Source: Chloracidobacterium sp. (GTDB lineage: Bacteria > Acidobacteriota > Blastocatellia > Pyrinomonadales > Pyrinomonadaceae). From it: DNA of 39,118 bases. The translations under genes were made by a program, and so were the position numbers. The notes beneath the pieces were generated by a model. The model saw only the letters and a list, made by a program, of their open reading frames with translations, was not told the origin of the DNA and did not search any database. Below are positions 1-39,118 of this stretch, piece after piece. Every line of letters begins with the position of its first letter. Within the stretch, counting starts at the first letter, position 1. The stretch spans positions 1 to 39,118 of the forward strand of contig JANYIL010000294.1 of NCBI GenBank assembly GCA_025362075.1. The letters run 5' to 3'.

Positions 1-1632
1 GGTTTCAGTGCGGAAGCAGTGGCTGACCGCAACAACGATGCGAAATCAAAACTGATCATCACCGCCGATGGCGGCTGGCGCCGCGGCAAGGCGATTCCCT
101 TGAAGGCCAACGTCGATGCGGCGCTCGAGAAATCGCCTACCGTCGAAAAGTGCATCGTGCTGAACCGCTGCAACACCGACGTGACGATGAAGCCGGGCCG
201 CGATCTCTGGTGGCACGAACTCGTCGCGGGTTGTTCCGACGATTGCCCGGCAGAGCCGCTCGACTCCGAGCACCCGCTCTACATTCTTTATACGAGCGGC
301 ACGACCGGAAAGCCGAAGGGGATCGTTCACACGCACGCGAGTTTTCCGATTAAGGCGGCGCAGGATATGGCGTTTGGGACAGATGTTGGGAAAGGTACGC
401 GGATATCGTGGTACACGGACATCGGCTGGATGATGGGGCCGTGGCTGATCTACGGGGCGTTGATAAACGGTGCAACGATCTGCATTTACGACGGGGCTCC
501 TGATTATCCGACGCCCGACCGGATGTGGGAATTTTGTGCGAAGCACAAGGTTGAGGTTTTGGGCATTTCGCCGACGCTTGTGCGGTCGCTGGCCGCGAGC
601 GAGGACACTACAGACTCCCCACCTTACGAAGGAGGCGTGGCAGTTCCGACGCCTTTGGTCGGGACTGACGGGGTGGTTCTTTCGACGGAGGATAAGTTCG
701 CTGATGATAACGGAGAGAACCACCCCGTCGCCGAAGCGGCGACACCCCTCCTTCGTAAGGTGGGGAACAAGAAAATGCCCTTCGAACGCCACGACCTCTC
801 CGCCCTACGCATATTTGCCTCGACTGGCGAGCCATGGAACCCGGCTCCGTGGTGGTGGTTATTCGAGAAAGTCGGTGATTCCAAACTGCCGATCATCAAT
901 TATAGCGGCGGCACCGAGATCTCTGGCGGCATCCTGATGGGCAACCCGCTGCTGCCGATAAAACCGTGTTCATTCCCCGCTCCGTGTCCCGGAATGGACG
1001 TCGATATTCTCGATGAGAACGGCGATCCAGTCGGGCCGGGCAAGGTCGGCGAACTTGTCATCAAACAGCCGTGGATCGGCATGGCACGTGGATTTTGGCA
1101 GGAAAAGGAACACTATCTCGACACCTATTGGCGGCGTTTCAAAGACATCTGGGTTCACGGCGATTTTGCGATGCGCGACAAGGACGGCCACTGGTTCATC
1201 CTCGGTCGCAGCGACGATACGCTCAAGGTCGCCGGCAAACGCGTCGGCCCCGCCGAGGTCGAGAGCCTGCTCGTCGCACACCCCCAAGTCATTGAAGCCG
1301 CCGTCATCGGCGTCCCCGATGAGGTCAAAGGCACGGCGATGATCGCGTTCGTAGTTCGGAACGCGGACACTCCTGTCCGCCCTGTTACGGACGAAGCGGA
1401 CAAGAGTGTCCGCGTTCCGCTCGAAGCAGAGCTCAAAGCCCTCGTCGCCAAAGATATGGGCAAACCGCTTGCTCCGTCCAAAATACTTTTTGTCTCGGCA
1501 TTGCCAAAAACCCGTAACGCTAAAATAATGCGCCGCGTTATCCGCTCCGCTTACCTCGGCGAAGATCCGGGCGACCTCTCGGCCCTCGAAAATCCGGCTG
1601 CTGTTGAAGAGATCAAGGCGGTCGGCAAATGA
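1..1632 (+). CDS. AMP-dependent acyl-CoA synthetase, acetyl-CoA synthetase-like (5' truncated)
   Basis: The reading frame is open from the first base and begins inside a conserved acetyl-CoA-synthetase segment ([10 protein letters not shown]), so the true start lies before the window and the GTG at 19 is internal. The enzyme adenylates a short carboxylic acid and transfers it to CoA. Visible motifs are the ATP-binding loop [11 protein letters not shown] (about 289-321), the STGEPWNP segment, and the C-terminal [11 protein letters not shown], whose lysine is the usual catalytic and acetylation-regulated residue. The acid substrate cannot be read from sequence. Two palindromic elements lie in frame inside it (616-766 and 1357-1419), adding residues in loops between conserved blocks. 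Its stop overlaps the next start as ATGA, which suggests an operon. Confidence 0.9.
616..766. repeat. Nested inverted repeat inside the ligase gene, read in frame
   Basis: A perfect 20-bp inverted repeat (616-635 with 747-766) encloses a second perfect 14-bp one (667-680 with 716-729). The whole structure is translated without a stop. It adds about 50 residues of low-conservation sequence between the RSL block and the HDLSALRIF block of the ligase. This looks like a mobile palindromic element that entered a coding region and kept the frame. The encoded segment has no recognisable domain. Confidence 0.85.
1357..1419. repeat. Second in-frame inverted repeat inside the ligase gene
   Basis: Arms of 24 bp (1357-1380 and 1396-1419) differ at one position and are separated by a 15-bp loop. 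The arm core pairs GCGGACAC with GTGTCCGC. The element encodes roughly 21 residues between the AFVVRN and LEAELKALV segments of the C-terminal domain, where related synthetases normally have a short variable link. It is unrelated in sequence to the element at 616-766. Confidence 0.85.
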
Positions 1633-2084
1633 CATCCGTTTATACCATCGGTCACGGCCGACACCCCTTCGCGTATTTTCTCGCACTGTTTAAGAAATAC
1701 GAGATCGAATTCGTATGCGATGTACGGGCGTTCGCTCGTTCGCGGTGGCCGCAATTTAATGGCCTCGTTTTGCAGGAATTACTGAGAGATAACAGTATTG
1801 GCTATGAGCATTTACCCGAAACCGGCGGCAAGAATAAACCCACACCGGAGGATGTTGCGTGGGGCGTGAACCGCCTGATCGAGATAGCGAACGACGCCCG
1901 AACGGTGATGATGTGTTCAGAATCAAAACCCCTCTCCGATCACAAAATACCGCGAGCAAATTGCCACCGCATTGGAATGCTCTCGCCAATGCTGCGCGCC
2001 CGAGGTGTCGAGCGAATAATTCACATCTTGCCTAATGGCGAGTCAATCGAGTTTGACGAATCTGCCGTACCGTCGATTTGGTGA
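1629..2084 (+). CDS. DUF488 family protein
   Basis: A 151-residue protein with the family opening [13 protein letters not shown], followed by the [15 protein letters not shown] segment and a later cysteine block (MMCSESKP). DUF488 proteins are small cytosolic proteins of unsettled function, often found near DNA-repair or stress genes. The ATG overlaps the stop of the upstream ligase (ATGA), and the AlkA-like gene starts three bases after its stop, so the three genes are probably co-transcribed. The family assignment is firm; no activity can be assigned. Confidence 0.85.
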
Positions 2085-2087
2085 GGA

Positions 2088-2726
2088 ATGGAACGATTGA
2101 ACAAACTGAATAACAAATCGCTACGGCGATTCAGCCAAACCCTCGCGGCTATGGACCCGCACCTGCGAGGCGTGCACGATCTTTACGGGCCGCCTCCGCT
2201 GTGGAACCGGCCGACCGGGTTTGCAACGCTGCTCCAGATCATCCTGGAGCAACAGGTATCGCTCGCCTCGGCAAAGGCCTGTTACGACAAACTGTGCATG
2301 ACGCTCGGCGAAGTCACGCCCGAAACCTTGCTGATGCTGAATGATGCGGAACTGAAAGTAGTCGGATTCAGCCGCCAAAAGACGGCTTACGCCCGACACT
2401 TGTCCGAGGCGATATTAGAAAACCGCCTCGATCTCGACAGACTCGCACAGCTATCCGATACCGAGGTAAAGACCGAACTCATCAAGCTTAAAGGCGTCGG
2501 CGAATGGACCTCGGACATCTATCTGTTGATGGCGATGCTCCGGCCTGACATTATGCCAAAAGGCGATGTCGCCCTGCACACGGCCTGGCATAAACTCAGC
2601 GGTGAACCGCGACCCTCATCTGACGAATTCATACAAATGGCCGAAAAATGGAAGCCGTATCGCTCGGTTGCGGCACGATTCCTATGGCATTTTTACCTAA
2701 GTGAAAGGCGGAAACCCAAGCGGTAG
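2088..2726 (+). CDS. DNA-3-methyladenine glycosylase II-like (AlkA/HhH-GPD)
   Basis: This 212-residue protein belongs to the helix-hairpin-helix GPD superfamily, which flips out and excises alkylated bases in base-excision repair. The hairpin LKGVGEWTSD is near residues 134-143 and the catalytic aspartate is expected at D160 in MPKGDVAL. EQQVSLASA near 54-62 is the conserved helix of small AlkA-like enzymes. It lacks the long N-terminal domain of E. coli AlkA, as many short homologues do. The final codons and stop (RRKPKR then TAG) are read from the left arm of the palindromic element at 2707-2797, so the C-terminus appears to be supplied by a repeat. Confidence 0.88.
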   Translation: MERLNKLNNKSLRRFSQTLAAMDPHLRGVHDLYGPPPLWNRPTGFATLLQIILEQQVSLASAKACYDKLCMTLGEVTPETLLMLNDAELKVVGFSRQKTAYARHLSEAILENRLDLDRLAQLSDTEVKTELIKLKGVGEWTSDIYLLMAMLRPDIMPKGDVALHTAWHKLSGEPRPSSDEFIQMAEKWKPYRSVAARFLWHFYLSERRKPKR

Positions 2727-2797
2727 CGAGGGTGTTGATTACAATATCGAACTTTACGACTGCGAAGCGCACACTCCCTACCGGTCGTGTTTCCGCC
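2707..2797. repeat. Palindromic element D, copy 1
   Basis: Two arms of 29 bp (2707-2735 and 2769-2797) match in inverted orientation at 23 positions. The right arm contains CCGGTCGTGTTTCCG, also found in the element at 35151-35220; the full 29-bp right arm recurs there in reverse complement. The left arm overlaps the end of the AlkA-like gene and contains its stop codon. The right arm lies just before the methyltransferase start. Confidence 0.75.
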
Positions 2798-2819
2798 CGC
2801 TTTTTGCTACTTTATTTCC

Positions 2820-3374
2820 ATGACCAAGATCCTCGATGTCGGCTGCGGGGCCAATAAAACGGAAGGTGCTATCGGCCTCGACAATAATCCGCGTACAGCG
2901 GCCGATGTCATTCACGACCTTGGCGTCATTCCCTATCCGTTTCCCGATAACGAGTTCGATCTGGTAGTTTCCAACCACGTTGTCGAGCATGTGCCTGACG
3001 TTATGGCGTTTATCGGCGAACTGTACCGCGTGACCCGCAACGGCGGAAGGATCAAGTTACTCACGCCGCATTACACTAACCCCGACTGGGCAAACGACCC
3101 GACGCACCGCAATCACATAAATTCGTACACATTCAACACGTTTATGCCGGGCCGTCAGGTATTCGATTTCTATACGGACATTCAGCTCAAGTCCGTCCGC
3201 ACGTACGTTTCGCTTGCGGGTTTGTGGAGGGTCTTGGGTATTGAGTTTTTAGTAAATCTTGACCAGCGGAGCTCTAAGATGCGTTTCCTAAGAAAGTTTT
3301 GGGAACAATACCTGAGCTATATAGTGCGAGGAAAGGAATTGCAGTTTGAGTTTGAGGTCGTTAAAGACAAATAA
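2820..3374 (+). CDS. Class I SAM-dependent methyltransferase
   Basis: A 184-residue protein with motif I ILDVGCGANK at residues 4-13, the acidic motif II around GLDNNP, and a motif IV/post-I block SNHVVEHVPD typical of Methyltransf_11-like enzymes. The substrate cannot be inferred. The ATG at 2820 is preferred over the upstream GTG at 2787, because the GTG lies inside a palindromic repeat and the fold begins immediately after 2820. No strong ribosome-binding site precedes it. The C-terminal third, after THRNHINSY, is lineage-specific and holds no motif I recognise. Confidence 0.85.
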   Translation: MTKILDVGCGANKTEGAIGLDNNPRTAADVIHDLGVIPYPFPDNEFDLVVSNHVVEHVPDVMAFIGELYRVTRNGGRIKLLTPHYTNPDWANDPTHRNHINSYTFNTFMPGRQVFDFYTDIQLKSVRTYVSLAGLWRVLGIEFLVNLDQRSSKMRFLRKFWEQYLSYIVRGKELQFEFEVVKDK

Positions 3375-3510
3375 AAGATCGTCCTGTTAACATTTTGGCC
3401 TTTACCGGCATCTTAGAATCGGATGCACTATTAATAGCCAACTATTCCCGAACTTTGAAGCATCTGTTATCGTTAGGAAGTAAACTTGAGCTTTTATTGA
3501 GGTAAAACTA

Positions 3511-4563
3511 ATGAGAACCAGATCGTTTGCCACCGTGATTATTGCGGTTTTGATATTAAATTTCGCGAGCCTTGCGGCCACGGATGACCGGCACCGGGTG
3601 GTCAAAAAGAGTCAGGCCACGCGGCTCGTTACATTGCTGCCTGCCTCGGACGGCGTTGCCGTTTTTGACGCAAAGCGTTTCCTGAATGACGCCCTGCCAA
3701 AACTTTTGTCGGCGAATCAGACTGTTCTCGGTGAGATTATGGCAAAGATCACCGAGATGGAAAACCGGACCGGTATCGACCTGAGAAAGTTTGACCAGGT
3801 AGCGGTCGGCGTTACGTCGAAGCAAATCTCGCCGAAAGAGACCGATTTTGAACCGGTCGCGATCGCTAGTGGCGACATTAGTGCGGGAGCCTTGATCGCC
3901 ATCGCAAGGCTGGCGTCGAACGGCACCTATCGTGAGGAGAACATATCGGGCCATACAGTTTACATTTTTGTGCCAAAAGACGTGGCGCACAAAGCCGCAA
4001 CCAAGACCCCGAATTCACAGGTCGCGAACACGATCGACCATGTTTTCAGCACCGTGAACAAGGAATTTGCAGTAACCGCCCTCGATAAAAATACGTTGGC
4101 CATCGGAACCCTGCCGCGTGTCCGTGAGACCCTGCTCGGTCAGTCGCACGTCAGTGCCGAATTGACCGGCCTGCTGTCGCAGAAGGAAACCGCCGTGATG
4201 AGCTTTGCCCTTCGTACTCCGGATGGAATGGCTAAACTGGTGTCGCTCGACAATGACGACTTTGGAAAGAACATAGATTCGATCCAACTATTGTCGGGGT
4301 CGGTCGAAGTTGCCGCCATCGGCACAACGCTTCACCTCGCCGCCCGGACGAAAAAACCCGATCAGGCACAGAGCCTGAAAGATACTCTCGACGGTCTCCA
4401 GATCATCGGGAAAGCCGTCTTTGGCGGCTCAAAACGGCCCGATCAGCAGATTTACGGCCGCCTGATCAAAAATGCCAAATTCGACCTCCACGGCAGCGAC
4501 GTCTCGCTGGATCTGTTGATCCCGCAGGCGGATATTGATGCTTTGGTTGCGAAACTGAAATAG
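3511..4563 (+). CDS. Exported hypothetical protein, paralogue-family member 1
   Basis: A 350-residue protein with an N-terminal signal peptide (basic MRTR, hydrophobic core to about residue 23). A GAGGT ribosome-binding site precedes the ATG. The mature part has no domain I can name. Its last 80 residues end in a helix-strand pattern (NAKFDLHGSDVSLDLLIP, then a C-terminal helix) that resembles the ends of the proteins at 5706-7082 and 7088-7741 (NAKVETNGKKIMITFMVP in the first). The family therefore probably shares an envelope role. The stop codon TAG abuts the repeat at 4563-4677. Confidence 0.75.
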   Translation: MRTRSFATVIIAVLILNFASLAATDDRHRVVKKSQATRLVTLLPASDGVAVFDAKRFLNDALPKLLSANQTVLGEIMAKITEMENRTGIDLRKFDQVAVGVTSKQISPKETDFEPVAIASGDISAGALIAIARLASNGTYREENISGHTVYIFVPKDVAHKAATKTPNSQVANTIDHVFSTVNKEFAVTALDKNTLAIGTLPRVRETLLGQSHVSAELTGLLSQKETAVMSFALRTPDGMAKLVSLDNDDFGKNIDSIQLLSGSVEVAAIGTTLHLAARTKKPDQAQSLKDTLDGLQIIGKAVFGGSKRPDQQIYGRLIKNAKFDLHGSDVSLDLLIPQADIDALVAKLK

Positions 4564-4677
4564 TCAGAACCACCTGCGGTAGCGGGTGGTTTAAATATAC
4601 GTTGACGGAATTGCTTGGGATAACGGTGATTTCTCGCTAGCCAACTTCAACCACCCGCTACCGCAGGTGGTTCTGAC
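4563..4677. repeat. Palindromic element A, copy 1
   Basis: Perfect 29-bp inverted repeat, arms 4563-4591 and 4649-4677, around an unrelated 57-bp core. The arm begins GTCAGAACCACCTGCGGTAG. The same arms recur at 35670-35798, 37416-37542 and 38132-38267. Here it fills the gap between two convergent genes, touching both stop codons, and may serve as a bidirectional transcription terminator, although no T-run is present. Confidence 0.92.
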
Positions 4678-5541
4678 CTATCGTCTCCGTCTTCGAAACC
4701 CATCGGAGCGTTGTTTTGCAAATTGGTCTAGGTCACGATTGTACTTTCCATCCTCGCCAAAAAGCGGGAAAAGCTGTAGATCACGCGAAATATACGCGGC
4801 CCGCAGCTCGACCGGACGCGGTCCGGCCTTGATCACGCGAACGGTCGTTCCACGAATCTCGCCTATCCAGGCGGCAAATTCCTCCGCCCGACCGACGGTT
4901 GCCGACAACAGCAGCATCCGGATGCGCGGCGGCGACAGGATAATCGATTCTTCCCAGACGTGGCCGCGTTCCTCGTCCGATAAGTAATGAGCCTCGTCAA
5001 GGACCACAAAATCAGCCTCAACTTGGCTACCTTCGCGCAGGGCGTCAAAAAGCTGATTTCGATATATCTCGGTGGTGCCGACGATCAATGGAGCCTGAGT
5101 ATTTTCTTTTCGGTCACCAGTTAGAATGCCAACATTCTCAGGGCCAAATTCGGCACCAAATTCCGTATATTTCGAGTTTGTCAGTGCCTTGAGCGGCGTC
5201 GTGTACCAGGCCCGCTTCCCCGCGGCCAGCATCCGGCGAATTTCCTCACGAGCGATCCACGTCTTGCCGCTCCCGGTCGGGGCGGTGACGAGCACATCCT
5301 CGGTCTCTATCGCAGCCAGGGCTTCGAGCTGAAAGCTGTCTGGCTTGAAAGGTTTTGGTTCCGGAACGCCGATACCTGACAAAAGGCGTTCGACCGCGCG
5401 AACTTGTCTCGGTGTCTGCGAAGTCACGATGCGGGCTGAGGAACTTTCGCCTGCAAAAAAGCGTTTATCTCTTCGTTCACCCTTTGGCTGCGGTCGATCT
5501 TGCGATGAGCGGCGGCGATCTCGGTTATCTGAGCGGGGCAT
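4678..5541 (-). pseudogene. Truncated Ski2/Mtr4-like DExH helicase, N-terminal RecA domain only
   Basis: The 287-residue product carries only the first RecA-like domain of a superfamily 2 RNA/DNA helicase: FQLEAL Q-motif (70-75), Walker A APTGSGKT (87-94), PLKALTNSKY motif Ia, DEAH (182-185) and SAT (213-215). The second RecA domain, with motifs IV-VI, and any accessory domains are absent, so unwinding activity is unlikely. The frame ends in an arginine run directly at palindromic element A. In the -1 frame the end would be acidic (EDGDD) and run into the repeat. This points to 3' loss linked to the repeat. A basic, low-complexity N-terminus precedes the domain. Confidence 0.72.
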
Positions 5542-5705
5542 GCTCTTTGATGTTAGATGTTTAGTAACCAGAAGTCTAATCCTTCCAATCGCCGCCGGAA
5601 GGTGTTAAAATACTCAATTGCCCCGCAACGTTTTGCCCGGCAGAGGCGTCTAAAAAATTTTATGCGGGCAGTTTGCAGCTTAATTTAGAACGCAAAACTT
5701 TTTAT

Positions 5706-7082
5706 ATGTTAGAGCAGTCATTATACAATACAGAATTTGAAATGGCCCCGGTCGCCACCCCGTTGGAGGATGTTGACCTGTTTCGTCGCTATGAGCTTAA
5801 AAATTGGGAATTTACGCCGCGGATATACAAAATTCTGGCCATTGCGTCCGTCTTTAATCTTCTGGCTTTGCTGATATTCTCACAGACCTCGGTTTTGACC
5901 GCCAAGGGCTGCGACAGCCCGCTCGTAGGACGCGTTTGCTCGGTGCTGGACACGGTGTATGTCGGGGCCATGCTCTTCGGCACCGATCGCCAGTACGTCG
6001 ATGAGGCTTACGAAAAAACCGACCTCGCTGATGCGGACATTACGTATGTTGATGTCAGTGGCGAAACGCCGCCATTATCGTACCCGGAGGGATATTTCGC
6101 ACTTGCAAATCCAACCGAGTATCAGGCGATGCTCGATCAGGCGAACAATCCAGCTCTGCCGCCGGATATGTCTGGATTTCCATCGAGCATAACGACCACG
6201 ACGCCGTCGTTCGGTGGCCGCCTGATCGACACCAAGCCGCATATTCCGAAAGCAAATCCAAACGTACTCGAAGGCGATCTGCCGACGATCGACGACAAAA
6301 CTGGAATGCCCGACACACCGAGACGGCCGAAATTCCCCGGCATGGGCAAAATAAGGACGCCGCGAACGACGCCGGTCGCGCCAAAACCAACGCCGGACCC
6401 GAACGCTAAGGTTGCCGACGTGAAAAAAGATCCGCCGGCCAAGGTAGAACCGACCGATCCGCCGACGAGTTTCGACATCAACAAACGCCCGTTTGTCGAT
6501 CTGGCGAACAATGTCAACGATCTGCTCGCCAAAAAGGCGGTAAATCTCGACACCAAATTTATCGTAAATGCCAAAGGCAAGCTGACCAAGGAAGGCAAGC
6601 TCGACCCCAAGTCATTTAAATACCTCCAGGCGTTGAGCCCTGATCCAAATATGATCAAGGTCGTGCAGCAGGGCATCGAGGCGATCAATGACAGTGGCTA
6701 TTTACAATATTTGAATGTGCTTACGGGCAAAGATTTCCAACTGTCTCTACAGCAGGACGATGCCAATATTACGGCCATCGTACAGTCCGACATGGATGAC
6801 GCCAACCACGCGAACACTATAAAGAGCGGCCTCAACGGCATTCTCTCTATCGCTAGAATGAAAAAGAGCGGCGAAAATGCCGACCAAAACGACAAGGACG
6901 ATCTCGTGTTGCTCGAAAACGCCAAGGTGGAGACCAATGGCAAAAAGATCATGATCACGTTCATGGTGCCAAAGGACATTGCCCAAAAGATGATCCAGCG
7001 AAAACTCGCCGAACAGGCTAAAGAACCGCGGCAACCGAACGGCAATGCGATCAATAAGGCAGCCAATAGCACCGGGAAATAA
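5706..7082 (+). CDS. Single-pass membrane protein with proline-rich linker, paralogue-family member 2
   Basis: From the ATG at 5706 the protein is 458 residues. A short cytoplasmic N-terminus precedes one membrane segment (ILAIASVFNLLALLIF). Next come a proline- and threonine-rich stretch of about 130 residues and a C-terminal globular region. The layout recalls TonB-like envelope-spanning proteins, but I see no TonB signature. The C-terminal region (QQGIEAINDSGYLQYL onward) is clearly homologous to the protein at 7088 (KQGIQALGDSGLLQYL). The TTG at 5673 is an alternative start; neither has a good ribosome-binding site. It is followed by two probably co-transcribed relatives. Confidence 0.72.
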   Translation: MLEQSLYNTEFEMAPVATPLEDVDLFRRYELKNWEFTPRIYKILAIASVFNLLALLIFSQTSVLTAKGCDSPLVGRVCSVLDTVYVGAMLFGTDRQYVDEAYEKTDLADADITYVDVSGETPPLSYPEGYFALANPTEYQAMLDQANNPALPPDMSGFPSSITTTTPSFGGRLIDTKPHIPKANPNVLEGDLPTIDDKTGMPDTPRRPKFPGMGKIRTPRTTPVAPKPTPDPNAKVADVKKDPPAKVEPTDPPTSFDINKRPFVDLANNVNDLLAKKAVNLDTKFIVNAKGKLTKEGKLDPKSFKYLQALSPDPNMIKVVQQGIEAINDSGYLQYLNVLTGKDFQLSLQQDDANITAIVQSDMDDANHANTIKSGLNGILSIARMKKSGENADQNDKDDLVLLENAKVETNGKKIMITFMVPKDIAQKMIQRKLAEQAKEPRQPNGNAINKAANSTGK

Positions 7083-7087
7083 TTAAC

Positions 7088-7741
7088 TTGAACAACCGTA
7101 AAAGCAACAAATCCATCATCTTCCTCGCAACGCTCGGCATCTATCTCGGTCTGGCTTTTGCTGGCGCGACATCTCAGGTTTATTCCCAGGATAACCCTCC
7201 AGCAGAAATAGTCGTAAACGCGAGGCCCCTAAGAGATTTTCGTGAATATGCCGGCTACGCGTTACGGACTCGTGAGATTGACCTGGCAACGTCATTTTCG
7301 GTAAGTTTTGAGGGTTATCTAACCGACTCGGCAGCATTTGACGTAAAGAGATCGAAGTTTGTTCGAAGCAGTGGCGACAATAAATCGGTCGAGATCGCCA
7401 AGCAAGGTATTCAGGCGTTAGGCGATAGCGGGCTTTTACAATATCTTACTCAGTTAGGAATGGACGCAGTATCGATTACCGTTTGGCAGAATAATCAGAT
7501 CGTGTACCTCAATATTTCTTCGGACGCAAAAACTAAAGAACGGGCTATGACGATTTCTTCAGGGCTGGGGGCAGCGATTCAAATTGGAAAGATTCAGTCT
7601 AAAAATGAGATCGATAAAATATTGTTAGAAAGTATGAAGGTCAGCTCGGCCGGTTCGCTGTTGAGAATTGACTTAAGCGTCGCCTCCGATAGGGTGCAGA
7701 CAATTCTTCTGGGCACTGGAGTTAGTTCGGGAAATGACTAA
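7088..7741 (+). CDS. Exported hypothetical protein, paralogue-family member 3
   Basis: A 217-residue protein starting at TTG 7088. This start is supported by the N-terminal match with the next gene: SIIFLATLGIYLGL here and SALFLATLGVYLGL there. It has a signal peptide or anchor and then essentially the C-terminal domain of the protein at 5706-7082, including the GDSGLLQYL motif. It lacks that protein's proline-rich linker. The gene begins five bases after the preceding stop and overlaps the following start by 8 bp, indicating translational coupling. The function is unknown. Confidence 0.75.
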   Translation: MNNRKSNKSIIFLATLGIYLGLAFAGATSQVYSQDNPPAEIVVNARPLRDFREYAGYALRTREIDLATSFSVSFEGYLTDSAAFDVKRSKFVRSSGDNKSVEIAKQGIQALGDSGLLQYLTQLGMDAVSITVWQNNQIVYLNISSDAKTKERAMTISSGLGAAIQIGKIQSKNEIDKILLESMKVSSAGSLLRIDLSVASDRVQTILLGTGVSSGND

Positions 7742-8477
7742 ACCAAAAAATCAAAACTCTGCCCTGTTCCTCGCGACGCTCGGGGTATATCTCGGTCTCG
7801 TACTCGTCGGAGCGACGCCGCAGGTTCTGGCGAACGCGGCGATGACTCGGCAGTTCAATATTAAGGACGAGGTTGAGTTTAACGATAATCTCGACAAAAA
7901 GCCGGATGACGAGCGAACACCGGTTGCGGATTCGGTCAAACTTTACTTAGAGGACATTGAGTATTTTTTTGCTAATCTTGCTCGTTTGAGATCAAAGCCC
8001 GGATTTGATTCGGAGAAAGACGCGTTTGAGGTAGCTCAAAATACGTTGTTGCCGTGCGTCGACCGTAATACCGCCGGACGCTTCACTCCCTTGAAATTTG
8101 AGTATGTAAATGAATCAGCGAGGGCAACATTAGAACGATTCAGCCGGAGCATGGTCTTTGGTTACTCGCTCGGCGACTGCATTGCGAATAACGAATTCAA
8201 CGGTGTTGAGGCGGTCGATACCAAATTCAGTTACAAGCTCGACGCAAAAGAATTTTCCGTCAATGTTGTGGTCAGGAAACAGTCGCCGCAGAACGCTCAG
8301 AATCTTCTGAGAGACCTCCAACGAGCTGTTGAGCTGTACGCCGCAAACGATCACGCCGCTGTTACAGAAAAGATCATCGCCAACACCGCATTCCGAGCCG
8401 AAAACGACCAGGTTTTTGTCGTCACACGCCTTCCCCGTGCCGGGCTCGACTCGCTGCTTGCTGTAAACGCAAAGTAG
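7734..8477 (+). CDS. Exported hypothetical protein, paralogue-family member 4
   Basis: A 247-residue protein whose ATG lies inside the end of the previous gene. The first 30 residues are nearly a copy of the previous protein's signal region, indicating gene duplication. The mature part has diverged further and contains two cysteines (PCVDRN and GDCIAN) that could form a disulphide outside the cytoplasm. Its predicted secondary-structure pattern at the end (long helix, strand TAFRAENDQVFVVTRLP, short helix) still resembles its relatives. No known domain was recognised. Confidence 0.72.
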   Translation: MTKPKNQNSALFLATLGVYLGLVLVGATPQVLANAAMTRQFNIKDEVEFNDNLDKKPDDERTPVADSVKLYLEDIEYFFANLARLRSKPGFDSEKDAFEVAQNTLLPCVDRNTAGRFTPLKFEYVNESARATLERFSRSMVFGYSLGDCIANNEFNGVEAVDTKFSYKLDAKEFSVNVVVRKQSPQNAQNLLRDLQRAVELYAANDHAAVTEKIIANTAFRAENDQVFVVTRLPRAGLDSLLAVNAK

Positions 8478-8516
8478 CGGCGGGCAATCAATTTCAAACT
8501 CGCCATTTAGAGAAAA

Positions 8517-8600
8517 GTCAGAACCCTCTGCGTAAGCAGAGGGAACGAACGCTGGATATATAACGCGATTCGTCCGCCCGCTGACGCAGGCGGTTCTGAC
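8517..8600. repeat. Divergent palindromic element of the A type
   Basis: The element begins GTCAGAACCCTCTGCG and ends CGCAGGCGGTTCTGAC. It keeps the GTCAGAACC/GGTTCTGAC tips and the CTGCG core of element A, but each arm has its own internal palindrome (CCCTCTGCGTAAGCAGAGGG on the left). At 84 bp it is shorter than the other copies. It lies between the stop of the upstream gene and the ribosome-binding site of secA. Confidence 0.8.
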
Positions 8601-8649
8601 ACAGCATAAGAGCACGCTCAGGCGTGAACTCTAAACACAAGAGGAAATC

Positions 8650-11457
<2,808 letters not shown>

Positions 11458-11504
11458 TATAGGGAGGAAAAACGGCAACGCGGGCCGTAGAGAGTGGGCA
11501 CGAC

Positions 11505-11530
11505 GGGCGGTTTCGGCCGCCCTATTTTCT
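11505..11530 (+). terminator. Probable intrinsic terminator of secA
   Basis: A GGGCGG/CCGCCC stem (11505-11510 with 11517-11522) with a six-base loop is followed by a T-rich stretch TATTTTCTT, about 50 bp after the secA stop. The stem is short, so confidence is moderate. Confidence 0.55.
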
Positions 11531-11630
11531 TGTGATCGCGTAATGGTGGGGACTTTAATTTTGTCATTTTTCGATACGCGTGACTTTAGCGAAATTCGGG
11601 CGTTTTGTGCGCTTTAAGCTACACTTTTTT

Positions 11631-11945
11631 ATGCTTATCGTTTTTACAACCGTCTCAAACCAAGCGACCGGTGAGGAGCTTGCGACAAAGATCGTCGAGG
11701 CAAATCTCGCCGCATGCGTTCAGGTTTTGCCGCGAATGACTTCGGTTTATATGTGGCAGGGCCGCGTTACCAGGGATGGCGAGCATCTGCTTCTGATCAA
11801 GACACTGCCGGAGAAATTTGACGAGCTATCGGTCTTCATTACTTCCCACCATAGCTACGAAATTCCCGAGGTCGTCGCTATCGACGCTGCTTATGTTTCT
11901 GGATCGTATTTGGCATGGCTGCGAGACGTGCTGAGTGAACAGTGA
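11631..11945 (+). CDS. cutA: CutA1-family divalent ion tolerance protein
   Basis: A 104-residue protein matching the whole CutA1 fold: IVFTTVSN at the start, the central ANLAACVQVLP, MWQGRV, the LLLIKT strand, and the SYEIPEVVAI motif near the end. CutA1 is a very stable ferredoxin-like trimer in the cytoplasm, linked to copper and divalent-metal tolerance, but its precise role is unclear. The ATG at 11631 is chosen because the family begins there; upstream in-frame codons would add an atypical basic stretch. No obvious ribosome-binding site was seen. Confidence 0.93.
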   Translation: MLIVFTTVSNQATGEELATKIVEANLAACVQVLPRMTSVYMWQGRVTRDGEHLLLIKTLPEKFDELSVFITSHHSYEIPEVVAIDAAYVSGSYLAWLRDVLSEQ

Positions 11946-12016
11946 AAAACTAACAGTTAAAAATGGAATGGCAGAGAGTATCCGTTAATTATTTACTTTT
12001 AGTTTTTAGTTATTAA

Positions 12017-12829
12017 CTATCCATTCTTTCCATTATCTATCCCTTCGTAGCATGTCCTGACAATAAAATCGACAGCATCCTTCGGCGAGTCGGTCAGGTG
12101 GATCAGGCTGAGGTCTTCGGCGTTGATCATTTTTTCGTTTAGCATGGTCGTGGTCAGCCATTGGAGTAGGCCCTGCCAGTAATGCGAGCCGAAGAGTACG
12201 ACGGGGAAATTGCGTATCTTGCGTGTCTGAATCAGCGTCAACGCCTCAAAAAGCTCGTCCATCGTGCCGAAACCGCCGGGGAAAATTATGTAAGCGTTGC
12301 TGTATTTGATAAACATGGTCTTGCGAACCATGAAATATTTGAAGGTCAGCGTTTTGGTCAGATACGGGTTCGGGATCTGCTCAAACGGCAGCTCGATATT
12401 GCAGCCGACCGATTTTGCACCGGCGTCGTGGGCGCCGTGATTTGCAGCCTGCATGATGCCGGGGCCGCCGCCGGTGATGATCTCAAATCCCGCCGCACCC
12501 AACAAATAACCAACCTCGTGGGCCGCCTTATACATCGGATCATCCTCGTGCGTGCGGGCCGAGCCAAAGATCGAAACGCCCCGCGTGATCGTCGCCAATT
12601 CGTCAAATCCGTTGACGAATTCGCCCATAATGCGAAAAACACGCCACGAATCGGACGTTTTTAATTCATCCTCAGGCTCCGGTGAGCGGAGCAGTATCTC
12701 GTCATCGGTCAGACGCCAATAGCCGGGAGGGGCGGCCTCGAGTTCCTTGGCCTCAGCGACGGTTTTTGGCAAGTCAGGCTTGCCCTCAGGTGCGGTCGTA
12801 CGTGGTCTTTTCGATTTTGTAGATGCCAT
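12017..12829 (-). CDS. LOG-family (TIGR00730-like) nucleotide phosphoribohydrolase
   Basis: A 270-residue Rossmann-fold protein with the LOG signature PGGFGTMDE and an upstream GGGPGIMQAAN nucleotide-binding motif. LOG enzymes release bases from nucleoside monophosphates; the plant ones activate cytokinins and bacterial ones act in nucleotide metabolism. The substrate here is unknown. It has about 60 extra N-terminal residues, starting lysine-rich and followed by a conserved-looking YWRLTDDEILL segment seen in the longer bacterial subfamily. It reads in the same direction as fabI, and the 98-bp gap between them is filled by repeats. Confidence 0.88.
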   Translation of the reverse strand: MASTKSKRPRTTAPEGKPDLPKTVAEAKELEAAPPGYWRLTDDEILLRSPEPEDELKTSDSWRVFRIMGEFVNGFDELATITRGVSIFGSARTHEDDPMYKAAHEVGYLLGAAGFEIITGGGPGIMQAANHGAHDAGAKSVGCNIELPFEQIPNPYLTKTLTFKYFMVRKTMFIKYSNAYIIFPGGFGTMDELFEALTLIQTRKIRNFPVVLFGSHYWQGLLQWLTTTMLNEKMINAEDLSLIHLTDSPKDAVDFIVRTCYEGIDNGKNG

Positions 12830-12846
12830 AAAAAGTGGAGAGTTTA

Positions 12847-12917
12847 TTGAGTTTTTTGAGTTCGTTGAGCAAAACCCGCTCTCAACTAACTCAAAGAACT
12901 CAAAGAACTCAAAGAAC
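12847..12917. repeat. Inverted and tandem repeat between fabI and the LOG gene
   Basis: The right half holds the 9-bp unit ACTCAAAGA about three times in tandem (from 12889). The left half (12847-12869) is an imperfect inverted copy (TTGAGTTTTTTGAGTTCG). Together they can form a long AT-rich hairpin. It is not a CRISPR, because there are no spacers. Confidence 0.75.
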
Positions 12918-12927
12918 CCAGATAGGG

Positions 12928-13689
12928 TTAGATTCCCATAATGTTATACCCGCAATCGACATAGATGGTTTCGCCGGTGATGCCGGAGGCCATGTCGCTG
13001 ATCAGGAATAATGCTGTGTTGCCGACTTCGGCCTGGGTGACATTGCGTCGCAAGGGCGATTTTTCGCCGACGTAGCTGAGCAGCGAGCCCATGTTTTTGA
13101 CGCCGCGGGCCGAGAGCGTATTGATCGGTCCGGCGCTGATCGCGTTGACGCGGATGTTGTCTTTGCCGAGATCGGCGGCCAGGTAACGTACGCTCGATTC
13201 GAGCGCGGCCTTGGCGACGCCCATGACGTTATAGCTGGTGACGACCTTTTCGGCACCGTAATAACTCATCGTGACAATGCTGCCGCCTGTCGTCATCAGG
13301 GGCAATGCCGCCAGAGCGACTTGCGTCAGTGAAAAGGCGCTGATCTCAAGCGCCGTGCGAAAGGCTTCGCGGCTGGTCGTTACGAATTCGCCTTCGAGTG
13401 CCTCTTTCGGAGCAAAAGCGATCGAATGCACGACGAAATCGAGCCGGCCGTATTTGTTTTTCACCGCCTCGAACGCCGCATCGACCGTCGCCTGATCGCT
13501 CACGTCACACGGCACAACGAGCGAACCGTCGAGTGTGCCGGCAAGTTCCTCGACATTCTCCTTTAGCCGTTCACCCTGATAGGTAAACGCCATCTTCGCC
13601 CCCTGTGCGGCACACGCCTGAGCACACGCCCACGCAATCGAACGCTTGTTCGCGACGCCGAATATTATTCCTATTTTGTCTTTAAGCAT
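12928..13689 (-). CDS. fabI: Enoyl-[acyl-carrier-protein] reductase (NADH) FabI
   Basis: The 253-residue short-chain dehydrogenase carries out the last reduction of each type II fatty-acid elongation cycle. It shows the FabI-type nucleotide motif GVANKRSIAW (11-20) and catalytic residues Y143, Y153 and K160, with the FabI spacing Y-x9-Y-x6-K. SAGPINTLSARG follows, as in FabI of other bacteria. Length and frame are normal. It lies downstream of the two-TM protein gene in the same direction, with an imperfect inverted repeat between them. Confidence 0.96.
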   Translation of the reverse strand: MLKDKIGIIFGVANKRSIAWACAQACAAQGAKMAFTYQGERLKENVEELAGTLDGSLVVPCDVSDQATVDAAFEAVKNKYGRLDFVVHSIAFAPKEALEGEFVTTSREAFRTALEISAFSLTQVALAALPLMTTGGSIVTMSYYGAEKVVTSYNVMGVAKAALESSVRYLAADLGKDNIRVNAISAGPINTLSARGVKNMGSLLSYVGEKSPLRRNVTQAEVGNTALFLISDMASGITGETIYVDCGYNIMGI

Positions 13690-13702
13690 AGCTTTTTGCG
13701 GT

Positions 13703-13771
13703 GACAGGTAAACGGTAACAGGTTACGAGAAAGAAAGTTCTTAATTCTTACCCTGTCACTTGTTACCCGTC
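13703..13771. repeat. Imperfect inverted repeat upstream of fabI
   Basis: The segment at 13703-13723 (GACAGGTAAACGGTAACAGG core) and the reverse complement of 13751-13771 agree at 15 of 21 positions. The element fills most of the 87-bp gap upstream of fabI and could form a hairpin. Its significance is unknown. Confidence 0.5.
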
Positions 13772-13776
13772 GCTGT

Positions 13777-14535
13777 TTACTCAGATACGTATACCTTCTG
13801 CAGCATCTCAAAATCGAGCAGCCTGATGTCAATATCGACGGGCGTTTCGGTAAATCGCCGCGTGATCAATGCGGCCCGGAGTTGCTCTTCTTCTTCGTCG
13901 GAGAGCTGCGTGACGAGCACGAGCATCAGGCGTAGGCGGAGGCGGCTTTTCATTTCGGCCAGGTTTTTCTTGGCCAGCGTAACCTTTTTGATAATTGATT
14001 CGACCTTATCCTGACGCACATCAGGGACGACGAGGAACGACGTTTCGATGCATGTGATCAGGTCCTGATCGATCAGGATCGCGTCGAACGGCGTTCGTCC
14101 GATCTGCACGTGCCGCATCATCGGCAGGCTCTCTTCCTGTTGAATTTGGCGCAAGGCGAGATCTTCGGCGACGATGTAGGCCGAAAGCAGGTCGGGCAAT
14201 TGATCGTTCCCGACGCCGAGCTGCCGGGCGAGTTCCCGGACCTCGACATTAACGTTTTGCCGCTGCACCTCCGGCATCGCCGCGTCCCAACGGATGTAAC
14301 GGCGTTCATCAACGGCCGCCAACCGCCTGTTCTGCGAAATATCGAGCAACATGTCGATCACAAAAACAGCGATCGCCACGGCGAATATCCCCGCCGCCGT
14401 CATGTCCTGTCCACGCAGCGAGGTGACCACGCCAGCGACCAGCAGCACGAACAGAACGAGCGTGCAGATGATCAACGGATAGTTGGTCTTTCGCTTCTCA
14501 AACCGAGCGAGCGGATTGTCGTCTTTTTTTGCCAT
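13777..14535 (-). CDS. Two-TM membrane protein of unknown function
   Basis: A 252-residue protein. Two hydrophobic helices (about 21-41 and 48-66) are separated by a short polar turn, and a soluble region of about 180 residues follows. That region contains FDAILIDQDLITCIETSFLV and then a charged helix and a strand LMLVLVTQL. The strand-acid-strand-acid pattern distantly recalls PD-(D/E)xK nuclease folds, but the expected lysine after the second acidic residue is replaced (ETS), so I do not assign that family. No homologue name was recognised. Confidence 0.7.
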   Translation of the reverse strand: MAKKDDNPLARFEKRKTNYPLIICTLVLFVLLVAGVVTSLRGQDMTAAGIFAVAIAVFVIDMLLDISQNRRLAAVDERRYIRWDAAMPEVQRQNVNVEVRELARQLGVGNDQLPDLLSAYIVAEDLALRQIQQEESLPMMRHVQIGRTPFDAILIDQDLITCIETSFLVVPDVRQDKVESIIKKVTLAKKNLAEMKSRLRLRLMLVLVTQLSDEEEEQLRAALITRRFTETPVDIDIRLLDFEMLQKVYVSE

Positions 14536-14549
14536 TACTGAGCAGAATC

Positions 14550-14680
14550 TTTATGAATTGCCACTAGCTTTAGCTAGTGGATAGGTGGTCCAGAATTCTC
14601 TGGCTTTAGCCAAATTGGGCTAAAGCCCCGGTCCAGGATGATATGCCAACCTCCACCTAAAGGTGGAGGCAATTCATAAA
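14550..14680. repeat. Composite palindromic element B (four hairpins within a 13-bp inverted repeat)
   Basis: Perfect 13-bp outer arms (14550-14562 and 14668-14680) enclose four hairpins: CCACTAGCTTTAGCTAGTGG (14561-14580), TGGCTTTAGCCA (14601-14612), GGGCTAAAGCCC (14617-14628) and CTCCACCTAAAGGTGGAG (14651-14668). Every hairpin centre carries the core CTTTAG or its complement, while the stems differ and yet remain fully paired. Confidence 0.88.
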
Positions 14681-14695
14681 AAGTTTCAAACATTC

Positions 14696-15631
14696 CTACG
14701 CATTCGCTGCCTTTTCAAAGGGGATGTCGTCAAAATGCGTCATCGTCTTGAATGCCTTAAACCGTTCGTTGATCTCGGGGTAATCGAGGGCATCGACGCG
14801 TTCCGTCCCAAACTTCTCCACGTTAAACGAAGCCATCACCGACCCATAAATCATCGCCCGACGAAGCACGTCGTCAGTGATCGCGTCCTGCGACGCAAGG
14901 TAGCCCATAAAGCCGCCGGCAAACGTGTCGCCCGCACCCGTCGGGTCAAAAACGATCTCAAGCGGATAAGCTGGAACGACAAAATACCCTCCGCGTGTAA
15001 ACAGCACCGCGCCGTATTCGCCGCGTTTGATAACGACCGCCTTTGGCCCGATGTCCATTATCTTGCGTGCCGCTACGTGAATGCTCGCTTCGTCGGTAAG
15101 CTGGCGGGCCTCGGCGTCGTTGATGATGATGCAATCGACGATCTTGATCGTCTCGATCAGGGCATCTTTCATCGACGAGATCCAAAAATTCATCGTGTCC
15201 ATCGCGACGAACTTGGCATTAGGCATCTGCTCGCGAACCTGTTTTTGCAGCATCGGCAGAATGTTTGCGAGGAAGAGCAGCCTGGCCGATTTCGAGTTTT
15301 CCGAGAGTTTCGGGTCGAACGTCTCAAACACATTGAGCTGCGTGTCGAGCGTGTGGGCCGTGCTCATGTCGTAATCGTAACGGCCGCTCCAGAAAAATGT
15401 CTTGCCGTCAGGCACGACTTCGACATCGTCCGTATTGATCGAGTGGCGCTTAAAAACCACCCATTCCTCATCGCCAAAATCGCCGCCCACAACGCCGACG
15501 GCATTTACCTTTGTAAAAAAACTCGCCGACAGCCCAAAATGGGTCGCCGCCCCACCAAGGACACGCTCACGCTTGCCAAACGGCGTTTCCAACGCATCAA
15601 ACGCAACCGAACCAACTACTGTTAAAGACAT
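14696..15631 (-). CDS. PfkB/ribokinase-family carbohydrate kinase
   Basis: The 311-residue cytosolic kinase transfers phosphate from ATP to a sugar or nucleoside. The N-terminal GSVAFDALETP, the glycine pair in VLGGAATHFG, and the C-terminal PfkB signature DPTGAGDTFAGG (229-240, catalytic base D235) are all present. The specificity is not evident. The long antisense frame across this gene is a shadow. The upstream 870 bp is gene-poor, so its promoter may lie there. Confidence 0.9.
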   Translation of the reverse strand: MSLTVVGSVAFDALETPFGKRERVLGGAATHFGLSASFFTKVNAVGVVGGDFGDEEWVVFKRHSINTDDVEVVPDGKTFFWSGRYDYDMSTAHTLDTQLNVFETFDPKLSENSKSARLLFLANILPMLQKQVREQMPNAKFVAMDTMNFWISSMKDALIETIKIVDCIIINDAEARQLTDEASIHVAARKIMDIGPKAVVIKRGEYGAVLFTRGGYFVVPAYPLEIVFDPTGAGDTFAGGFMGYLASQDAITDDVLRRAMIYGSVMASFNVEKFGTERVDALDYPEINERFKAFKTMTHFDDIPFEKAANA

Positions 15632-15783
15632 GTAAAGAGGATCTCCGATAATAGAATTATGAAAACCTTTATTTTACACGTGACAGGTGAAATTTAACAG
15701 GATCCGGATTGTTTTGGCCGCGAATAGCACGAATGACGCGAATCGAAGATTCGTTTCATTTGTGTGATTTCCCGCTAACTTTT

Positions 15784-15840
15784 TGTCCCGATAGCTGTCC
15801 CGCTTGTCCCGCTCTTGTCCCGCACCTATAGTGGGACAGG
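15784..15840. repeat. TGTCCCG cluster
   Basis: Four TGTCCCG words occur within 15784-15821, followed by an inverted GGGACA near 15833. The spacing is irregular (7-9 bp). This is simple tandem-like repeat sequence. Confidence 0.65.
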
Positions 15841-15986
15841 GAAACTATTGCAAATATGGTAGTTACGAGCTCAAAATGCATCAAAATCGCCGTATTTTAA
15901 AAAAATATTCCAAAATCCGTGATTTGGTCCAAATATTGCTAGTAATAGGGTTATCGCAATTCAGGATTTTGGTGAAACGGCTTTTG

Positions 15987-16011
15987 TGTGACAGAATGTC
16001 ACAAAATGACA
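15987..16011. promoter_or_regulatory. Overlapping palindromes, possible operator
   Basis: TGTGACA-GAA-TGTCACA (15987-16003) is a perfect 7-bp inverted repeat. Its right half also forms TGTCA-CAAAA-TGACA (15997-16011). Such overlapping symmetric half-sites suit a dimeric DNA-binding protein, but the regulator and the regulated gene are unknown. Confidence 0.4.
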
Positions 16012-16296
16012 CAGCTTGGAGACTGAATTTTGCCGTTATCTCGTCAATTAGATTTTCAAATATCCGATCTGCGCCTTTAAATTAAGACGCAAAACCCCTA
16101 GCATAAAATAGCATATGTGCTATAAATAGTCAAATGTATTATAAATGAAACCCAATCCGGCTCCCATGTTCAGGAAAATCGTTCTCCGCGACCTCTGCGA
16201 ATGGATTCGGCATGACGACAGTGTATATTCCACTCGCGTTTTTTGCGACGGGAAATCGGCTTCAGCAGCCTGCGGAGCGAGCGGAATAACGGTAGC

Positions 16297-16477
16297 TACA
16301 GGTGGAGGAGAGCGGAACCTGTAGAGGGCAGATGCGAACAACAAGCGTGGGAAACGCGGCACATTTCCGGTTAGAGATATGGCGCGTGTTTCACACGCTC
16401 GAATCGTCTTTTTCTGTAACCTCACGTTCCGCAAAGCCTTCACATGGGGCTAAAGATATTGCGTCCGCTCTGCGGAC
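16297..16477. repeat. Cluster of short hairpins
   Basis: Three palindromes are visible: TACAGGT/ACCTGTA (16297-16303 with 16317-16323), GCGTGT-TTC-ACACGC (16384-16398) and GTCCGC-TCT-GCGGAC (16463-16477). They look like remnants of repeat elements rather than one structure. Confidence 0.6.
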
Positions 16478-16498
16478 TGGAGCTTTTGGATCAACGAT

Positions 16499-16957
16499 CT
16501 ATTTTGCTGCTTTGATAAGCTCGATCGTCTTTGCTGCCTCTTCCTTGTATTTGCTGTCCGGGTATTTTTCGACCAGCTTCGATAGATATGCGACGGCGTT
16601 CTCGCGAAGCCGTTCGGGTGTGAACTTGTCTTTTTCTTTTTCGAGTTTGAGGTCGACCTTTTGCTTGCCTTTGTTGTCCGAGAGATAGTAGCTGCTCATG
16701 CCGGCGAGGTATAGAAATTCGTCGATCTTTGAGAATTCGGGATACGCCGCATAGGTCTCCTCAAAGCGCGAGAGTACGCCTTTGTAGGCCTTTTTGAGCT
16801 GGAACGATTGCCATGCCACGTCAAGATTATGCTTGGCGTCCGCCTCCATCAGCGGGTCGCGCTCGATGGCGGGCGTGACGTTTCGCTGGGCCGATAGTCC
16901 AACTGTAAAAACAGCGAGGACGAAAGCAAGTAAAAGGGGTAATTTCTTTACGATCAT
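16499..16957 (-). CDS. Exported TPR protein, BamD-like
   Basis: A 152-residue protein with a clear signal peptide (MIVKKLPLLLAFVLAVFTVG, cleavage probably after LSA). Helical repeats follow, ending in YLSKLVEKYPDSKYKEEAAK, a hallmark of BamD/YbgF-type tetratricopeptide repeats. BamD is a lipoprotein of the outer-membrane protein assembly machine, but this protein lacks a lipobox cysteine and is shorter, so it is more likely a periplasmic TPR scaffold than BamD itself. Confidence 0.75.
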   Translation of the reverse strand: MIVKKLPLLLAFVLAVFTVGLSAQRNVTPAIERDPLMEADAKHNLDVAWQSFQLKKAYKGVLSRFEETYAAYPEFSKIDEFLYLAGMSSYYLSDNKGKQKVDLKLEKEKDKFTPERLRENAVAYLSKLVEKYPDSKYKEEAAKTIELIKAAK

Positions 16958-17007
16958 AATCGTAGTATGATGCCGGACAAAACAATGGGGTTCGTATCCA
17001 GCTGAAA

Positions 17008-17268
17008 CTATTTCGAAGATTTTTTAGGTAACTGTTTCGTCGGAGGTTTCCGAGAACCTTTCTCAGCCAATTCTAACTTGAGCAGGAGTTTCTCACGTTC
17101 GTGCGCTTCGTTTTCACGAATCCTTTGAACTTCAAATGCTAGCCTTTCAACAAGCAGCGTTAGATTCTCATTTTGTTTCCGCAGTTCACGCACGTCGGTG
17201 GTGTTGAGGCGCGTAAGTTCTCCCGCCAATAAGAAATCCTTGATCGAACCCAAAAACTTATCCCACAT
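17008..17268 (-). CDS. Small coiled-coil protein
   Basis: An 86-residue protein with an amphipathic N-terminal helix (MWDKFLGSIKDFLLAGEL), then a heptad-rich coiled coil (about 28-70) and a basic tail KKSSK. It starts four bases after the stop of the upstream small gene, indicating coupling. No family was recognised. It may pair with its neighbour, which is also predicted to be helical. Confidence 0.6.
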   Translation of the reverse strand: MWDKFLGSIKDFLLAGELTRLNTTDVRELRKQNENLTLLVERLAFEVQRIRENEAHEREKLLLKLELAEKGSRKPPTKQLPKKSSK

Positions 17269-17272
17269 GCTA

Positions 17273-17470
17273 CTACTTGCTCAAAGCGTCAACAGCCTTT
17301 TTCGCGCGAGCGTAGGATCTATCGTTAGATTTCCTTAGCTGGTCGATCTCCTTTCGGATCTCAAGCGTAGCTCGATTGTTGTCTCGAAGTTGAACTAGAA
17401 ATTGATCTAGCTTCTTGGAAAACGATGCTTCCTTTGCTTTTGAAATTGGCGTGTCCACTAATTGGCTCAT
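17273..17470 (-). CDS. Small helical protein, partner of the next gene
   Basis: A 65-residue protein, almost entirely helical with heptad-like leucine and isoleucine spacing, and lysine-rich at both ends. A strong GAGGTGAATT leader precedes the ATG, which supports real translation. No known family was recognised. It lies directly after mtnP on the same strand (26-bp gap). Confidence 0.6.
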   Translation of the reverse strand: MSQLVDTPISKAKEASFSKKLDQFLVQLRDNNRATLEIRKEIDQLRKSNDRSYARAKKAVDALSK

Positions 17471-17495
17471 AATTCACCTCGAACGAATGATAACA

Positions 17496-18368
17496 CTATG
17501 ATGCATATTTGCCGATGATCGCCTCAAGGTTTTTTGCCGTTTCAGCCGGCCAGTTTTCCGGGGCTGTAAAGATCGCGTTTTGTATCGCATTGGCATACTG
17601 ATTGGGCGTTTGTTTGGCGGCGACGCGGCCGACGGCGGCCTTTAGCACGAGCTGGGCGTTGCGGACGTTTTTATTTAGCGTCTCGATGACCATGTTGGCG
17701 GTAACATCGTCATGTCCTTCGTACCAGCAGTCGTAGTCGGTGACGAGGGCCATCGTCGCGTAGGCGATCTCGGCTTCGCGGGCGAGCTTGGCTTCCTGGA
17801 GATTGGTCATCCCGATAACGTCCATGCCCCAAGAGCGATAGACGTTGGACTCGGCCTTAGTCGAAAACGCCGGGCCCTCCATGCAAATATAAGTGCCGTT
17901 GCGATGCACCGTAACACCAACCTCGTGACACGAGGCTTCGAGAATGTCGCCAAGCTCATTGCAGACCGGATGGGCAAAAGTGACGTGAGCGACGATGCCT
18001 TTGCCAAAGAATGTCGATTCGTGAGCCCGGGCACGCGTCCGGTCGAAAAACTGATCCGGGATCACAAAATCTGTCGGCACATACTGCTCCTGCAAAGAGC
18101 CGACCGCCGACACCGACAAGATGTAATCGACGCCGAGCATCTTCATCGCGTAGATATTCGCACGAAATGGCAGCTCGCTAGGCGTTAGCTTATGGCCACG
18201 TCCGTGCCGAGGCAGAAACGCAACGGTCACACCATCCAACTCACCAACGATAAACGCATCTGACGGCTTACCGAACGGCGTCTCGATAGGGATCTCCCGC
18301 ACATTTTCCAACTCCGGCATCTGATATAAACCGCTGCCGCCGATAATTCCGATGTTTACTTTTTCCAT
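17496..18368 (-). CDS. mtnP: S-methyl-5'-thioadenosine phosphorylase
   Basis: The 290-residue cytosolic enzyme phosphorolyses methylthioadenosine, a by-product of polyamine synthesis, to adenine and 5-methylthioribose-1-phosphate. It shows the phosphate-binding GGSGLY at the N-terminus, the PRHGRGH motif, the base-binding [12 protein letters not shown], and the MTAP-type TDYDCW motif that favours 6-aminopurines. The ATG at 18368 is chosen because [13 protein letters not shown] matches family starts. The TTG at 18386 would begin inside a repeat. Confidence 0.93.
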
Positions 18369-18385
18369 ATCTACGAGGTAATTCA

Positions 18386-18450
18386 AACAGGATAGACATG
18401 ATGTGCAGGATAAGAAATCGATTCATCCTGCTAATCCTGTCTATCCTGTT
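18386..18450. repeat. Inverted repeat upstream of mtnP
   Basis: Arms of 26 bp (18386-18411 and 18425-18450) match at 22 positions, with the word CTATCCTGTT or its complement at the outer ends. It separates mtnP from the upstream isomerase gene and could form a strong hairpin. Confidence 0.75.
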
Positions 18451-18476
18451 AAATTTCAACCAAAGCCGCAAGCAGC

Positions 18477-20012
18477 TTATTTTTTCTTCGGCTCCGGCTT
18501 TTTCACTTCCGGCGGTTTAGCACCGGGCTTGCCGGGCGCCGGAGGCGGGGGGCCGTCGGGCTCGGCTCCCGGAGGCATGCCTTGGGGCATCTGCTGCATT
18601 TGCTGCTGTTTTTTCAACTGCTGCATCTGCTCGTCCGTTACCGTCGGGACGGTAAAGTCATCGGGCACCGAAACGCCGTTTGCCTTTACGATGTCGTCGA
18701 TCACTTTCTTTTCCTTTTCCCCTTCGAGTTTGCCGCGGACAAAGTCCTTGACCGGCATCTCGCGGTTAGTGGGCGAGTCGGGTTTGTCCGGGTCCTTGAC
18801 GCCGGTCGAGAAGAGAATATGGCGAACGTCGTAGGTCTCGTTCGACGCCGGTGGGGCACCCGGAGCAGCCGGTGCAACCGGTTTAGCGTCTTTCGCACCA
18901 CCCGGACCGAGCTTTCGTTCGAGCTTGATGATGTGATAGCCAAAGTCGGTTTCGACCAGTTCCGGGGCGACCTGTCCCTGCTGCAGGGCAAGAGCGGCCT
19001 GTTCGAATGGGGCGACCATGCGGCCCTTTGGCACGTCTTTGTAAAGACCGCCCTGTCCCTTTCCGTCGGGGCCCTTGTTGCCCGGGTCCTGCGAAAATTC
19101 GTCTGCTAGTGCGGCAAAATCTTCGCCGGTCTTAGCTCGATTGAGAATCTCCTGAGCCTTAGCTTTCTTGATCGCCGGGTCGAGTTCCGGATGGGCGACG
19201 ATGTAGGCCGCGATATCTTCGTCGGTGACCTTGGTCTGCTCCGTCGCTTTGTCAGAGTAGAGACGGGCGAGAAACTGTGCCTGCTGGAGTTTGACTTGCA
19301 GGTTTGCCCGGGCAATGAAATCGGCGGACAGCGTACCGTCGCTCGATTTCTGATCGAATTCCGCACGGTAGATGCGGATCTTGGCAAAAATGTCGCGGGC
19401 CTGCGTCTTTTCTTCCGCAGTGACCTCGCGGTCCTTCATTTCGGGACTGCTGTTTTTCAGTACGGCGATCTTGGCATTCAGGAAATCATCGAATTCGGCC
19501 TGGTGCGTCCGACCGTCAGGTGTGCCGACAAGGCCCAGCTTTTCCTTGATGCTCCCGAAAAATCCGGGACCGGTCTTTGGCTGGTCGTCCTCGCCCCAGT
19601 AGGCCTTGATCTGGTCTTCGGTGATAAAACCGAATGCCGGCATCGGGCCCTTGTCTTTATTGATCTCTTTGTCGTAGTTAACGGCGATGATCTCGTGGCG
19701 GATATTGTCCAGTTCCTGTTTGTTTGTCGGATCGGCGGCGAGGCCGTCTTTCTGTGCCTGGCTGGCAAATGCAAGAAGCTGCTTGATGTTCTCAAGCTGC
19801 GTCTTTTTCATCTCGGGGTCTTCGGCCAGCTTTTTCAGGATCGCCGGATTAGTCTTGGCGACATCCGCGAGCAGCATCTCGATTTCAGCACGGCTGATCG
19901 AATTAAACGACGTGTTGGACGCACCGCCTATCTTATTTTTCCAAACAACCAGTCCGGCGCCGATCGCCAGAATGACGACGACCAAAATAAGACCTTTTGT
20001 TAAATTGCTCAA
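18477..20012 (-). CDS. Membrane-anchored parvulin-type peptidyl-prolyl isomerase (SurA/PrsA-like)
   Basis: From the TTG at 20012, preceded by GTGAGGA at good spacing, the protein is 511 residues; the GTG at 20027 lacks such a site. One N-terminal membrane anchor (LILVVVILAIGAGLVVW) is followed by a long helical chaperone-like region and then a PpiC region with GEDFAALADEFSQD, GRMVAPFEQAALAL and TDFGYHIIKLE. The tail is rich in Q, P and K. Such proteins fold exported proteins in the periplasm. The RHILF strand usually found at the start of the PpiC domain appears after it instead (YDVRHILFSTG), suggesting a permuted or split domain. Confidence 0.85.
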   Translation of the reverse strand: MSNLTKGLILVVVILAIGAGLVVWKNKIGGASNTSFNSISRAEIEMLLADVAKTNPAILKKLAEDPEMKKTQLENIKQLLAFASQAQKDGLAADPTNKQELDNIRHEIIAVNYDKEINKDKGPMPAFGFITEDQIKAYWGEDDQPKTGPGFFGSIKEKLGLVGTPDGRTHQAEFDDFLNAKIAVLKNSSPEMKDREVTAEEKTQARDIFAKIRIYRAEFDQKSSDGTLSADFIARANLQVKLQQAQFLARLYSDKATEQTKVTDEDIAAYIVAHPELDPAIKKAKAQEILNRAKTGEDFAALADEFSQDPGNKGPDGKGQGGLYKDVPKGRMVAPFEQAALALQQGQVAPELVETDFGYHIIKLERKLGPGGAKDAKPVAPAAPGAPPASNETYDVRHILFSTGVKDPDKPDSPTNREMPVKDFVRGKLEGEKEKKVIDDIVKANGVSVPDDFTVPTVTDEQMQQLKKQQQMQQMPQGMPPGAEPDGPPPPAPGKPGAKPPEVKKPEPKKK

Positions 20013-20102
20013 TTTATGAGTCCTCACTTACTAGAAATTCTGTGATATTGTCAAACGGATATAATACCAAACTCTGTAAATATCAACTAATGAAAGCGCA
20101 TA

Positions 20103-20498
20103 TTACTTGGTCTGCACGAGTTCGAGCAAAACGCCGTTTGCCGACGCAGGATGGACAAACGCCACCAGACAGCCCTCGGCACCGATACGCGGAGCTTCGT
20201 CTATTAAACGCATGCCCTGCTCTTTGAGTTTCGCTAATGCGGCCTCAATATCATCAACCTCGACCGCGATATGGTGAATACCGCCGCCTCGCTTCTCCAA
20301 AAACTTGGATATAGGCGAGTCTTCGCTGGTCGGTTCAAGCAGCTCGATGCGGCTCTCACCTATCGGGAGCATCGCTACGCGGACCTTCTGATCCTCGACG
20401 ACCTCAGTATGGACATTCTCAAGACCGAGAGCGTCCGACCAGAATTTAAGGGCTTCGTCGATGCCTTTTGTGGCGATACCTAGGTGGTTGATCTTCAT
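20103..20498 (-). CDS. mce: Methylmalonyl-CoA epimerase
   Basis: The 131-residue glyoxalase-fold protein converts (2S)- and (2R)-methylmalonyl-CoA in the propionate and branched-chain degradation route. It shows metal-binding H5 in INHLGIA, the GGGIHHIAVEVDD motif with its histidine, and the C-terminal GVLLELVQ with its glutamate. The length is standard. Its ATG overlaps the natural stop of the hicA remnant (ATGA), so it is translated after that gene. meaB, which serves the same pathway, lies upstream in the same run. Confidence 0.93.
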   Translation of the reverse strand: MKINHLGIATKGIDEALKFWSDALGLENVHTEVVEDQKVRVAMLPIGESRIELLEPTSEDSPISKFLEKRGGGIHHIAVEVDDIEAALAKLKEQGMRLIDEAPRIGAEGCLVAFVHPASANGVLLELVQTK

Positions 20499-20722
20499 AG
20501 TAGATTTAGTAAGTCTTCGAGACTCAGGTCAGCTTCTTTCATTATGCTTTTTAAGGTTTTGGGGTGAAGTGTCTTTCCGGCGTGAAAAGGTATGGTTACA
20601 CGGCGGCCCTCAGAATTCTTTTATATCATATGGCTGCCGCTTTGTCGGGCCAGAAAAAAGCCCGAACTTTCCAATACTTTTTTTATTTGAGATGCCGTTA
20701 TGCGCGGTAGCCTTTCACTCAT
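20495..20722 (-). pseudogene. hicA: hicA toxin gene with an in-frame stop (copy 1)
   Basis: The frame encodes a full-length 75-codon HicA mRNA interferase fold (MSERLPRITASQIKKVLESS at the start, GSHMI with the catalytic histidine near position 31, GRRVTIPFHAGKTLHPKTLK at the end). Codon 34, expected to be tyrosine, is TAA. No frameshift is needed to restore the family sequence, so this is a single nonsense change. Its ATG overlaps the stop of hicB and its stop overlaps the mce start. The toxin would be truncated just after its active site. Confidence 0.85.
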
Positions 20723-20943
20723 ACGGCAAGTTCCATCAACGTCAGGCTAACATTCTTCGGTTGTGGGATGTTCTCGCCCGATTCGACCCGGTCTTCAACG
20801 TGCAAGGAAATAGCGTCTTTGATATTTTCTAGAACCTCTTCGTATGTATCGCCCTGGGTGAAACAACCTTGAAGTTCATTACACGAAGCAAAATATCCGT
20901 CATCATCCTTTTCAACGATTACTGAAAATCGATAATTTGTCAT
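20719..20943 (-). CDS. hicB: HicB-family antitoxin (copy 1)
   Basis: A 74-residue protein with the partial RNase-H-like HicB fold: YRFSVIVEKDDDGYFASCNELQG followed by the GCFTQGDTYEEVLENIKDAI helix. There is no obvious DNA-binding tail. The GAGGT site and ATG lie 10 bp after meaB. The frame is intact, whereas its cognate hicA is interrupted. In an active pair it would bind HicA and block mRNA cleavage. Confidence 0.88.
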   Translation of the reverse strand: MTNYRFSVIVEKDDDGYFASCNELQGCFTQGDTYEEVLENIKDAISLHVEDRVESGENIPQPKNVSLTLMELAV

Positions 20944-20953
20944 TTTATTTACC

Positions 20954-21880
20954 TCAACCGCTAATTATATCTTCAACCGCCGAGTATGGGTCATTTTTCT
21001 TTTGTGCGATCTCCAACGCGAGCTTGTCGAGCTTATCGCTCGTTCCGTTTCGTTTCATAAGATCGGAAAGCAGACGCTCCTGGACAAGCTCGGTCAGACG
21101 CCAGCGGGCGATGGCCGTTTTTCGCACGAGGCCGTTTTCCTGCTTTTGAAATTCAAAATAGCTCGTTATCGCGGCCGAAAGATCCTCGATGCCTTTGCTC
21201 TCGGTTGCAACGGTTGGGACGATCGGCGGCATCCACATGTCGGGCCGGTGGGCCAGGCTCAGCAGCGACTCCAATTCTTTTTGGGTCCGCAAAACGCCTT
21301 CGCGGTCGGCCTTGTTGATGACAAAAACGTCGCCGATCTCCATTATCCCGGCCTTGATTGCCTGAATGTCGTCGCCCATTCCGGGCACAAGCACGACGAC
21401 CGATACATCGGCGGTTTTGACGATCTCGACCTCGTCCTGACCGACTCCGACCGTCTCGACAATCACTTTATCAAAGCCCGCCGCATCCAATATCGCAACC
21501 GCATCAACCGTCGAACGCGACAGCCCGCCAAGATTTCCGCGCGTCGCCATTGAGCGGATAAATACGTTTTTATCGAGACCCAGCGTCGCCATCCGAATGC
21601 GGTCGCCGAGGATCGCTCCGCCCGAAAACGGGCTTGATGGATCGACACAGACGATCCCGATGCGTTCGCCTTTATCCTTGTAAAAGAGGGCGAGCTTATC
21701 GACAAGCGAAGATTTTCCCGCACCCGGCGAACCGGTGATGCCGATGACCATCGCCTTGCCGGTATGCGGAAAGACGGCCTTCATCAGCTCCGCCGCGTCA
21801 TCGCCGCCGCTCTCGACCCGGGTGATCGCGCGGGCGATTGTTCGCGGGTTTCCCGCAAGTAACTGCTGAATGTCAATCAT
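20954..21880 (-). CDS. meaB: Methylmalonyl-CoA mutase-associated GTPase MeaB
   Basis: A 308-residue G3E-family GTPase that guards and reloads the B12 cofactor of methylmalonyl-CoA mutase. Motifs are the P-loop GSPGAGKS (50-57), CVDPSSPFSGGAILGDRIRM, ETVGVGQ (142-148) and the guanine-specificity motif NKAD (189-192). The length is normal. Its start codon overlaps the expected stop of an upstream hicA remnant, and hicB copy 1 follows 10 bp later. No mutase gene is in the window. Confidence 0.93.
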   Translation of the reverse strand: MIDIQQLLAGNPRTIARAITRVESGGDDAAELMKAVFPHTGKAMVIGITGSPGAGKSSLVDKLALFYKDKGERIGIVCVDPSSPFSGGAILGDRIRMATLGLDKNVFIRSMATRGNLGGLSRSTVDAVAILDAAGFDKVIVETVGVGQDEVEIVKTADVSVVVLVPGMGDDIQAIKAGIMEIGDVFVINKADREGVLRTQKELESLLSLAHRPDMWMPPIVPTVATESKGIEDLSAAITSYFEFQKQENGLVRKTAIARWRLTELVQERLLSDLMKRNGTSDKLDKLALEIAQKKNDPYSAVEDIISG

Positions 21881-22072
21881 CGTGGATTTGGCGGGATGTC
21901 GATACCAAGGTCCTCACATCTTTTTCGCCAGATTTTCTTTTATTTCCCTGTGTCTCGGAACCGAAGTCATCTTCCCGGTCAAAACGTTTTTATAAACTGT
22001 GTGGTTACCGCCCTGTCGCACAAACAAGCCGCGATGCTGTTCCAGATGCTTTATGAGGTCCCTCAGCTTCAT
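21877..22072 (-). pseudogene. hicA: hicA toxin gene with a 3' frameshift (copy 2)
   Basis: The frame starts MKLRDLIKHLEQHRG with GGNHTVYKN (catalytic histidine at 24) and SVPRHREIKENLAKKM, the second common HicA subfamily. It then stops at TGA (21914-21916). Beyond the stop, another frame reads GAG GAC CTT GGT ATC, giving EDLGI, the family's usual end. Inserting two bases (CT) after AAGAT would restore KICEDLGI and a terminal stop overlapping the meaB start. The toxin is probably damaged, although the active-site half is intact. Confidence 0.75.
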
Positions 22073-22306
22073 CTACGCAGCCTGAAGGATTAGGTCCTCT
22101 TTTCGTGAACCAGAGTTAAGGGCTATCCGGGCGTCAGCCTCATCACGATAACACTCGAGCAAGAGTGAGACGGCATCTCTCAAATTCTCACGAGTTTCCT
22201 CGATCGTTTCACCCTGAGTATTTGCTCCGGGCAATTCGGCAACGTAGCCGATATATCCGCCTTCGGTGGCTTTCTCGAAAATCGCAGTCAATTTGAGTCC
22301 GTCCAT
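22073..22306 (-). CDS. hicB: HicB-family antitoxin (copy 2)
   Basis: A 77-residue HicB-like protein (LTAIFEKATEGGYIGYVAELPG, then a helix ETIEETRENLRDAVSLLLE). The ATG at 22306 is set by a strong GGAGG seven bases upstream; the longer frame is not needed. Its stop is directly followed by the hicA remnant with no gap. The protein is only weakly similar to copy 1, so the two pairs are not a recent duplication. Confidence 0.87.
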   Translation of the reverse strand: MDGLKLTAIFEKATEGGYIGYVAELPGANTQGETIEETRENLRDAVSLLLECYRDEADARIALNSGSRKEDLILQAA

Positions 22307-22354
22307 AAGTAACCTCCAGACCTTCCGGCTCTTTTCACAATTTTGACATCTTTG

Positions 22355-22392
22355 GCAAAAAAAACAAAAATGACGAGCCGCGAGACTCGCCA
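22355..22392 (-). terminator. Intrinsic terminator between the DinB-family gene and the hicB pair
   Basis: On the minus strand TGGCGAG pairs with CTCGTCA (7 bp including one G-T pair, 8-base loop) and is followed by a long T-rich run (TTTTTGTTTTTTTT). It lies 35 bp after the DinB-family stop and upstream of hicB copy 2. Confidence 0.75.
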
Positions 22393-22426
22393 TTTTGCCT
22401 TTTTACTTTTGCCTCTTTACTTAGTC

Positions 22427-22954
22427 TTACATCTGCCCTTCGTCAGCCGACGGCCCGTAGATCGACGGCACGGGGATGTCGTTGAGGCGTAGATAAACGG
22501 AGAGTTGGCCGCGATGGTGGATGATGTGATTCATCACGAACGAGCGCATTACGGCCACCTTTGGCATTGTCATATAGACCTGCTCGCCGTTTCGCATGGT
22601 CCAGTCGGTCAGAAAGGTCTCATCCGGAGTTTCGCCAAGGATGATCTTGGCCTTAGCGATGTGATCGTCAAAGAATGCGAGCAATTCTTGGGTTGTTTTA
22701 GGCTCGAAAGGCTTGAAATCGGCCGTCGCAAAGTCCAGAACGTCCTGTTTCAAAGTTTCTTTTGTCCATCCGAACATTTCGGCGCAATGCGAAGCAAGAC
22801 GCCCGAAGGTCATTGATTTTTCGTGCGGCTGCCAGTCAAATTTGTCGGCAGGGACGCGTTCGAGGCAACTGCGCGTAATCTTTGCCTCGTTATCTAATTC
22901 TGCCAAAAAAGCCGTCGCAACACGGCCTGAACTCGTAGCGGTACTTGTAGTCAT
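22427..22954 (-). CDS. DinB-family putative metalloenzyme
   Basis: The 175-residue protein has a DinB/YfiT four-helix bundle. Metal-ligand candidates are the histidine in RLASHCAEMFGW and the pair in MNHIIHHRGQLSVYLR, which is the family's best-conserved region. DinB-like proteins include bacillithiol and other thiol transferases, but many are uncharacterised; the name does not imply DNA polymerase IV. A CAGGAG site precedes the ATG. A good promoter with a palindrome lies upstream (22993-23022). Confidence 0.87.
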   Translation of the reverse strand: MTTSTATSSGRVATAFLAELDNEAKITRSCLERVPADKFDWQPHEKSMTFGRLASHCAEMFGWTKETLKQDVLDFATADFKPFEPKTTQELLAFFDDHIAKAKIILGETPDETFLTDWTMRNGEQVYMTMPKVAVMRSFVMNHIIHHRGQLSVYLRLNDIPVPSIYGPSADEGQM

Positions 22955-22992
22955 AATTTTACTCCTGTTTTGATTTTCGAAATTAGAAGACC

Positions 22993-23022
22993 ATAATACC
23001 AGAGACGTTGCACAAATGCAAC
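22993..23022 (-). promoter_or_regulatory. Sigma-70-like promoter with overlapping palindrome, for the DinB-family gene
   Basis: On the minus strand TTGCAT (23016-23021) and TATTAT (22993-22998) are separated by 17 bp. A perfect inverted repeat GTTGCA-N4-TGCAAC (23007-23022) covers the -35 element. That placement would suit a repressor operator. The promoter lies about 40 bp upstream of the start codon. Confidence 0.6.
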
Positions 23023-23149
23023 ATGAAACGGTGGGTGTATTGACAAATATTTTAGTCAGGTCTGTTCGGAAAAATCGGTCGCCCTTACATGAATAAAGAA
23101 ACGAGAGCTTGTAAATTTACGTTTTCACAAGCAATAAACACGGTCAATT

Positions 23150-24613
23150 TCATTTAAGATTCATTTTCCGCCGCAGTGCCTGAAAACGAGAATCGTTTCG
23201 CAGATTGGCAAAACGCGGCTCGGTATTTATCCACGCGAGGCGTTCCTCGTGCCTTTCATAGCACTGCTCCAATGCCTGGAGTGCGTCGTCGATTCGGCCG
23301 TTTTCGGCGTAATTCATCGCGAGTGAATACGTGGCCTTTGTTTCATTGTGCGAGAGAGTTTCAAGTTTCATCAGAGCATCTGCGGCCTTTTCGGTCTGTC
23401 CGGTTTTTAGATATGAGGCGGCAAGCAATGAGAGCCAGGCAAAAGGCGTCTTGTTTGGGCCTTTCCCAAAGACATCTTCGCCAATCTCAATCACCCTTTG
23501 ATAGTCCTGTTTATGATATCGAAATGTTGCAACGGCCCGTGCCGCTAGGTTGCTGCCCTTATTTTCGCGCCAAAAATCCTCGGATTCTTTTAATGCTTCG
23601 TCAAACTCGCCCCGCGCCTCAAGAATCGGAAATCGCGAGCCGATGTTAACCTCGGAAACCGGGTCCATCTCATAAGCTATCTGACTTTCAGACAAAGCCT
23701 CGTCAAGCTTGCCCACGACGGCCAATGTCTGGGCCAGACGCTGATGGCCTATCGCGCTTTTTGGGTTTAGCTCAATCGAATGCCGCAAATCGCTCTCGGC
23801 TCCTGGCCAGTCCCGGTCGAAGTTTCGGCTGAGCCAACCGCGAACCACATAGCCCTCCGCCAGATTTGGTTCAAGGGCCAGGGCTTTATCGGCGGCAACC
23901 TTTGCCTTTGTGATGCTCTCACGGTTCTTTGGATAGGGAATCTTTACGGCCAGCGTGGCAAATCCCTCGGCGAGACCAGCGTAGGCAATCGCGAGTGTTG
24001 GATCGAGAGTAACCGCCCGTTCAAATTCATCAATGGCCTTTTCTTCCCGATTTTCGACCGATCTGCTTTCGAGAACCATTTTTCCACGGAGATATACCTG
24101 CATTGCCTCCGTGTTTTGACCTTGGGAAATGTCTGCCGCTTTTGCCGGTTTTCCGGAGCGCCAAAAAAACGCAAAACTCGTCAAAAATAAAATCCCGATA
24201 ATCGATGCGGATACAAAAACCCAGCGGAATGGTTTTCTTTCCGCAACTGGAGTGCTCTGCGGAGATAAAGTGGATACCGGGCCGCTTCCGTTTTGCGAAA
24301 TTTCCCGGACCTCAGCCGCAAAACGATAGCCGTGTTTGGGCACGGTCTGAATAATATCTTTGTTGTCAAAAAGTTTTCTGAGCAGCGATACGGTGTAATT
24401 TATATTGCCTTCTTCGACAAAAGTGTCTTTCCAGACGGTTTCGATCAGCGTGTCGCGCGAGACGATCTCACCTTTTTTGCAAACGAGCAGGATTAGCATC
24501 TCAAGCGCCTTCGGTGAAACGGGGACTAACTGGTTGCCGCGCCACAAACTCGGATTTTCGACGTCAAGACGAAACTCCTCAAACTCGTAAAATTGCTTAG
24601 CATTACTGGGCAT
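23150..24613 (-). CDS. ToxR/CadC-like membrane regulator: winged helix, TM segment, TPR domain
   Basis: A 487-residue protein. Residues 8-105 form an OmpR/PhoB-type winged helix (LVPVSPKALEMLILLV, then TVSLLRKLF and VPKHGYRF). A single membrane helix follows near 134-152 (VFVSASIIGILFLTSFAFF), and the rest is a run of TPR helices in the periplasm. It would sense something outside the inner membrane and bind DNA inside. Proteins of this design are frequent in Acidobacteriota. It is divergent from the envelope-protein block at 24738, which is a plausible target. Confidence 0.88.
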   Translation of the reverse strand: MPSNAKQFYEFEEFRLDVENPSLWRGNQLVPVSPKALEMLILLVCKKGEIVSRDTLIETVWKDTFVEEGNINYTVSLLRKLFDNKDIIQTVPKHGYRFAAEVREISQNGSGPVSTLSPQSTPVAERKPFRWVFVSASIIGILFLTSFAFFWRSGKPAKAADISQGQNTEAMQVYLRGKMVLESRSVENREEKAIDEFERAVTLDPTLAIAYAGLAEGFATLAVKIPYPKNRESITKAKVAADKALALEPNLAEGYVVRGWLSRNFDRDWPGAESDLRHSIELNPKSAIGHQRLAQTLAVVGKLDEALSESQIAYEMDPVSEVNIGSRFPILEARGEFDEALKESEDFWRENKGSNLAARAVATFRYHKQDYQRVIEIGEDVFGKGPNKTPFAWLSLLAASYLKTGQTEKAADALMKLETLSHNETKATYSLAMNYAENGRIDDALQALEQCYERHEERLAWINTEPRFANLRNDSRFQALRRKMNLK

Positions 24614-24619
24614 TTGCGA

Positions 24620-24641
24620 AACCTAACAAAAACCTAACAAA
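24620..24641. promoter_or_regulatory. 11-bp tandem direct repeat, candidate winged-helix operator
   Basis: AACCTAACAAA occurs twice head to tail (24620-24630 and 24631-24641) in the intergenic region between the regulator (start at 24613) and the envelope block. OmpR/PhoB-family proteins commonly bind direct repeats of 11-bp period. The site is six bases from the regulator start codon, so autoregulation is a reasonable guess. Confidence 0.45.
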
Positions 24642-24737
24642 TTCCAAAGGACATGATTTCACCTTAAAAGATATAACTATTTGCATCGCAAGGCAAAAGT
24701 TTTAGAGATGGTTAAATTATTAAATTTGGAGATAGAA

Positions 24738-25589
24738 ATGAAAAAAAATCTAGTGTTGATCGCGTTATGTTTTTTGTTGTCGGCATGCGGAGCGGGATCT
24801 TTGATACCGGCCGGTCTTGCGGGCGGTTCGAAGACGAAAGTAGGTGACACGGTGGTCGCGAAATGGTCAACGGGATCATACTACGAAGGCAAAGTAGAAA
24901 AGATCGACGGCGGCAAAATGACGATCGCATGGGAAGACAAATCTCAGGCGACGGTTATCGATTCGGCTGATATTTATGCGATCCCCACAACGGGGACTCT
25001 ACCGGATGTGAAACAAGGCGACATGGTGCTCGCCAAAACGGCGTCGGGTGCGTATTGGAATGGCGCCGAGGTGACAGGCATTGACGCGGGGGTGTACAAG
25101 GTGCGGGTCGTCACAGGCTCCACATCCGTCAACGTCGCGGGGGAAAAGATAATAAAAGTTCCGGCAACCGCCGCGGCCGATTTCAAGCAAGCGGCCGGCT
25201 CGACCGATTTCCTGACCGAAGCTAAAAAGGGCAAGGTGACGATTCCCGCCGACTATAAGCCGAAAAAGGGAGATTCCGTCCTCGCCGAGTGGTCGATAGG
25301 CAGTTGGTGGTCCGGAAAGATCGACAACATCTCAGGCTCGAACATTTACGTTGCTTGGAACGACAACTCAAAACCATCGGCAGTAAACATAAGTAAAGTT
25401 ATGCCTTTGCCGACCTCAGCCGATAAGTCAATGCCGACAGAGAAGCAATTTTTGATAGTAAAACCAGACAGCGGCTCTAGCTGGCTGTATGGACAGACCA
25501 CCTCGGTCAACGGCAACAGGGTAGAGGTGAAACTTGCCAATAATCAGACAAAAACGGTTACAGCGGGCGAATTTGTTTTGCTGAACTAG
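24738..25589 (+). CDS. Lipoprotein with four tandem Tudor/SH3-like modules
   Basis: From the ATG at 24738 (GGAGATAG upstream) the protein is 283 residues. It has a signal peptide ending in LLSAC, so it is lipid-anchored. The mature part is four repeats of about 50 residues, each opening like VGDTVVAKWSTGSYYEGKV or KGDSVLAEWSIGSWWSGKI and then showing a D/G turn and a strand such as MTIAWEDKS. This pattern resembles Tudor/Agenet SH3-like barrels. The second and fourth units have diverged. The ligand is unknown. The first gene of the co-directional envelope block. Confidence 0.78.
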   Translation: MKKNLVLIALCFLLSACGAGSLIPAGLAGGSKTKVGDTVVAKWSTGSYYEGKVEKIDGGKMTIAWEDKSQATVIDSADIYAIPTTGTLPDVKQGDMVLAKTASGAYWNGAEVTGIDAGVYKVRVVTGSTSVNVAGEKIIKVPATAAADFKQAAGSTDFLTEAKKGKVTIPADYKPKKGDSVLAEWSIGSWWSGKIDNISGSNIYVAWNDNSKPSAVNISKVMPLPTSADKSMPTEKQFLIVKPDSGSSWLYGQTTSVNGNRVEVKLANNQTKTVTAGEFVLLN

Positions 25590-25642
25590 GTTCGTAGAAA
25601 TTCACGCGGGGGGCACTCTAAAAATTAAGTGAGGATTTACAA

Positions 25643-27019
25643 ATGAGAAACAAAGTTACAACTCGATGGGAATTTATGTTCGTCGTCATCTCTATGACCG
25701 CAGTTACTACCATATCCGTTTATGGACAAATAAGGATTCCCAAGATCCTAAAGCCGAAAGAAAATCCGCCGGTCCAAATTCTAACCCCGCAAAACCCGCA
25801 GCCTCAGACGCCTACGAGGCCGCCTGGAACTCGTCCGGGGACGGAGCAGGCTGAAACGATCTCGGAAACGGGCGGCAATTTTCTTGATGACGGTTATACA
25901 TGGTTTGAGGCGGTCAGCACAGAGGAACTAAGTCCACAGCACCGTCCGGTCACTACCGGATGGGTACTTAAATCTGAAATTCGCCTGATCGGAGATTATC
26001 CGCGCCAAAGCGCGCTAAAAGTAAACGTATCGAGAGCCGGACAGGTGCTGGGGACGACTCGTTGTGAGGCTTTTCAATATAAAAAAGACGCGAGCCATCT
26101 TAAGGTGAGTTCGCTCGTTACGATCGCCTGTTTCGATAAAACCAAGACGATCAAAGAACTCGGGAAATTCGACGTTGAGGTTTTTGCCATCAACGGCGCC
26201 ACCGATGCCGAGAGTTCCGTGCGTAAATACAAAATCGAAGTCCTTAAGGTTGACCGCATCGGCGGAGGGTTTAGCAATCCGCAGCCGGACGCACCGCATT
26301 ATTATATTTCGCGTCACGCCGAGGCCCCTGTCAGCTTTCTGTTCTTGCGGCCAAAAAATGTCTACAGCTATATCGGTTACGATGAGCGCTCGCCTGTGTT
26401 GGATATGAATACGGTCGAAATTTATTTCAGCCTTTCCCCATCCGACGAAAGAGTGCGAGACGGTTATCTGAGCTGTGATGTTGACGGCAGACATCTGGAA
26501 CTGCCGGGCGGCCAACCGTATTCGGATAAAACTGATATAAACACCGAGCGGCATTACGAGGAGATCTACACCGACCGTCTGGCCGCGCAATACAAAGCCG
26601 GAACGCCCTATCGGGACGAAATCAGATTTACGTTTGTAAGGATGGTCTTACCTCTGACGTTCGGCGACGACAGAAACCACAGCCGCGTGACGATGAAAGA
26701 TCATCCAGGGAATTGGCAGTGCAGTTTGATGGCCAGCGGCGAAACGTGGCGAACGTGGCGTTGGAAAGTGGGGCCCGACGGAATGCTTGTCAAGCACGCA
26801 GAGCAAAACGGCAACATTAATCTCTCGTACAACACATACCTTATTGACATGGAAATTCCGGCCGGCGGTAGTAAATTGGACAAACGCCTCGCCCCGACTT
26901 CCGCCACGGATGGTTTGTTCTACGGGCAGCCGTGGACAACGCCCGAAGGCAGAGCGATGGCGGCGAAAGTTTCGACCAAAGGAAAGCCGGCGCCGATTCC
27001 ATCAAACCAGGTTAAGTAA
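25643..27019 (+). CDS. Exported protein of unknown function, tandem paralogue 1
   Basis: A 458-residue protein with a signal peptide ending near SVYGQ and a proline-rich stretch (QNPQPQTPTRPPGTRPG). The large mature domain is shared with the next gene. Shared blocks include TWFEAV, GWVLKS, KFDVEV, YYISRHAEAPVSFLFLRP, PGNWQCSLM and a matching end TPEGRAMAAKV. It has few cysteines and no catalytic motif that I can name. GTGAGGA precedes the ATG. Confidence 0.78.
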   Translation: MRNKVTTRWEFMFVVISMTAVTTISVYGQIRIPKILKPKENPPVQILTPQNPQPQTPTRPPGTRPGTEQAETISETGGNFLDDGYTWFEAVSTEELSPQHRPVTTGWVLKSEIRLIGDYPRQSALKVNVSRAGQVLGTTRCEAFQYKKDASHLKVSSLVTIACFDKTKTIKELGKFDVEVFAINGATDAESSVRKYKIEVLKVDRIGGGFSNPQPDAPHYYISRHAEAPVSFLFLRPKNVYSYIGYDERSPVLDMNTVEIYFSLSPSDERVRDGYLSCDVDGRHLELPGGQPYSDKTDINTERHYEEIYTDRLAAQYKAGTPYRDEIRFTFVRMVLPLTFGDDRNHSRVTMKDHPGNWQCSLMASGETWRTWRWKVGPDGMLVKHAEQNGNINLSYNTYLIDMEIPAGGSKLDKRLAPTSATDGLFYGQPWTTPEGRAMAAKVSTKGKPAPIPSNQVK

Positions 27020-27032
27020 GGAGTAAACAACC

Positions 27033-28388
27033 ATGAAACGCATAGCCCAAACAGTTTGCCTCGGCATTTTCACTCTCGTATTGACGAATATTGCAGTCGT
27101 CGGACAAATAAAAATTCCGAAGATTTTCAAACCGAAGACGGAGCAGCCGGTTCAAACGCAGCCGCCGATTCAACCAAATCCCCCAACATCAACATCGGTT
27201 AATGGAACGCGCGAATCTATCCGGACTAGCGGCAGTTTTGTTGACGACGGATTTACATGGTTTGAGGCGGTCCCAACAAAAGACCCGGAGATAAAGCAAA
27301 CAAATGTTTACACCGGCTGGGTTTTAAAATCATCGATTCGGTTGATGGGCGTTTTCCCGGCCCACAGCGCTTTCAAGATCGTCGTCTCTCGTGCCGGCTC
27401 GCAGGTTTCCAGTAATCGTTGTGAAACCAGCAGCTACAACATCCCCGCGAATAATCCGGCGGATGTCAGCTTTATTTATGCGTCCGGTTGTTGGAATAAC
27501 GAGATGGCGACAAAAGACGTGGGCAAGTTTGACGTTGAAATCATCGCCATAAATGGCGGCACGAATGCCGAAACCTCGGTAAGAAAATATAAAATCGACG
27601 TTCTCAAAATTAACCGCGTCAACACTCAGACGGGCAAACTCTCGGCACCGGACTCGCCGCGCTACGTCATTTCGCGACACGCCGAAGCTCCGGTCAGCAT
27701 TCTTTTTCTTCGTCCATCGCGGGCTTACGGCTATGTTTTTTTGGGTGCGGCCGGAGCAACCTCGATCGTCAATCAAGTAGAAATTCTATTCAGCCTGTCG
27801 CCGAGCGACGCCGCGAAACCTATTCCTTACGGAACTATGCGTTGCTCCGTTGACGGTAAACGGCTGGAATTTCCGGGCAGCGGATTGCAGGCGGACCTCG
27901 CCGTCAGTCACGAACAACGCCAATACCAGGAAATTTACAGCGACCGTATAGCGGCTGCATATTATACCGGGCCCTCCTATCATGATGAGATCGGTTTTCG
28001 TCTGGTGCTCGTTACTTTGCCGCTTACATACGGCACAAAGGGAGATGGGTATCGGCTGAGTTTGAGTAATTATCCCGGGAATTGGGAATGCAGCTTGATG
28101 AACAACGGCGAAAAATGGCGAACGTGGCGTTGGACGGTCGACCGCGACGGGATGCCGGTCAAACACCCGGAACAAAATGGCAACGTCAATCTTTATTTCA
28201 ATTCTTACTTGATCGACACGGAATTTCCCGCAGGCGGCTCGGCTCTCGACCAGCGACTAGTTCCAACGTCCGCCGCCGAAGGTTTTTTCTACGGTCAAAA
28301 ATGGACAACACCCGAAGGCAGAGCAATGGCGGCGAAGGTTCCGACCAAAGGAAGCCCTATTCCCGTTCCGTCAAACAAAATTAAATGA
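27033..28388 (+). CDS. Exported protein of unknown function, tandem paralogue 2
   Basis: A 451-residue relative of the previous protein, starting 13 bp after it with GGAGT upstream. The whole length aligns, including the signal peptide, the proline linker, the ISRHAEAPVSILFLRP block and the C-terminal TPEGRAMAAKV tail, so this is a whole-gene duplication. By eye identity is roughly half. Middle sections (for example the loop around AYGYVFLG) differ most. The function is unknown. Confidence 0.78.
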   Translation: MKRIAQTVCLGIFTLVLTNIAVVGQIKIPKIFKPKTEQPVQTQPPIQPNPPTSTSVNGTRESIRTSGSFVDDGFTWFEAVPTKDPEIKQTNVYTGWVLKSSIRLMGVFPAHSAFKIVVSRAGSQVSSNRCETSSYNIPANNPADVSFIYASGCWNNEMATKDVGKFDVEIIAINGGTNAETSVRKYKIDVLKINRVNTQTGKLSAPDSPRYVISRHAEAPVSILFLRPSRAYGYVFLGAAGATSIVNQVEILFSLSPSDAAKPIPYGTMRCSVDGKRLEFPGSGLQADLAVSHEQRQYQEIYSDRIAAAYYTGPSYHDEIGFRLVLVTLPLTYGTKGDGYRLSLSNYPGNWECSLMNNGEKWRTWRWTVDRDGMPVKHPEQNGNVNLYFNSYLIDTEFPAGGSALDQRLVPTSAAEGFFYGQKWTTPEGRAMAAKVPTKGSPIPVPSNKIK

Positions 28389-28401
28389 GGAAACAAATCA
28401 A

Positions 28402-28500
28402 ATGAATAGCAGAAGTGTGCCTTTTAGAAAATATATGTTTGCGGCTCCGCTAATATTAGCGTTTGTGGCCTTCGCGGCGGCCCAGGAGGAGAAATTATGA
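28402..28500 (+). CDS. Signal-peptide-only small ORF
   Basis: A 32-residue frame with basic N-terminus MNSRSVPFRKY, hydrophobic core, and a good cleavage site AAAQ, ending EEKL. A GAGG site precedes it. Its stop overlaps the start of the next gene (ATGA). It is essentially only a signal peptide: either a remnant of a lost exported protein or a small coupled leader peptide. Confidence 0.5.
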   Translation: MNSRSVPFRKYMFAAPLILAFVAFAAAQEEKL

Positions 28501-29837
28501 TGAATTCAAAAACCTTATCGTTATTGTTAGCGCTTATTTTAAGCGTAGGTTTATACGGCACTGCGGCGGCGCAGAATACTTTTCGCGTCGGTGATACGGT
28601 CGTGGTTCCCGACGGCCGGACGGGCAAGGTCGAAGCATTCAAAGATCAGGATTTGGTAAAGGTGAAATTCGGCGAAAATGATTCTAAATACTTCCTGCTG
28701 AAAGACGTCAAGGAGGCGGTCGACCCTTCGGCACCGGTTTTCCGTGTCGGGGATAGGGTTGCGGTCAAAGCAACCAATAAGGAAGGCGTGGTCGAGTCGA
28801 TTACAGACAAAAGGGATGGGGCAAAGGGAAAATTTGGGCCTGGCAAATATGACTTTCAATGGGTTTTCTTCAAAGACTTGATAACTCCGCAAGCGGCGGC
28901 CCTACAGCGCAGCCGCGAGCAGGATGAACTAAAGCAAAAGCCCATTCGCGCGCAGTTTGAGGATGACGCGAAGCCGTTTGCGTCAGTGATTACAAATTTC
29001 GCTCACGTATACGATTCGAAGTACCAGATAGGATTTACCGTGCCGGATGATCCCGCCGCTTACGAGAAATCGAGAAAAGAGTTGGAAGGACTCGCTGTAG
29101 TCTGTCAAAAATATCCGAATCTGACCAACCCGCCACGTGCTTACGCGGACAGCATCAGCCAAAATCCCGCCGATTGGTGCAAGATGGCGGAGCAGCGAAC
29201 GTCTTTAATCAAGAAAATGCAAATGAAGATGGGCGAGACATACGCTAAAGGCGAGGCTGACCTTTGGAAACTTAAAATTGCCGAAGCGATGAGAAATGAC
29301 ATCGGGACCATCTATGACAACTTGCAAATGCTGCTTTACGACCGTCCCTCGTGGGAACAAAAGAATATGGAGGGTAGTCGAAAAAGATACGCCTATGCCG
29401 GCGAAAAAGTACCGGCGGAGGTATTCGCTTCGCTCAATGAAAAAGTAGACGAATTAAAAGCCCGGATCGAACGAGAGGCTCCGGCCCGCAATTGGGAAAA
29501 GCCGGAATACGCCGATGTCGCCCTGGAAGCAATGGTCCGGCGGGCGTTTCCGGCGAAATATCCCGGCGGCCAGCTTTTGAAAACGGGGATGACTTACGCG
29601 ACCTGGAAATCCAGCGACGACACTTCGCTCGTGGGAACTGTCCCCGGTTACAAGGTTTATCGAACCGAAATCGGCAAATACCGCTTCAAAAATGGCCGAA
29701 TGCTGATCAAATTACCGAATCAGCCTTTTTGCCAAAGCCGCGACTTTACCGTCGAACAGACCAAAACCGGCGGGGCATACTCGGGAACAAAACTAAACGG
29801 TTTTAACGACAAGGGAATTTTTGTGAAATGTCCTTGA
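28497..29837 (+). CDS. Exported protein with two KOW/Tudor-like modules and a helical region
   Basis: A 446-residue protein with a signal peptide to about AAAQ (26). Two small barrels follow: FRVGDTVVVPDGRTGKVEAF with VKVKFGENDS, then FRVGDRVAVKATNKEGVVES. They resemble the units of the lipoprotein at 24738. The next 200 residues are helical and charged, and the C-terminus is strand-rich with two cysteines (PFCQSRD and FVKCP) that may pair. GGAGGAG lies upstream. It is coupled to the small ORF before it. The function is unknown. Confidence 0.75.
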   Translation: MMNSKTLSLLLALILSVGLYGTAAAQNTFRVGDTVVVPDGRTGKVEAFKDQDLVKVKFGENDSKYFLLKDVKEAVDPSAPVFRVGDRVAVKATNKEGVVESITDKRDGAKGKFGPGKYDFQWVFFKDLITPQAAALQRSREQDELKQKPIRAQFEDDAKPFASVITNFAHVYDSKYQIGFTVPDDPAAYEKSRKELEGLAVVCQKYPNLTNPPRAYADSISQNPADWCKMAEQRTSLIKKMQMKMGETYAKGEADLWKLKIAEAMRNDIGTIYDNLQMLLYDRPSWEQKNMEGSRKRYAYAGEKVPAEVFASLNEKVDELKARIEREAPARNWEKPEYADVALEAMVRRAFPAKYPGGQLLKTGMTYATWKSSDDTSLVGTVPGYKVYRTEIGKYRFKNGRMLIKLPNQPFCQSRDFTVEQTKTGGAYSGTKLNGFNDKGIFVKCP

Positions 29838-29871
29838 CTGTTGGATTGAGCGACAAAGGAGAATTAATAAA

Positions 29872-30095
29872 ATGGACAACATTTTTACCGACGATTTTAA
29901 CAATCAACCAAATTCTACCGACAGCGATTTCCCGGCAATTGCTCCTCGGCGGGCCAAGGTGTCTGGGCTGATATCCATCTTACATGCTTTTATGGCGGCT
30001 AGCTCCGCTATTATCGGCACGGGTGTTCCTTTGTGATGACAATCATCTCGGCGATTTTCGTTTTGAAGGCGAAGAAAACGCCGCGTAACTGTTGA
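29872..30095 (+). pseudogene. Small two-TM membrane protein split by a frameshift, or two coupled ORFs
   Basis: A 54-codon frame (29872-30036, AAGGAG upstream) encodes a polar N-terminus and a hydrophobic segment GLISILHAFMAASSAIIGTG. It stops at TGATGA, where a second frame starts (30036-30095; MTIISAIFVLKAKK). Joined by a one-base shift, they give a plausible two-helix membrane protein with a positive tail. The short overlap could also allow reinitiation, so the damage is not certain. Confidence 0.5.
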
Positions 30096-30114
30096 ATCAA
30101 AAAAGGAGAAATTT

Positions 30115-30612
30115 ATGAAATACATCTTGTTAATTTTTAAAATAGCCTTAATTTCGGCGTGGCTTGCGTCGAGTCTGGCTTGTGGCTCTCAGAGCCAAAG
30201 CCACGTAATTGAAATAGTGCGCCACATGACCATCGTTGACATGTTGTCGATTGCGAGGCTCATTGCCTTTCTGATCGTATGTTTGGCAGGCGTAATTTTC
30301 GCAATAGTTCGTTGGAAACGTCATAAGGGGATATCGATGTTTACGATTGTCATCCTGAGTCTCAACGCAGTCGTGGCTACCACTATTACAGTCGTCCGAT
30401 TTTACTGGATCGAGAGTGAAACCCACCGAATTCTCAACACCGGCGGCGAAGACAGGTTTATGCAGATGGCCCTTCGTTTTCACGGTATTTACAACTTGTT
30501 GTTGCTGGCCGGTGACGTTTTGCACTTATTGACCGTTGTATTTTTGTTGGCCGCTATTTTTATGAGGCGGACCGAGCGCGATTTGCCCGCAAGCCAAGGT
30601 CCCGTTTCGTAA
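30115..30612 (+). CDS. Small multi-pass membrane protein
   Basis: A 165-residue protein with about four hydrophobic segments (the first may be a signal peptide or lipoprotein-like leader ending SSLACGS). These include LIAFLIVCLAGVIFAIV and LLLLAGDVLHLLTVVFLLAA, separated by short polar loops and a basic WKRHKG turn. GGAGAAATT precedes the ATG. No family was recognised. It sits in the exported-protein block. Confidence 0.68.
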   Translation: MKYILLIFKIALISAWLASSLACGSQSQSHVIEIVRHMTIVDMLSIARLIAFLIVCLAGVIFAIVRWKRHKGISMFTIVILSLNAVVATTITVVRFYWIESETHRILNTGGEDRFMQMALRFHGIYNLLLLAGDVLHLLTVVFLLAAIFMRRTERDLPASQGPVS

Positions 30613-30689
30613 CTGACGAAGTCATCGCCGTTTGGAATGCGAGGAAAACTTTATAGTAATGGAATCGAAAACAAAAAGTGAGGAAAACT

Positions 30690-31148
30690 ATGAGAAATCA
30701 AATAACTAATCTTGCGTTGATCTTGTTTGCAACCGGCTTCGTTCTTTCGTGCGGTATGTTTGGCGGAAGTGAAAATAAGGTAATCGGCAACAGTGCAAAG
30801 AAAGCGGGTGTAAATTGTCCAACACAATCCATTTCCGTTACCGAAGCCAAAGGCGGTCTTGCTAAATGGGAAAACTGTGAATTGAGCGTGGAGGGCAAGA
30901 TCTGGGAAATAAAAAGCGATGTGATCAGCCTGATCGAGACCACAGACCGGAACGATCTAAACGGCGCTTTTGTTGTCAGCGGGACATTTACCGACAGCCG
31001 ATTTGGGACTATCGGGCAAAGGATCGAAGATAACAAATTATCACAGAATTTCGATAAATTGCCGATTGCGATATTTACAGGCATTGTCGAAATCCAAGGC
31101 GGTTCTGGCAAACTAACACACTGTCATCTTACCGATTCGCGTAAGTAA
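30690..31148 (+). CDS. Lipoprotein of unknown function, possible OB-like fold
   Basis: From the ATG at 30690 (GTGAGGAAAACT upstream) it has 152 residues with lipobox FVLSC. The mature region contains LAKWENCELSVEGKIWEIKS followed by strands and an acidic loop, a strand pattern reminiscent of OB-fold tRNA_anti-like lipoproteins. Three further cysteines (VNCPTQ, WENCEL, THCHL) lie in the mature part. The fold suggestion is by eye only. Confidence 0.65.
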   Translation: MRNQITNLALILFATGFVLSCGMFGGSENKVIGNSAKKAGVNCPTQSISVTEAKGGLAKWENCELSVEGKIWEIKSDVISLIETTDRNDLNGAFVVSGTFTDSRFGTIGQRIEDNKLSQNFDKLPIAIFTGIVEIQGGSGKLTHCHLTDSRK

Positions 31149-31220
31149 AATAGCGGTTACTCCGGCTTATCTCGCCATTCCCTGAAAGATCGATCCGTAG
31201 TTACCATTTGGCGGTGTGAA

Positions 31221-31991
31221 ATGAAATTTGAAACCGGTGTATTTTATATTATCGCTGTAATTTTAGTCTTGGCGATGCTTATCATTTTGCTCAGTGGAAT
31301 TATTTATATTTCGGTGAGAATGTTCAGGAAATCGATGCGGCGCACGGCGGCGATGCAGGCCTTTGCTAAAGAAATGGGTTTCAAATATGAGGGCGGAATG
31401 GTTGTATCCGGACAACTTGAGGGCGTACTAGATTTTTATCTTTTCACTTTGGGCAGAGACGGAACCTCCAAGCAGATCAGAAACTTAGTGACGGGTGAGA
31501 TGGGCGCCTTTCATGTTTCAGTTTTTGATTATGCGCATGTTGCGGGCGGCAAGATGGGTCATGGATATAACATTGGCGGCGGCATCAAGCTGGGTTATTT
31601 TCCTCGCGGCGGCGGCGGCGGTCGATTAAAAGTGCAGACGGTCGTGATGATCGAGTCGCCGCAACTGAATCTACCGCTTTTCGCGATGCGTCCCGAACTT
31701 GAAGGGGTCTTTGAGCAGATTGTCGAGACGTTCAAAAGGCAGGACATAGATTTTCCTTTGAATCCGATTTTTTCCGGCAAATATTTTCTCAGTGGCGTAG
31801 ATGAGCAACAGATCAGGCAAGCCTTTAGTGACAGAGTGCTTTCATACTTCGAAAAATCTCAATCTTTCAGCACCGAAGGCGGTGAAAACCGGATCTTTAT
31901 CTACCGCTCCGGCGTGTCGTTCGAGGCAGCCCAATTGCCCTCAATGCTAGACGAAGGAATAAAAGTGGCAAATCTTTTTTTGAAGCCGTAA
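31221..31991 (+). CDS. N-terminally anchored membrane protein of unknown function
   Basis: A 256-residue protein with one N-terminal transmembrane helix (IIAVILVLAMLIILLSGIIY), a basic stop-transfer segment MFRKSMRR, and a cytoplasmic domain that includes a glycine-rich loop (PRGGGGGRL). GKYFLSG and RIFIYRSG are likely strand motifs. A weak GGCGGTG precedes the ATG. I do not know a named family. It lies in the same co-directional block. Confidence 0.7.
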   Translation: MKFETGVFYIIAVILVLAMLIILLSGIIYISVRMFRKSMRRTAAMQAFAKEMGFKYEGGMVVSGQLEGVLDFYLFTLGRDGTSKQIRNLVTGEMGAFHVSVFDYAHVAGGKMGHGYNIGGGIKLGYFPRGGGGGRLKVQTVVMIESPQLNLPLFAMRPELEGVFEQIVETFKRQDIDFPLNPIFSGKYFLSGVDEQQIRQAFSDRVLSYFEKSQSFSTEGGENRIFIYRSGVSFEAAQLPSMLDEGIKVANLFLKP

Positions 31992-32012
31992 ATGTTCTCA
32001 ATAGGTTTTATT

Positions 32013-33023
32013 ATGAAAACTTTAATCAAAATTTCGCTCGCATTTGTCTTTTTGCCATGCATTCTCGCGGGTTGCTCTAGTGGCCAGATAACTGACCTTT
32101 CTACCGACGAAGCGGTGCGCAAAGAGCTTGCGAAAAATAGCGAATTAAAATCCAAACTGGACCGCCTCTGCATTGAAAGACTCAAAGGGACCGAAGCCAT
32201 TATCGTGATCGGCACACATGCAAACGACAGCGATTGCCATTTGGAGGGTGCATTTATTGGTTCCGCCTATCTTGAAGACAGCGCGGAATTATCGCAAAAC
32301 GTTTTGAACGCCCTAGGTTGGCAAAAGGCGAATCCGAAAAGGCGCGAAGAGTTGGCAAAATTTTGGGTTGAAAAAGGCCTTTTGGCATTTTCGACGGTGC
32401 TTTTTACAAAGGACAAGAGTTTTCCAGGAGATGATTTTCAGGCGCCGCTGACCGTGTCAGGGGAGAACGGAGAAATTGTTATTACGCTGTGGACAAGCGT
32501 CATGAAAAGAACAATGGATTTTGAGCATCTTCAATATCGGTTTGCGGCGGATGGCAAATTGCTTGGAAATCGGATGTTAAATGTAGAGCTAAATGTAACT
32601 GACGAAAAATGTGTCAATCGATTCCCTGAGTTGCCAAACATTGTCGTGAAAGGGTCTTTCAGAACCGATTACGGATGCCATTTTGAGGGCGTGTCTGTAA
32701 ATTCACGTTATTTTGAAAAAGACGATCCGGCCTTGTCAAAATATGCCCTTGACGCACTCGGTTGGGAAAAAGCGAACCAAAAGGAACGTGAAAAATTAGC
32801 GAAACTTTGGGTCGAAAAAGGCTTGCTGGGTTTTACCTACGCGCTTTACTCGAAAAACAAAGATTTGAATGACGGCGGGTTTGTCCCGCCAAAAGTTGTT
32901 TCCGCAGAAAACGGTGAAATAACGATTACGCTTTGGATTCAGATGCCAACGGGAATGAGAAATAGGCCAAAGGATTTTCAACGTCTTGAATTCAAGTTTG
33001 CGAAAGATGGGAATCGCTTATAG
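32013..33023 (+). CDS. Lipoprotein with internal duplication
   Basis: From the ATG at 32013 it has 336 residues, with a lipobox ILAGC. The mature protein is two copies of one domain. Shared segments are CHLEGAFIGS and CHFEGVSVNS, LNALGWQKANPKRREELAKF and LDALGWEKANQKEREKLAKL, WVEKGLLAF and WVEKGLLGF, and ENGEIVITLW and ENGEITITLW. The second copy ends the protein. The cysteines match between copies. No named domain was recognised. The upstream ATG at 31992 is an alternative start with no better site. Confidence 0.75.
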   Translation: MKTLIKISLAFVFLPCILAGCSSGQITDLSTDEAVRKELAKNSELKSKLDRLCIERLKGTEAIIVIGTHANDSDCHLEGAFIGSAYLEDSAELSQNVLNALGWQKANPKRREELAKFWVEKGLLAFSTVLFTKDKSFPGDDFQAPLTVSGENGEIVITLWTSVMKRTMDFEHLQYRFAADGKLLGNRMLNVELNVTDEKCVNRFPELPNIVVKGSFRTDYGCHFEGVSVNSRYFEKDDPALSKYALDALGWEKANQKEREKLAKLWVEKGLLGFTYALYSKNKDLNDGGFVPPKVVSAENGEITITLWIQMPTGMRNRPKDFQRLEFKFAKDGNRL

Positions 33024-33080
33024 CGGTCAAGGATTTACAGATAAAGTTGGATTAATTTTAGAAACGAACGGAGGAATATT

Positions 33081-33866
33081 ATGAGAGTATTGACGATCAA
33101 ATTTTTTATAATGATGTTATTCGGGATGCTGAGTTTGCTAAGCGCCTTGGCTCAAACCAGCACTATAACACCGAACTCGGACGCGGCGGCCGGATTAGAC
33201 CTGTATGCCGTTGCCGAACTTTTTAAGGATTCCGAAAACCTTGAAAAGTTCGAACAGAATCTAAATAATCCTGAAAAAGGGATAAATAATATTGACCTGA
33301 ATGGCAATGGTGAGATCGACTTTATTCGAGTTACGGACAAAGTTGCTGCCCAGACACATCTGATTATCTTGCAGGTACCGCTTGGCAATGACGATTACCA
33401 GGACGTGGCTACAATCGCCCTAGAACAGGAAAATGGCAAAAATTATAATTTACATTTCCAGGGCGACCCGTCGATCTACGGCGAAAACTATTATGTAGTG
33501 CCCGCCAATAACAATTTTAGCGCGTGGAAAGTAGTGCGGTGGCTGTTCACGCCCAATTACCGGCCGTATTATTCGCCCTACGGCTACAAAACACTACCAG
33601 GTTGGTGGATCGTCCGCCGGCCCGTTACTTACGCGGTTTATCACACGAGAACAGGGGTCTTCGCCGGAAGGAACTTCGTGGCGAGTAGAACCCTGCGAGT
33701 CAAAACCATCGCAAACGTCAATTATCATCCGCGAACCTCGACCCTCGTGGTTAAGAAGGTTGCTGTGACGCATGCCCCGGTTACGCCAACGCGGCCAGGA
33801 AACGGCGGTCGAACAACCGTTGTCACAACAAATACCAAGGTTGTAAAACCCAAAAAAAACCATTAG
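33081..33866 (+). CDS. Exported protein with a Ca-binding-like loop, Bacteroidota-type family
   Basis: A 261-residue protein with a signal peptide (to SALAQ) and GGAGGA upstream. The mature part contains GLDLYAVAELFKDSENLEKF and IDLNGNGEIDFIRV, an acidic dockerin- or EF-hand-like loop, then a strand-rich region with FQGDPSIYGENYYVVPANN and a tyrosine-rich stretch, ending in a basic tail. The arrangement is familiar from uncharacterised Bacteroidota exported proteins. Calcium binding is inferred from the acidic loop only. Last gene of the block. Confidence 0.7.
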   Translation: MRVLTIKFFIMMLFGMLSLLSALAQTSTITPNSDAAAGLDLYAVAELFKDSENLEKFEQNLNNPEKGINNIDLNGNGEIDFIRVTDKVAAQTHLIILQVPLGNDDYQDVATIALEQENGKNYNLHFQGDPSIYGENYYVVPANNNFSAWKVVRWLFTPNYRPYYSPYGYKTLPGWWIVRRPVTYAVYHTRTGVFAGRNFVASRTLRVKTIANVNYHPRTSTLVVKKVAVTHAPVTPTRPGNGGRTTVVTTNTKVVKPKKNH

Positions 33867-33898
33867 GCACCCATTTTCGTAGGGCACGTTGTATCTTG

Positions 33899-35092
33899 TT
33901 ACGTCTTCAAAAGGTGTTTGGCGATAACAATCCGTTGTATCTCTGACGTGCCTTCGCCGATCGTGCAGAGCTTTGAGTCGCGCCAGTATTTTTCGGCGGG
34001 GTAATCTTTCGTATAGCCGTAGCCGCCGTGGATCTGGACGCTTTCCTCTGAAACGCGAACCGCCGTCTCGGATGCGAAGAGCTTTGCCATCGCAGATTTT
34101 TGCGTCACGGGCTTTCCGATGTCTTTTGTTGCGGCGGCCTGTAGCGTCAGCAAGCGCGAACACTCGATCTGCGTAGCCATGTCGGCGAGCTTAAACTGGA
34201 TTGCCTGAAAATCGGCGATCGGTTTGTCGAATTGCTGACGTTCCTTGGCGTATTTTACGGCGGCTTCGTAGGCTCCCTGGGCGATGCCGACAGACAGAGC
34301 TGCGATTGAGATGCGTCCGCCGTCGAGGATCTTCATTGCCTGTTTAAAGCCGTCGCCTTCGACGCCGAGCAGATTTTCCTGTGGCACATGACAGTCTTCG
34401 AAAACGACCGAGGCCGTCTCGGAGGCTCGCATGCCGACCTTGTTCTCTTTCTTATCGCCGCGAAATCCGTCCATCGACTTATCGAAAATAAACGCCGAAA
34501 TACCGTGTGTGCCTTTCTCTTTATCAGTGACGGCGACCGCGACCAGCGTGTTGCAAACGATAGCGTTCGTAATGAAATTCTTCGAGCCATTGACGACCCA
34601 ACCGTTCGGAGTTCCAGCTTCAGCTGGCTCTTTGTCCGCGTTGGGCCAACTAAAGTTGGAACTCCGAACGGCTGTTGTCCGCGTTCCCGATGCATCCGAA
34701 CCTGCCTGCGACTCCGTGAGGCCCCACGCTCCGAACGATTCTCCGCGAGCAAGTGGAATGAGATATTTCTGCTTTTGGGCCTCGCTGCCAAACGTGTAGA
34801 TGTGGTTTGAGCACAGCGAATTGTGGGCCGCGACCGTTAACGCCACTGAGCCGCAGACACGTCCCAGCTCCTCGATGATCGTGGCGTATTCGACATAACC
34901 CATACCCGCACCGCCGTATTCCTCGGGAAAAATAATTCCCAGCAGACCGAGTTGCGCTAGCTTTGGCCGAAGATCGTCAGGAAAATGCTGTACCTCGTCC
35001 CACTCCATGACGTGCGGACGGATCTCGCTCTCGGCAAATTCGCGGATGCTGTGTTTTATCTGTTGCTGTTCTTCGGATAGTTCAAAATTCAT
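33899..35092 (-). CDS. Acyl-CoA dehydrogenase with an in-frame repeat insertion
   Basis: From the ATG at 35092 the 397-residue flavoenzyme oxidises acyl-CoA to enoyl-CoA. It shows the FAD-binding signature [13 protein letters not shown] (124-136), the KNFITN block, and the catalytic base E380 in GEGTSEIQR. The longer upstream frame is not part of the gene. Residues about 141-164 (from SSNFSWPN to TPN) sit where relatives have a short turn before GWVVNGSK, and are encoded by the palindromic element at 34602-34671. No ETF or hydratase gene is near. The substrate is unknown. Confidence 0.92.
34602..34671. repeat. In-frame palindromic element (B-like) inside acyl-CoA dehydrogenase
   Basis: Perfect 15-bp arms (34602-34616 and 34657-34671) enclose two hairpins, CCAGCT-TC-AGCTGG and CCAACT-AA-AGTTGG. 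This gives a cruciform with two side hairpins. The hairpin cores resemble the CTTTAG cores of the element at 14550. It is read through in frame on the minus strand without a stop. Confidence 0.85.
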
Positions 35093-35150
35093 ATTATGAC
35101 GATATAATAAACATTTATGATGACATAACATGAGAGTCACGAGCAAACGG

Positions 35151-35220
35151 CGGAAACACGACCGGTAGGGAGTGTGCATCCCCGCTCCCCAAGCCACAGT
35201 CCCTGCCGGTCGTGTTTCCG
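35151..35220. repeat. Palindromic element D, copy 2
   Basis: Arms of 21 bp (35151-35171 and 35200-35220) match at 20 positions in inverted orientation, sharing CCGGTCGTGTTTCCG with the right arm of the element at 2707-2797. It lies between the divergent acyl-CoA dehydrogenase and CoA-binding genes, upstream of both. Confidence 0.88.
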
Positions 35221-35242
35221 TCTTGCGGAGCGTAGAATCACT

Positions 35243-35689
35243 ATGAACGAAAACTTGTTGACGACTGACGATGAGATCCGTGAACTGCTCAAAGGCACAA
35301 AAACCATCGCTGTACTCGGCATCAAGCCCGAAACACACGCGGACCAGCCCGCATTTTACGTCGCAAAATACATGGCGGATGCCGGGTACGAAATCATTCC
35401 GGTACCGGTCTATTATCCTGATGTGACGGAGATATTGGGAAAGCCGGTCTATCGTGATCTGACGCAGGTGCCGGGCGAGATCGATCTGCTGAATGTATTT
35501 CGGCGGTCGGAGGATATCCGAAAACACACGCTCGAAATTCTTAGGAAACGGCCGAAAGCTGTCTGGTTTCAGCTTGGCATTCGCAATGACGAGGTTGCCG
35601 AACGGCTCGCCGAGGCGGGCATCAAGGTTGTTCAGGATCTGTGCCTGATGGTCGAGCACCGCGCTTTTTGTCAGAACCACCTGCGGTAG
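35243..35689 (+). CDS. CoA-binding domain protein (YccU-like)
   Basis: The 148-residue protein has a single Rossmann-like CoA-binding domain, as in succinyl-CoA synthetase alpha: IAVLGIKPE near the start, [14 protein letters not shown], and [13 protein letters not shown]. Stand-alone members are cytosolic with unclear roles. The ATG at 35243 is chosen because the family begins close to it. The last five residues (QNHLR) and the TAG stop are read from palindromic element A, so the natural C-terminus has been replaced or extended. Confidence 0.88.
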
Positions 35690-35798
35690 CGGGTGGTTGA
35701 AGCCGCTTTGCCACGCAATATACTTATTCTTGCGTCCTTTGATCACTAAGTTGTAGATCCTTCAAGTTCAACCACCCGCTACCGCAGGTGGTTCTGAC
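35670..35798. repeat. Palindromic element A, copy 2
   Basis: Perfect 29-bp arms (35670-35698 and 35770-35798), identical to those at 4563-4677, flank a 71-bp core unrelated to the other cores. It provides the stop codon and last residues of the CoA-binding protein, and lies between it and the convergent rluB gene. Confidence 0.92.
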
Positions 35799-35835
35799 TT
35801 AGTTGCGACGAGTACCCAAATTGGATGTTACGCCC

Positions 35836-36576
35836 TTACTTACGTGCGGGCTTCTGCAACGGAGTGCGAAATCCGTTGACCTCTTCCGGCGTCAGCCTGC
35901 GGGAATCGCCGACTTTCAGCCATTTTTCGGCGATGTGGCCGATGGCGATGCGGCGGAGTTTGACGACCGAATGGGCGATGGCGTCGAACATTTTGCGGAT
36001 CTGCTGATTGTGGCCCTCGTAAAGCGTGACCTCGTACCAGCCGTTTTTGTCGGTCGATTTTAGCTCTTTTATTTCTGCCGGAGCGGTCTTAAATCCATCC
36101 TCTAAAAGTACGCCCCGGCGTAATTTGTTGATCGCGACGGTTGTTGGCAGGCCTTTTACCTTGACGTCATAAATCTTCGGCACCGCCTTTGACTGGGTTA
36201 TGTAATTGGTAAATTGTCCGTCGTTCGTCAGTATTAGCAAGCCTTCGGTGTTGTAATCGAGGCGTCCGACGGGATGGAGCTTGCCGTGGCCTTTGACCAG
36301 GTCAACGACCAATTTTCTCCCTTCGGGGTCGGCGGCGCTTGAGAGATAGCCTTTTGGTTTATTGAGCAAAACGTAGACGTTTTCGCGGTTCTTGAGCGTT
36401 GGGTTGATGAGCTTGCCGCGAACCTTAATGTGGTCTTTTTCGGGGTCAGCCTTGGTGCCAAGCTCGGTCACGATCTCGCCGTTTACGGATACCTCACCCG
36501 CCGTGATCAAAGTTTCTGACGCCCTACGTGAGGCGATACCGGCTTGGGCGATGAGTTTTTGTAGTCTTTCCTGCAT
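35836..36576 (-). CDS. rluB: 23S rRNA pseudouridine synthase, RluB/RsuA family
   Basis: A 246-residue enzyme with an N-terminal S4 RNA-binding domain (LQKLIAQAGIASRRASETLI) and the catalytic motif GRLDYNTEGLLILTNDG (aspartate near 107), then the conserved GHNQQIRKMFDAI. RluB modifies U2605 of 23S rRNA in E. coli. The RluB name is more likely than RsuA, RluE or RluF, but it is inferred from general resemblance. In many bacteria rluB follows scpAB, as it does here with a TyrA-like gene between. Confidence 0.85.
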   Translation of the reverse strand: MQERLQKLIAQAGIASRRASETLITAGEVSVNGEIVTELGTKADPEKDHIKVRGKLINPTLKNRENVYVLLNKPKGYLSSAADPEGRKLVVDLVKGHGKLHPVGRLDYNTEGLLILTNDGQFTNYITQSKAVPKIYDVKVKGLPTTVAINKLRRGVLLEDGFKTAPAEIKELKSTDKNGWYEVTLYEGHNQQIRKMFDAIAHSVVKLRRIAIGHIAEKWLKVGDSRRLTPEEVNGFRTPLQKPARK

Positions 36577-36627
36577 GTGACTAGTGTAGCGTAGAAGGTT
36601 GTTAAATGGGAGTTTTGACGTTTTTGG

Positions 36628-36775
36628 TAGCGCATCAGTGTAAATTTATGAAACCTCTTCTTCCTTTGCGTTCTCAGCGGTTTTGCGTGAAATCTTCAAC
36701 GAATCGGAAAACATCTCACGCGAAGCCGGAAAGAACGCAAAGAAAGATAAGTGAGATTTCAAACTGATGCACTAT
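36628..36775. repeat. Long imperfect inverted repeat (MITE-like)
   Basis: Outer ends GCATCAGT (36632-36639) and ACTGATGC (36763-36770) and inner CTTTGCGTTCT (36664-36674) with its complement (36732-36742) align over roughly 60 bp per arm with mismatches. The element fills most of the gap between the TyrA-like gene and rluB. No coding capacity. Confidence 0.7.
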
Positions 36776-36797
36776 CGGTCTTTAAGAAGCTTACCCG

Positions 36798-37409
36798 TTA
36801 GTAATACGGATTCGCCATAATGCTCTCGATGGTGCCCGCCGGCATATCGTCGAGGGTCTTAACGAACTCACGCATTAGTCTGAAACTATTGGGAACATAT
36901 TCATCGGGGATGTCGCTGGCACGGTCGACGAAGACCTTCATCTGCTTTGCGGCCAAAACTGCCGCCACGTGGGTTTTTGCCATGAGGCGGTCGTGCGAAT
37001 CGGGCGTGAATGCGGCACCGCTCGGGTCCGTGACGGCGAGCTTTGAGATCTGAGAAAATTTGTTCAGAAACTCACGTTCGTTCTCGGCAAACGGTAGATC
37101 GTAGTTTTGGGCCGAAAATTTTCTTGTAACGATCGAGTTTCGTTTATCCGCCGGCGTCCGTCTGCCAAACAGCGGGTGTATTGAGGTGACCGACGATGTA
37201 TATTTCAGAAGTGTCTCTGTGCTCGGTTTTTGAACACTGCACACGTTGATCAAATGTTTGTCGCAATTTTCCGACGCGACACTGTCATAGGCGGAGATTG
37301 GAACGGCGAGTATGGCGCTGTCGGCGTTGGCATCAAGTTCGAAAAGCGGAGACAGCAATTCGCTCAGGAATGTGCCAAACGAGCCATCGCCGATGATATT
37401 GATCTTCAT
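36798..37409 (-). CDS. Prephenate dehydrogenase-like (TyrA-type) NAD-binding protein
   Basis: The 203-residue protein starts with a Rossmann motif IIGDGSFGTFL (family: GGxGxxG, altered here to GDGSFG) and contains CSVQKPSTETLL and SIHPLFGRRTP, which match TyrA's prephenate-binding region with its catalytic histidine. It is shorter than standard TyrA (about 280 residues), and parts of the C-terminal dimer domain appear missing. It may make tyrosine, or be a divergent relative. It follows scpB with an element A copy between them. Confidence 0.68.
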   Translation of the reverse strand: MKINIIGDGSFGTFLSELLSPLFELDANADSAILAVPISAYDSVASENCDKHLINVCSVQKPSTETLLKYTSSVTSIHPLFGRRTPADKRNSIVTRKFSAQNYDLPFAENEREFLNKFSQISKLAVTDPSGAAFTPDSHDRLMAKTHVAAVLAAKQMKVFVDRASDIPDEYVPNSFRLMREFVKTLDDMPAGTIESIMANPYY

Positions 37410-37415
37410 GAACTT

Positions 37416-37542
37416 GTCAGAACCACCTGCGGTAGCGGGTGGTTGAATACTGTTCCAAGTGATATGAACCAGAACGAAATCGCTTGCACGTATATCGCTT
37501 ATGGGCTGCGTTAAACCACCCGCTACCGCAGGTGATTCTGAC
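37416..37542. repeat. Palindromic element A, copy 3
   Basis: Arms at 37416-37444 and 37514-37542 (29 bp, one mismatch between arms) with a 69-bp core. The last base of the right arm is the final base of the scpB stop codon. The left arm lies six bases upstream of the TyrA-like start, and its reverse complement could offer an AGGTGG Shine-Dalgarno-like word. Confidence 0.92.
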
Positions 37543-38102
37543 TAATTTACGAGATCCTCAAAATCCTCAATGCTCGGCAATTCCGACAAGTCTTTTAGGC
37601 CGAACTGGATAAGGAAATCCTTTGACGTGCCATACTGCATCGGGCGGCCGACGGTTTCCTTACGGCCTTTAGCGACGATCAACCGTTTATCGAGCAGTGT
37701 CCTGATCGCCGAAGTGCTTTGTGTGCCGCGAATTTCGAGAATTTCGGGGACGGTGACCGGTTGTTTGTAGGCGATGACGGCGAGCGTTTCGAGCGATGCG
37801 AGAGACAGCTTGGCGGACGGGCGGGTTTTTAGGAATTTACGAACTTCTTCGTGCAGTTCTGTCCGCGTCGCGATCTGCCAGCCGCCGGCGATCTCGCGAA
37901 TCTGCAGGCCGCCGTCACGCGTTTCGTACTCGTTCTTCAACTCCTCGACGGCCGCTTTGATGCTTTCTCGCTTTTCTTCCAACACGTCAGCGAGTAGCTT
38001 TGACGTGATCGGCTCATCGGCAACGAAAATCAGCGCTTCGGCCAAGGCCATAAGCTCGGCCGGCGTGCGCGTCGGTTTTGTCTCGTCTATTTCTGAATCC
38101 AT
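37542..38102 (-). CDS. scpB: Segregation and condensation protein B
   Basis: The 186-residue winged-helix kleisin-associated protein dimerises and binds ScpA in the SMC-ScpAB condensin that organises and segregates the chromosome. The region EALIFVADEPITSKLLADVL, followed by GGWQIATR, SLETLAVIAYKQPVTVPEI and GRPMQYGTSKDFL, is typical. The gene follows scpA with element A copy 4 in the gap. No smc gene is in the window. Confidence 0.95.
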   Translation of the reverse strand: MDSEIDETKPTRTPAELMALAEALIFVADEPITSKLLADVLEEKRESIKAAVEELKNEYETRDGGLQIREIAGGWQIATRTELHEEVRKFLKTRPSAKLSLASLETLAVIAYKQPVTVPEILEIRGTQSTSAIRTLLDKRLIVAKGRKETVGRPMQYGTSKDFLIQFGLKDLSELPSIEDFEDLVN

Positions 38103-38131
38103 AAAAGAGAAAATAATAACGCAGATCCCGG

Positions 38132-38267
38132 GTCAGAACCACCTGCGGTAGCGGGTGGTTGAAGATTGGTGTAGAAAACGCCTTTACTAGACCCTGCGTC
38201 TCCCTAAATTATTCCGGAGTACTTGGAACTCGCGGTTCAACCACCCGCTACCGCAGGTGGTTCTGAC
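38132..38267. repeat. Palindromic element A, copy 4
   Basis: Perfect 29-bp arms (38132-38160 and 38239-38267), identical to copies 1 and 2, surround a 78-bp core. The right arm overlaps the last codons and the TGA of scpA, encoding its C-terminal SEPPAVAGG. Confidence 0.93.
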
Positions 38268-39034
38268 ACTTTCCTCAAAATAATATCGCCAAACGTAGTT
38301 TTTTGCAGTAACCTTACCCCCTCCGTGCGGACGATCTCAAGCACGGCGATAAAGGCGGTCACAAGCTCACGTTTTGTATGCATTTCCTCAAAAAACGTCA
38401 GCAAATTGACCTCGCCCAGCTCGAAGATCCGCCGTTTCAGGTTTTTGATCATGTCCGCGAGCGAAACCTCCTCACGGTGGATCTCCATCTTGATCTCGTC
38501 AACGTGGCGGGCGGCGATCTTTTGAAAAACGGTCAGCAGGTCGAAAACCGAGGCGTCGATCTCGGCGTTGTTCTCGTCGGATTCGATCTGGCCGCGAGGG
38601 AAAATGGCCTGCTCGACGGTCGAGCGTTCGTACAGCATACCGGCGGCGGTCTTGAATTTTTCGTATTCGAGCAGACGGTCGACCAGCTCCTGACGCGGGT
38701 CTTCCAGCTCCTCTTCGTCGATGCTGGCCGGATCGCGGGGCAGCAGCATCTTGGATTTGATCTCGATCAGCGTCGCCGCCATGACGAGGAAATCGGCCGC
38801 GACGGCGATGTCGAGACGCTTCATCATCCGGATGTATTCGAGATATTTCCCGGTGATACTGGCGATGGGAATGTCGAAAATGTCGGCCTGCTCCTGCTTG
38901 ATAAGATACAAAAGCAGGTCAAGCGGCCCGGCAAATTCGCCAAGCTTGATCTTCAATTCGTCCGTCCCGCCGGACATGATCTCGGCGGTTTCCTTATGAA
39001 AATCGAAGGTAAATTGTTCGTTAGTTTCCTGCAC
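38237..39034 (-). CDS. scpA: Segregation and condensation protein A (kleisin)
   Basis: The 265-residue kleisin bridges the SMC heads with ScpB. The family block KLGEFAGPLDLLLYLIKQEQADIFDIPIASI (in pieces from about residue 30), the LVMAATLIEIKSKMLLP helix and the C-terminal winged helix VTAFIAVLEIVR are all present. The start is uncertain: GTG at 39034 as listed, or ATG at 38977, which has AAGGAAA upstream and fits usual family length. The last nine residues, SEPPAVAGG, are encoded by a palindromic repeat arm and are not part of the ScpA fold. Confidence 0.93.
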   Translation of the reverse strand: MQETNEQFTFDFHKETAEIMSGGTDELKIKLGEFAGPLDLLLYLIKQEQADIFDIPIASITGKYLEYIRMMKRLDIAVAADFLVMAATLIEIKSKMLLPRDPASIDEEELEDPRQELVDRLLEYEKFKTAAGMLYERSTVEQAIFPRGQIESDENNAEIDASVFDLLTVFQKIAARHVDEIKMEIHREEVSLADMIKNLKRRIFELGEVNLLTFFEEMHTKRELVTAFIAVLEIVRTEGVRLLQKTTFGDIILRKVSEPPAVAGG

Positions 39035-39045
39035 CTCGGTTTTGT

Positions 39046-39118
39046 TTAGTCGCCGTCTGCGGCGTGCTGTTTTAGGTCTTCGAGGCTGACGACCGTTAAA
39101 GCCGCCTCGTGCGTTGCT
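39046..39118 (-). CDS. C-terminal end of an unidentified upstream gene (partial)
   Basis: The last 23 codons of a minus-strand frame (VVSLEDLKQHAADGD then TAA) run off the window 11 bp upstream of scpA. The sequence is too short to name. The close spacing suggests an operon with scpA. Confidence 0.45.
   Translation of the reverse strand, partial: ATHEAALTVVSLEDLKQHAADGD

Follow-up and report, generated by a model that had tools for sequence, protein, structure and literature searches.

What kind of genetic unit is formed by the run of largely unnamed genes that lies beside a membrane-anchored regulator in this soil-type bacterium, a Chloracidobacterium sp. (Pyrinomonadaceae)? The initial annotation had described the run as an uncharacterised envelope-protein block and as a candidate for an undescribed cell-surface system. 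We analysed the 39,118 nucleotides that surround it (hereafter the window), which are one whole contig of a 3.9-Mb draft genome, and compared the block with the genomes of relatives. The description as an envelope-protein block stands, but that of a single defined system does not, because the gene set is not fixed and most members of the genus lack it. The natural unit, delimited by a homology break and by a lower GC3 (see below), is an island of about 10.9 kb (23030 to 33897) that comprises the regulator and the array of exported-protein genes.

Gene content of the block

Positions 24738 to 33866 hold eleven ORFs on the forward strand, nine sizeable and two tiny (Cx and E), and nearly all are unnamed. 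The intergenic gaps are 13–78 bp long, except at Cx/D and H/I, where the ORFs overlap or abut, and a clear ribosome-binding site of the GGAG/GAGG type precedes nine of the eleven (all except H and I). Every ORF of the array has a hydrophobic N-terminus or a membrane segment, as compared with 11 of the 29 other genes in the window (Fisher p=3e-4). This test is crude and identical for both groups, and it understates the contrast because some of the positives in the flanks are soluble enzymes. B, G and I have clear lipoboxes, and F has a weak one. The block is thus a co-directional, short-gap array of envelope-protein genes with mostly good ribosome-binding sites, as had been claimed from its sequence. 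We found no terminator-like site on the coding strand of the array gaps. Promoter-like sites within the block number 18 (9.7 expected), so sub-operons are possible.

The first gene, B (24738 to 25589), encodes a lipoprotein with about four Tudor/SH3-like repeats. It matches PF15057 (E=1.6e-7, 31.8 bits for a cut-off of 27) and 53-BP1_Tudor (23.9 bits for a cut-off of 22) in Pfam, and its profile matches Tudor-SN (2wac, E=1.2e-7). The repeats align across the barrel with the Tudor domains of Tudor-SN, PHF19/PHF1 and 53BP1, and repeats 1 and 3 have W, Y/W, W and D at cage-like positions, corresponding to the cage of 53BP1 and PHF19. A complete aromatic cage was found in none of them: repeats 1 and 3 lack the last aromatic residue, and the combination is absent from repeats 2 and 4. 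The Tudor fold is best known from eukaryotic chromatin readers, whereas B is an exported bacterial lipoprotein. A literature search on bacterial Tudor lipoproteins and on CadC regulators of Acidobacteria returned nothing on point.

Next come two exported proteins, C1 (25643 to 27019; no Pfam or NCBIfam family) and C2 (27033 to 28388), whose 54% identity marks them, at the sequence level, as a tandem duplication. The predicted fold of C consists of beta domains (pLDDT 74), for which a fold search returned antibody light chains only (E~2e-4, TM~0.2); we regard the model as a generic Ig-like sandwich and nothing more specific. The exported protein D (28497 to 29837) has two SH3/Tudor-like repeats at its N-terminus, a helical middle and a beta C-terminus, and its fold search gave no match below E=0.1. 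Neither fold search points to a function. Between C2 and D, the 32-aa ORF Cx (28402 to 28500) is a bare signal peptide and probably the remnant of a DUF4087 (PF13316) gene: at a related locus (L059) a tandem C pair is followed by a DUF4087 gene in the same position, whereas the copy in the window is cut down to its signal peptide.

The remaining products are small or membrane-bound. E (29872 to 30036) is an ORF of 54 aa with one hydrophobic segment and is possibly frameshifted. Past its stop (MTIISAIFVLKAKKTPRNC), reading goes on in another frame (29872 to 30100), which suggests a frameshift or else a separate small ORF. F (30115 to 30612) is a membrane protein with about three transmembrane segments, G (30690 to 31148) a small lipoprotein and H (31221 to 31991) a protein anchored by an N-terminal transmembrane segment. 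The lipoprotein I (31992 to 33023, with a likely start at 32013) has two copies of a domain of about 140 aa (46% over 140 aa), an internal duplication, and J (33081 to 33866) is exported and has a basic C-terminus. No family was found for F, G, H, I or J, and no enzyme was found among the block products in Pfam or NCBIfam.

The regulator and the repeats at its start codon

The regulator, REG (23150 to 24613, reverse strand, 487 aa), is divergent from the array. It has a winged helix-turn-helix domain (wHTH) at residues 29–98 (PF00486, E=1.3e-13), one strong hydrophobic segment at about residues 130–152, as read from the translation, and, past this segment, a region with TPR matches in Pfam. 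The ToxR-like TPR regulator that had been noticed beside the block is therefore confirmed. An N-terminal wHTH of the OmpR/PhoB type, a single membrane segment and a tandem-repeat candidate operator place REG in the CadC/ToxR type, and divergent target genes, like the array beside REG, are a further likeness to the CadC, ToxR and HilA systems. REG differs from them in that its C-terminal part is made of TPRs and that the candidate operator lies right at its own start codon. It is also far below the cut-offs of the NCBIfam equivalogs for HilA/EilA (85.6 vs 589 bits) and CadC (59.5 vs 400 bits). From this architecture, the TPR part is plausibly a periplasmic sensor.

The divergent gap between REG and B is 124 bp long and contains, directly upstream of the REG start codon, three phased units of 11 bp, AACCTAACAAA-AACCTAACAAA-TTCCAAAGGAC (24620 to 24652), which form the candidate operator. 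The two-repeat core, CCTAACAAANNCCTAACAAA, has one exact copy genome-wide; when up to three mismatches are allowed there is one further match in the genome, whereas the reversed-pattern control gives two. A single-copy core fits a local regulon consisting of REG itself and the array, to which REG would bind here. Tandem operators of the PhoB/OmpR family (of the pho box type) are direct repeats about 11 bp apart, i.e., one helical turn. The repeats at REG have the same spacing but a different core (CCTAACAAA at REG, TTGA/CTTGAGAA-like in relatives), and REG, unlike PhoB and OmpR, is a one-component regulator whose operator is a candidate only.

The leader of REG has a tandem match of 9/9 (p=0.007), and its lag-11 excess, taken alone, is reached by 14% of control leaders. 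The pattern is clearer across the family, where we surveyed 52 CadC-type regulators and 257 control leaders, with start codons set by rule, which introduces some register errors. Pooled self-matches of the 12 regulators beside B, C or D arrays peak at lag 11 (z=7.4) and lag 22 (z=5.7), and those of the 40 other CadC-type regulators peak at lags 10–11 (z~10) and 20–22, as compared with an autocorrelation of z=1.4 in the controls. The control leaders rule out a general 10–11-bp periodicity of DNA as the source of the repeats. Since phased repeats are common upstream of the CadC-type regulators of the family and not in controls, local auto- and cross-regulation is likely. In another genus, a regulator 51% identical to REG (L054) is divergent from a D gene and has a near-identical sequence, CCTAACAAATTCCTAATAACTTCCAAAGGAC, at the same place.

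Across the family, CadC-type regulators (L169–L208, L235–L244) have the 10–11-bp repeats immediately 5' of the start codon, often with a run of exported-protein genes opposite them. Among ten CadC-type regulators that had not been picked for their proximity to B, C or D, five directly face genes with a signal peptide, and others do so after one or two genes.

Insertion site and neighbourhoods in relatives

The block is flanked by a DinB-like gene (22427 to 22954) and an acyl-CoA dehydrogenase gene (33899 to 35146) that are usual neighbours in the genus. Among the 21 genomes of the genus with both genes on one contig and in the same arrangement, fewer than 250 bp separate them in 15, fewer than 700 bp in 18 and about 2 kb in two. 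In one genome (G077) a different insert of 8.8 kb (L128, 5183 to 14029) lies between them, which marks the site as an insertion hotspot. In the closest empty site (L114) the homology with the window ends at 23029 and returns at about 33905; the insert is thus exactly REG plus the array. The genes of the block also have a lower GC3 than the flanks (0.54 vs 0.66, p=1.8e-5). A palindrome-like sequence, GTTGCA(C/T)AAATGCAAC, lies upstream of the DinB-like gene (22955 to 23029) and is also present at the empty site.

We considered whether the island is an integrative mobile element or a prophage, and rejected this, since it has no mobility or phage gene and no att repeats: Pfam gave no match to integrase, transposase or phage genes in the block, the two island ends share no 8-mer that would indicate terminal repeats of at least 8 bp, and PHROGs returned a single weak match. 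Likewise, no match to C was found in plasmids and none to D in phages.

The gene families of the block are patchily distributed. C occurs in 12 of 60 genomes of the family and extends to Myxococcota, B occurs in 8 of 60, D in 17 of 119 and I in 5 of 119, and full-length J was found only in the window and in one other genome (G039). The families nevertheless recur together: B-D-I in the order of the window in G002 (L051), D-...-I in G103 (L162) and C-...-J-...-I in G039 (L042, as C-C-J-I). Pairs of these families at most 12 kb apart number 9 for 0.19 expected (by genome, 3/12, P=1e-3). Divergent Trans_reg_C genes lie within 4.3 kb upstream of 9 of 17 C loci, for 0.17 expected from gene densities measured in ten genomes and assumed for the rest; because all these loci were fetched via C, this linkage tests the regulator side only. 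Conservation of the neighbourhood had been set beforehand as the refutation test for the block, and recurrent neighbourhoods of B, C, D, I and J are indeed present in relatives. The same comparison rules out a shared fixed gene set, since these genes are reshuffled. The neighbourhood is thus a conserved modular gene pool, whose members recur together, and not a fixed machine. Some C genes are solitary and lie beside housekeeping genes (L155, L158–L160), so C is independent of the array.

A second type of switch, absent from the window, precedes B, C and D families in L043, L045, L051, L055 and L058 (and partly in L052). It is a trio in which the TPR-CHAT protein is exported and the anti-sigma-like protein lies in the membrane; the third member is sigma-70-like and matches TIGR02989 (E=1.3e-14 at best) and, weakly, the sigma model of type III-E CRISPR systems. 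The composition of the trio resembles the TPR-CHAT/CASP-sigma/Csx30 circuit of type III-E CRISPR systems (PMC10028731), but its TPR-CHAT protein carries a signal peptide in the related arrays, in whose vicinity we noticed no CRISPR genes. The trio is possibly a CRISPR-free circuit that follows the same logic as Craspase.

Readings of the island and further genes of related loci

We favour the reading, with a probability of roughly 0.55, that the block is an acquired accessory genomic island, i.e., a self-contained and locally regulated cassette for envelope response. REG would most likely be anchored in the inner membrane, its TPR region on the periplasmic side, and would bind the three phased repeats as tandem subunits, controlling its own gene and, upon a signal, turning on a divergent polycistron from B to J. 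The products, taken as binding-type proteins with Tudor-like, Ig-like or other beta domains, would fill the periplasm and the membranes, presumably as an accessory coat or protective layer and not as an enzyme pathway or a machine. The unit, inserted between dinB and the acyl-CoA dehydrogenase gene, would have drawn on exported-protein genes that are pooled across the family and also lie behind other regulators.

The main rival is a hotspot of integration that has gathered accessory genes for exported proteins with no relation to one another, which share an address with the regulator but no joint function. We hold this to be possible, although appreciably less probable. The different insert that G077 has at this site, the flexible gene sets and the solitary C genes are what such a hotspot would leave, as are the decayed Cx, the possibly broken E and the tandem duplications. 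What tips the balance towards the envelope-response cassette is the linkage together with the candidate operator: C is associated with divergent regulators, and B, D, I and J with each other, above chance, the order B-D-I is kept across genera, and the repeats in the divergent gap are unique. An immunity or competition array, with lipoproteins that guard the periplasm against toxins delivered by neighbours, appears unlikely. Its small and diverse lipoproteins, in duplicated and quickly reshuffled arrays, would suit that role, and related arrays (L042, L043) include a DUF5675-like gene and peptidoglycan-binding-like genes, all named by eye; yet the block contains no toxin or delivery gene, and searches of PADLOC, Pfam and NCBIfam matched none of its proteins to a known family for immunity or defence. 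Nine proteins gave no PADLOC match at E<=0.01, which also speaks against an anti-phage defence system. A dedicated surface machine for secretion, adhesion or transport is very unlikely, even though every product is exported or membrane-bound and a sensor-type regulator is divergent from them: Pfam and NCBIfam reveal no ATPase, outer-membrane channel, porin, pilin or TonB-type component, nothing in the block is similar to a secretion, pilus, S-layer or transport machine, and the gene set is not fixed in relatives.

The island is apparently one of many interchangeable cassettes of the family that combine a switch with envelope proteins. More speculatively, and with considerable doubt, Pyrinomonadaceae may use plug-and-play envelope-response cassettes, in which exported binding proteins from one common stock are placed under either a CadC-TPR/phased-repeat switch or an exported TPR-CHAT protease/sigma/anti-sigma switch; the Tudor-like lipoproteins among them might recognise extracytoplasmic ligands of a methylated or quaternary-amine kind, and the block would then be a case that has moved recently. 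If the reading as an envelope-response cassette is right, the wiring rule (a regulator, a phased operator at its start codon and a divergent exported array) would allow the CadC-type regulators of a poorly cultured lineage to be paired with their targets. It would also give an entry into large unnamed families of exported proteins of Acidobacteriota, including one with Tudor-like repeats.

Other genes accompany these families in relatives. A putative metallopeptidase-like family (c9, with an HExxH-like motif seen by eye) is a neighbour of C in three loci (L048, L050, L041), in two of which a family of small lipoproteins (c33) is also present. In L051, a protein that resembles by eye a tail tube of phages or contractile systems (882 to 1274) is encoded about 6 kb from B-D-I.
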